Part shown: positions 1-64,000 of the stretch, piece by piece
How the letters are laid out: every line of letters starts with the position of its first letter
Numbering within the stretch: position 1 is the stretch's first letter
Origin: Polytrichum commune
Lineage: Eukaryota > Streptophyta > Polytrichopsida > Polytrichales > Polytrichaceae
DNA: 64,000 nucleotides
Direction: 5' to 3'
Assembly (NCBI GenBank): GCA_950295325.1
Contig: OX485806.1
Coordinates: forward strand, 25,980,001 to 26,044,000
The notes under the pieces: generated by a model
Told to the model about the DNA's origin: nothing
Databases searched by the model: none
The model's input: the letters and a program-made list of their open reading frames with translations, nothing else
Program-made: the position numbers and the translations under genes

Positions 1-577
1 TGGGAAAAAACGGCGTTGGCCTAACAACCTTCTGTTCCCAAAAATAAAAAGTCACTGGAAAATCTGTGTGAATGCTTTGTAAGGTAGAAATACCATAAAC
101 CGTGAAAATAAGGTGATTCGCATTGAAGATATTATCTTAAAATCATGTGATCATTTTCCAACATAGACGAGAAGGATTCATGAAGAATGCATGTTGTTTC
201 ATATTTTTATTCCCTGTAAAAACATTCTAAACTTTTCAAAGTGGAAAGTTTGTCAAACCTCCTACTCGTTCACTAGATTCTTCTTAAACCGAACACGGTT
301 ATGCTCATTTCCACACATAGCATCACCTAAACCGGTTAACTCATGAGTACATTAAAATGTGATTGATGATAGTCAAACATGACTAAATTTGGCTAAATTG
401 ACTGTACACACATATCAAGTTGCCATCCTCGCAATTTTCGGTTTCAAAAATGGCACTTCATTATTCTGACAAAAATCTAGTGCATAGGTAGAGGGTAGTT
501 CACGGTTCATGGTTTTTCTACCTTACGGTTGAATTTCACCTAGGCTTCTTCACAATGACGTCCTATAAGTTTTATAT
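1..577. other. Unassigned AT-rich sequence
   Basis: No coding frame, RNA or element end could be recognised. It runs up to the target-site duplication of the first solo LTR. Confidence 0.5.
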
Positions 578-582
578 CTCCG

Positions 583-1658
583 TGTCACCAAAAAGCCTCC
601 ACCCTTCAATTTCGTCCTAGCCCGAATGGAGAAGTTTATAATGACATGTAGAGATTTCTCTCTTTGTAACACAATGTATGATTCCAATCTATCGTTGGAA
701 TATACGCAACTTAGCCAAGTCTATACTATGTCTTCTTACACTCCTTAATCTCGAAGTTTGGAAGTTTGGAAGTTTGGACATAGTCTCGGTTTTTTGGCTC
801 TCAAAAATTCATATGAAGTCCAAAAAATGAGTTCTTGGTATCCATGGATAGGTAATGAAGTCCTCTACATGAATATGCAATAATATTTATACTGCCACAA
901 AGTATATGGTCGCAATTCTACGCTGTTCCCTTTGAACCTACATTTTTTCACTAGTTTTTGGAAGTTTGGACATAGTCTCGGTTTTTTGGCTCTCAAAAAT
1001 TCATATGAAGTCCAACAAAACTAAATGCTCCAATAAGAGACTTTGCACATCCGCATAAGTATAAGGCTAATCAATGTAAATCCAAGTATTCAAACAAAGC
1101 CATAAATTAAACTTTAAATCATTCACGCCCAACTATTACTAACAAAAGGTCAAGCCCTCTTCAAGGCCAACTAGCCTTGGCTCCTAACCTTACATTCATG
1201 CACACACACGTACTCCTATCTTGCTTTCCACGCACCCACACTTATAACACGTGGAGTGCCAAGGAGCACGAAGGAAAGAGAGGATGAGTGAGGGAAGAAT
1301 GAGGGATTATATAGTGAGTTTGAGGGGGTGAGCATCCTCAAGGCTCACGATAAGCTCTCGAGATTTCCTCCTACTTTGTAGGCTCTTATCATATCTCCTA
1401 AGCCTTCCTCCCTCAAATGATCAACAAGGATCCTAATTCAAACATTTAACTAACCTTGGCTTTCTACCTACCACACTTTACCAAGGTTTGTCCTTCTCCT
1501 ACTTAAATCCACTCCACAAAAGCCTAATGATTCAAACTAAGCTTTCTTCAAGCTTCACTCTTTTTATATTTTTGTGAATAATCATAAATCACCAAAACAC
1601 CACTTGTAATGTTTTACAAGTGTTAACAACCAATGTGGGCATCAATTTTGGGCTCACA
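583..1658 (-). mobile_element. Solo LTR of an LTR retrotransposon (copy 1)
   Basis: The minus strand starts TGTGAGCCC and ends GGTGACA, so it has TGT...ACA termini. It is flanked by a perfect 5-bp duplication CTCCG at 578-582 and 1659-1663. The first 600 or so bases (minus strand) closely match the plus-strand element at 21447-22951, and the last 45 bases or so match that copy's end. The middle differs. No gag/pol or primer-binding site lies beside it, so this is one LTR left after LTR-LTR recombination. Confidence 0.88.
1307..1313 (-). promoter_or_regulatory. TATA box of solo LTR
   Basis: TATATAA on the minus strand is followed by a pyrimidine-rich leader. The same box and leader occur in the second LTR copy at 21791-21797, which supports a conserved U3 promoter. 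Confidence 0.6.
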
Positions 1659-1663
1659 CTCCG

Positions 1664-2823
1664 GTTCTAGACATTGTGATTATAACATGTAACAACAATT
1701 GCATTTAAGCATATGTTAAAACTTTGTCATAACATTGTTCACTTGCTATCAACTGTTTTATTCTAATAATATTTAGTGACAATGCTTCATCCGTATTTCA
1801 CTCATTTTTCAAGCTGAATCTATCTATAGACAATCATCTATAAGGTGTAATTATAGCACCTTCCATGAAATATTCCCGGGCCCACTCATCATGGTCACTT
1901 AGCTGAATAATGTTATGGTTTCAATGTGTGTAAATGAGAGCTAGTTTAGTTAATTAAAGTTTTGTAATGCTTATTTTTATATTCATGATTACACAAGTGT
2001 TATAATAATTGGTTGATTCACTTGACTCATTATTACTTCAAGTTGGTCTTGGGGAATATGGTCCCCACCAATATCAACAGGGTGTTTTTGATATTGCACC
2101 CAATGGAGGAATGAAATGAACTTCTTATATTTTAACTTCCATCATTTTACCTCTTGTGCATATTTTATCTCCCAACCACCCCATACAACTAGAATTGTAT
2201 AATAAATAAGTATGTACCTATAAAATATTTAGTAAAAAATTAGAAAATATGAAATATTAATATATGTCAACATTAATTATATTTGGACTTTGGCTATAAA
2301 ACATCACCCTTTAAGGCATACATAAATGTATAAAACTACAGCATACACACTAATTCACTTAAATATTAAAGTGTTCATAATTCAATCATACATTCTCATA
2401 AGTTTATGAGCCATTCTTCATCTCTCAAATATTTTGGGAAGAAAAATTAAACCCAAATCATGCAACATTGTTTCATTCCATATTTTCTTCCCTTCTAAAC
2501 TCACCCGTGATAACAACTCCCTCCCCCCCCCCCCCAAAAAAAAAACAAGGCCTCCTTTGCCAACTAATCCTCACTGATACTACCTTCATGATACATTTTT
2601 TTGTTGAACAAAGTTTTCTAGGTCTTTCACGTGCTTTTCATGTGACTATCAAAGTAGGGGGCATAGACATTTCAAATAGGCACATTATCTCAACACTTTG
2701 AGTTTTCCAAAATGAAATCTTTGTTTTCATGATTTTACTACTACAAAACCACCTAAATAATGTTGTTAACGATAGACTCCTTCTCTAATTTCTTTGGATA
2801 GGGTCTTCTTTATTGTTAAAGGT
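1664..2823. other. Intergenic AT-rich DNA
   Basis: No gene was recognised. It contains a homopolymer junction of 13 C followed by 10 A at 2523-2545. The small open frame at 2468-2701 spans this junction and is not credible as a gene. This is the left target flank of the large MULE. Confidence 0.5.
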
Positions 2824-2831
2824 AAAATGTA

Positions 2832-3858
2832 GGGGATCGCTATTTCCACACCTTTTTTGGCTAGATTCACACATTTTTGCCGGTTCGGTTGCCGTGTCAC
2901 TGAGGCGCTATATATGAGATTCTTCATGGTGCATCCGGACCGTTGATCCACCAAGGCCCATCCAAGGGCCTCAATGATCCTAGGTGGTGGTGGGGTGGTG
3001 CTTGCCACCAAGGCGGGGTGGGGCCGTGGGCCTCATATCTTTTTTGGGGAGGCCGGATTTAGGGTGGTGTCGGGCCCAGTGGCTAGGCCTACTTATTATA
3101 TAACTAGTTGGTTAGCCTTACTCTACTTACTAAATGACTAGTTGGTTAGCCTTACTCTACTTACTAAATGACTAGTTGGTTGCCCTTACTCTACTTACTA
3201 AATGACTAGTTGGTTGCCCTTACTCTACTTACTAAATGACTAGTTGGTTACCCTTACTCTACTTACTAAATGACTAGTTGGTTAGCCTTACTCTACTTAC
3301 TAAATGACTAGTTGGTTACCCTTACTCTACTTACTAAATGACTAGTTGGTTACCCTTATTCTACTTACTAAATAACTAGTTAATTAGCCTTACTCTACTT
3401 ACTAAATGACTAGTTGGTTACCCTTATTACTTGGTATTTTGGTAGGCTATCATGTTACAACCATTGCAAGGAAGGAGACTATCCACAATCATATAGCATA
3501 GAATTACAACATAATGGTAATGTCATTAGAGGCATTACATTTCCGGATGAAAATATTCGATTTGCTTGACAATAGGGATGATACATAGATTATGTAATGT
3601 AGGTGACACTAAGTAGGATACAATTATTTACAAATGTATATGGGCCTTTCGTGGTCACTCTTCTTAATTGGACATGTATATTTGAGTGGTATATGTGCAA
3701 GTCTTGAAGTTAGGTATGGACACCTATATGATCATTATTGACACCATAATCTTCACTTTGATAATGACTAAGATATTCATATGAGCTCCTAAATTTTGAT
3801 TTGGATTTGCTAACCATCTCGTACTAACCTACTTGTTTCATATCATGCCATAAGTAGG
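2832..3858 (+). repeat. Left terminal inverted repeat of the MULE
   Basis: This segment matches the reverse complement of 23659-25438 over essentially its full length. The differences are the number of 34-bp minisatellite units and an 885-bp extra block in the right arm. Confidence 0.9.
3097..3430 (+). repeat. 34-bp minisatellite inside the left TIR
   Basis: Nearly ten tandem 34-bp units run through here, each containing ACTAAATGACTAGTTGGTTA followed by CCTTACTCTACTT. The inverted right arm carries the same unit about five times (24984-25150). Confidence 0.92.
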
Positions 3859-4491
3859 CTAGTTTGAAAATTAACCATTTAAGACCCATCTACATTAACG
3901 GGTACGAGTTTCCATCAATTCCGGGACAAGGCTTTGATGCGATAAAGTATTGGAGAGGGCTAGACTCTAAGGTACATGGCTGTTAATTTGGTTCATTTTT
4001 CATGTCCCCAACTTCTACCAACTAGATTCACACTACAAAACTAATGTCGTATAACCAAATCTACATTGAAACATGTGCAAAAACCGAATCGGAACATCGG
4101 ACTTCCCCTTATTCAGTTATGGTCATCGGAAGTGCCTGTTGTTGATTTCTTAACTAAATACACATGATATCCCGATTCTGTTCATTGTTGAGTACAATAG
4201 TTATTAATATGTGAAGACATAGTCCAAAGTCCATTTAAACATGGGTATTTTAAGATGTTTGCTCCTTTGATCCTCACCGAAGCACCATACCAATCAAATG
4301 TAGGGTTCCAACGTTAAAGAAACCAAGCCACATGATAAGACCCGTCTACCATAGTTGGACACTTTGATTGACAAAGTGTGAATTCCATGGGGGAATCTAT
4401 ATAGAGTGTCAATGGGTGACATGAGGACATAATGACATGTGACGATTTCCTTTTAGCCTTGAATGATTTTGTTGTTTGAGAAGATAGGCGT
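3859..4491. other. MULE interior, left of the hAT insertion
   Basis: Unique sequence between the left terminal repeat and the hAT target duplication. No reading frame was recognised. A stretch around 3770-3900 resembles 33770-33920 elsewhere in the window, so a related MULE left a fragment there. Confidence 0.5.
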
Positions 4492-4805
4492 CACAGTCCG
4501 GGGAGTTCTGTAGAGAAACCGGCTAATTGCCGAGGTTTCTTGAGGTGGCTCGGATTTTTGAAATGTCTCCCGGAAGTGGCCTAAATAGTGCAAAATTTAT
4601 CGGTTGATAGCCCCCATTTTGTAATGTGTTTAGGCAATTAGCCGGCATTTTTTTTTTCGTTTAGGCAATTTCCGGAAGGTCTAAAGTGTGGCCGGTTTTA
4701 AATTTTGGTGGTGGATGTGTCATTATCATTAATTCAATTTTTCTTGAAGTGTTTAGGATTTATTACTTTGGGCATTCACTCTCCATTTATTGTCATCTAA
4801 ATAGT

Positions 4806-4872
4806 ATCCTTAGCAGGATTTGAACCTGGCAAAGCCCCTACCGTTTAGGGCTAAGGATTTAGCCTTCGGAAA
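4806..4872 (-). repeat. Short tRNA-derived (SINE-like) sequence
   Basis: The minus strand contains GGTTCAAATCC, a tRNA T-arm/B-box-like motif. The outer nine bases ATCCTTAGC and GCTAAGGAT pair like an acceptor stem. A diverged copy lies at 37005-37085 on the plus strand, also with a B-box-like GGTTCAACTCC. The anticodon arm seems absent, so this is not a functional tRNA gene. Confidence 0.42.
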
Positions 4873-4929
4873 ATACAAGCACCACAAAAGGGTCCAAGTA
4901 TTATCCGGAGGCTAGTTAGTATTGAAAAG

Positions 4930-7337
4930 TCACAAGATTTGCGTACCATTGCCGTTAGTATCAATTGCACCAAACGAACAAGACACATCACTCACACTCA
5001 CTGTATTAGGAGAATTCAAATAAGAATAAGGATTAGCATACAAAAAACGGTACTTACTGTCTTTCTTCCAAAGTGGGATAGCGTCACAAATTATGTTATC
5101 CACCCCCTCATCTGGCCCTTCCAAGGCAATTCGCAACATTGCATCGAGATTCCTACTACCCAACCTATTTCTAACTTTGGTTTTGATCAAATTTTGCACA
5201 CTGAAAGCACGCTCACATGTCGCAGTAGAAACACATTGCATTCCGCCAATTATCATTTTTTTTTTATTCCATCCCCAAACACACCAAACCCCTAATCGCT
5301 TCCATTCCGCACCATTTCCCAAATCCCTCCTACATATCCCAACCTCCCTCAAAGATCCACATCGATACCCTTTTCTAATCCGCTCCCAAACACATCAAAA
5401 TCTTAACTGGGTCAACATGTACACATGAGCTAACGTTGCAAGAATAAGGAGGTTGGGGTACCGTGCTTGCAAAGCATGATTCCAAGTTATCATGCCCCAC
5501 AAATCCCTGAAATTCTTATCCCCCCATTCTGTAGTGCATTGAAGCTTGAAGGCCAAGAATTCACGCTTACATGCGGTTTGGTTGACAAGAGGAGGAAGCT
5601 TGAAGCTTCCATGTGAGCGGTCTACTCCATAATGACACAACAAAGTATCTAATTCTGAAACACACCAATTTTGCAAGCCCACTTGCCCTGAAGGCATATT
5701 AGTCGGATTCAAAATCTTAAAATAAGAAATCAAATCATTGTCACAAAAATGTGCATCAAGGGCAGAACAAACAGATTGTGCAAAAAATTTCTGGAACATC
5801 AATGTCTCTTCCAAGTTAGAACCAAGCCTAGAATGTGTCATATGGAAACTGTGAAATATGGAACCTCTTACTTCATATTGCAGCCTTTTCAAGTATCCAC
5901 CGTGAGGACCGTAATCAGGCAAAACATGAAAACCAGTGGATTCGTTAAATACATCAACATTCAAATCACAAGAATCGATAATAAACATCATACGAATTTT
6001 AGCAACTTCAGTACGCACAATATTGCCCATAGTGGTAACATCCACGAACTTCAGCTGAAATACTTTTGACAACATAGCCAACGAGTGAAAAATGTCAGCA
6101 AAAAAATATAGAATATAAATATATTTAAACTGGCCCAATTTTTCCAAAACAGACTTTGCAATAGCTTCACTTTCATCAACATTTTGGAAAAAAATGAGGA
6201 CAGATTCAAGTGAATCACAAAGGGAACTGATTGCCTGCCACCTACTTAACCAACGAATTTTGTGATAACGCTTCATTATTTTTTTGGAATCAAACAATTG
6301 TTCCTGCAAGGTTGTTAATGCATGTTTGCGCTTACTGGATTTGTGAAATAACTGGAAATGGAATTTATCAAAACATCTATTTCAGTGGATATAACCTTAC
6401 AATCCGGTGTTTTGGCAGCATCCAAAGCAGCAAGATTTGTACGATGAGCGACACAATGACAGGCTAAGAGGAATGGATTAACCTCTTTGAGTCGTGTTGA
6501 AACGCCGGTTTGAGAACCCATCATGCTATTGGCTCCATCACTACCAAAGGCCACTAACTTGCATAAATTCAAATCCCACAACTTAAACTGGGAGATGACA
6601 CAATCAAAAATTGAAGCTGCATCTTTTTTACCGCCATCCAACTGCAACAGCCCCAAGAAAATAGTTATGGGCAGACCCTCCTCTATAATGGTTGTAAACA
6701 TAACAAGATGTCCAGTGGCACTGATGTCTGTAGATTCATCAACCATAATGCCAAAAAATGGAGAATTACGAATCCTACAAACTATTTTCTGCTGGATTAC
6801 TGTGGATATACAAAATATCAAATCATTGCAAGTTTTTTCATCCTGATACATACAAGCTGTAATAGGAGCATTGACAGACATGAGCAATTTACAGAGAGCA
6901 GGAAATTTGGAATACGGGAGAGACTGCTTCCCTGTGAAGTAGGCGGCTTTGAAGAGGGTTTGTAGAGCTTCATCACAAGCACGCTGACCAGCAAAAATTG
7001 CTTTTTCCATGGTTTTCTCTCCGCTTGTGGATGCCCAAGCAAGCCTTTGATGTTTGTTCGAACGGGAATGGTCTGTAAAGGCGTTGACTTTAAAATTTTT
7101 TGATCCGTCTTTGGCATAGACAGAATGGCCACCTTTCTCTCTACAAATCTTACAAAAGAATTTTCCCTCCGAAGCAGAGTAGTCTATCCACTTGAACTGA
7201 GTCGCCCATTGCTCCTTCCATATAGCCCGATTTGTAGTGGGACTTTGAACAGAGATGTTGTTCTCACTTGTGGAAGAATCAGTGTCGCGGCTCTTAGCAA
7301 AGCAGGCGTCCCTGATCGACTTCTGCCGCTTAGCCAT
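4930..7337 (-). pseudogene. hAT transposase, TTF-type zinc finger (broken)
   Basis: The reading frame starts MAKRQKSIRDACF at 7337. It has an N-terminal TTF/BED-like zinc finger (FFCKICREKGGH, then a KH pair), then the hAT catalytic core (FGIMVDESTDISATG, AFGSDGANSMMG, CHCVAHRTNLAALDA). At about 6345-6310 the frame shifts into the continuation at 6309-5395 (KIRWLSRW). The C-terminal dimerisation domain (CVSTATCERAFSVQNLIKTK) lies at 5352-4930. About 150 bases of unrelated sequence between 5395 and 5240 separate it from the core. At least one frameshift and one insertion make it inactive as it stands. The family is the ZMYM1/DUF4371-like hAT group, which cuts and pastes DNA in the nucleus. Confidence 0.87.
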
Positions 7338-8351
7338 AATAGAACCTGAAATCAAATAGAAACAATTTTGCTTCAGAAACGAAATGAAAAAGAAAAATAA
7401 AAAAAGAAACAAAAACAAGCGAAACCTACTTGTCGCCTCGCCACGCCACGCCCCACTCCCGCTCCTTCTCCGTAATTTTTTCCCTTTAAGGATGCCTCCT
7501 CCGTTCAAGCCAAGGGTTATGGGACTTCGCAACACAGAGTTCGCTCACAGACTACGCAGCATACAGTTCGCTCACAGACTTCGCAGCACAGAGCTTTCTC
7601 GGCTCTCCCAATCTAACAGAATCCAAGCACAATCCAAGCTTTCTCTTCGGCTAATAGAATCCAAGCTTTCTGCCTCAACTTTCAAGCTTTCTGAGCTAAG
7701 AGTTCGCACATGTTCTGAGCTTTCTGAAGCTTTTTGCCTCGAGTGTATGATTTCTCCTAGGTTCTCAAAGGTTTCCAAGAGTTCTCACAGATTTCTCCTC
7801 CTAAGAGTTCGCACATGTTCTCACAGATTTCTCATCTAAGCTTTCTAAGAGTTCTCACAGGTTTCACAACTCAAGAATTTCACAACTCACGTACAATGCT
7901 TACGACCACACAACAACTCTCTCACACAATTAGGGTCCAAGCCTCCAAAGTGCTTGTTTGTGAAACCAACAACAAAACCTTCACTACTACGGAGTCAAAG
8001 TTGTGGCGGGAAGCAATGGGAGCCCTAAACCACAAACCCCTCTAACCCTAAACCACAAGCCAACAAGGCATAGTCTCCAAGACTCCAACTATGCATAGTA
8101 TTGAAAACCTTACCTAAAAATTATATATTTGGTCGGCTGCCCGCCGTGAAAAAAAAATTTCAATCGGCAATTTGCCGTGGATACTCTAGGGCAGCTTGCC
8201 GAAATGCCGGCACTTTTTTTCCCTAATCGGCCCATTACCGGAAACCTTCATTTTCTTCCGGAACCCCTTCCTAAACTTTCCAAATTCATTCGGAAATTCT
8301 CAAAATCAACCGGCTAGCTCGTAACTAACTGCCGGCACTACCCGTTCATTG
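7338..8351. other. hAT leader and subterminal region
   Basis: This holds the presumed 5' leader of the hAT gene. Degenerate short repeats (AGTTCGCTCACAGACT and AGAGTTCTCACAG variants) fill 7530-7870. CCGGC-rich subterminal motifs lie at 8120-8350. The open frames here are low-complexity and do not look like genes. Confidence 0.5.
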
Positions 8352-8359
8352 ATAGGCGT

Positions 8360-8712
8360 CTCTATGGAAGTCGTGAGCTAGAAGTAGGCGACAGAGTTAT
8401 TTGGTGGTTCGTGTAGTAGGCCCTATTCCCGTCAACCGGCCATCCCAATAATACAAACAAACAAATGGTGTGGCACTTGTGTCATCGTTTGGCTCCCCGG
8501 ATTAGATTAGTTCCCGAGGCCTCATCGAGGTTATAAGATTATTAGTTTCCATACCAAGTGGCCACCCATGACACGCTTCCCAAATCTTTGTGAGATTCCA
8601 TGCTTTTCTTAGGGTAGGTTTACATTAAAATATGGGGCGATGAAGTGACTTTGGGTCCAAAACTCCCTTTGGTGGATCTCACTCTCATACACCCTAAGCT
8701 CTGTAGTGTCAC
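8360..8712. other. MULE interior between hAT and CACTA
   Basis: Residual MULE sequence between two nested insertions. No gene was recognised. Confidence 0.5.
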
Positions 8713-8736
8713 ACCCACTAGTAGAAACGTAGGGGT

Positions 8737-9543
8737 CTTTTGAGCCACCATAAATGGACCATTTGAGTTGTTGTCATCCCGTTGGACATCAGTGGTTTTA
8801 GGGTCTCCAACTTGTGTATTGGCTCAAATGGGATGACTCGCAAGGGACATCCATTGTTGTATGTGGAATGGGACTGCATAAATTTACAGGGGCAGATGTC
8901 AGAATAGGCAATGTTTATGGCATATGTCAGAGCCTATTATGTTCGAGTTTCATTGTATATGGATATTCCAGGTGTCATTTTGGGTCCTTCTTGAGTTTGG
9001 TCATGGGTTTAGGCAGGTGGATGGTTATAATTATGGACCCGCGATTATGGGAGTGGTTGGCTATCAGTCAGCCCATTTGTGGATTCAGTTCCATATATAG
9101 TTAGCACTCAGGATACTTACTCTCATTAGTTACCATAATATATAGTAAACCATTCCTCGGTACTATGCTGACGTGTATTTTATTGGGGGTCAAATTATTC
9201 ACCGCTAGCCTCCACCCTTCATTGCTTTTTACCATGTGGATATTATATCCTCCATTGCTTTTTACATTGGATATTATATCCAGCCTTCATAGCTTTTTAC
9301 ATGTGGATATTGAACGGATTCAGTATAGTTACTATCCCACTTTGCACATGCAATAATGACAGCAATCCGCCCATTCACATGAATAACCATCGCAGTTGAC
9401 CCAATTGTTTGGCCATTCGTTATTGCAGTTGAGAAAAAAAACAGTTTTATTCACAAATAGTGTAGACCTTTCTCATGTCCATCACGGCACTCTTGCATTC
9501 CCTTAGTAGCAACAATAACTTCTACCATTTGCAAATATCCCAG
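8737..9543. other. CACTA left subterminal region
   Basis: Non-coding subterminal DNA. Short direct repeats occur, such as ATTGCTTTTTAC followed by ATGTGGATATT at 9218-9310. Subterminal repeats are usual in CACTA elements. Confidence 0.5.
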
Positions 9544-12500
9544 CTATGGCACACAATACGTCATGGAATTTTCAAAGTCTTCCATTGGCACTAAATATCG
9601 GGTTGACCACTTTATGTAAGTACCGGTAGGAGCTGGTGGTGACAAAACATCCTCTATATTGTATATTCCGCTACCTTGCAACAGTGGAGTCCCTTTCTTG
9701 TGCACATACGTTATTTGGACATATTGTGTGCTCTCGCTTTCCAATTGCAACAACAAATTGTTGGATTCACGTCTGTTCGCAAGTATGGACTCGGGGTGGT
9801 GCAAGGCCACGCCCTCTGCAATTGCTTCGAAACCAGTATTTGGGTGCAATACTCAACACGGAGTCCCATATGGCAACCGGTCCTGTATCCACTTCATTAG
9901 AATAATGCATTCATGCCAATGCTAATGCAACATAGGAATTAGTGCAAATGGACTAATGGTCATAGGGTTTAGGAGAATGCTTACCCATCCAGGCACTCTC
10001 GGTTTGATGTCCGGCATCCTTGTTGTTGTGCGTTTTCCAACTTTGCCACCATTGTATCCAACCATATTGGGAGTGGCACCTGGCATTTGGATTTTCCCAT
10101 ACCCATATTGTGTGTCGTGCTGTGTACCAATTTCAACTTCCATCCTCATTTCGCCCGCTGGTGGTGGGCAATTAAGATTGGGCATACCGCTAAATGTTCC
10201 AGGGTTTGGTGTTGCAAATGCCCTGTTTGAGCCACGATTGTTTGCACACGGAGCATCCATTTGCTGGCCATAAACTTGACTAGGTGTGGGTTGTGACCAT
10301 CCAGGTGTCAATACTGTAGCGAGGCCATTGCCACTAATTGGACTCTCTGCCACTAACTGTTTGTACACTTTCCACATCGTAGACTTCCCCTTTTTCATCT
10401 GTGAGGGAGCTACAAGGTACTCTACATCTTCTGGCCTGTTGGGAGCCTCACCTGCTTGGTTCTCATCTATCCGTTGCATCCATGTGCCACATACTTGCCG
10501 AGCGTTCACACCAACTAATTGCCCACCTTTTCCTATCATGCCTCCACCCTGAGTACCCCCGTATATAGAAAGCAGGTGGTCCCGTAGTTCCGGTGGAGTG
10601 GCTGGTAATTCTGTTTCATCAGTGTCATCCGTTTCGTCTTGCAAAAGGCATGAATCTAAACAAACTATTGTGTTGTTGGCCAATCTCTCATGTGATGCTT
10701 GGTTGTTCCCAATGGCCACGGTGTTATCCATCTGCATCGCCACCCGTCCAGAGGTGGTGTATTGTGCCTATCTCCCCCACCATCCCCCACTACATTGTGT
10801 GCCTCCCCATACATTCTCCTCTGACTACTTCTAACCGAGTTATGGCATCCATTCCCTATAACCTCATACACTCCTTCCTCTCCCAGTCCTACCTCAACCC
10901 CATCGCCTTTGCTTACGTCACCATCCCCCTCTCCAACCTTCTTCCCCACCTCACGGTTTTTGTCCTCATGTGCATTTTCCTTGTGGCCACATGCATGCCA
11001 AGGCCCCTTACCTATTTTGCTTTGCTCCAATTCTTTTATTATTTGCTCCATCTTTGACTCCATTCCCTCCACCTTGCCGACTAAATGGGCCAATAGGTTG
11101 AATATTTTCATACATGTTCTAGACCCATTCCTCCCTTGCAAGTCTACCTGCCACTCCACGTAAAAAATTTTAGAGCCCAATACCATGTTCATGGGAAAGA
11201 TATATTGAAATGTGGCCTCTAAATATCTAAAGTCCAAAATGACAAAAGTTTAGGGACTTCCACACCTCCATGTCATCGTCATCGCGTGTCAAGCTATCAT
11301 TGTCAGATTCTGCCTCTGATTCGTATGAAGAGTAGTCCTCCCCATTCTCATCGGTGCATGTTGTCTTCCCTTTACCACCCTGCATCAACATGTATGATCA
11401 ACCAATATCCAACATGTAACAAGCCATATAATAACTCGTGCATATATAACATTTTAGAACTTTCACACTAAGGCATGCTATAACAAACAAGGGCATACAC
11501 CCCGCCCATTATTGAAAGTAATGGTTGTTTGTATCAACAAGTCTAATATATATCTTAGAGCTTGTAATGGTCTATATTTCATGCACTGTTTAGGGTATAA
11601 TTGCTAGTTTATTGCAGATGGACCGGTGGAGTCAGTCCACTAACTGGTTGCAGTTCACGACTTCAGGGGAGTGTGCATCATGAGCCTATGCCAAAACAGA
11701 TAGATATTAAAATGGTTTAGGTTTGAGTTAGATTTATTACGATCGGTACACCCTATGCCCACAAACTTCCATTGCACTGACTCCATGTCCCGTAGTTCCA
11801 CTCACCTCCTCCAGTGCGATGACTTCAGACAAATTCTTCCGTCCAAGGCGATGTGGATTTTTTACCTTCGTTCTCATATCTTTCATGTTGGTAGTTGTTG
11901 CCTTCGCAGCTGTGGTTGGCAACCATTTGATCAACACTTCCCATACTTCAATCGGGCAATTGTGTGGCTTCACTAGCTCCCCTGTGTCAGCCCACACCTG
12001 TTTCCAACTTGCCCTGGAAGATCGCAAGTGCCCTTTCAAGTATTTTTCCACACAATGTTGCCCCAATTCTGGCACAAAACTATATTCCTTTTGTAGGTCT
12101 TCGTGGAACCTTTTGACATCCCTTTTGGACTGTTGTGCCCAATTCATGATTGTGAGGTCAAGCACCCTATATGCCACGGTTTTGACGGCCTGATGCCACC
12201 TGAATTTGCCACTTGTTATTATCCCCGCTTCATTTGAGGGAAGTTTGATGACGGGGGTTCCACCTGATGCCAGGGATCGCCTTAATTCATCTGTGAACAC
12301 ATTGTTGGTTCTCCTTAGCTCTCTTTTCCTCGCATTCTTCCTCTGCTTCGTCAACATGCACAAATTGCCCTGTGATGCAGCACTTTGGGGGATCCCAGCT
12401 ATGGATTTTGAATTGGACGGCGTCACGACACGAGCCTTCTCCCTTGATTCTGGTGGAATGGGAATCCAAGCTGCCCTGTAACCCGGTGGAACTTCTTCGC

Positions 12501-12615
12501 CAGGTGATCGGAATAGAACCGACCCAGATGGTCCGCTACGCCCACGCACAAAGGTGGGAGTTCCGGTGGTTGGGGTGCCACTCGACTCCATGTAGTCACC
12601 TTCTTGCATCTTCAA
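9544..12615 (-). pseudogene. TNPA-like CACTA accessory protein (Transposase_24 type)
   Basis: Exon 1 runs from 12615 to 11806, ending at a GTGAGT donor. Its last part (CPIEVWEVLIKWLP ... NPHRLGRKNLSEV) matches the conserved core of plant Ptta/En/Spm proteins (PF03004), thought to bind subterminal repeats. Exon 2 begins at 11379 after GCAG, continues in phase, and encodes an acidic stretch (DYSSYESEAESDNDS) that hits a stop near 11229. The frame continues shifted at 11237-10735 with a short coiled-coil-like segment, then shifts again at about 10740 into 10743-9985. A GTAAGC donor ends that exon. The last part (9900-9544) has one in-frame stop near 9857. Two apparent frameshifts and the stop make it a pseudogene. 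It is transcribed away from the Tnp2 gene. Confidence 0.7.
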
Positions 12616-12699
12616 TGTAAACCCAAAATTACGTTAAAGTATGAATGATGAACATGTGTAACAATCGATAAGCCCCGAAAAAAAAAGTTTCCTCACCTC

Positions 12700-13560
12700 A
12701 GCATAATATGCCAGACTCCCTGTCGGTGCGGCATCTGCCATCGACACCGAGTTGCTACTACATGGCCGTTTTCCCTGTCACATTGTTACCACCATTTCAG
12801 TGAGCACTGAAATGCCCTAAACACAAATCCCAAACCATATGACTCAAAAAACGAGTTGTGTGGACTCGCCTTTGACCTGCCTTGTGTCGCAGGAGATGGG
12901 TCCTTGCAATATACAACATTTCTCCTTGCCGCATCTGGAGTTCGCTGCATGACAGCGTCCTCAACATGCACAAATGTGAAAGGTAAGTCTCCAACCCACA
13001 ACGCCGAGATCTCCAACTCCGAACACGTTGTTGACCCACAGGAGGATGGCATTCTCGGCAGCCTGGCTGGTAAGGTCGCGTGTGTGTATGCAGATCTACA
13101 TCCCCCGGTTATGGATTGAGCTTGTTCAATGCCGGATGTGGAATGCATGACATTGGCGGTGGATGGTATATGCCACCTCCTGTCTATACATCCATTCCCA
13201 TACACAACTTCTGCAACGGGGTTATATATGTGGATGAGATTAGTGTCAACTAGGATAGTTTTGTCCGGTTTAAGATCTCACCGCTCTTGCCCCTACATCC
13301 AAATTAGTGGATAGAGACATCCTCAATTGCATGGATGTGCACTCCAATTTGTCCTCTCTCCCATCGAGCGCATCAATGCTGTGGATCCAGATTACTCTCG
13401 CCACTACCTCCTCCGAAGAAACGCACAAACATGCAAGAAAACGATGGATACTATCATTCTCTTCTTGTCCCATTTATGGGAAACCATCATCCTTGTCGGA
13501 TATATGTTGCGAGATATCGCATCACATTGCAGGCGCGGTAAGTGAACCAAGCCAGTCGGA
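12700..13560. other. Unexplained open frames between the CACTA genes
   Basis: Both strands hold open frames: minus 12786-13205 (139 codons) and plus 13090-13255, which reads through PPPVYTSIPIHNF. Another plus frame at 13327-13545 reads PDYSRHYLLRRNAQTCKK. I recognise none of them. They could be extra exons of either CACTA gene, or captured host sequence. Confidence 0.35.
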
Positions 13561-13572
13561 GAGGAGAACTGC

Positions 13573-13863
13573 TTGATACCAGGTTTGACCAATTTGCTGG
13601 TGATGCGTAACATAATCCCCAAGGTTGTTGATGAGGATCGCTCCGATGCAATGTACGAGGTCATGAACGACCTCAGGTCTGTGAACAAGGATTGGAGGCA
13701 CGTCATGGACAATGACGAGGGCTGGATAAGTTGGAGATGTGCACGAGCCGATGAGGTCGCAAGTCGTCGCGAAATAGAGCAATGGTGTCGGCAGATGAAG
13801 TGGATGAGAGCTGCGGAAGAAGATAGTGATTGTCCTTATTGGGATTCATCAGATCTGGATTAA
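13573..13863 (+). CDS. Hypothetical ORF upstream of Tnp2
   Basis: A 96-codon open frame with an acidic, tryptophan-rich C-terminus (GWISWRCARADEV ... MRAAEEDSDCPYWDSSDLD) that ends in TAA. An acceptor-like CCAG precedes GTTTGACC at 13580, and a GTAAGTG donor-like site lies at 13540, so it may be the last exon of a gene starting upstream. No known family was recognised. It lies inside the CACTA element, 211 bp before the Tnp2 start, on the same strand. Confidence 0.4.
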   Translation: MIPGLTNLLVMRNIIPKVVDEDRSDAMYEVMNDLRSVNKDWRHVMDNDEGWISWRCARADEVASRREIEQWCRQMKWMRAAEEDSDCPYWDSSDLD

Positions 13864-14073
13864 TTCTGAAGTTTGTTGTTTGTGTGTATGCCACATTGCT
13901 GCTTGGTTATCGCTAAGTATGTCAAGTGGTTGTCGGACTTTTCCTAACATTAATAAATGAACATTTATGTATGTGGGTGCATTGTTGATCTCCTGTATAT
14001 GAAGTTTTCACGACAGACATACGTACTGAAAGAAGGCCGTCAGGCTCTTCAAAATTGTGGGTGTTGTGTAGAA

Positions 14074-17000
14074 ATGGAGTCGCAAACACTGCCACTGAAC
14101 CACCCAGATAGGATGAAGTCGCGTGACCGCAAGCTTTTCTGCAGGGACGAAATTCGAGCCCACAAGAATGGCTGGAAACGCTACAATTGCCCTTGCCGCT
14201 TGTGCATATACGCCAGGCCCCTCATGCGCTCTGTTATAGCTTCACATCTACAGTATGGAAGGCGACCAGAGCTCCGGGGCAGTGCCCAGGTTTGTACCTG
14301 CATGTAATACATCACCATGTAGCTACTGCCACATACTGCCACCTACTGCCACCTACATCCATTTGTAGCTATTGCAACCTACTGTTGGGAAGACATTATC
14401 AGCCCTAATTTGTGATTTGCCGCTTCACCAATGTTCAGGATGACATTTTGGACGAGTCAGATGTGGAATGGGACAACGACATTGAGTTGCGGTTTGGGAG
14501 AAGGGCCTTACATGCTTTAGAACAACCCCCACCACCAATGGATGTTGACTTCAGACCTGCAACAATTGTGGAGGATATAATGACTGCTGCTGAGGCATTG
14601 CACGAAGAGGCTATGGTTAATCTAGAGGTTGATGGAGAAGGCAGGGATAATCTTAATGAAGAAGCTAGCGGCTTGTACCGATCTGCCAATTCAAATGTGG
14701 GTGGGCCCGCCAATACCGCTATCGAGGACCCCTTCGATAGTGGAGAAGAAGATGACAATTACATGACAGGTGAGGAGGAAGAGGATGGGGAGGATTGCGG
14801 TGATAATGAGGGGGGCAACAATGATGAGTGCACTGACCCACTATTGTCACCAGTGTATGAGGCTTCAAAGGTTCCTCTATTTGTTGGCTCACTAGTGTCG
14901 ATGCTATCGGCCACTATTATTATTATGAATTGTAGCAGAGTACACGGAGTCCCTAGTGCATATATAAACGAGCTTCTGCATGTATTGTCACATGTCATAC
15001 TGCCCCAGCCGAATTCGCTGCCCAACTCAGAGGCAGCAGCTTCGAGTATGTTGAAAAAACTAGGCCTAGGGTATGAAATTAATCATTGTTGTGCATGCAA
15101 ATGGTTGTGTACTATTTAGAGGCCTAAACAGAGAAGCCAGCGAGTGTCCGAGCTGCCATAAACCCAGGTACCGCCTACATGGGAAATCCAAGGTACCCTG
15201 TAAAGTGCTTCGCCATTTTCCCTTAATTCCCTGCCTAAAGCGAATGTTTGCAACGCCTGTCTTGTCATCATTGATGACCTGGCACGAGTCCAACAAGTCA
15301 CAGGATGGTAAAATGAGAGGCCCCATTGACAGTCCCCAGTGGGAACATGTAACAAACAATTTAAGTGATTTTGCAACAGAAGCCAGGAGCTTAAGACTAG
15401 GTCTATGTGCGGACGGAGTAAATCCTTTTGCCCAGAGGAGGTCAACCTATAGCGTGTGGCCAATTTGTGTTTTCAATTACAACATACCTCCGTGGCTAAC
15501 AACCAAAAAATTCTTTGTAATGATGACATTGTTAATTCCTGGTCCGGAGTTAGTCACGTCCGATAACATCGATGTGTTTTTAGCACCTATGGTAGAGGAG
15601 CTCCAAACTCTATGGACGGTTGGGGTGAGATGTTGGGATGCGTTTAGAGAGGTAGTATTTACATTGAGGGCAATGATATTGTGGTGTATTGGTGACTTTC
15701 CTGCCTACGCAATGATGGCGGGGGTCACTAACAAGGGTTATGCGGCATGCCCTATATGTGGACCGAGCACCCTGGCGCGATACTCTACTTCTCTAAGGAA
15801 ACTAGTGTATGGGGGAGACCATAGGAGGTGGCTCCCTATGGGCCATGCATGGCGATCTGACATTGCATCATTTCCAAAAGGAGTGGAGGTTAGAGGGCCT
15901 CTAGAGAATATGACGGGCATGAAGCACTTAAGGTGGGCGGCAATGAGGGACGAGTTTTTAAGGAATGGAGGGACCGCTTCAGGCAAAGGGGGTCCATCAG
16001 TGGCTTCAGGGGTGAAGCGTGTGCCGTCACTATTCCTCTTACCATATTGGAAGGTCAATATTCCCACTTTCATTTATATATGTTCATTGAAATAAGGGTG
16101 AGAACTTTGAAAGGAATGTGCACTAAAGGATGTGGCATGGATGTGGGACATGTGTAGGACCTACCTGTGCGACATGTAATTGATGTGATGCATGTAGAGA
16201 AAAATGTGGTGGAGACTATTTTGAAGTTTTTGTTTGGGGAGAAAGATGATTTGCCATGTAGAAGGGACATGGAGGAAGCAAATTGCATGCCCGACTTGTG
16301 GTTGCGACAAAAAGGGGCTGAAGGGAATTATTTCAAACCATCATCGCCATATGCCTTCACCCCTATGGAGAAGGACCAGTTCATGACAAAGGTAGCTACC
16401 ATTAAGACACCAACCGGATATGGGGCCAACTTTGGTAAGCACAAAGAGAAAGACACTTTGATGGGATTAAAATCCCATAACTACCACTGCATGATACAAC
16501 AAATAATTCCTGTATGTGTAAGGGGAAATATCCCACCTGCCCAACAAACTGCTCTTATCAGACTAGAGAAGGTATTCACCCGTATTTGTGCAAAAGTACA
16601 GGTGAAAGGAGATTTAGAGGACCTGCAACAGTATGTCGTGGAAACCTTGTGCATCCTAGAAGTTTGTTTCCCACCCGCACTGTTTGACATAATGGCACAC
16701 TTGGTAGTGCACTTAGTGCCCGAGATAGCAGTCTGTGGACTCGTGACTGGGCGATGGAGCTATCCTTTAGAACGATACCTTGCAGTTTTAAAAGGATTTG
16801 TTAGGAATAAAGCGAGGCCTGAAGCCTCCATGGCTAATGGTTACATGTGGATGGAAGCTCTTGGGTTTTGTACAGAATATTTGGGGACCCACACACATAT
16901 GAACAGGAGGGTGTGGGAAAGTGAGGAGGACCTGAAAGTGAGCGGGGAGGTGGTGGAAGGGGCAGCTAGGCACAAAATACTATCAGCAACCAACGTGTCA

Positions 17001-18031
17001 AAAATCCACGAGTACGTGTTGGGACTGTCACTCTAGCGCAACGCTCACTTTATGAAGGTAGGAAACAACAACTAACACTTTCAATGTATTTGGATGCCTT
17101 TAATCATTCCTATGTTAACTATAACATGGCCTAGTGTGCAATGTATGACAGGCAACATGCCGACGAGTTGAAGATACTAGTGGAACTGTACGGCGAGGAG
17201 GAAGCAGAACGGGCGTACCCTCCATTCCCTGAATGGTTAAGGAGAACAATCAAAATGAAGATAAGCATGGGCGAGGAGGTGAATGGGGAGTTGATGGCTT
17301 TGAGCCAAGAGCCTTCCAGAAGGGCAAGGACCTTTACTGCGATGTGGGCTTATGGCAACCACTATAGGGCAATTCCACAGGGGGGTATGGCCACACACGT
17401 AACCAACGACACGGGTATTGCTTGCATAGGAGGTGTGGACCGCAACGTGGCAGCGGCGCAGCGAAGTATATTAATGGCAAATCTAGAAAGGGTTGGGACT
17501 TTGAGGGAAATAATAGTTGTTAATTATTCATCTAAACCAAAGGCCATTATGATCGGGAACTGGATCAAGGAGTCGAACGTGAGTCGGGATGCACATGGGT
17601 TATGGATGGCCCAGATGGACTCAGTAGAAGAACATGACATATCACCATATGTATTGCCTGCGCAGGTGTCACAGGTGTGTGGACCATCTCCTGGAATATC
17701 CGTTTCCGTGCAAGCCTGGGAAATTTAAGTTGCAACAGTAACAGGGTGTTGTTAGGCTAAAGGATTGTGGTTGTTGCAGGTATTTTTTGTGGAGGAATTT
17801 GGCGATTCGTTATGGAGTGTTGTGTTGCAGAAGGATGCACGCGGGCGACGGATAATAGCCGAGACTTCAGACCCACTGATAGGCCTGGAGGAGTCTGAAA
17901 TTGAACAAAGTGTATTGAATAGCCACGATTGCGCCCGTTGTCGTGTGAATGACATAGGCAATGAGGATGGGGAGGAGGTTGAGAAAGCGTTGGTGGATGC
18001 TTTGCCACATATACCAAGAACAATTCATTAA
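14074..18031 (+). pseudogene. CACTA Tnp2-type transposase (Transposase_21), frame-disrupted
   Basis: Exon 1 (14074-14289) carries the N-terminal CxxC domain (NGWKRYNCPCRLCIYAR). Exon 2 (14439-16053) has an acidic linker, LKKLGLGYE, then after a frameshift at about 15085 CVLFRGL and FPLIPCLKRMF. The catalytic RNase H-like domain follows (LCADGVNPFAQRRSTYSVWP, LLIPGPELV, GDFPAYAMMAG, CPICGPST). A GT..AG intron at 16054-16157 leads in phase to RHVIDVMHVEKNVVE. The next exon ends near 17036 in a stop or unresolved splice. Exons at about 17153-17674 and 17780-18031 finish the C-terminus (EPSRRARTFTAMW, VFFVEEFGDSLW) with a phase-0 intron. It acts on CACTA ends, but this copy is broken. Confidence 0.87.
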
Positions 18032-18956
18032 AGAGTAGGAGTTTATCGATTCAATAAATAGGTTTGCGGATAGAGAAGCATACTACTATTGGGTGCACCA
18101 TTTATTACATTATGTATCACTCAAAATTCAATGTACCCCAAATGTTTATATGAATACATAGTCCAAAGCAAATTATATACCTACCACACTGTTACAGGAT
18201 GGAAGCACGATATCTTCATATGCAAATATATTTTTCATGGAAGAAACTAGTAGGGTTTTTATTTCCCAATAAATCTTGAATTCCAATAATCTTATTTGTT
18301 TTGTTATGTCCTTGTTTAGGAGGCAAGGTTGATAATTATGCCCAAAAAGACTCATTTAATTCCATTTAGGGTTCCTTATATGACTAAATATGTTTGTATT
18401 ATTTGTATTATTTGTTCTCATAATACAGGGTCGTCAATGCGGGAAAAAAACGATGTCACTTCAACCACGGCTCTATAAGTTGACTATGTTATGTTTAATG
18501 AAGTAAGGTTGATAACATTTCCAAGTCCACCCTTTCACCAGGAGTTACACAAGGCGGAGGCGAATTACCATGTGGCTGGATATATATATAGCAAGCTCCA
18601 GAGCAAACCTGTCAATGATTATAAAAGAAGGGAAAAAACCCCAAAGTGCGGGGCCTCTGCAGACACTTATTATACATATATATATATATTTATATGGTCC
18701 CTAAAGAAAAAATATACATATATATATAGAAGGGCCTGATAAATGGGTAAATGGTCTAAAATGGTAAATACCTAGGTACGGGAGTGTCAGGATACATTAT
18801 TCATAGGTGACCTAGTTGACATGAGTGAAATGAGGCCTTGCAATGACCCAATCTACAAGGAGACACCCAAATGACACATCTAGTTTGAGCCACCCCACAT
18901 TCGTGTCAGTTGGCCCAATTTGAAAGTGTGAAAATAACCCCTCATCTATACTAGTG
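18032..18956. other. CACTA right subterminal region
   Basis: Non-coding. It contains TATATA dinucleotide runs at 18675-18730 and ends in the inverted CACTA terminus. No gene was recognised. Confidence 0.5.
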
Positions 18957-19073
18957 ACCATCGACATTATCTAGTGCCGAGCCTAGTTGGCAAATGATGT
19001 GGCATGCCTTAAAAGTGGAGGTTTTAAGCTAAAACTACCGACTAAAAGTTGAGTGCGTTTGACCACCCCCCTG

Positions 19074-19105
19074 TAAATTGTACGCGCAACGTAACAGGAG
19101 ATGGA
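19074..19105 (+). repeat. 32-bp direct repeat, left of SnRK1 fragment
   Basis: This 32-bp segment (core TACGCGCAACG, then AACAGGAGATGGA) recurs at 20234-20265 with one mismatch. The second copy contains the transposase start codon. The pair flanks the captured kinase fragment. Confidence 0.85.
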
Positions 19106-19171
19106 TAGTGCTACATTTATGAAGTTCTGATTAAGGGTTACTGTTTTCTCATGCTTACTTTTGTGGTGTAG

Positions 19172-19916
19172 GACGGCATATACACCCTGCCTAGTCACCT
19201 GTCACCCCAAGCTAGGGATCTTATCACTCAGATCCTCAAAGCGGATCCCCTTCGTCGCATCACCATCCCTGGAATTCGGAGCCATCCCTGGTTTCAACAA
19301 CAACTTCCTCGCTATCTTGCACTTGATCTTCCTCACTATGTACAGCAATTGAAATGTGTAAGTGTTAAATTTCTCTAGTTGTGCTGCTCCTGATGTCTCA
19401 TATCTCTCTTGTTTTAACAGTTTATTATCATCACTACCATTTAATATCATTTAGCTGCATTCTTTTAGTAGCATGTGTACTAGATTATTCGTAAATGCAT
19501 TTTCACCAATTTTCACCATCTTGGACAATATATTGTCACAATGTGGTCTTCGAACCGAAGAGAATCAAATACTATAATTGTTGTTAATGCAGATTGATGA
19601 CGAAGTTGCTGCTACAATTGAGAAAATAGGTTTTGATCGGAAATGGCTGATTGAATGTTTGCAGAGGCGTGAGCAAACCAAGGTTCTCTTCTTAACCTTG
19701 ACTAGACTCTGATAACAAGGAAAGTCTTGTGTTGCCACTGAAAGACACTGTCATACCTTGTGATTTCATGCAGGTTCTCATGCTCGTATGGTGGAGTCCT
19801 TATTTATGTGTTTTCCTTGTGTGGTGAAACAGGCAACAGTGACATACTATCTACTACTGGATAGTCAACAGTCTCATAATCCAGATGATTACCTTGACTC
19901 TGATTTTGAAGAACTG
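19172..19916 (+). pseudogene. SnRK1: Captured SnRK1 kinase gene fragment (three exons)
   Basis: Three exon remnants with introns still in place are in the order of a plant SnRK1 gene. Exon a (19172-19357) is the end of the kinase domain: GIYTLPSHLSPQARDLI, then RRITIPGIRSHPWF and LPRYLAL. Exon b (19593-19682) starts the UBA-like domain (IDDEVAATIEKIGFDRKWL). Exon c (19833-19916) continues it (ATVTYYLLLDSQQ). All three are whole codons long (62, 30 and 28) with no stops. AG acceptors are present, and donors are GTAAGT, GTTCTC and GTGAGC. The ATP-binding and catalytic parts and the regulatory C-terminus are missing. The fragment sits directly upstream of the MULE transposase start, flanked by 32-bp repeats. 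Retained introns show DNA-level capture rather than retroposition. Confidence 0.87.
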
Positions 19917-20233
19917 GTGAGCTCCAGATTTTTGGTAGATCGACTGTAAAGATAACCTCCAGTATTGGAGTAGCTTTCACTCTCTTAAGTCACATAGCAT
20001 AATATGATGTTCAAATATTGTTGTAAGAACAAATTTTGAACTTTAGGGAAGAAGGTAAATGGTTGGTTATTTGTTGAATACCAGGTACGACAAGATACAT
20101 GGACGTTTGTGAGCCCCGACTTTGTCATGATGTGGCTTTTGCAGCACAAACCCATGTGATGGGGTCGCTCTCAAATTTAGAGTAGCATTAATTCCTCTGG
20201 ATATTGCTAGACTGCGTTATATTTTGGGTGGTA

Positions 20234-20265
20234 TAAATTGTACGCGCAACGCAACAGGAGATGGA
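20234..20265 (+). repeat. 32-bp direct repeat, right of SnRK1 fragment
   Basis: Second copy of the 19074-19105 repeat (31 of 32 identical). It includes the ATG of the transposase at 20261. Confidence 0.85.
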
Positions 20266-21446
20266 GTTCGCCACGCGGAAAAAGCTGATCAAAGGTCTCA
20301 GGAACAGTTATGTACAGGAAGGAGTGGTCCTCACCATCAAGACAAGCAAGGAGAAGTGGGTGGTCTTGAAGTGTGATCGAGGCGGGGAGTATGTCAACGT
20401 GCTGAACCTGACAGCTGAAACACACCAAAGGGAGACACACACCAGGCTGACCGGCTGTGATTTTGAGATCGTCTGCTCGTCGGTGAAGGGTGTCTGGGCA
20501 GTCCGTAAGATCTCTGGCAATCACAACCATGAGCTCGGTGGCAACTTGGCAGGCCATGCGGTGAAGCGCCACTTAAGCGTGTTAGAAAAGGGTAAAGCGC
20601 GAGCGCTCGGTAGGCAAGGCTTGGCGCCAAAGGACATTATTAGCATTGTTCGTAAGGAGTTTGCAAATAGCTACTCGACGGCCAAGGAGATATACAACGA
20701 GCTTGGGACTGCTCGAGCGGAGGAGTTGCGAGGCCGCGGACTCATTGAAGCACTGGTGGAGCTAATCTCCTCCACTGATTACTTCAGCAAGGTGCAGCTC
20801 GTGGGAGATGCCGTGAACTGCGTGTTCTTTATGCACCAATCATCAGTCAGTATGTGCCAAACGTTCTGCATGGTCTTCCTTCTTGACTGCACCTATAAGA
20901 CCAATAAGTTTGGCATGCCTCTGCTGAACGTGGTTGGCATCACGTCGACCTACGCAATGTTCAACGCTGGTTTCGCCTTCTTGCACGCGGAAAACGAGGA
21001 GACATACTCTTGGGCTCTGCAACAGTTTTCGGAGGTGGTGACTCCTAAGGTCCTGTGCACGGACCGGGAACTGGCCCTGATGAACGGAATCGCACGAGTC
21101 TTCTTGGGCTGCCACAACATCCTTTGTTGTTGGCACATCAACAAGAACGTGCTTGCTAATTGCAAGACACGATTCTCCGATGTCGAGTGGCAGGAATTAA
21201 TGCAGCGATGGAACCTGGTTGTCTCCAGCACGTCGGTCGAACTATTCGATGCTGTCCTTGGTGCTTTTAAGGAGACCTACGCGACAACTCATCCGGCTGC
21301 ATGGAATTACGTTAACAATACTTGGTTGCCACACAATGAGAAGTTCGTGGCATGCTTTGTGGACGAGTTTCCCCACTTCGGCAGTGCTAGTACGTCGTGG
21401 GTGGAGGGAAACCACTACGTAATCAAGTCGTATCTCCGCGTCAGCA

Positions 21447-22951
21447 TGTGAGCCCAAATTGATGCCCACATGTGTTGTTAACACTTGTAAAACATTACAA
21501 GTGGTGTTTTGGTGATTTATGATTATTCACAAAAATATAAAAAAAGTGAAGCTTGAAGAAAGCTAAGTTTGAAGCATTAGGCTTGTGTGGAGTGGATTTA
21601 AGTAGTATGAGGACATACCTTGGTAAAGTGTGGTAGGTAGAAAGCCAAGGTTAGTTAAATGTTTGAATTAGGATCTTTGTTGATCATTTGAGGGAGGAAG
21701 GCTTAGGAGATAAGATGAGAGCCTACAAAGTAGGAGGAGATTTCGAAGGCTTATCGTGAGCCTTGAGGGTGCTCACCCCCTCAAACTCACTATATAATCC
21801 CTCATTCTTCCCTCACTCATCCTCTCTTTCCTTCGTGCTCCTTGGCATCCCACGTGTTATAAGTGTGGGTGTATGGAAGCAAGATATGAGCACATGTGTG
21901 TGTATGGTTTTGAAGTTAGGAGCCAATGCTAGTTGGCCTTGAAGAGGGTTTGACCTCTTGTTAGCATTAGTTTGGGTGTGAATGATTTTAAGATAATTTA
22001 TGGCTTCAAGTTGTTGTACTTGAGTTCATATTTCTTGGGTATATGTGTTTGCTAAGTGTCATCATAACTATTCCACTCGGGCTAGGAGGAAATCGAAGGG
22101 TGAAGTACTTTTGGTGACACGTTGCCGGAACACGAGTTGGTAAATGAGAGGGTCCTTTGAGTAGTCTAGGTTGTAAGGGACATAACTTCCGAGGAGAAGA
22201 AGATACTTCGTTGAAATTTAGAGGGTTAGTAAACAACTTGTTTATATGAACATGGTCAAAATCTGAGGATGTTTGAAGTACTGGAGCAGCAGTTATGACA
22301 TCCTGAACTTTGCTTACATTTTCAAGCTGAAATGGGCATAACTCCTGGACAAAGGCTTGGAAACGCATGAAATTTTGAGGGATGTTTTTTTTCTTAGGTT
22401 TCCTAGTTGTGGTACAAATTTCAAGTCATTCCGAGTAGATGAGAAGGAGATATATTATTCTGAAGTGTTTTCAAGAGTTGCAGACTAAAAAGGCCATAAC
22501 GTTTTGGCAGAAAATGAAAATAATTTGAAATTTCAGGGGGTCATAAACAATTAGTTTTTGTGATTGCTCCCAAAATTTGAAGTTCTTTGGAGCCCGTGGA
22601 AGGAAGTTATGACATTCTGAAATCTGGGTAGACTAACACACTAAAATGGTCATAACTGTCGGACAGAAAATGGGATAGGCTCACAAATTGGTGAGATGTT
22701 TTTTGCTTTGTCTCCCTAGTTACCGATAAAATTTCAGGACATTCCGAGAAGTAATGGGAAAGTTACACTATTCTGAAATTTGTTCTGAATGTAACCTTGG
22801 GGGTTAAATCATAAGTCATTAACGTTGTGTATATTCCAAAGGCATATTGGAATGATACATTGAGTTACTAAGGAAGGAGTTTGCTAAGTGTCATCAATAC
22901 TATTTCACTCGGGCTAGGACGAAATCGAAGGGTGGAGTACTTTTGGTGACA
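21447..22951 (+). mobile_element. Solo LTR (copy 2) inside the MULE transposase gene
   Basis: It begins TGTGAGCCC and ends GGTGACA. It is flanked by CAGCA (21442-21446) and CAACA (22952-22956), a 5-bp duplication with one later change. The first half matches solo LTR copy 1 in the opposite orientation. An 80-bp segment at its 3' end (GGGCTAGGACGAAATCGAAG ... GGTGACA) is also present internally at about 22035-22116, so the LTR contains a duplication. Confidence 0.9.
21791..21797 (+). promoter_or_regulatory. TATA box of solo LTR copy 2
   Basis: TATATAA is followed by a CT-rich leader, conserved with copy 1. It reads toward the 3' half of the interrupted transposase gene. Confidence 0.6.
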
Positions 22952-23799
22952 CAACACTCTCCACCTCTTGACGCTGACAAAGCGGTTGGGGCTCATGCTG
23001 GCTAATCAACGCGTTGAGTTAAATGTTGCGATTGAGAAGCAGAAGCAACATCTGGCGCATCGTTTCAACCACCACTGCTTCAAGAATCTGATCTACAACG
23101 TCTCCGATTTCGCTCTGGGAAAGCTATTGGGACAGCTAAAGCTCGCTGAAAAGGGGGGACATGAGGAGCAGCCATGCACTGCGCGGTTCACGAAATCATG
23201 GGGTTTGCCCTGTCATCACTACATTCGCGGCTGTTTGGAAACCGAGACTCCGATTCTTCTGCAAGACATTCATGAGCAGTGGTTGTTGGATAGAAACCCC
23301 CTGGCCCCTCCTAGCGTCACTGCAGCTGCGCCGCCACATGAACCGGTATCTCCAAGAAGTTCATTTGTACAGAAGATGACGGCTACCCTACATCAAGTAC
23401 TCGATAATGAGAATCCTCGAGCAGGCAGTTTGATTGCCCGCCTCAATCAAGTCATGGATACGCCTGATGTTCAAGTTCAAGAGCCCTTGGTCGTGGTTAA
23501 GAAACGCGGCAGACCTGCAGGATCTAGGAACAAGACAAGCACCACCAGAGACAAGTCTCACTTCGAATACGTGGAAGGACGCAAGTGTGGAGTCTGTGGT
23601 CAATCATGGCACAACTCAAGAACCTGCCCGCAGAAGTAATTGAGCTGATAAAAAGACGCCTACTTATGGCATGATATGAAACAAGTAGGTTAGTACGAGA
23701 TGGTTAGCAAATCCAAATCAAATTTTAGGAGCTCATATGAATATCTTAGTCATTATCAAAGTGAAGATTATGGTGTCAATAATGATCATATAGGTGTCC

Positions 23800-24684
23800 C
23801 ATTTATGTTGACTATTCAAGCTATAGTAGTTATCATGTTTGGAGCATGCAATTCAATGTCGTTTGAGAACATGTCTTTTTGGCATCCGTTTTTGGAGTAA
23901 CATCAACACCACGGAGCACTCAAATATATTCAGTTCAATAAGAAAAATACCATTATTAGGAATACATATATCTAACATGAGCTAAGATCTAATCCTCAAA
24001 ATGTTAGTTATCTTTGCTTGTCATATATGGTAGATGAGGGCAATATAGTTAGCTTCTTCAATCATACACCTAATTTTGGCTCTTAATTAGATGTACAGTC
24101 GCTCTAATTTGGTGGGTGAGTAATACATGTGATTTAGCCTCCATCTTGATGACATTTGAATTAGACACCTTCACAAAACTCAAACTTCATCCACCATCCA
24201 CCATCCTCCATCATTTATGATTAGGAGTGTTGTCCACCCAACTATGAGATACTTGATTTTTGTGGGCGAGGTGGCCAAATTAAGAGGTGGCATGTGGTTG
24301 TGAAGTGCCAACCAAAAGCACATATACTTGTATTGTATTGTATAAATACTTTAGAGACATGACGTAACCAATATTGGCATTAGACACATGCAACAACTTC
24401 ACTACTAATGTTGTCCACCTACACAACAATGAATGATGGAAGAGTCCACCACGAAATCCCGGATTGGGAAGCAAAGAATCTTCGATTCCAAAGCCTAGAT
24501 CAACATATTCCTCGATTATGATGTCAATAATTTCAAATTCTTTGGTCTTGATTCAAAATTGCTAACATGCCCAAGCTTCTAATGCTCAAATCCATGAGTT
24601 GGATGATTCTACATGGATGGAGATGTCCACATTATCCTCGTCTACCTTCAAGTACATAGTGTAATCTTATTATATCTCAACACT
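23800..24684. repeat. 885-bp block present only in the right TIR
   Basis: It is bounded by identical 11-bp repeats TATAGGTGTCC at 23789-23799 and 24685-24695. The left arm has the flanking sequence with a single copy. Either an element inserted here, or the left arm lost the block by recombination between the short repeats. No terminal inverted repeats or coding frame are visible. Confidence 0.7.
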
Positions 24685-24983
24685 TATAGGTGTCCATACC
24701 TAACTTCAAGACTTGCACATATACCACTCAAATATACATGTCCAATTAAGAAGAGTGACCACGAAAGGCCCATATACATTTGTAAATAATTGTATCCTAC
24801 TTAGTGTCACGTACATTACATAATCTATGTATCATCCCTATTGTCAAGCAAATCGAATATTTTCATCCGGAAATGTAATGCCTCTAATGACATTACCATT
24901 ATGTTGTAATTCTATGCTATATGATTGTGGATAGTCTCCTTCCTTGCAATGGTTGTAACATGATAGCCTACCAAAATACCAAG

Positions 24984-25150
24984 TAAGGGTAACCAACTAG
25001 TCATTTAGTAAGTAGAGTAAGGCTAATTAACTATTTATTTAGTAAGTAGAATAAGGGTAACCAACTAGTCATTTAGTAAGTAGAGTAAGGGTAACCAACT
25101 AGTTATTTAGTAAGTAGAGTAAAGGTAACCAACTAGTTATATAATAAGTA
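24984..25150 (-). repeat. 34-bp minisatellite inside the right TIR
   Basis: About five units of the same 34-bp repeat as 3097-3430, in inverse orientation. Confidence 0.9.
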
Positions 25151-25446
25151 GGCCTAGCCACTGGGCCCACCTAGCCACTAGGCCCGACACCACCCTAAAT
25201 CCAGCCTCCCCAAAAAAGACATGAGGCCCATGGCCCCACCCCGCCTTGGTGGCAAGCACCACCCCCGCCCCCCACCCCACCGCCACCTAGGATCATTGAG
25301 GCCCTTGGATGGGCCTTGGTGGATCAACGGTCCGGATGCACCATGAAGAATCTCATATATAGCGCCTCAGTGACATGGCAACCGAACCGGCAAAAAGGTG
25401 TGAATCTAGCCAAAAAAGGTGTGGAAATAGCGATCCCCAAAATGTA

Positions 25447-26957
25447 TTGAAGTACTATGTGATAATTGTGGTCTATCCTCAATGGAGGAGAGTTGTATTG
25501 TTTCAATGACCCTTTGTTTAGTGGGCATTGGGCAATTAACATTACAAACAAACACTTCATTCACGCTGGCCTTGCAAAAGATCCGGAGTTTTTATCTATC
25601 TATATGATAATTGTGGGACTTCATACCAAATAGTTTGTAACTTTTCATTCAATTTGCTAAACGTGATACAAAACTTGTAGGTGTTTCATGTTTCCTATGC
25701 AATCATAAACATTTTCTATGCTAGGACGATCCCAAACCTAAAAAGCTTCACAGAACCCACCTCCAAGTTCAGGGTGGTAGTCTGCCAATTTGTTTTGGGC
25801 TTGTAGTTCTTGCCTCAATTAGAGTCCCCACCACATTTGAAAAAGTTTTTATCAAAGTTTCTGTCACATTTTTTTCTATGTGCATGGGGTCCAATAAATA
25901 GCGGATGAGAAGATCCTGACACAAATATGATTATATAGGACAAAAATCTTCAATATGCAAATATACACCACATTTGTATTAACTACACAAAATCAAATAA
26001 TAGAAGCATGAATGTCATATAAACTGCGTAGATTGAAATAATTGTGTACCTTCCAATAAGGTAGGGTGTATAAAAGCAATAATCTTTTCATTCCCCTAAA
26101 TCCATTTGCGATTTGAAACTCACAAATATATGCCCAACGTCTTTTCCAATACCTTCCTGAAGATCGAACTATTAGAGGGTTATTGTTCATACTACCACCA
26201 AATTTATTTCTCCATCATTTTCCTCGCCATTTGTACTTACTAGGAAGAAATTATCTAAAAGAAAAGAAAAGAAAATATATATGAATCCACTTACTGCAAA
26301 TGGTAGTCTTTCAACACAAAATTAATATGACAAGCATGTTTGCCTCAAGTGACCAATCCTCAACACTCCCAAGCTTGAAAAAAAGATTTGAACATTTACA
26401 TTAGTTTCACCCTATTATACAAGAGTGCACATCCATGGACGCCATATAGATGTAAATGTATATGGACTTCAAACATGATCATAGTCACCAATTTCAAGCA
26501 GAAGCATTTCCTAGATAGTTAATAATTATCAAGCTTTTAATAACTATAGTAGCTTCATGAGTACTTTAGGCTTACTTTCATGATGTAATTTTGATTGTAC
26601 CACAACAATTTTTTGATTATGAAATTGTTGTTGAAGTTGGAGCATTAGATTGCTCGTAGTCATAGAAATGTAATATTAAAAGTAGTAAGGTTGTAATAAG
26701 CCTACGAGATTGGTCCGTAGTGAGAGAAGAGTTATGATCCCATATTGTTTGTATCAACCAGGGTGAAAATGAGCAATAAATGGCAAGGCAAGGGGTAGAG
26801 GAGACCATCTCACTTTAAGCATTGTTCATATGCCTTTGTGCATGTGTTCTTGCTTGTGCAATTTCATCTCTAATCCTATTGAATTCCAATAACCTTGACA
26901 AACTTGCAGCTTAACCAAAGTTTCTATGTTATTAGGAAAAATATACATGGAACCTTG
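25447..26957. other. Intergenic AT-rich DNA
   Basis: Right flank of the large MULE. No gene, RNA or repeat family was recognised. The short open frames lack any codon structure or motif. Confidence 0.5.
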
Positions 26958-27205
26958 GGGTGATCACACCCCTTACGTTTCGTAACCACGTGCGATAATG
27001 GGGTATTTAATGAGGGGATATTTATGGACCTCTCAATATTTTTTCCCTCCCTATTTGTAGATATAAAAAACTACTTTGACGTATTTTTTAGCACCCTATA
27101 TTTATTTGTAATTATTAGAGAGGCTAATTTTTGGCATAGTGTTTTTATATGAATCGTACAAATACCAAATAATGAACGGAATACTATAGCATTGTGAAAC
27201 CAACT
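26958..27205 (+). repeat. Left arm of a distant 250-bp inverted repeat
   Basis: It begins GGGGTGATCACACCCC and continues through CCACGTGCGATAATGGGG. It matches the reverse complement of 36750-36998 along its length. It looks like a MULE- or MITE-type terminus, but no target duplication joins the two arms. Confidence 0.65.
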
Positions 27206-27666
27206 ATGTGAGCAACACACATTCCATATCAGTTATGACAAAACATGAAATTTTGCACAACTACCTACTCCAAAAAAACAAGGTTGCATTCAAATACAAG
27301 AAAGTTAACTACAAAACATCAAGTAAATTTATTTTAATTATGTTCACAAACACATTCAACTATAGTCTCATTCAAATTTTGTAACAAACATCTACAATGT
27401 GAAGGGTTAGGATACAACTATGCACCCTCCAATATTATCAAGATACAAGTTCAACACAATGCCACCGACTCCAATGTACTCGAAATCAAATAACTTACGA
27501 AACATAGGAGTCATCTAAATACCTACCAAACATCTGAAACTCTAATTCAAGTATTAATTACCAAGGCAATTTTCTCTCAAAACGGCCACCAATTCTCTAT
27601 CAAGCACGAGCTGGAACCTTCCGGGACACATACAGTGATTGCCCAACACGATCAAATTATTTCCAA

Positions 27667-27776
27667 CTTGCACCCCAAACTTACTTGTAAACGGAATCAC
27701 CGCTCCTTCTTGTGGATGTCGGGTTGTTCGTTTGCATGATGAAGTCGTTCATTTACAAGTAAGTTTGGGGCGCAAG
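27667..27776. repeat. Strong hairpin with 25-bp arms
   Basis: The left arm 27667-27691 (CACCCCAAACTTACTTGTAA core) and right arm 27752-27776 are inverse copies with 24 of 25 matches, separated by 60 bp. It lies about 340 bp upstream of gene copy A. Open frames across it in both directions are side effects of the symmetry. Confidence 0.85.
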
Positions 27777-28110
27777 TATGATGGCATATACCAATTTGTA
27801 AATGTATGTGTGCTTGTCTGGTTCTATGAAGCAATATGGCACGTGCCCAGGCTTCTTCCTTACTTCCCCTGTGACCCATAAATCTTCCTCGCAGACACCC
27901 CCAGAGCATCCCAACTCTTAAGCAGACTCCTCGATCTTCTTCACCTCCGCAACCCAGTTTCATTGTTCACATAGCTTGGGTTTGAGTCGATTACTCTCCA
28001 GTTCCTCTATTAAGGTTTGCTACATTATTAGTGATCGCAATCGAGGTGAGTGGTCCCCAAAGAGTGAACTTGCAGTAATTTTGGAACCTCATAATTGTTG
28101 TGCAACCAAG

Positions 28111-28787
28111 ATGGACACATTGAGACGCGCTGATGCCGATGTCGCCGCAGCCACGAGCTAACGCTAGGTGGCGCATGAACAGGTAAAAGGTTTTTCCATT
28201 CTGAAGTGGTTGTGTTGTGTTTTAGCTTGTGGTGTGAAGCTCAACGACATTGATGTCAAAGAGCAACCAGAAGCTATATGGATTCTGCTGTGGCACAAGA
28301 AGCATGATACCTTGCGATGTCATTGCCGCGCTGCATATTGTTTGTACTGGAATAATGGCCACTGTCCTCCCATTAAGTTTGTCACTTTATTGGTAAATTA
28401 GAAATAGCGGTATTGTTGGAAAAGTTGTGGATCCTGTATCCAGCGTGTCCTCTTTATGTGAACACTTCCCTCTAAAGGTTTCACATAATCCAGAGATGCA
28501 TTTGAATGCTCGGTCTTCCGCGTCTGTCTGCAAAGCTTAGAGTGCGCAACAACATTCAACAGAAAGTGACAATAAATATGTGTCCATGTTAATCTTGCAG
28601 GCACAACCATCTGGTTAGGCTGCTGTGGCAGAAGAACAATATTACTCACCCCGTTGGCTACCAGGAGGCGAAGACTAGGGCATGGTTCAACTACATTAAC
28701 CCTCTCTTCTACATGTGTCGCAATCCAGAACAACCTCACCCGCGTCGGCCGAAGGCGGAGGGCCATATAAAGGAGGAGCTAAACTGA
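28111..28787 (+). pseudogene. Small two-exon basic protein family, copy A (frameshifted)
   Basis: Exon 1 (28111-28182) opens MDTLRRADADVAAAT, then shifts frame because 8 bases are missing relative to copies C and D (72 versus 80 bp). It still ends GCATGAACAG before GTAAAA. Exon 2 (28601-28787) begins right after TTGCAG and stays open. It keeps the family core (THPVGYQEAKTRAWFNYINP, LFYMCR), but its C-terminus is diverged (PRRPKAEGHIKEELN) and lacks the NNLGG..GRRR ending. The function of the family is unknown. The copy looks inactive. Confidence 0.82.
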
Positions 28788-29404
28788 AGCTTTCAGCGAC
28801 TGTGGCTTCGACAAATGAAGAGCTTATATCAGGAACATATGCATTGCTAAAGTCTTTCTACCTTGAGAGATTTGTATAGAATAAAGTGTTGAAAGTCCTC
28901 ACTGAAATCATAATTCGTGCTGCAATTATTCTGTCGTTTGAAAGTCTCTAATTAATTCGAGGTTTATCAAGAAACACTGTACCTTAGGTAGGCATTCCAC
29001 TCTTTGTGGTGTATCTGGAGTATATGTGCATTGCCAGATATGTTGATTGGCAGTTGCATTTCAGCAATCCACATTTGGTACTTCATTGTGCAGAACATGA
29101 AGGGATTCTTCCAAATCATATACTTTTTCACATTTATACTGGTGAGGTGTTGGGCAATGTGTTCCGACTGATTTTTGCACTGACAAATGCCTTCTCTAAG
29201 TATGTGATCGATCTTTAGATTCAGGATAGCATAGGTAACACCAGGTGGAACTGAATCATACTGTTCATTGAACAAGGAGATAGACAAGCCTTAACATAGG
29301 ATGAAGGCTAAGCTAGTCTATTTATGAGGGACGGCAAATTAAACTACAGGGTGCTGCTAATCTTCATGGAGGAATTGACAGTAGAACATACAGTGAAATT
29401 GTAG
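28788..29404. other. Spacer between copy A and the U2 gene
   Basis: No gene was recognised. It holds the presumed 3' region of copy A and the distal U2 upstream sequence. Confidence 0.5.
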
Positions 29405-29455
29405 ATCCCATAAGTTTGGTGTCTAGTTTGGTATTGGCAAGGTGACCATATAATG
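29405..29455 (+). promoter_or_regulatory. U2 promoter: USE-like element and TATA box
   Basis: ATCCCATAAG at 29405-29414 resembles the plant upstream sequence element (RTCCCACATCG) in its first six bases and sits near -70. CATATAATG at 29447-29455 gives a TATA box near -29. The distance of roughly 35 bp between them fits plant RNA polymerase II snRNA genes rather than the shorter polymerase III spacing. Confidence 0.6.
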
Positions 29456-29477
29456 TGAAATTGAGCACAGTTGAAGT

Positions 29478-29670
29478 ATACCTTTGTCGGCCTTTTGGCT
29501 AAGATCAAGTGTAGTATCTGTTCTTATCAGTTTAATATTTGATACGAGGCTCATCGAGCTTCATGATATTAATCTAATATTTGATCGGGTGTGAGCTCAT
29601 GTGGCAGCTTGCTGCCAGGGCCCGCAAGTGTCGCCTTGGAACTGCACTACTTCCTTGGCCGGCGCAACCC
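29478..29670 (+). ncRNA. U2: U2 spliceosomal snRNA
   Basis: The 5' end ATACCTTTGTCGGCCTTTTG and the stretch GGCTAAGATCAAGTGTAGTA are the near-invariant U2 5' domain. They include the branch-point recognition sequence GTAGTA at 29511-29516. Stem IIa (TTCTTATCAGTTTAATATTTGAT) follows. A 3' hairpin TGGCAGC/GCTGCCA and a final stem GCCTTGG...CCTTGGC complete the usual plant-like layout at about 193 nt. The Sm site is TAATATTTGA, a weaker match to the usual A(U)nG. The 3' end is estimated. U2 pairs with the intron branch point during splicing. The promoter at -70 and -29 suggests a real locus, but the Sm variant leaves room for a diverged copy. Confidence 0.92.
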
Positions 29671-30479
29671 AAAACCCTTAGGGGAACCAAATAATTTAAA
29701 TAGCACCTTGCCGAACTATGTTCATCATGATGTGTAGTAGATGAATGTAATTAAGTTTTTATTGATTTACGAATTTGGCAATTGCTATGTGAAATTTTCA
29801 TGTACTATCCCCATAAACAACTGCTTGCCAGGCTGTAGGAGTTTTGGATCCCAATCTCGAAGGGCTACGGCAGTTTGACGCAACAGAGTTGAGACTCGCG
29901 GTATACGCGTTGGAATTTAGAAACAGTAAGTTAGGCTTCCTGCGTTAGGGTTTGAAAAGAGCGCCTCCCATATTCATATCACCTTCACCCGTTCTCTCTC
30001 TCGCGCAGTATATAGGTCTCTCAAAGCTCTGTGGTCCCTCATCTCACTTGAGTGTCATGCTCTATGAGGTTTGGGCATGTTGAGTATTGTGCTCTGGTGG
30101 TCGTATGGTGTTTAGGACGCTTAGGAATTTTTCTGACCCGAATGCCTCTCGAGGTATTTGGTGATGCTTTAGGATCTAGGGTTCAGTATGCTGTATTTGT
30201 ATGATCTTGAATTTTTGTGACGAGGTGACGGAGGCCTCTGGTATCTGGTGTTGTGAGCATCCCTTGTGTTTTTGTAATGATGCAGCACCTCGTAAACGAG
30301 GCCGATAATAATTTGGTCAGGCGCGACGTGGGTTGGGTTGTCCCTTCACCATTACTTTTGTCCTGTTCACAGAATGTGGCAAGGTTGGGATTCCAATTAG
30401 AGTTTCAGTGTCAGTTCATAGTGTTATCTTGATTTCGTAGTTTGGCCGATAATTGTTACCTGTAGGGTGGAATTGCATG
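29671..30479. other. U2 downstream region, possible second promoter
   Basis: No coding frame was recognised. CTCTCTCTCGCGCAG followed by TATATAGG at 30009-30016 looks promoter-like. Short stems such as CCTCG-TAAA-CGAGG (30289-30302) occur. Confidence 0.4.
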
Positions 30480-30560
30480 CGGCGCTGAGACCTTGTTTGA
30501 CAAGGAGAACCTGGTGAGTGTGTCGTAGAATTCTATGACGCGAAACCGTTACCCTGCAAT
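30480..30560 (+). repeat. About 80-bp duplicated motif, copy 1
   Basis: It contains a 24-bp identical core at 30489-30512 with a CCTTG-TTTGA-CAAGG hairpin, followed by ATTCTATGACG. The second copy is at 31270-31345. No reading frame is conserved. Confidence 0.75.
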
Positions 30561-31269
30561 GTTAGTAGTTGTCCAGGTGTAAGAAGGTGACGAGGAGAAA
30601 TTGTCGCCCCAGTCCTAAGCGAGTGCTTGTGCTCCATGAGGATTGACTCTTTCGAAATGTGATTCTGATTCTGATAAATTTATTAATTAGGATCCAAGGG
30701 AAGTGATCATGATGCATCACGCGACGTCCGAACGTATTTATTCGCGTGTGGATTTGCGAAACATGATTTGCACGTCAGTCTGATCCCTTGGGTTGTGGAT
30801 GCAATGGATGCAGTGTTAGGGTATCCGATGTTGCCGAAACATCTGATCTTTGTGATGTGGAATTATGAGTACCATATTTGAGCTGAGGCTTATGTTGGTA
30901 GCAGGTTAGGTTGTGGTTGATGTGACCGGAGAAGCCCGGGGGACGACAGAAAACATAGAACTAATTTGAGAAATTAGTGAGGAACAAAATAGTCAGTACC
31001 AATTGACTGCTTTCTCTATAAGAAATGCATTGTCGTACTCCTTCTGCGAGCGCAGGCGAATCTTTTGTTTAGTTGTAACATATAATGTTTTGGAATTGAA
31101 ACGCTTCACGGAGTGCTTCTCGGGGGGTTCTCATTCTGAATGAGTTCGGCGAGATTATTCAGGTGCAGGTTCTTTTGTATGTTAACATGATGGTGTGATA
31201 GTCCAAAATGCCTGGGGTGGGATAATTGAGACTTGGCTGATGATGGTGACCTCTAGGGCGCAGTTGCAG

Positions 31270-31345
31270 GTGGTGCTGGGACCTTGTTTGACAAGGAGAA
31301 CCTCCTCAGTAGGCCCCTGCATTCTATGACGTGAAAATGTAGACT
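31270..31345 (+). repeat. About 80-bp duplicated motif, copy 2
   Basis: It shares the 24-bp core (31280-31303) and the downstream ATTCTATGACG with copy 1, 791 bp away. The rest of 30560-32030 shows no recognised gene. A 68-codon open frame at 31613-31819 has no recognisable motif. Confidence 0.75.
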
Positions 31346-32030
31346 GAAGCCTCTTCCAAGTAGAAAACTTATCCTGTTGATGTATGAAGCGGGTGATGGA
31401 AGAAAAAATTCGAAAGCATCTAAATGTATGAATCATGTGGAATTGTACCATCTTTCGACTGAAGCTCATAAAAATGAGCTGGAAGGTATATGAAAGGTTG
31501 GTCTGTTCGAGAGAAAACAGTAAGTTGTTATGAGAAAACAGTGAGTAACGAAACATGCCGTACCAACTGACAGCTAATCCCCGTAATTTCAACTTTTGCT
31601 CCTAATTAGCGTTTGCGAACTGGGTCCGTGGAATATGATTTTCAAATTGAGACCTTCGCTGAACTGTATAACCGCCGTCATTGGTATGGAAATAAATGTG
31701 GCGTCTCTTCAAATGTATTGGTGAACTATGGACAAAGACCAACTTATGTCATTCGAGAGAACGGACTTTCCATGCCAAAAGCTTGTCAGCCCACATGTTG
31801 CCCATCAGTTTGCACGTGAAAAAGCTTAAATTCTTGAATGGGGTACATCCCTTTAATTTTTGCACAATAGCGTAAAACACAATGTGGACTGTTGATGCAC
31901 AGTACCAATCAGCTTAAAAGCTGGCGATGCACATTCTCTGCAGATACACACAAGAAGTGGTGAATCTATGGAATGGTGTTTTTGTACAAATCTCTCCAAA
32001 TAACAAGAACCTTTGCAATGCATCTCTTTT

Positions 32031-32726
32031 CTACATAGCCCTCCGTCTTCTGCCGACGCCTGAGAGATTGTTCTTGATGCGGCGGACGTAGAAGAGGGGA
32101 TAGATGTAGTTGAATCTTGCCCTAGTCTTGGCCTTGTGGTAACCCACTGGGTGTGTCATCTTGTTCTTCTGCCAGCGCAGCCTAGCCAGAGGGTTGTGCC
32201 TGCCAGATGAACATTGAAACAGATAGAGTCAGCAATCCTGTACGCATCTTTTGTTGCATGTTGTTGCGCACCCTACTGTTTGCACACAGAAGCTAAATAC
32301 CATGTATTCAATGCACCTCTGGATCATATAAAACCCTGAGAGGGGAATTTCGCAAACAGGAGGAGACACTGTGCACAGGCCTCCAACAGAGTCTCGATGT
32401 CTAAACCAAGAAATTAACGAAATGGGAGAACAGGACCATCAATTCAGTGCAAACATGTTCGCAACGGTTACGAGAACATGCAGCACGATTAAATCGCGAG
32501 GTATTCTTCTTCTTACGCTATCGCAGAATAAACCCCAGGGCTTCTGGACGTTGCTCTTTCAACAATGTGGTTGAGGTTCAATCACAAGCTTAAAAAAAGA
32601 AGCTATGAATGGCAAATTATTTCTGCCTAACGATTGAATATGTACCTGTTCATGCGCCACCTAGCTGTAGCGCGTGGGGTGTGTGGCTGCGGCGACGTCG
32701 GCATCGGCTCTCCTCAATGTGTCCAT
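32031..32726 (-). pseudogene. Small two-exon basic protein family, copy B (frameshifted)
   Basis: Exon 1 (32726-32646) opens MDTLRRADADVAAATH like copy A, but has one extra base before the RATARWRMN segment (81 versus 80 bp). The main frame therefore stops at codon 22. Exon 2 (32199-32031) is fully open and well conserved (RLRWQKNKMTHPVGY, KTRARFNYIYPLFYVRRI, NNLSGVGRRRRAM). The GT and AG sites are intact. An in-frame internal ATG in exon 1 could still give a shortened protein of about 77 residues. It faces copy A across the U2 gene. Confidence 0.82.
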
Positions 32727-32916
32727 GTTGATTGCACAACAACGATCTCCACTTTCAAAAAAACCGCTCCTGTTCAGAGGATTGAATGAGTTGCAAAATC
32801 GATGACTTCACAAAGAATTCCTCGCTGGTCACTACGCTTACACCAAATTCTGAATGCTAAGCTGAAGAATGCGAAGAAACTGGGATGCTGTGGGAGTAGC
32901 TTTGCTGCGACGAGAG

Positions 32917-32923
32917 TTTTATA
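32917..32923 (-). promoter_or_regulatory. TATA box for copy B
   Basis: TATAAAA on the minus strand lies about 190 bp upstream of the copy B start, followed by a CT-rich leader. Copy B thus retains a plausible promoter. Confidence 0.55.
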
Positions 32924-32929
32924 TGTCGA

Positions 32930-33962
32930 GGGGTTTTGTAGGTGAAGGCAGAGGAGAAGGGCACGCGGCTAGATGATGTGGCACAGACAGGTAGATCCCT
33001 TGGCGGCAAGGCTATGGACACGTGGACTAGTAGTGTGCTTACTAATATCTTTGCATGAGTATGTTCAATAGTGTTATGAGGTGTATGTTAATGTTACACA
33101 ATGGTCTACAAGTTGACTGAAGTGTACACAGATGACACTTGGCATTAATATGTTTAATAATATCTCCCCCTTGTATTCTGAAATACAAAATTGTCATCTC
33201 AAGAATCCCAATGTGGTATGGTAAATGTCATAATGCAAATAAATTTTCATTTAAAAAGTCAATTATGTTGACGAATAGAATCATAATGACAATAATTAGC
33301 ACATGTGACACTTTGAGACCCCTAGACATCTCCTTTAGACTCTTTGCAAATAGTGTCCATGACACTAAATACCATAAAAGGTGTAATGGTCTAAAGCAAG
33401 AAATGGCGTTCAAAGGAAAGCTCACATTTTGAAAAACCATTTTGGAAGGTAATTGGGTCCAAAGGAGGGTATGGTTCAAGGTTCAATTTGCCTCAAATTG
33501 CTTCACATTGGTCCCTATGGTTTGGACTGTGAACCCCCATCTAAAGCTCCTCTTAAGGTAGACATGCCTAATTCCTTTACTTATCTTGATCACACCTACA
33601 CTGAGTGGCATGTTGTTAGGTGTGGTTCCAAGATTGGATTTCAAAAACACATGTTTTCGAAAAAGAATGGACTATGTAGTCAAAATATGATACTATCCAT
33701 TCTAGGTTCCAGTAGTGAACATAGTTAAGGGGACCTACATTAAGTAGCACAAGAATTCTCACTCATAGGATATTCATATGAGCTTCGAAAATTTTGAGAA
33801 AAGTGGCTATAATGGCCTTGATTTAGATGTGCTAACCATCTCATACGAATCACATGTTTCGTATCCTAGGAGAAGTGACTTGGTTGGAATAAGTAACCAT
33901 TTAAGATCCATGTACCCTACATCAATCTTAAAAGCTTGCAATTGACATATCTCAGGGTCCAG
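32930..33962. other. Repeat-derived intergenic DNA
   Basis: No gene was recognised. 33770-33920 resembles the inner part of the MULE left terminal repeat (about 3770-3900), sharing for example GATATTCATATGAGCT and GCTAACCATCTC. It is a fragment of a related element. Confidence 0.5.
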
Positions 33963-34289
33963 TTATAAGTTCATCACGCACACTTGGCAACAAATCTCAC
34001 TTTGGAAAAGAGTGTTCACCTCTCCATGCCACATTACCATGCCATGTGTATGGAATACAATATGCACGGCTGCCTCACCTTGGTAGCCGCTACCGTTGCC
34101 GCCGCAGCCTGGAGAAAGGACCAGGTTCGCTTTGACGGGCAGTAACCGGCCATTGCAGGTGAAGCGCATCTGCAAGACCGGCCACTGTAGGTCAACATAG
34201 GACATCATGCCCAGACAGGCTTCGGGGGCATACCCGCGAAAAAAATGGGGGAGCGGACCGCTGTTTCCCGCAAAATAGCATGTGTCCAT
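33963..34289 (-). other. GC-richer open frame of unknown origin
   Basis: A 108-codon open frame in a patch clearly richer in G+C than its surroundings. It reads plausibly as protein (LQWPVLQMRFTCNGRLLPV, AVHIVFHTHGMVMW), but I do not recognise a family. It abuts the gypsy remnant and could be a captured host fragment. Confidence 0.3.
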
Positions 34290-34299
34290 GCCTCAGCTC

Positions 34300-35301
34300 C
34301 AAGGTCAAGGCATTACTCGGCGAATGCCATTTGGTTTATGTAATTCGCTTGCCACATTTTCTAGATTAGGAACCAACACCTTTCGAAACCACCTTCATGT
34401 CACTATGGAGTTGTTTTTGGATGACTTTGCACTATATAGTACAATGGAAAAACATGCCTAACACCTACAAGAATGTTTTGATGATTGTATGGCAACCGGA
34501 ATTTCTATTAACACCACGAAGTCAGTGTTTTTAGTTCCCTTTGGTAAATTAGTTGGCCATATAGTCTCTAAGCAAGGAGTAGCCACTGATCCTGATAAGA
34601 TTGCTATCATTGCATCTCTACTGATCCCTACCACAGTGACTGAAGTAAAAGGATTTTTAGGACATGTTGGATACTACCGAAGATTCATTTTTAGATATTA
34701 TGGCATTGCCTTACCATTGACAAAATTGCTAAAAGTTACAGACACTCCACCAGTGTGGACAAACGCATGTACAGAAGCCTTCAATACCCTTAAGAAGAAG
34801 TTGATTACTGCACCCATCTTAGTTGCTCCAAATTGGGAGAAGGATTTTGAAGTCTACGTAGACGCTTCCAATGTAGCAATTGGTGCAGTTTTGAGTTAAA
34901 AAGATGAGAAAGGTCATGATCACCCCATTTACTTTGCAAGTCGTCAACTAGTACAAGCTGAGTGTAACTACACAGTCACAGAAAGAGAAGCATTGGGAAT
35001 GATATTTGCAGTCCAAAAGTTCCAACACTATTTATTGGGATACAAGTTCAATTTCCACATAAATCATGATGCCCTAAAATACATGATAAACAAACCCCAG
35101 CTGAGTGGTAGAATAACAAGATGGGTTTTATTGTTACAAAAGTTTAATTTCACTGTCCAAGTCCGACCCGGTAAGAGTCATGCTAATGCGGACCACTTAT
35201 CCAGACTAAGTGACACATTAGGTACAGAACCCATTGATGATTCTTTCCCGGATGCTAATCTGTTTTTCATAGAAAAAGTGTCACATGAGTACGCTGATTA
35301 A
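34300..35301 (+). pseudogene. Ty3/gypsy reverse transcriptase-RNase H remnant
   Basis: One frame encodes MPFGLCNSLATFSRL, the LDD catalytic box in MELFLDDFALYS, VGHIVSKQGVATDPDKI and VKGFLGHVGYYRRFI. It then gives the RNase H domain (YVDASNVAIGAVLS, YTVTEREALGMIFA, HINHDALKYMINKP, RITRWVLLLQKFNF, HANADHLSRL). It is broken by TAA at 34459-34461 and TAA at 34897-34899. It lacks protease, most of the RT fingers and integrase, and no LTRs flank it. The order RT-RNase H and the motifs are those of plant Ty3/gypsy elements. Confidence 0.92.
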
Positions 35302-36749
35302 ACATCGAGGAATTTTCCAATTTTTAAAGTCCAATTAAGACACGGGTGAATTCGAAATTTGAAATAAACTATGAGAATTTAAGAAATCAGAAGACTCTAA
35401 TTGGAACTTTTCAAAACAATCATCAATGTTGAGCTTGAATTAAAACTATAATCTAATAATGAAAAATGAAGAGATGATTGTTTAATGATAAGATGAAGGA
35501 GTAAAGAGACTACGAAACAATGAGTTAAGGGGAATTCTCCTCAAACTATGGACGAGAATGAAAAGATCCCAAAATAATGATCAACTATAATCTCAATCAC
35601 TAACTATTGACGGTCATGATTAAGAAAGATATGCATTGAGGGGAATGATTAAGGGGTAAGGCCATGCCGCCATTAAGGCCAAATCTACCCCATTAATGAT
35701 GAAAGAGCCCACAACAGGAAATCAGTAAAACTATGGTCTTGGCCGCCATGCAGCCGCCATCAACTATCGGCGAAGGTGTATACAAAGAGCAGTGAGGCTG
35801 AACTATGCCAGTGGATTATAGTTACACTATCGTCTGTGAGTGCTGAGAGAACTATCGTCTGAGTGATCCCACAATTGGCAAGTTCAGAGAGCAAATTGAG
35901 TACAACTATTGGCATGGTTTGTGTGAATTGCTGGATTGAGAGTTTATCAGTGTGGAGAGACCAACAGTGAGAAGATTATGTGAGCAATTTTGAGTCTTGG
36001 AGGAGAGTCCGTTGTGGAGCCAATGTAGCAACCTTCTTGGTTGTAGAACTATCTTCTGTGCTTGCTTCTCCTCATCTTTGTGTAAGACCATTGTTTAACA
36101 ATTGACAGTATAGTTGAGAGTGACCACAATTGTCCCAGTCTTCAAGTTCAAGAGAGTAAGAGTTCTTGAGAGAGCAATTAGGGTTACACTATTGAAGCAA
36201 AACTATCATCTTGAGTGAACAATAGTCTGTGAGGCATTGTGAACATGTTGTTTCTTGAATTGTGTCAATTTTTGAGTGAAACTATAATCTTGAGAGCCAA
36301 CCACCACGGATAGTTACAATCAGACTAAGAAGAGACACCTCAGAGGCATTGCTTAACCTGTACCCTTCAAGGGGATGACCATTGTGATGCAAGAGAGAGT
36401 GAAAGAAAGAGAGACAGAAGTAAGGAGTGCATGATTGTGGCAATTTCTGAGTGAGCTTACCATTCCATGGCCTAGTCAATGTGAGTTAGGAGTAGATAGT
36501 TGTGCAAAATGTCATGTTTTGTGACAATTGATTGTATTTCTTGTTTTTTTTCTATCCGCATTTACAACTTGTCTATGTTAGCTTGTACATTTTGTTATCT
36601 CCATGTTGCTTGGTAACCTTTTAACTAGTATCCAAGTGCTATTGGTTGTGTCTTAAATGACACATTGAATGGTTTAGCATTGGTATACCTAATTGAGACC
36701 GATTGAATGACAAGATGGATGATATAAAACGTTTGTTGCACACATATTC
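35302..36749. other. Unassigned, probably retroelement-derived
   Basis: Low-complexity text rich in AACTAT, TGAGAG and GAGTG words, with no reading frame. It might be a decayed LTR or untranslated region of the neighbouring gypsy remnant. No termini were found. Confidence 0.4.
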
Positions 36750-36998
36750 GATTTTGCAATACTATAATATATCCGTTCATAATTTGGTACTTGTACGATT
36801 TATAAAAAAATATGGTGCCAAAAATTAACCTCTCTAAACAATTACAAATAAATATAGGGTGATAAGAAAAAAGTCAAAGTAGCTGTATATCTACAAATAG
36901 GGAGGCAAAAAATATTGAAAGGTGCATAAACATCCCCCCATTAAATACCCCATTATCGCACGTGGTTACAAAATGTAATGGGGGTGTGACCCCCCCGA
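36750..36998 (-). repeat. Right arm of the distant 250-bp inverted repeat
   Basis: Inverse of 26958-27205, ending GGGTGTGACCCCCCC. Together the two arms enclose about 10 kb holding copy A, U2, copy B and the gypsy remnant. Confidence 0.65.
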
Positions 36999-37004
36999 GA
37001 TAAT

Positions 37005-37085
37005 CTTCAAAGGCTACATCCTTGACCCCAAGATGGTAGGGGCTTGGCAAGGTTCAACTCCTTCCAAGGATACTTGGAATTCCTT
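37005..37085 (+). repeat. Short tRNA-derived (SINE-like) sequence, second copy
   Basis: It aligns with the minus strand of 4806-4872: ATCCTTGACC, GGTAGGGGCTTGGCAAGGTT and CCAAGGAT in the same order. It lies directly outside the right inverted arm. Confidence 0.42.
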
Positions 37086-37894
37086 TCAACACAAATACAC
37101 CCCCTTAGAAGCATAACACCAATTTTCTTTTATAAAATAAAATAAAAACAAAATAACCGACTTACTATACATAACTTTGGAAATATACCGACGTAAAATT
37201 TAGAAACTAGGAATATTACGGAATGGTAAAGGTAAATCTGGGCATTTAACCGAGAAAAGAAATTGGCATTCGGTAGCTTCTGAGTAAAAAGAAAAAAAAA
37301 TCCAACCCTCTTCATAAAAGGTAGGAAATGTACTGATTTTTGTATAGAACTCCCTGGACTGTGATGTTGACCCAAAAGAAATTGGTACATAATTAGCTTC
37401 ACTTTTAAAGTATTGCCCATGCCTTTTTCTAGCCATACTAATGCTTCTAAAATAGGACCTAAAAAGAATTGCAAGCTGCCTTGGAATCTTTGGTACACCT
37501 ACTTATGTCTTTCGTATAGTGCTTCTGACTCTATGCATACATCAGCTATCTTTTCCATAATTTAAAAAAAAAAAAAAAAAAACTGTGAACAATGAAAGAC
37601 CAAAGGGATTACAAGGTGTCCTTTGCAAGCGTAGAAACATTGGTATCTCTTCATCCCTTAAATTACTAACTACTGTTATCATCTAGACATTGTGAGACCT
37701 GAGGACCTTTAAAAGACAAACAAATGACAGGCAATACTTTCTAAGAGCAAGCCCAGTCGTTCTTGCATTTGCATCTGGGAATCAAAAGTGGCCTCCATCC
37801 AAGATGCACATGCAAACTCATACAAAACTGTCACTCATCCTGCATTGTTTTTAATACCAACTTTTGAACTTCCTCTAAAATGATCAGTAATGTT
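37086..37894. other. Intergenic AT-rich DNA
   Basis: No gene was recognised. A poly-A run lies at 37563-37581. Confidence 0.5.
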
Positions 37895-38160
37895 ATGAAG
37901 TCATGAACTTCAACTGGTTATTTTTCAAACTCGTCCGGTTCATTTATGATGGTTAATTTTCTGAAGTCTCAAACCTCGACCGCTTATTTCTTAAACTCAT
38001 CCCGTTCATTTGTGACTAGTAATTTTCCTTTAGTCTCAAACCTCAACCAATTATTTCTCAAACTCATCCCATTCATCTGTAACTAGTAATTATCCCAAAG
38101 TCCCAAACCTCAACTGGTTATTTCTCAAACTCATCTTGTTCATCTATAACTAGTTGATAC
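37895..38160 (+). repeat. About 69-bp tandem repeat, roughly four units
   Basis: Units contain GTCTCAAACCTCAACC, TTATTTCTCAAACTCATCCC and GTTCATCTGTAACTAGTAAT in order. They are clear but diverged from one another. Confidence 0.8.
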
Positions 38161-38280
38161 TAGAGAAAAGTAGTAGGTCGAAGGTTAAAATTTGAATGAA
38201 AAAACAGTTGCAACACTGTAAATCTATAATTCCTCCAAAAATCTACAAGGAATGACAAATAATGTTGGATTAACATTTAG

Positions 38281-39352
38281 TGTTGGTGACACTATACCGC
38301 AGTTTACAATTAGTATTGAGCAAGACAATCAGAATTGGTGACACTGACTACCGTTTTGAGTGTAGTACTCGTCGTATTCAACTTTGCTCAGCTCAACCTC
38401 CGATTCCAGAAGCGTATCAATATGATAAAGAACAATTAATCGAACTGGATTCCTCAATGTTCACGAATTCTAGATTGACATGCCACATCGTTCATCCTCC
38501 TCACCAAAGTAGCTGTTAACAATTTGATAGGATGCTCCAGGACGCTTCAATGGTTAAACTTCACTACTAAAAAGCATTGGTGTGGCCTGCATCGACAAAT
38601 TTGATTTGGTACAGTAGACATATTGCTCAATTGAAAATGATAGAATCTGATTATCGTTGTGAGCCGTGACAAATGGGTGACAAATAGGTCGAACGACAGA
38701 TCTGATGATACCAGTCATTAGTATGGTGTTGGTCGAAGGATAATTATGCGACTCACATTCATTTGCTAAAGAGTCACACAAAGTAGAATCTATCTTTCCT
38801 AATTCTAACCAGAGTCAATCATTCAAATGCATGAATTGACAACCCTAGTGTCTGGTGAACCTTTCTGTTGGGATCCATTCCTGTGCTCAAATCCACACAG
38901 ACATCTTGATGAAGGCACCTCTGGAAACCTTGTGGCAAATAGTGCAGAATAATCAGCATTTTCAACCTTCCCTGTAGAAGGTGTTGTGAACATATATACC
39001 CTATTACCCACCACTCTTCAGGTCTATACTACTCTAGAGGGTTTGAATATAGGTGTCGGTAAAGGTGACTAAGTTATACCTGCTTCAACTGACCTCAAGT
39101 TCGTGTTCTGGCATTGCACACATTTATCACTCCAGGAATTTATCTAGCTATAATTAGCAGCACTACTATTTTCACTCACAAAGCAGTGAATTATCTACTT
39201 CCACTCATCAACTTGTATTTACAGAGAAGGGAATTTGTATAGATAAGATCAGTATTTGGTGTATAAATACAGTAGTATTTCGTAGAGAAGTATCTCATTC
39301 CATTGTACATGTTCAAACAGTCTAATAAAGCATTACAAGGATTATTTTAACA
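38281..39352 (+). mobile_element. Probable copia-type 5' LTR with degenerate primer site
   Basis: It starts TGTTGGTGAC and ends TTTTAACA. The ending is followed by CTGCCATAGAGGCCAGGG, which looks like a decayed version of the copia primer-binding sequence TGGTATCAGAGC complementary to initiator tRNA-Met. A TATA box (TATAAATA, 39262-39269) lies about 85 bp before the end. No copia coding region or second LTR follows. The left boundary is an estimate. Confidence 0.4.
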
Positions 39353-41076
39353 CTGCCATAGAGGCCAGGGCTAGACGCCCACCTCATTGAGTTGGGCCCC
39401 TACCACTAGAGTATATGCACCCATAACTGATCACTTAAGAGATTTTGTGCCAAATCAAGAGAATTATAAGGCAGTGTAAATTTTTTCCATGTAGGAAAAT
39501 AGAAATTAGGAGGATTGAAAATTTTCCGGTAATTTTATTCCTTAAATTGAAATTACTATGAATTTTTGAAGCTAAAGTTGGCCTGAACACATTACTAATG
39601 TCTAGCGTCTACCATAACTGCCCATATCAACACTCTAAACGAGGGAAATGTGTCATGGCACAATCGATTCCCTCGTGATACCATAACCGAAGTTGGAGGC
39701 TTAGGGTTAGTTTCTATGTAGGCGGCTTCACTCTAGTGGAAATGTAGATTCCACTTGGTGGACAAGCATTCCTACATGAACTAATCCTTAGAAACTGTGA
39801 AAAGTGGAACCTTATTTTAACCACCCACGAAAAGAAATTAACGAAATCAATCCCAATGGCACCCTATAGATTCCCAATGGGGTCCTAATCAGGAATAGGT
39901 GGTTCGACTCGTATTACGCAAGGTGACAATGCACATAGCATAACATAGCTCCTTGGTTGTGTTCCGTGGGATCATGTATCACATAAGCATAATTTTCCTT
40001 TAATTTTAGGATTCTAAGTTTATGGGGAGCACTTAGACTATGTATTATGAGTTTTTCGAAAATCAACTGTAAATTATCAGTGTTTTTTAAATGCAACTTC
40101 TTTCTTTGAAAGAGACCAACATGTAGGTGCTTAGTAATGTTATGAGATAACTCTATCAGAGGATGTTGATGTCTATTTTGGACAATTTGAACCTAAAATT
40201 AGCAAGAAAACTTGCAACACTTATGTGGTGTTAACATGTTAACACTTATAAGTTGTAGCACAACAATTTGTAACACTTACATGGATAACACTTATTTGAC
40301 TTTGGAATTTTACAAAATATCACTTATATAAATAAAGGATGAAAATACATAAGATACGTGTCATCATACATCAAAGCATAATGGAAGGTTGAATTTGTAG
40401 TAGTTTGATGAGATTCTTGTGCATGCTTGGATCCTATTTTCTTTTGAAGTGTTCAAATACTCTGGATGAGAGGTGTAACATCCTAGGTCATTCTTAAAAA
40501 AAAAGTCTTCTACATTCTTTACTAAAAGTCTATTAATGCACTTTAAACATCCTTGAATCCTACTCTACCTACCACCACATCATCAATTTGAATATGTGTC
40601 CCCCCCAAAAAACACATCATCAATTTGCACATTGTCAACTTCAATGGGTTCATGGTCAACTGCATCATCTCTTTCATCAAGCATACCGATTATTAATTTC
40701 CTCCTCAATAGGTATATAGGAATTGTATAGATCAAATTCCAATTCATAACTGATGAAAACCTGTGCATTCCTAGAGGGCTTAATTTCACTCTTTGCAAAT
40801 ACCAATGCCAATTATTCTAATAAGGTAGTAGGGTCTAGGGTCAAGATTTTTGTCAATTTCATCTAAGTTGCAAATTTCATAGTCCCAATTTCATCCAAAT
40901 TAACACTTATTGAGGTGAACTCATTGAAGAGGTGAGCATAATTTTTATAGTTTCCTTAACAATTAACAAACAACACTTACTAATGTAGTTTTTGGGCTTT
41001 TTTTGGGGGGGGGGGGGAAGGAGGAGAAGGGCAATTTTCCCCAAAACATGGAATTTTAATTATCATTTATCAGCAT
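39353..41076. other. Intergenic AT-rich DNA
   Basis: No gene was recognised. A tRNA-like or retroelement leader sequence at 39370-39420 belongs with the preceding LTR. CACATCATCAATTTG is repeated at about 40577 and 40613, and a poly-G run lies at about 41006-41019. Confidence 0.45.
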
Positions 41077-41085
41077 AACACATAT

Positions 41086-42537
41086 GGCCGGGGATTCATG
41101 GCACTCAAGTAAAGTCATTTGGTAAGAAAAATTGGATGAGTCCATCAAGAAGCTCGGATGGAGCTTACTTTAGTGAAACGGCTCCGAGTTAGCATGTAAG
41201 ACCTATTTTCTCCCTCATAGCTATTATGAACTACTAGCTATTTTGTAAAATCAATTAGTTGGCAATGGGCAATGATGCGCCTTGGATGCTCTAAGCCTAT
41301 TTTCTAACCTCTCATGAGTTGTTTCCAAGGCCATGATGTGGCTTTGACTACCACATGGTTATTTTGATAAATATCACAAGATATCAACGTGTGCAACATA
41401 TAATTATGATATGTTGTCATAGACAATTTTTTGTCCATAATTCATTTATTTTGCACGGGTATGATTGCTCAAACATTTGTAATATGGAAAAAAAAATATC
41501 AACATATAATAAATTTGTGAACTCAAAAATAAATTCAATATTATAATTATAATTATAAACATATACTACAATTTATTTGAAAATAATTAATATACACCAT
41601 GTGATTTTAAAGATAAAAAAAATGTGATGAGGATAAAATATTAAAATATTTCACATAGGCTATAATCAGAAACTTATGATTTTTTGAGTATACCCCATCC
41701 ATAACGTTGTCCCACAAGTCTAATTCCAAATAACATACCATTTATTTATACCTCATATTATATTACCTAAAAAAAATTATATATATTTTGTTGTTGTATG
41801 TTTTATATTCTATGTTCATTGTTTCATTTTGGTCATCTTATGAGCACTTGCACTAATCTATCATTAGTATGACAAAGATAATTTTAAATGGTAAGTCACA
41901 AAATTATAACCTCAATGTTAATGAGGATTTTGTAATGTTTTTGACCTCTAAATTAATTACGTGCTTCATTGATGGTTTCACTTCCGGAATGAAATCCCAA
42001 TCAATTGCTTATTTACTAATTGGAAGTGCACATATATATATATTAGATTTTAGACCTTGAAGGTGAAGTGCACTCAATATGGTATTTGTAATCAAGCAGC
42101 CTTCAAGAATGCAAGGGCAATGTTTTTTTTCGAAGCTGGGCGGGATGGGCAACAATTTTCGATCGGGTTCAAAAATTTCTTTAGAGGGTTGCCCTAGCTC
42201 AAATTTGACACCCCCGAAAGTTCGTGAGGGGGTTATTTAATGTCAGCCCATATTAATTTCTTTAAAATAACCGGACTAGTAATGATAGGTTGGCAACGTA
42301 TGATGCGCCCACTTGTTTCTATATGAGGCATTTTTATTTTATCTAACCCCCTTTGTATTATTGCCTTAAGTATTAGACTACACTAGGATTATTTAAAACT
42401 ACTAAAACTTGGTATTTTTGAAACCCTTGAGACAAGGAGCCGACGTCGTGAGGTAGTGTCTAAAGTGGTTCATCTCATCCGCAAAGATGAATGAACTCTC
42501 ACTAATGAGAATACATGAGTGCCACGAATCCCCGGCC
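41086..42537. mobile_element. Non-autonomous MULE-type element (1.45 kb)
   Basis: The ends are GGCCGGGGATTCATGGCACT and, inverted on the right, GGCCGGGGATTCGTGGCACT. They are flanked by a perfect 9-bp duplication AACACATAT at 41077-41085 and 42538-42546. The 9-bp length points to Mutator. The interior is very AT-rich with no transposase. A partial copy of the end (GGGGCCGGGGATTGTATTC) occurs just outside at about 42613. Confidence 0.87.
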
Positions 42538-42546
42538 AACACATAT

Positions 42547-43654
42547 TGAGGGTGGACTACATTGTTATAGGAATCTACGGTACAAAAGCTTATACATACA
42601 TTGTACACATATCAAGGGGCCGGGGATTGTATTCTTATAAACATCTAATGCACATAAGCTTATAAATATATTATCACTCAAAGAAAGGGATTATATATCG
42701 GCATTATCTCTCAAAGAAAGGGGTTAGATATCTACTTCACAACTTTATTATAAGCATATGAAGACTTGAACAACGTCCTCCATTGATGAAAGGTGTAGAC
42801 GAAGTCTCAATGATTCAAGGCATCCATAACTTATAAGTAGTTGTGACGGTTGTTAGGCTAATTAGCCGAAGCAACCAGGTTAGCAATCCCAGAGAAAGCC
42901 AGAGTGTTGGGTGAGAGAGTGTTGCTCCTGCTGTGACAACACACTTTTTGGTTCTGGTTTGCTATACCTTCAAGCTCTCCACTCCTTTGAAGACTTTGTA
43001 TTTATCAGCTGGTAAGTAGCTGACTAGAACTTCATGAGAAATTACAAGCCAGTTGCATCCATGCACCAGATTGCCCAAAAGTTCCCTGTAATTGAATTAG
43101 CCAGAGTTGGCCTTCTTGCATTCTGAGATTTAGCTGCTAGCTCTCCACATATATATTTTGGATCTTGAACGAACACATGATGGATGAGTACTTACACATG
43201 TGCACTTACCCATGCATCTTTCCAATTGTGTATCACAAGGAATGTTGGGAAATCAACCACCTAGTAGGGAAACATGTGGCAATGTGGAAAAAACTAGGTG
43301 AACGGACTGTCACGATTGAACTTGTCTAGTCTGCTAGCTAGTGTGGTATGTCAAGCTAGGAAGTGTTACTATGTAATTATGAACTGCATATTTATTTACA
43401 AAAGTTTGGGGCAGCTTGTAGATCTTGTAACAGATTAGGGTTGTGACCAGCAGCTTTGAATTCATGTCTCATGACAAGGTTTGGCATGGGCATGTGGTGT
43501 TGCAAGAGGTAAGTCTGGCAAAGCAATTAATATCTACCTCAAGAAATTTAAAGCTTGCAGTACTTTGCTAGTGTCTGTACCGGAAATGTTCCGTGGTTAT
43601 TCGCTAAACATTGTTTCAGATTTCCATCGAATCTGGCTAGCCTGATATTCATTT
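42547..43654. other. Intergenic DNA upstream of a membrane-protein gene
   Basis: No gene was recognised. CAAAGAAAGGGATTA/GGTTA is repeated at 42679 and 42713. The 3' part is likely promoter and leader of the gene starting near 43655. Confidence 0.4.
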
Positions 43655-45832
43655 GTGGAAGAATGTTTGACATGCAGATTAAGGGCACTTAGTATGGGGA
43701 CGATGCTTCCATCCTGCCATGGCCGTTTTTGTAAATCTCCAGACAGTCATGGAAATTCAAGTCTACCTACGACAGCCGACTGCTCAGACTTGATGAAATT
43801 TTTGAGTCCATTCGACCGTAGCCTTCAGACCATAATGCATGCTTGTTGCACGATTCAATGCGACAACAAGAAGGTGAATACGAACCCCATCCTCGCGCTC
43901 CAATGCCAAGGAGCGTCTCAAACGGAGGCTGTCACGATCTGGTTTGGCATTGTCATCATTTTGGTTTTCGGGTTCCTTCACCTGCTGGGACGGTTGTCAG
44001 AACGAGGTACGCGCAAGTTCTCATCAATAGGGGCATTGGCTTTGCACGCGGCTTCGACTTACATCGTACTCTTATTTAGCACAGACTTAGTGGACACGAT
44101 TTTGTACCCAATTGTTGCCGCAATGGACATCGCGATCTTCTGCTACTTTTTCTCGGGCTTTCAGTACGCGATCGGCTTGGTCTATGAGGCTGGACCGGTG
44201 ATTCTGCTGTCATTTTCTGCGTTACCACTGTATCGCAGCATCACATTCCCTTCAACTGACAACAGTCTCCCCGACCCAACCGCTGGTGTGGCACGTGCAG
44301 AAGCTATATCCATGCTGTGCCTAACCATATTATGGGTACTCCATTCTGCCATATACAGAACCATCACCTACTGATCTCATTGGATCCAAGCATGGAAGAA
44401 TCAGACGTCAAGAGGTAGTACTGAGCTCTTAGAATTCCATCAAGGAATCGGACAACAATCAGACAAGAATCAGATAAGAAGTCATAAACACCACATGAGC
44501 AGATTATGGTTCCTCGCGGCCGGGCAAGGCCAACCAACTTGGCACACAACGGTTGGCCATAGTGTTGGGTTTTTGAACGTTATCTTGGCTTGGAATATTG
44601 TGATAGAATGCAACGTATTCCTCAACACGACTTGTCGAGACGGCTACGTGTTGTTTCAAATCATGTTGTATGTGCCTCCTATCCTGTTGACTTTGGCGGT
44701 GCTCTCCACCAACATACAACTCCTCCGGTTTGCTCTTGTGGACATCACTGAAACCACCCAAGGTTCTCAAGGTATGTTTTGACCCTAAGCACATAATTGT
44801 TGACATGATTGAGACCCTACAAAAAATGAACACATCTCCTGTCACTACAAATGAATATTTTAAATATATCAACAGAAAGCATGGTATAGCTAGTGTGTAT
44901 TCAAAATCAGTTCAGGTATATATGTCTTTTGCGGGGATTGCTAAACTACTGCCAGTGAAATTTGATAGTAATATTTTATGTGCCAATCTTCCGAAACTAC
45001 ATTTGCTAACGTGTTGACAACATTCACACGAAAACCCAATGGCAAAGTAAGGCAACGGAATTGGAAGTGCCCACAATAGGCACACACCTTACATGAAAAT
45101 GTCCCCCAATTTGTTAATATCCTTTAATTTTCCCTTGCTCCACAATAATAAATCTGATGTTCTCTTGTTCAACATTAACATGATGTTTTGTATTATGATT
45201 GTTGTGATAACTAATGCATTGCATTGACCTATGTGTTTTCAGTTTCTCAAGCATATGATTTTGCAAAGTCTTTGAAGAAAAGTTTCACACTTCGAAACGA
45301 ACCTTCAGTTGATTGCGTCATTGAAGCAACTATCGCCTACAGACTAGGAAGAAGCAATTTATATGTGGAGCCACAATTAAAGCTTTTTGAAAGCAAATTT
45401 GACAGATATGTTGGACATATAGTATACAAAATACACTTTGGACTTCTTTTGCTATTCTACATCCCTAATATCATCTTCATGACCATCCACCAATGCTTAC
45501 TTTGGATATGGATCACTATTAATATTTTTCTTCAACATGGCCTTGATACCAAAGTTGACGTAGGTCCTCATGCAAAATTTTCAAGATGGTTAAGAAGGGA
45601 CAAACCTAGCGCAAAAGAAAAATGTCGAGCCTATGATATCTTGGTGAGGTATTGCGGAGTGGATGGTATACCAATTTGTGAAACGAAGAACCTTGTTGAG
45701 AAAGAAACTGCAATTAGAGACATCTTGACAGCACATCAAAAGCACATCAACTTGCCTCTCATGCTTGATGAGATAGGCCCATCCGCACTTTTGTATTTGT
45801 TGATTCTTCTAGATGAGGTGCTTGAACTTTGA
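43655..45832 (+). CDS. Multi-pass membrane protein, unknown family (multi-exon)
   Basis: The first open segment (43655-44374, 239 codons) has about four hydrophobic spans: around residue 95 (AVTIWFGIVIILVFGFLHLL), around 130 and 155, and near the end (AISMLCLTILWVLHSAIY). The second (about 44495-44771) has two more (VGFLNVILAWNIVI, MLYVPPILLTLAVL). It ends at CAAG before GTATGT and joins in phase to an exon at 45243-45832 after TTTTCAG. That exon has one hydrophobic pair (FGLLLLFYIPNIIFM) and a charged C-terminus, ending at TGA. How the first and second segments join is unresolved: a stop at 44374 must be spliced out, or is a lesion. I do not recognise the family. It probably sits in a cell membrane. 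Confidence 0.55.
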
Positions 45833-48800
45833 ATGCTCAAGTTACAAGGTCAAGAGAACTAGGTATACCAACTAGGGAGCAGTACTTAAGGCTCCAGGAT
45901 ATTCTTGCTAGACTTATAATTAGGGGGTGTGAAGCAAATGTTATCAAGTAGCCGCAATAAGTTAAGCTGATTGACTATTGTTTTATGAAGAAGTGGAAGA
46001 AGTGCCACATTGGCCTTACATAAGTCATGAACATGTGTCAAGATAATCTTTTGCTACTGATAGTGATTGCACTCTATAGACAACTTAATGTTATTGGATG
46101 TTATGTATCCCATGTCTAGGAGTTGTGAACTTATCAAGGAGGTGGATGTGGGTAGAAACATGCCTACGTTGGGGAAAGAAAGAAAGAAATCCTTCATTTG
46201 TTGGTTTATTAAACCATGTGACCCATGGGGAGGCACCACTGTCGCAGGTGATGGTCAACCAACATGTGGATTATACTTGTAAGTTATTGTAATATGTAAT
46301 GCTCAAGAATGTAAACCATTTAGCAACCCAATGGATGCAACTTTCACAACACGTATGAGTATATGTGAGTGCACAAAAGGATATTAATTTGAAATTTATT
46401 GTACTACGTATACATATGCTACACATTATAACTCATCGTTATGTACATGTATGAAGGACCTCTAGAAAATATACAATAGAAAAGTATAGTAGGGTCACTT
46501 ATTGACGCTCATTTATGTGGAAGTATGGAGAAGGATGAGGAGTATGATTTTGTGTAGACTATTTTGGCCATAGCCTAGCCAAAGATGGCAAATTTTCAAT
46601 TTAATTACTTTCATCCGGCATATAGCAGTTAGGATCTCATCCTTGGTGAGACCGGAAGGCGATCATAGCCACTTAGGACGGTTATTGCCTGTAACCACCT
46701 TCTCTTCCCTCTTGGTGGGATAAGGATAAGGTCGGCTAGGAAAGGAAAAAGCTATTTTTCTAATGTATAATCATGCATAATCTCAATAAAGAAGCAATAG
46801 GCTTTCTTGAAGGTTTAACACTTATTGATTGAGGTTGAATACTGAACATTAAACAATTTCCAAGCAAGATGCTTGTAGATATAAAATTAATCTAATAGCC
46901 GAGTGACTCAAAGTCTAATTTGTCTTGAAACTCTAACATTGAGAGTAAAAGTTTGTTAAGTGCAATTGTCTTGAAGTGGAGTTTTGTTTGTTGTTATGTT
47001 ATACTTTGGAATGAAAGTAATGTCTTGAATGCTTAGTAGCGGTGGCTATGAGTGCTAGTTTGAGCCAAAAAAATTCAAGAGCATGAGTGAAATTGATTAA
47101 AGAGTACGAGAGTCAAAGTTGATCATAAGTAAACTATGGCGATAGGCCAAGAAAGAGAAGGATTGAACGGAGGATCAAAAAAGTAAAAGTCGATGGAAAT
47201 TGGATGCTAAGTAATGTCATGAGAGAAGTCACAAGTGCAATAATATGACGATAAGAATTCAATTGGTGGAGCAAGTGAGTGTTTGATTAAAGTTTGCAGA
47301 AAATGAAGTCTCATTGGGTATGAATGAGTGGTCTTGGCGATAGGCTAAGAAAAGAAAGATTGGACATGAGGCAATGAGAAATTATACAAGTCATAAAAAG
47401 AGTTGATGGCAATGAGCATGTGAGTTATTTCACTTATCTTGGGATAGGAGGTGGAGACTGAATGCCAATATGAGGGCAATGATCTTATGCAGGTTGTGTG
47501 AGTACATGACCAGTAGGAGGTCAAGAGATAAAGAATACTCGCATGAAAGTAGGATGCAAACAACTGAGTGAAACAAAGCAAGAGAGAGAAGATGATTGAA
47601 AATCTTAAGAAGGGCGATAGCTTGTATGAGTGGAAGCAAATAGGCTGAGTATCCAAAGTTTATGAGTTGACAGAGTTCAAGTGAGGCAATTAGCTTGAGT
47701 GAAAAAGGAGGGCCATAACTAGTACTTGGTTAAGAGTTAAACAAAAGAGTGAAAGGCATTGCCTTGTGGTAAAGATTGAGAGGCTTGCGATGGGTAGATC
47801 GATCATCAGAATTTATAGGCCATAGCCACGTCAAAAGTTGAGATTCAACATAGAGAAATGACATTACTATGTAGTCTAAGAGAGTATAGTCGAGTTAGGT
47901 CTACTGCACCTTGTCAGATAAAGATAGAGGCTACATGTTGTGGTGAATAAGCATGAGGTTACTCTGTGCAGGCTATAAGCTGCCAAGGACATTACCTAGA
48001 AAAACTAAAGACTTTACCTTACCAAAGTAAGTGGAAAAATTATGAAGATTATGTGTGTGCACAAGATAGGCTAAGAAAATATAACAAAGGATATAGCCTA
48101 TCTTGATGACGCATTGATGTTAAGTTAACTAAATTACGGTTGGATCTTGAGATAACTTGCTAGGTCCACCGAAGATGAAGGTGGTGATTACAAATGTGAA
48201 GTTTGGCATGATGAAGTTTGTAAGTTAATTAAAATGAATTAAAGTTGAGATTATCGCAAGCATAACTTATGGCAATTAAAGACAATACAATTACTCAAAA
48301 GACATTACCCCAGACATGACTATGAGCCATTGACTACTTTCAAGAGCTTTTGAGCTTCATGACTGATTTAGGATGGAAGTAGAGTGATAGAAGTCCACAC
48401 AAACATAGGATTAAATCATACATGATTGAGAAAGCACAATGAACGATGAGAGTGGAGATTAGGTTTAATAAAAAAAAAAGTGAAGGAGTTAAAGACCTAG
48501 ATTGTTATTAGAATCCTTAATCCAATGTGACATTAATCCTTATAGACACTAGCATAGTCCTCCTTGAGACATGTTCCCTGGGTTGTTTCCTTGGGTGAGT
48601 TTGAAGCCTAATGAAAAGCATTAACTACATTATGATCACATTAAATTGATTGATGATTCTAGTGCACAAGGTGATGATAAAAAATAATTGTAGTGTTGGA
48701 GACGACAATTTCAAACATGCACATGGATGTTGTCATGAAGATGGAATTGATGCACTTATAGGTTGAAAATGATTTACATGAAGATATGGAGTTGCGAAGT

Positions 48801-48895
48801 GTGCTTCAACATTGATGAATTGATGAATTGAGGACAAAGTGGACATTGGATATCGCAATTGATGAACATGAAAACGTTGAAATATAAAGTCTATT
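45833..48895. other. Unassigned A/G-rich DNA
   Basis: Three kb without a recognised gene. Words such as GCGATAGGC and TGAGTGAAA recur from 47040 to 47800, suggesting degenerate repeats. No element termini were found. Confidence 0.45.
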
Positions 48896-49463
48896 GTGGC
48901 TTATGTAGAGGTAGGGGAGTCTAAAATTTACAAAAGTAAATTTGTTAGTAAGTTGAATGGCAATCCAATTTTATCTAAAGATCGATTGACTCGGATTAAG
49001 GTTGGCACATTATATATGAAGTCTAAACTCCTTACCACCGCAAATCATGTTACTATGTTAAATCTTGGTTGTTATTGTAGAGTGTCTTTTTTTAACACAC
49101 CTGAAGCTAGAATTGTCAAAAAACATCGTAGTCCCAACCAAAAAAAAAAAAAAAAAAAAAAAACTCCAATCAAGGTTTGGTTTGTTGGGAGGGTTTATAA
49201 AATGCATAGAAAATTTGGTAATTATTGGCTAGAGTATAGAGATCCAATTGACTTGATGGACCATCCATCAAACATGGAGATTGGTTCATGTTGGTATCAA
49301 AGGAACCAACAATAAGTGGACTTATGATCTTATGGATCATTTGATGGTAGATTCAGAAACGATAATGGAATTAGCTTCAATGACATATATTGTAGACTTA
49401 GATGCTTATGAGTTACATCCAATGGATGAAAAAGCCTTCGGTGACTTTCTTAATGAATGCTAA
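48896..49463 (+). pseudogene. Decayed ORF of unknown family with a poly-A interruption
   Basis: The first frame (48896-49315) runs through a 25-base A tract (49140-49164) coding lysines, then VWFVGRVYKMHRKFGNYWL. It then shifts at about 49285 into a second frame (to 49463) with YDLMDHLMVDSETIMELAS and ELHPMDEKAFGDFLNEC. The two halves look like one protein with a frameshift. I do not know the family. Its position among repeats suggests a mobile-element accessory protein. Confidence 0.4.
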
Positions 49464-50203
49464 GGTTTTACATTATACACATGATAGAGGTTCATTATTA
49501 TTCTTAGGTTGTCCTTAGGTTGATGACTATATACCAATGTCAAAAAATTTACGTACACATATTTGTCAATTGTAGTTTTATCATTGAAATCGTACATGTG
49601 TTTCTTAATTTTACCCAAAAAAACCTTATATGTAAGGGGGGTTTTAGAATGTGTTGCAAATGCATGTAGTTTTTGGTTTTCAATGAAAGGTACACCCCCG
49701 GGATCAGCAAGGGAAGCGGTTGTGAGTTAACTTCCTAAAACCCTTCCATAGACCGCTTATATTGTAGAGTCAAAGTTTACTCCCGGGAATTCACAGCAAC
49801 TTAACAGAAACTAAAGAGTCACAAGCCATAAAATAATCTATTCACTCTTCAAATGCATACACATCACAAAAATGAACCAGGTGAGAGATGTACATGAAAT
49901 GTGGAAAATTGAAGGGCACGAGTATTGATAGATTTACATTGAGGATTTGCATCAAATTAAATTTACAAGAATGATCGATCTGAACTCTGCTGCAAGAGAG
50001 AGTTGAGACGTGAGACTCTATATGTACATGTGTAGGTAGCTGCCGCATCCCTCACCGCGGGGTATCATCGTACTAAACTCTCCGACACCCAATGTCCAAG
50101 TATAAGCTTGCAAAACCAAATCTCAACAGTCTACTTCGCCAAACCCTCTGAATGTGGTCCATCACAGGTTATACTTAGATAATCCCATCAATGATGGTCT
50201 ATC
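49464..50203. other. Intergenic DNA downstream of copy C
   Basis: No gene was recognised. It includes the presumed 3' region of copy C. Confidence 0.45.
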
Positions 50204-50970
50204 TTAATACATGGCGGTCGTACCCGTCGTTGTCCTACGCCTTCCGGCGCCACCAAGGTTGTTCCGAATGCGACGGATGTAGAACAAAGGGTTGATGTAG
50301 TTGAATCTTGCCCTGGTTTTCGCCTTCTCATATCCCACGGGATGCGTCACTTTGTTCTTCTTCCAGCGCAATCTCGTCATAGGGTTGTACCTGCACCAAC
50401 ACAAAACAAACAAAGAATATATATGTCAACAAACTTATTTTCAAGGAACAAAAACAATTCTAGCGTTCACGATATGCTATGCAAAAGATCAAACATAATC
50501 AGTTATTTGATCGTCGGTTAAATAAATGAAGAATTTGTCAAATGGAAGTGTTCCTTTAAGTGCGTTCATGCGCCATCTTGCCTTAGACAACGTCAACAAA
50601 CTTATTATCAAGAATCATAACGAAAGTTGCTTCGGACATAAAATCAAGCGTTCGCTGTATGCAATGAATCAAGTATGTTCAGAAATCGGTCCTTGGTTGA
50701 GGGTTTTTAAATCTGTCAAATGGAAGTGTTCATGTGCCAGGAAGCGTCAACAAACTTATTCAGGAATCGACGAGAGTTGCTTCGGGGATAAAATCAAGCG
50801 TTCGTGGTCAGCAACGAATTTAGGAATTTCAAGAAATACATCTTTGGTTTAGAAAATTTGGAATTCTGTCAAATGGAAGTGTTCATCTACCTGTTCATGC
50901 GCCATCTTGCGGTAGCCCGCGGGTGAGATGCGGTCTGCACATCGGCATCAGCACGTCTCAAGGCGTCCAT
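50204..50970 (-). CDS. Small two-exon basic protein family, copy C (intact)
   Basis: Exon 1 is 50970-50891 (80 bp, ending AACAG before GTAGAT). Exon 2 is 50390-50204 (after GTGCAG, ending TAA). The 500-bp intron splits an arginine codon. The product is 88 residues: MDALRRADADVQTASHPRAT, then ARWRMNRYNPMTRLRWKKNK, VTHPVGYEKAKTRARFNYIN, PLFYIRRIRNNLGGAGRRR, and a short threonine-rich tail. It is strongly basic, with no cysteine, signal peptide or membrane span. The start is fixed by conservation in all four copies. Function is unknown; the charge hints at nucleic-acid binding. Its ATG lies 118 bp from that of a divergent gene at 51089. Confidence 0.82.
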
Positions 50971-51088
50971 GGCTTCAAAGCACTATATGGATTGTGCGAT
51001 CCAACTAACACTATTCACTTTCTCGAAAGCCGATTCAATACGCGAAGGGACACCTACAGTCCGGCAAGCTCGAGAAACAATGTAAACG

Positions 51089-51415
51089 ATGTCTGAAACC
51101 GAACTCAAGGTGATATTGGTAGCGAAGCGGATGAATGCTGTGATGAGTAGACCTCTTCGGTCGGACCTTATAGGGCGAAATGGCTACGTTCCAGAGGCAG
51201 AGGAAAGTGAAGACGTGGAAGGAAGACAAGTGGCACTTCTCGTGGCGGGTTCCGATTGGCCCGAGCTAAAAGAGAGACGCCGCCAGATCATGACCACGTG
51301 GGGAGATGATCTGACGTGGCTGTATACAGGTGGCAGCGTCAGACTCCCTCAATTGGTGAGATATTTGACTGAGGGTGTGCGGGCCAGGGCCAAGTTAGAT
51401 TTCTTGCTCTTTAAG
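51089..51415 (+). CDS. First exon of an unknown gene, divergent from copy C
   Basis: An open frame of 109 codons from ATG at 51089 ends at TTTAAG before a GTAATC donor. Beyond the donor the frame degenerates into a poly-leucine/phenylalanine stretch, as expected for an intron. The peptide is charged, with MSETELKVILVAKRMNAV at the start and LKERRRQIMTTWGDDLTWL and LPQLVRYLTEGVRARAKLDF later. No family was recognised and no downstream exon was identified. Confidence 0.5.
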
Positions 51416-52680
51416 GTAATCGCACATCAATCTCTGTGTAAATGCAATTACTATATTATAACACATAACTTCTTGTTCTTGTTCTTGTTCTTGTTGTTGG
51501 TTAATTTGACATGGTAATTAACATCAGAGACCTTGAATTAATTCAATGCGATCAATTTGGAATGAATTAAGCATAAATTTATGGGCACACGTTTTTATTT
51601 TTCCCTTACACCTAAGTAATATTGATTTTCAGAGGTAGAGCTGAAGTTAATGCATTGAACATTTGATTTATAACTTTGATTTACTCTATGAGAAACAACT
51701 GTAATAGATTATGTGAATGTTTCGTTGATTACCCATGAGTGAATGTTCACAACACCTACCAAAGTGGAGCGCGAAGCAAGAGAAAGGAGGGTGAAAATGT
51801 TGAATATTGTTGTAGAGCTTAGTGATTTTTATTTCTAGAATACGTAACTTCTAAATTGGGCTAAGACTCGTAGAGACCCCAAATAGTCTAGTAACCTTAC
51901 ATTGGGATAAGTTAGCAAACAATCTAATAAGGGGGTTGATTTAAATCCCTACTCCGACAGTTGATGTTAGGAAACCAAACCGCTATCCACCGTCTCCTCC
52001 ATTGATCTCTTCTCACATGTTATCATGTAAGTTATTAAGATATGCGGGTGCTATTTGGTTAACTTTTTCCTTGCTCTTCATCTTCTCTTGATTGGGTTTA
52101 TGTCTTCAAATTCAAGTTAATGCACTAGCGAAACCATGATGGAACATCCACAAAAATTAGATTGAAAATTGGACCTCCCATGAGTTAGTAATGGTTATTG
52201 CAAGTGCATGTTTGTTGAATCTTCCTTAAGTACATACACAAGGGTCCTCCAAATTTATGTTCACTATTGAATGTAAAGTACTTAATTAAAATTTGAAGAT
52301 GTACTCCAGTCTCTTTTACACATGTATCTTTATGGTGTTTGTTTCTTTATCCTCACCTAACCACACACCAATCAAATATAGGTGTCCGATTAAGAAAAGT
52401 AACCGAATAACACCAGCATGGGTACCTTAGGGCCATCATCACTTGGCCTGCTAGCCTTTGAATCTAATTTCTGCTATGGAGAAAGTTTCGATACAGACTC
52501 AAGCGCCCCCAACAAATACAGTTCTAGAAATATCGCCCCACATTTCCGGTGGGTCCCACCCAGCCAAGTGGCACAATCTTTGCCTCCAAAGCACTCTCAC
52601 CACCTGTCAATGCCACGTCGACCCGCCACATGTCCCCTTCCTGTGTGGTCAGCCTCATCAAAGCCCCTTTGAGACGTTGA
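51416..52680. other. Intergenic or intron DNA
   Basis: No exon was recognised. A piece at about 52340-52400 (CACCAATCAAATATAGGTGTCC) resembles MULE interior sequence near 4290 and 24690, so it is partly transposon-derived. Confidence 0.4.
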
Positions 52681-52685
52681 GACCA

Positions 52686-52694
52686 CCATAAAAG
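52686..52694 (+). promoter_or_regulatory. TATA-like box for copy D
   Basis: CCATAAAAGG lies about 200 bp upstream of the copy D start codon and is followed by a leader with CT repeats. The spacing is like that of copy B. Confidence 0.45.
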
Positions 52695-52885
52695 GAGAGC
52701 ACTGTCTGTCCGAAACACACAATCATCTGAACCCTACACATCCTCTCATCTGCATACTAGCTTTGCATCTTCCAAAAGTGTGATCAGTGAGTTTTGTTAG
52801 CTTACATATCTCTCTCTCTCCCAGTGCGAAACAGCATTCTTCTGTTGGGATCATCACAAAACTCTTGTGCATTCGGCTCGACAAA

Positions 52886-53639
52886 ATGGACGCTCTAAGG
52901 CGCGCAGATGCCGATGTGACCACAGCTACTCACCCACGAGCGACTGCCAGGTGGCGCATGCAGAGGTATAATTAGTTGATACTCAGTTTCAAGTTCAATG
53001 CCTGCTTGATGAACTCCAATAGCATGTTGGGTCTGTTAGCTTATACACCAAATGCGTTCTTGTGCATCTCAACAATCCATCGCAACTGCCGACGCAAAAT
53101 GTGTTGAAGGGAATCGAATTGGTAGCCAGTTGTCCCAAAACCGCAATCAAAAGTTCTATGATTGGCGACGAAGTAGAATTTATATATGCGTTCTCTCACT
53201 GAATAAGTCGTGTGTTTTTGCCTTGATTACCCACACTATACTCACTCGCAATAGACAGGTCACGATGACAGACAATTTCAATGGACAAATTGTAGTGTTA
53301 GTATATTGTAACTATTTCAACGTGCTTTCAGTTGTAGTACAGATTTTGGTGTCCAGTTAGCATCCTTCTTCCCAAATCTGGTTAGAAGATTTGATGATGA
53401 GCTCGCCTTAATTTTTTGGCACATAGAATGGTGTGACTCTAATTTGTGTTTCCCTGTGCAGGCACAACCCCATCTCTCGGTTGCGGTGGAAGAAGAATAA
53501 GGTGACCCACCCTGTGGGATATGAGAAGGCCAAGACTAGGGCGAGGTTTAATTATGTGAACCCCCTCTTCTACATTCGCCGTATCCGGAACAACCTTGGT
53601 GGGGCTGGTCGGCGGAGGACCACAACCGTTGCATACTAG
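52886..53639 (+). CDS. Small two-exon basic protein family, copy D (intact)
   Basis: Exon 1 is 52886-52965 (80 bp) and exon 2 is 53462-53639, with a 496-bp GT..AG intron (donor GTATAA, acceptor TGTGCAG). The joined frame is 85 codons plus stop. The sequence runs MDALRRADADVTTATHPRAT, ARWRMQRHNPISRLRWKKNK, VTHPVGYEKAKTRARFNYVN, PLFYIRRIRNNLGGAGRRR. It differs from copy C mainly at the ends and by conservative changes, which suggests selection on protein sequence. Intron phase and exon 1 length are identical in C and D. No known domain was recognised. It lies 1.9 kb from copy C in the opposite orientation. Confidence 0.85.
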
Positions 53640-55280
53640 ATGTGATTGAAGCCTTCTAGCATGCACATATACTTACTGGGTTGTCATTTGAGGGTTCCGT
53701 GGATGAGTTTCCGGATCCTCCAATGAGTCGGACAGATTGTACATACATGGAATGAAGAAGTTTTTTGATTTGCAGGTGTAGACAAAGTTGCACTTCAGGT
53801 CTGCAACAAATATACTTTTAACACTATAGTTTTCTATAGATGTAGATAAGAAACCATCTAGTTGTGACATTGATTCTTTCAGCTTTCACAGCTTACCCTT
53901 GAGATTAGTGGGTACTTTTATATTCAAGGCCATGACCTTGGTTCTGTAATTATTCACAGTATATGCCAATGAAACATGTCAAGTGGCTTGATTTTAACAA
54001 GTTTCTCTTGTCAAAATGTAACACTTGCATTTTGAGATGAAAAGCAATTTTCATACTATAGTAGCCTTTATGTTGCATTTTATGGCCACTCCAAAATAGC
54101 ATGCTGATGAAAAAATAATTGCTAAGTCATCAGGAGTATAAGGTAGAGGGTATAAAACCCACACCCCACCCAAAACCAACACCTATAAACACCTCCCAAT
54201 CACCAACACTCTACTACGTATACCTTAAAGCATTCCCCATGGTGCAGGAATGTATGGGCCCATGGAGTGACGCTTTTAGGTGCCATTAGTGGCGCCACCT
54301 CATAGCAGCCTCCACTACCTTCATGTAGGGTAGGTAATGGGCTCCACTCTATCTCCGGGTTGGTTCAAGGTGAGTTTAGGATGGCTTGTCAATGCCTATT
54401 CTAGCCATTCTATACACTACAAGGGGAGGGGTTATAGACATTTTATTCACAAAGTCACAGAGGTAGGCCCACAAAGCACAAAGGGAGTTGGTACCCATGA
54501 TGCAAGGTGATGGTTTTGCAAGCGAACTAGGTGGGATCATGGAGGTGGCCATGTGGCTTTGCACACAGTTACTAGTTGGTCTTTGATCTAGCTTGGATCT
54601 AGTACCCAACTATGTTGTATTGATTCTAGGCAATGAAGGTGGGGATCCTCACCATATGCAAGGTTGTCATACACGGGGCCTATATATTGGTTCAAGGAAG
54701 CTAGTGGTTTTGACTTTGAATATTCATCAAATATATAATTGAGGCTAAAAAACACTATATTCGTTAAATTGAGACTTTCTCTAGTCTCAAATTAATATAT
54801 GGATCAAACAACATTCCGTGTTCCGAAACTATATTGCGAACAATCTCAAATATATTATATGTTCTAATATCCCAAATCTATTATGTGTGGACATAAGCAC
54901 ATATGGTAGAGCACTCAACACCAACCTCATCAACAAAAACACTTTGGGTAGAGCACTCCAAACTAGTTTCACCCAAGAAACATATAAAATGATTTCTATT
55001 ATTAGCATGGTCAATAAAATATAGACATTGCAACATACAAAGTGCATGCAATAAATGCATATTTCTTCAATGGAAAATTTAGTCCCAAATTTAATAAAAA
55101 ATGAACTTCACAATTGTATTGAAATATAGTAAATGGATATTCATCCAACCCCAAACAATATAGCATTCGCAAGTTCTACCCAAACTTTGCCCCAAGTTTG
55201 AGGAGCACACATATGAGTAATATATATTCGTCGAATTACTGTTTACACTATAATCATGCTAACACAATCCTACCAACTTC
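53640..55280. other. Intergenic DNA
   Basis: No gene was recognised. It includes the copy D 3' region and AT-rich repeats; TTGGGTAGAGCACTC-like words occur at 54905 and 54945. Confidence 0.45.
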
Positions 55281-58200
55281 TCATTCAACGTGGGTTGCTT
55301 CTTCTGCGATCCGAGCAAGGTTGTCTTTTGCAAAAGTTATGTACTTTTGAGGGATGGACACTGATCCACTATGATTTTTCCGTGGTTTCCATGCTATGAA
55401 TATGGAATCTGTATCTACCCAAGATGGACCGTGCTCAGAATCCACCTTCCACCGAAAGTGTTGGTTTGTATCCCAGCCTGTATAATGCCGAACAACATCT
55501 TCATTCCGTGTTGTCGGTCGGTAGTACTCTACTTGTATTTGTCGAAAATGAGGGCTGGAAGATACAAAATTTGGATTGGACAAAGCTCTTGCCACCCACA
55601 CTGGCTTTGCATATGTCTCATGTCCAGGACGCAAAATGAGCATATAACCTTCATGACAATCCACTGCAATGCGGAAAGATAGTGGGAGATGTTAACTAGC
55701 AGGCCCAACGTAATGGTCGTCCATATCAAACTCCTCACGAACCTCTCCATTACTCAAAAGACTAGCCTCCAAAGCTTGTACATCGATACGAGTTTGTGGC
55801 CAAAATCCGTGCCTCAAAGTATGAGGGCTATCTTGGTGGAGGTCTGCCAAGGCCGCACGAACACGTGTCCAATAATGTATCCAACTCCCATAACGATGCC
55901 AACATGATCCGCCAACATCCGCTATCTTCAAACTCTCCCAATATTGAATGAAGCCTGATATACCTTTCAAAATATCCTCCAAATTCTTCATGGCTATTGG
56001 CTTGCAAGGCCTAGGCTCTCCATCCGGTAACATGGTCTTCCCATCCGCATCCACGCACCACACAAGGAGACCCTCTGGCGGGCTCCAGTCTTGTGTCGTG
56101 CACAACAACTTGTATTGCATGGCCGGGACACCATCGTCACGCATGTAGAACCGGAATTGTTGTGCCTTCGTATGGCCAATCAATCGATGAGCTCCACTTC
56201 GAATATAAGGTTCTATAAATGCCTTGAAGTCTGGCACCTCCTCAATCATATGGGGGATGACGGGAACATTCTCCAAATCCATGTACGACTTCATCAATAA
56301 CGGGATTGTAGGAAAATCCTCCTTCCGCAACTTCATGCTCCACCGTCCAAAAGATGCATCAATATCGTCGTGCGTGTGGCCTACCAATAGGAAGGACACA
56401 AAAACCTCCTTGAAAATGCCTTTCGCAACCAACAACGACCAATATGCAAATACATATCTACTTTTATTGTCCTTGGCACAATTGTCCAATTGGACACGCA
56501 AAGTGGGGGGCAACTTCTTGGCTATCACGGGTTCACTGGGTGGTTCGGGCAACGAATGCAAGCATACATCTTTTCCATCCATCACTGCTTCATATAAAGG
56601 TGTTGAACCCGTATTTTCAAATAACAATCCTGAAGAATAGGCTGGCGGTTTCTCTAAATCACGCAAAAGCCTTGCAAATGACCCTATCGTGTGGTTTGAA
56701 TCTGCTGGATACAAATCAAGAGCATAATGGGCAAACTTGACATCACCGTGTCCATGTGCAATCATTCCTACAATGCCAACCCAAAGTGATTAGTATCTAT
56801 GTATGTCTAAATCGTTTTGAGTGAATCAATGTTCTCAAGTACATCACATAATAAAATACAACAATATTTAGGGTATGTCAACATTGTTTCGAAGATCACC
56901 TGTAACCGATACAGGCAACTTAAAAAACCCATCCGTGGCCTTGATTCGTTTTGCAAAACATGGGGAGGCTGTCTTGGCATGGTCCATTTTGTCATGGATG
57001 ACCGTAAGAACTTCCAAGGGCCTGGAGATGGACAACGCTCTATTTGTGTAGTAATCATTACGGTGTGCCTCTTGCATGTTTACGTGCTTGAAATAGTTCA
57101 ATTGATGCACCGCAAACGACTCGGTACCCGTGTGTGCATCCCGAAGGCGCTTCAACTTCTCGCAATTAGAGCACCTTGCAAATTTGTCCCCTCGTCTTTT
57201 TGTAATGTATTCGCTGAAGTTTGCTTTCTTGATTGCACTCAATTTTGACGATGAAATTGGCTCCAACCCAATCTTCTCCCCAACTGCATTTACATCCAAC
57301 AATATGTCTTTCCATTTTGTGCCTGTGGGAAGAACTTTCTCCACAACCTTTTCACCAGTTGTGAGTGTGCGTGTTTTGTGCGGCATTGCATCGGCAAGTG
57401 GGACAATTATGGTTGCTAGAGTGGCCGTTGCTTGCCTTGTTGCTTCCCTAGGTTTCTTTAAACCCACGTTCCCATGGTGACGGGACCGGCGGCCTTCCTT
57501 GGCATAAGCAGCTTGTCTATAAAAGTCCGCTTTCGACACACCATGAATGGTGTACCATGCCTTGCAACACACGTCTATGCTCTCAATGGTGATGACCTTG
57601 CGACCCGCCCCATTCACATGTATCGCCCTATGCACATCAAGTTTTTTGGTGGATCTTAGACGGAAATCACCAAGCCACATTTCTTTGCGGATGGCCAACA
57701 ATTTATCCCGGGGAAACAATTGGCAACAACGATGCACACAACAATCCTTTGTGGCAACTTCTCTAATGGACTCCTCCTCGAGCAACCTTTGACGTTTACA
57801 ATCAGTTGCAGACGGAGCAGGACGTGCCAATGTATCGTACTTTCTTTGACCCTTGCGTGGCCGCATGTTTGATTGCTGCTCTTTTTGGATTTGCAAGTGT
57901 CGTTGCTCATGTTCACACAAGGAAACACCATCAATCGTGACATTCCTCAATGGCCACCTCCGGAGGGAGAACCTATGAGTGGGATCCACCTCGGAATGAA
58001 CGAGCGACTCCAATATGACAACCCCAACGTCCTCGGTGCCAAGCGGGTTTTCATCAATGCAATCTTGTGGATGGGTGTTGCGACAAATCCCCTCCGCCAC
58101 AACAACTCCACTGTCATTAAGAAGTACCACCTCCAAATTCACCCATGAAGCCCTTGAGAGTCCCGTACATTCAGCAATGGGACATTGCGGTACGGAAGGC

Positions 58201-58361
58201 GAAGGTAAATCCAAATGATCTTCATCTGCACTGTCAGCCAAAGTATCCTCCCCGACAATGTCTATCTCATCCTCAGATGCAGATGGCCAAGTGGCCATAT
58301 CTTCAGATGACCAATCCCCTCTTTCACTAAACCCATTCATTCTGCCTACACACATGAACAT
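55281..58361 (-). CDS. Large DUF7869-like protein (possible transposase-derived)
   Basis: Exon 1 (58361-56900) encodes an acidic N-terminus (WPSASEDEIDIVGEDTLAD), a basic linker, and a cysteine-rich motif (CCVHRCCQLFPRDKLLAIRK) near residue 210. A CxxC pair (CSNCEKLKRLRDA) lies near residue 420. It ends at ACAG before GTGATC and joins in phase to exon 2 (56767-55692) after TGTAG. Exon 2 carries RVQLDNCAKDNKSRYVFAYW and FLLVGHTHDDIDASFGRWS, the LDNC and GHTH-DID motifs I associate with plant DUF7869 proteins and which resemble an RNase H fold. Exon 3 (about 55670-55281) holds the C-terminus. The last intron is short or misplaced (unresolved). Total is about 970 residues. Whether this is a host gene or transposase is unclear; no terminal repeats were found. 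Confidence 0.65.
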
Positions 58362-58554
58362 TGAACCTTATCAAGAAACCACAAAAATTGTAGGTTCCAA
58401 CCGAATAATATAAAAACCATTTTTTATATATACAATATTGCAAATACACAGTGTTCATACATGTTCATATGAATGCTATGCCATTGGCTTTGTAAAGGTT
58501 TGGGTTGGCCAGTGGACACACTATCATTTAGAGCCCATCCACACGGTGGGTTTG

Positions 58555-59305
58555 GGTTTGGGTCGACCTACCCAAACCTTGTGGCACGATGGGATCATGG
58601 TCATCCAGACTCCATCCAAACAGTGGGGATAAATTGGGTCGACCGACCCAAACCTTTTCGCAAGATGGGTTTAGGCTCATAACAGAGAGCACTGACACAC
58701 TGGGGATGGATTGGGTAGACCGTCCTAAATTATGTAAGGGCAATGGGATGTGTCAAACCTAGTACATGCCCACTGTGGGATAAGGTTTGGGTCGACCGAC
58801 CCAAACCTTATAGGGCAGGAAGGGCTCAAAGTCCACCCTAGTACCTGCCTCACGTGGGGGTGGGTTTGGGTCGACCGACCCAAACCTTGAGGGGTAAGAT
58901 GGACTCCGTGTCCACCCTAGTACCTGCCTCATGAGGGTATAGGTTTGGGTCGACCGACCCAAACCTTGAGGGGTAAGATGGACTCCGTGTCCACCCTAGT
59001 ACCTGCCTCATGAGAGTAAAGGTTTCGGTCGACCGACCCAAACCTTGAGGGACAAGATGGACTCCGTGTCCACCATAGTACCTGCCTCAGGAGGGTATAG
59101 GTTTGGGTCGACCGACCCAAACCTTGAGGGCCAGGATGGGCTCCTTGTCCACTCTAGTACCTGCCTCACGAGGGGATAGGTTTGGATCAAGCTGAAACCC
59201 GCCCACACTAGTGGAGGGGTTTGGGTCGACCGACCCAAACCTGATCAGGGTCAGGCTGAAACCCGCCCACAGTAGCGGAGGGGTTTGGGTCGACTGACCC
59301 AAACC
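58555..59305. repeat. 79-bp satellite carrying a conserved dyad
   Basis: About ten units each contain GGTTTGGGTCG, two bases, then CGACCCAAACC. Exact 79-bp spacing holds for dyads at 58784, 58863, 58942, 59021 and 59100. Further dyads are at 58555, about 58631, about 58704, 59218 and 59282. The rest of the unit contains CCTAGTACCTGCCTCA. The array starts about 190 bp upstream of the DUF7869-like gene start. Open frames across it are repeat artefacts. Confidence 0.93.
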
Positions 59306-62160
59306 TGATAAGAGTCACGCTAAAACCCTCAAAACCCGGCGGATAATGCGGCGGATAATGTGGCAGATAATCCGAAATGTGTTGTTTTTGAGCTCATTGC
59401 AAAGTTCACGGTGGGCTTCCATGCTGTGGGTAGGTGCTCATGAACTTGCATGCTGTGGATAAGTGCTAATGAACGGCAGCATGCACGAACCTTGAAGTAT
59501 AGCTCCGACTAAGAGTTCTCTCTACGAATTCAAGAGTGGAAGAAGAGCAAAAAAGGACAGACTTTTGAGGGGTGCGTCCCTTTATACTATCCACCTCCGT
59601 TTCTCGGACTTCCTCATTGGATGCCTTTCCCGCCTTGTTCTCCTGCAGAGGTTATTTCAAACCTCCTGACATAATTCCCCGTTTTTTTTTTATAGTAGAA
59701 AATGCGCATCTTTCAATGCCCCTCTGATACCCCAGCCGTCATATGACTTAGTCTATGATATTTAATCCTTTTTTTTTTTGTCTTGTGTGGATATGACATA
59801 CGCCGTTGGGAGGAAGGGTGGTGGCCACATTAATTTTTTCAAGTGTCATGACGGTATATTTTAACAAATATTTTAACTCCATTCAATGCTTTCAAGTGTA
59901 AACCTATTTAGGTGGGGTTTGGGCCATTTGGAGGCTGCAATTATGAAAGGGTTTCCAAGGCTTGAGGCCATTGTCGTGATGAATAAAATTATTTATTTGT
60001 CTCCCCTAAACCCTAAACCCTAGAACATTGCTCTATTATCTCGCATGCAAGTGTGCCAATGAGGAACGTATGTGGACGTTGTTAAAGGGATACTAACTAC
60101 CAATGTCGCTTTTTAGTTCAATCTGTTAATGATATTTGAATCCATCTTGAAGTTCACTTCAAGTTTACTAATGTGTGGCCTTCGTGGCTCTTCGTGGCGC
60201 CAACCATCAAATGACATTGCTAATTCCGTAATGAAATAACTACACAAAATATGGGGTGTGTGTTTCATTATATTTAGTGTTGTTACCACCCTACTATGCT
60301 CAACATTAATTTTTAAATCTTTGACAATTACTGTTACACATAAATGTGTCGCTTACCTTCTACTTTCACGTATATTTTTTCTTTTCACATCCTTCCTAAC
60401 ACTAATTGCAAACATGTAAATTCCACATATTACCATAGATGATACTTATTGTGAGAGTTTACATTTTATGTCACTGACTTTCATATGGTTATTGATATTT
60501 AGTGCATGCGCTTGTATATAGGGTATCAAACACTAGATATCATATTTTGTGTAGTTGGGTTTTGTAACTTAAGTTATTTGTGATTTGACCTGTCAAAAAA
60601 ATGTCCCTACAATAAATAACATATTTAGAGTTTGATACACTAAATACGAACGCATCTACTCAATACTAATACCACTATGAAAGTAAGTAACATCAAACAT
60701 TGTAAACTCAAACACTCAATATTATCTATGGTAATATGTTGAAGTTACATGTTTGAATATAGTGTTAGTAAGGATATGGAAAAAAAATGATAAAGAAAGA
60801 TCTCCAATATATCTTCCAATATCCTATAACAATATTTGTCAAAAAAATTAAAATTATTGTTGATGGGGGTAGACTGTCTCATTTTATGTGCCTATGACAT
60901 GCACCATTGGGAAGAAAATGATATTTGATAACTGATTTTGAGAACCCATCCTCCACAACTTCACATTGATGCATTGCATACAAATTAAATTATGTACTTC
61001 CAGGATATTACTCTACTTGGACTCAAATATTATGGTTTATTTCAAATAATATCTTGACAATATATGTGGCAACATTATGAAACTTCATATAGCTGAAGCC
61101 ACCAAATACAATTACAGTTTATGTCGTTATGAAGACTTTCACATGAGGACTTATACATTGAAAACAAGGAATTGATCTCATGACAAATTTGAATAAATTG
61201 GCCAACTTTCAATTTGCAACAATAAAATGAGATAAGCTTTAAAAGAACATGTGACGTTTGTAATGTGTGCACACAACGTTGATCCATTGTCCAACATACA
61301 AGTGTGGCAATGGATAACCTATGTGAAAGGCATTAATGGGAATTCCATCACGAATAGGACTTTTTAGTTCACTCTTTCAAGGATGTTTGAAACTATCATG
61401 AAGTCCATTTGAAATCTAGTATGAAGATCATATATACTATAATCAAGTTATTATACTCTTCTTTTTAGACAGACATTGTTATAACTTAATATTGGTTGAC
61501 ATGATCGTGAGCACATATGATTAGGATGTTGTCAAGACAATATACATTTGTATTGGAAACTACAAGCACTAAGGCCCTGTCATTTAACCTTATGTGCCAT
61601 TCATTTAAGGCTTGCGGTGTTTAGGGTTTAGGGTTTAGGTTGGAGGGATCATCGAACATCAAGCTTAATGCTTACATGGCTTCATATGATGTTGAACTCC
61701 ATGGGGTTGCAGTAGATAAATTTGTAATCTTTGTGTATCTCCCATGTACTTCAAATGTCAACTTCTATGTATTGATATAAATGTTGAATTTAATGCTACT
61801 TGGGTGGGTAATATCCATTGTAGGCTAGAGCCTTATCTTCTACGAACTTGGGTTATAGAAATTACAATAGAGAGCACTAAACCCTTGACCATGTAAATTG
61901 TCACCATATTTTAATTGTTGCACCGTGCAATTGCATTTGAGGATTGCAATATACTTATGAAACACTCCTCTTAGACTTTGTATCGCTCTCATCTTACTCC
62001 ATATGACTACAATATTCAAATACTAAAACAAATAATGGATTCATTCTATGATGTAAGCAATTCCAACGCGGGACCATTGAATTGAACACCATTAAAATCA
62101 GAGTTGGTGATGGTGTTAATTTTGTGCAATACCTTAGGCTATGTTGCTTTTCGATTTTTG
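59306..62160. other. Intergenic AT-rich DNA
   Basis: No gene was recognised. Short plant telomere-type words occur at 60005-60022 (CCCTAAA) and 61621-61639 (TTTAGGG), too few to be an interstitial telomere array. Confidence 0.5.
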
Positions 62161-62391
62161 GGCTAAGCCTATATAGATAGCGGCTTTAGAAGGCCGGGGC
62201 CGGGCTTCGGCGGGCAGGAGGCCGGGTGGCCGCTAGGCGCCAGGTGTGCACCCCAGAAGCCTCGGGTAGCCACCATCACCAATAAGGTGTTGACACATGG
62301 CAGGGTGGCTGCCCGCGAGGCTTGTGAGCCGTAGATGGGCTCGGGGCGCTCCCATGGCCCAGATTGGGTCCCATGGCGACCCCTCTAACGA

Positions 62392-62399
62392 TATAAATA
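62392..62399 (+). promoter_or_regulatory. TATA box of the right-edge gene
   Basis: TATAAATA is followed by CCCTCCGCGCC and a long CT-rich leader (62420-62610), a typical plant core promoter. G+C rises sharply in 62170-62520. The next coding start downstream is at 63582, so a leader intron is likely between them. The region 62620-62800 has a partial tandem repeat (AAAAGTATCCGCATTGAGTG). Confidence 0.55.
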
Positions 62400-63240
62400 T
62401 CCCTCCGCGCCAAGCTCCCTCCTTTCTCTCCCTCGTTTCTGACTCCTTGTCGTGAAGCGTCGCCTCCCTTGAAGCGGCGCCTCCGCCTAGCCCCAACCTT
62501 TCGGCTCCGTCTCACCTTCCTTTCCCATTCTCTCCTTCTTGCATTGTCTCACCTTCATTCTCCTTCTGGCATTGTCTCACCTTCATTCTCTCATTCTCTC
62601 TTCTTCTTGTGAGGGTTTAGGAGTGATTGTAGTGTGTGTTTATTGTTTAGGGTAGTGTTTTTGTGTAAAAGTATCCGCATTGAGTGATTGAGTGTGTTTG
62701 TGTGTAAAAGTATCCGCATTGAGTGTGTTTGTTGTTTAGGAGTGTTGTTTGTTTAAAAATACGACCATTGAGTGATTTCAGAGTGTGTTTGTTGGTTAGG
62801 AGTGTGTTTTTGTTCTTAAGTTATTTGAGTGATTTCAGACTGCTTAGGGTTTTGTTGGAAGGATCAGGTTGTTGCAAAAACAAACTATTGAGTGCATCTG
62901 AGATTAAGAGTGTGTGTGAGTTGTTTGTGAAATCCAATGAGAGGAATTTTAGTGAGTGTTAGTGATATCTGAGTGTTCAGGTGTAATCTGATTCTAAGAA
63001 TCAGATTGGCAAAACCTATTGGCAAAACAACATCAGATTGGCAGAGCTTGCATCAAGGTAACTAATTTCACTCAACATAACATGCTTCATATCCTTTAGG
63101 GTCTTCATGCATATACAATGCATAAGCATTGTATATGCAGCGTAAGACATTATGTATGAATATTAAAACACTACGGTTTCGGTAGACGCCCGAAACCTCT
63201 ATATTAAACCCCAAACCCATAAAGAATTAACTGGGCAGCT

Positions 63241-63296
63241 AGTTTGGGTCGAGCGACCCAAACTCTGCACCTGGTTTGGGTCGAACGACCCAAACT
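63241..63296. repeat. Two isolated dyads of the satellite type
   Basis: 63241-63264 and 63273-63296 carry the same 11-bp arms as the 58.5-59.3 kb satellite, but with central dinucleotides AG and AA and a T at the arm end. They lie in the presumed leader of the right-edge gene. Confidence 0.88.
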
Positions 63297-63552
63297 CTGC
63301 AACCTACAAATCCAATATCCCAAAATAAACATCCTTCCCACCATCAACAAGAAATTATATTCAAATGGCTATAATTTGAAATCGTCTGATATTTGTTGGC
63401 ATGTCCACATACGTCCAGCGCGGCCCTAGAAGGTCACCAAAAATTGCTCTCCTGTTGGATAATTTGACCACTACACAATATTCAATATATTCATATTCTT
63501 AAGACCCGAACTCTACCAATAATTCTTATACGATTAGGCTATTCGAGGCTTG

Positions 63553-63576
63553 GGTTTGGGTCGGTCGACCCAAACC
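63553..63576. repeat. Isolated dyad next to the right-edge start codon
   Basis: Perfect GGTTTGGGTCG and CGACCCAAACC arms with a GT centre, ending 5 bp before the first ATG at 63582. Confidence 0.9.
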
Positions 63577-63581
63577 TATTC

Positions 63582-64000
63582 ATGATGGCCAGTAGAGCAC
63601 CCTTCAGGAAGCCGGCAGACGACCCCGTCGAAAAGGGCAAGGGAGTCATCAGTCATGACCACCGAGCCAGTTTCGCCAGAGTTGCGGATGCCCAAGCCTG
63701 GCCAAGAGGTTGATGCTGGGGAAATTCAGAAAATCAACGACAATTTTGAGACGAAATGCCTCCATTGCTTCTTCATGGGCAGGGACTTCAAGTTCGAGGT
63801 GAACATTGCACAATGCCACCTTGCGCCACTTGAAAAGTGTGTCCGAGCCAAGGAGGATGCCTATGTCGACTGGATGGTCGCTCAAATCTTGGGCGGGCAG
63901 TTCAAGGACGACAGGCAGACAATTGTCGTGATGCCCCAGGGGCTAAAAAGAATGCCTACGGCTGATATGTGGCCGGCGATTTCTAAAGGAGATTTTTGGC
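63582..64000 (+). CDS. Partial unknown gene running off the right edge
   Basis: One frame from ATG 63582 gives MASRAPFRKPADDPVEKGKG and stops near 63710. Another, from ATG 63655, is open to the window end (115 codons) with PSPELRMPKPG-like start residues, ETKCLHCFFMGRDFKFEVNI, EDAYVDWMVAQILGGQF and VVMPQGLKRMPTADMWPAIS. The two may be one protein with a frameshift near 63655-63705, or the second may be the true start. Codon texture and higher G+C support coding. The last part reminds me of large uncharacterised plant proteins linked to mobile elements, but this is a weak impression. Confidence 0.5.

Follow-up and report, generated by a model that had tools for sequence, protein, structure and literature searches.

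The window analysed here is a stretch of 64,000 nucleotides of moss DNA (C4:25980001-26044000), in which two genes, C and D, lie on opposite strands. Gene D, on the forward strand, begins with an 80-bp exon (52886..52965) made up of MDALRRADADVTTATHPRATARWRMQ plus two bases of an Arg codon, followed by a GT-AG intron of 496 bp in phase 2 (52966..53461) that splits this codon, and by a second exon ending at the stop TAG (53462..53639). Gene C, on the reverse strand, also has a first exon of 80 bp (50891..50970), a GT-AG intron of 500 bp in phase 2 (50391..50890) and a second exon ending at the stop TAA (50204..50390), and in both genes the Arg codon across the intron is AG/G. The products, of 85 (D) and 88 (C) residues, are 89% identical, and with gene D as query the second exon of C was matched at E 5.6e-31 and its first exon at E 4.8e-8. 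The first-pass annotation had described this arrangement, with opposite strands, 88- and 85-residue products, 80-bp first exons and a split Arg, and it is borne out from the sequence; the near-identical cores that it quoted are found in both proteins. It had also given both genes introns of about 500 bp. The lengths are right, but their equality looks coincidental, because repeats about 152 bp long, 77% alike, lie within the C intron, and the introns of the other four two-exon genes of the family vary (119, 308, 473 and 677 bp). One of the repeat units carries a copy of the end of exon 1 minus its GT. Tandem Repeats Finder gave no row at the C intron.

The similarity between C and D is essentially limited to their exons, which are 75% and 76% identical (z 4.7 and 10.2 against shuffles). 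The downstream flanks are 54% identical against 54% when shuffled (z 0.4), and the upstream flanks are barely alike (55% against 53%, z 2.0). A common intron was considered and rejected, as the intron identity (56% against 54%, z 0.9) is no better than that of shuffles. Within the coding sequence the differences are mostly synonymous, as had been noted from the letters alone, with a pS of 0.80 and a pN of 0.07 by simple counting. The proposed check of dN/dS on this pair gave a maximum-likelihood (ML) omega of 0.028, and a value near 1 is rejected (omega=1, 2dlnL 115, p 7.5e-27). The same rejection was obtained for all 21 pairs of a set of seven genes, E being left out, with omega between 0.006 and 0.096 and p at most 1.6e-4. 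The exact ML omegas are not to be pressed, since dS is beyond correction in many pairs; by the counting method this is so in 15 of 28 pairs, the other 13 giving ratios of 0.045-0.396, and a dS of 2 or above is saturated, to be taken only as 'old'.

A search of the whole genome of 408 Mb (64 contigs) with gene D returned 24 matches at the exon level (E<=0.001), spread over C3, C4, C5 and C6. Thirteen of these come from eight intact genes: C, D, the two-exon genes E (C4:27.432 Mb, 82 aa), F (C4:27.429 Mb), G (C6:5.82 Mb, 95 aa) and H (C5:42.320 Mb), and the intronless genes I (C5:42.324 Mb) and J (C3:37.37 Mb), both of 64 aa. The remaining 11 matches, at about ten loci, are apparently broken or partial; several of these loci have frameshifts or stops, the copies at 26.115 and 26.156 Mb have an open exon 2 for which exon 1 was not found, and at 26.074 Mb there is exon 1 alone. 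Using J and G as queries, no further member was found at E<=0.001 beyond the known places and exon 1 of G, and the four new places that appeared were weak (E 0.04-4). About 1.8 kb from gene G lies an LHC gene, the two being in convergent orientation. Among the contigs, C8, of 146.6 kb, is that of the plastid and bears rbcL. The PsaB encoded there has its best PDB matches in 8htu, 6l35 and 7ksq, structures from Physcomitrium patens, and for this reason the organism is taken to be a moss; a search for tektin, as a further clue to the lineage, found nothing.

The proteins of the family are 64-95 residues long, and the positions invariant in all eight (D numbering) are M1, LRRADA, R22, HP, K51, R53, Y58, NP, FY and N71. 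The start context has a purine at -3 in seven of the eight genes (J has C) and a G at +4 in all of them. The phase-2, Arg-splitting intron is common to C, D, E, F, G and H, and the Arg is kept despite changes of letter, being AG/G in C, D, E and G, AG/A in F and CG/C in H. Simple intron loss as the origin of I and J is unsupported, because these genes are without the residues that flank the junction, on both sides. Unrooted trees split C and D from the remaining genes (support 64 for protein and 60 for DNA), and E and F are not paired.

The first-pass annotation had seen in these copies a recent local amplification, a view that has to be given up for C and D: their synonymous sites are saturated, so the two are not recent, and intact relatives sit on four large contigs. 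Judged by their codons, C and D diverged long ago, and strong purifying selection has acted on them. The recent burst is another one, that of the cassette carrying the two damaged copies of the window, since the copies of the A kind have low pS and C and D are saturated. Copy A (28111..28780, forward strand) is frameshifted in exon 1 and inside exon 2, and copy B (32041..32726, reverse strand) has an open exon 2 and an exon 1 frameshifted by one extra base. Co-amplified with them, all on the forward strand, are genes for U2 snRNA (29478-29672), snoU31b (30583-30665) and snoZ122 (30695-30790). Further copies of the cassette lie on C4 at 26.07-26.08 Mb (U2 twice, snoU31b and snoZ122), at 26.115 Mb (U2 twice within the stretch fetched), at 26.156 Mb and at 27.44 Mb (with snoU31b). 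Between the window and C4 26.07-26.16 Mb, identity in the longer matches is mostly 83-97%; for the copy at 27.44 Mb it is about 69-88%. Over 40 codons, four exon-2 copies of the A-like branch show a pS of 0.04-0.13 and a pN of 0.01-0.04. By these values, the recent amplification is that of the A/B cassette with its U2 snRNA and snoRNA genes, and not of C and D.

This contrast also bears on whether the family could be a set of non-functional or decaying copies, chance open frames, or a repeat family mistaken for genes. The roughly ten broken or partial loci would fit such an origin, as would the placing of the A/B-type copies, broken or partial wherever examined, in an amplified cassette, and the ratios among the four A-like exon-2 copies, with pN/pS of about 0.25-1 on 2-7 changes per pair. 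C, D and the six other intact genes are nevertheless open throughout, the six two-exon genes have conserved splice sites, and the rejection of omega=1 contradicts decay, which we therefore consider highly improbable for the intact genes.

No named family with the C/D core had been recognised from the sequence, and no credible match emerged from Pfam, NCBIfam, the PDB, IMG/VR, GTDB contigs or paper text. Gene D matched no Pfam family at E<=10, and the eight members together matched three, one member each (best E 0.049), none above its curated cut-off. D alone retrieved from NCBIfam only yciY_fam (E 0.53, 10.5 bits against a cut-off of 30). A phmmer search of the PDB with D gave no match at E<=10, and the profile of all eight members gave four that are not significant (best E 0.41). 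The short pattern of the family was fitted by 127 stretches in GTDB contigs and 101 in IMG/VR, and none was confirmed as a relative. In paper text, core strings such as NPLFYIRRI were not found and other motif strings led to unrelated titles, and literature searches for an already described moss protein like these yielded no candidate. The family is thus undescribed as far as searched, and there may well be homologues that bear the label 'hypothetical protein'. In our view it is a conserved, uncharacterised small-protein family of plants, and such families are a known kind.

Each of C and D has 21 Lys and Arg against 4 Asp and Glu, no Cys, and a pI of 11.8 (C) or 11.9 (D). An AlphaFold model of the exon-2 part, built from four sequences of the window, has three short helices with a pLDDT of 63.6 and a pTM of 0.32, and at such values the predicted three-helix fold is only a hint; Foldseek with this low-confidence model gave no PDB match. 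From the charge alone, the protein is possibly nucleic-acid-binding. A constitutive ribosome- or mitoribosome-associated protein, or a nucleolar one, with an incidental promoter motif, would have the same Arg/Lys-rich composition with a pI of about 11.9 and an ML omega as low as 0.03, and the broken relatives do adjoin U2 and snoRNA genes. Those genes go with the A/B cassette, however, and in the window none was found in or beside C and D. The PDB offers no significant sequence match to the family; the short basic peptide mL184 (9g6k chain UI) resembles it weakly over 29 residues at E 0.41, and the match does not cover the FNYxNPLFY core. In addition, the pairing of a telo-box core with a site II element, typical of ribosomal-gene promoters, occurs in none of the eight 1-kb upstream regions. 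With these points against it, we find such a constitutive role unlikely.

A promoter module is common to the upstream regions, consisting of ACGTGGC/CACGTG together with CACCTGTC/TGCCACCT, some 200 to 450 bp before the start. Gene D has CCACCTGTCA...GCCACGTC (52600..52619, forward strand), with the CACGT core 272 bp before the ATG, and gene C has TGCCACCTG ... GCCACGTC ... followed by the G-box CACGTG (51295..51335, reverse strand), about 330-365 bp before the ATG. A de novo count in the 600 bp upstream of the six two-exon genes, preceded by a scan of seven motif classes, gave five heptamers present in at least five genes (AGGTGGC, CAGGTGG, ACGTGGC, CCACGTC and GTGCCAC), all within the module, against a mean of 0.14 in dinucleotide shuffles, none of 300 reaching five; the six promoters are those of paralogues and hence are not independent tests. 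For all eight upstream regions the count was six against a shuffle mean of 1.39, and one of 300 shuffles reached six. CACGTG occurs within 1 kb of six of the eight genes (C -330, E -318, F -392, G -316, H -325 and J -738), against a shuffle mean of 1.15, with none of 2000 shuffles reaching six. The broken copies have G-boxes as well, at -271 (A) and -298 (B).

The heptamer ACGTGGC lies between -450 and -200 in five of the six two-exon genes; it is absent from gene H, which has CACGTG instead, and was not found within 600 bp of the intronless I and J. Histone H3 genes were taken as the main control because the LHC matches start within the gene, mostly with no ATG that could be used. In that interval ACGTGGC was present in one of 14 H3 genes, which like the family are paralogues and not independent, and in 0.96% of 5,843 random 250-bp segments taken from the window and the histone loci. 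A pooled set of 21 controls (the 14 H3 genes, four cyclophilin genes and three LHC genes with doubtful starts, 11 LHC and four cyclophilin loci having been dropped for lack of an ATG) had it in one case between -450 and -200 and in two within 600 bp; all these control sets are small. Nor is the G-box rare among controls, being present in 3/14 H3 genes within 600 bp and in 1/14 between -450 and -200. The bare ACGTG core is no distinguishing mark, occurring in 6/6 against 14/21 pooled controls within 600 bp (p 0.13). A conserved promoter module accompanies the conserved coding family.

Such a module could serve either of two programmes. Light control through the shared G-box, by factors of the HY5/PIF/GBF type, with a protein linked to the plastid, to photosynthesis or to general housekeeping, is the main rival to control by ABA and desiccation. 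It would agree with the presence of CACGTG in five of the six two-exon promoters, at -316 to -392, with the LHC gene convergent with gene G, and with the listing of ACGTGGC as a light element too, in an excerpt of PMC4482647. The heptamer common to these genes is, however, the ABRE core, over and above the palindrome. The proteins also have acidic residues among their first ten positions, which is untypical of transit peptides. Moreover, in the same genome, ACGTGGC precedes three of four group-1 LEA genes (LEA_5, PF00477) with a readable start, taken from 19 matching rows, at -249, -226 and -231; in the fourth only a G-box was seen, at -142. An ABRE-type promoter like that of these LEA genes was found in five of the six two-exon genes of the family, and in neither of the two intronless ones within 600 bp. 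On this balance we hold light control to be rather unlikely. We infer control by ABA and desiccation because ACGTGGC precedes the LEA_5 genes here and because ABREs are used in Physcomitrella, where, in the excerpts of PMC4663497 and also PMC6433873, they and bZIP factors mediate induction by ABA. The family thus probably belongs to an ABA/desiccation (or G-box/light) regulon, as far as promoter sequence can tell.

Taken together, our preferred reading, a tentative one that falls just short of being probable, is that C and D are working members of an undescribed moss family of small basic proteins, under the control of bZIP factors of the ABA/desiccation or G-box/light kind, and possibly nucleic-acid-binding. 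In such a mechanism, bZIP factors acting on the ACGTGGC/CACGTG module would activate the genes as part of the ABA/desiccation (LEA-type) programme or else of the G-box light programme. As a weaker step, the protein might act stoichiometrically and not enzymatically. Its short Arg/Lys-rich helices in exon 2 (RLRWKKNK / PVGYEKAKTRARFNY / NPLFYIRRIRNNL) would then attach to RNA, ribosomes or DNA, either nuclear or cytoplasmic, and the aromatic and Asn-Pro positions that never vary would pack these helices together. A bolder version, which we think improbable and which draws on analogy, would make it a moss-specific protein of the ABA/desiccation programme. It would coat nucleic acid or ribosomes, or shield them, during dryness, and would have no kinship with LEA proteins while being conserved as structured proteins are; its functional analogues would be the DNA-protecting proteins of spores or tardigrades.

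Small genes without relatives are easily written off as annotation noise. This family is under strong constraint: the reading frame is intact in all eight paralogues, which are spread over four large contigs, and six of the genes keep the intron at one and the same position. As the promoters are like those of drying-protection genes, the family is a sensible target for a desiccation test. If the predicted expression is true, a conserved non-LEA component would be added to the drying programme of mosses.

The known system closest at hand is that of the group-1 LEA proteins, which we take to be Em-like. They resemble the family in being small proteins, and in this genome their matches are clustered and likewise split into two exon-like pieces. 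None of the eight members matched PF00477 at E<=10, and the family, unlike LEA_5, is Arg/Lys-rich with aromatic residues. Typical LEA proteins are disordered, and conservation as strong as that of the C/D family is unlike them. The promoters also differ in part: the CACCTGTC part of the module is in none of the four LEA_5 upstream regions, unlike those of the C/D family, and TGCCACC is in one of them, at -647. A second comparison is offered by the lineage-specific (orphan) stress genes of Physcomitrella, as they appear in excerpts of PMC4301180 and PMC4663497. Those sets were defined by expression together with missing homologues in other species. The likeness is that both consist of plant genes without recognised relatives, and it extends, for the C/D family, to a promoter of the stress type.

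A cassette comprising a U2 snRNA, snoU31b, snoZ122 and two broken, convergent copies of the small basic protein family (window 28050-32750) has been amplified along contig C4, with copies at 26.07-26.16 Mb and a more diverged one at 27.44 Mb. Among the four copy stretches searched with Rfam, L014 (about 26.07-26.08 Mb) carries two U2 genes, snoU31b and, as the only one of the four, snoZ122, L011 (26.115 Mb) two U2 genes and L013 (27.44 Mb) snoU31b; no gene for any of these three RNAs was found in L012 (26.156 Mb). Elsewhere in the window, 79 bp and 64 bp tandem repeats with a GGTTTGGGTCGACCGACCCAAACC palindrome occupy 58750-59311.

Both intact gene pairs on C4 are arranged head-to-head, with 1.9 kb between the starts of C (50970-50204, minus strand) and D (52886-53639, plus strand), and 2.9 kb between those of E and F (27.432 and 27.429 Mb). 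In unrooted family trees C groups with D (support 64 for protein, 60 for DNA), and E and F form no pair in either. In gene C the intron (window 50391-50890) has been enlarged by repeats, each roughly 152 bp long, one unit of which holds a copy of the end of exon 1, a decoy lacking the GT.

The intact member G and an LHC gene lie about 1.8 kb apart in convergent orientation (G000:C6:5821484-5824719). A tandem array at G000:C5:1751760-1846160 contains at least 14 matches to LHC genes, all with the same PF00504 score.
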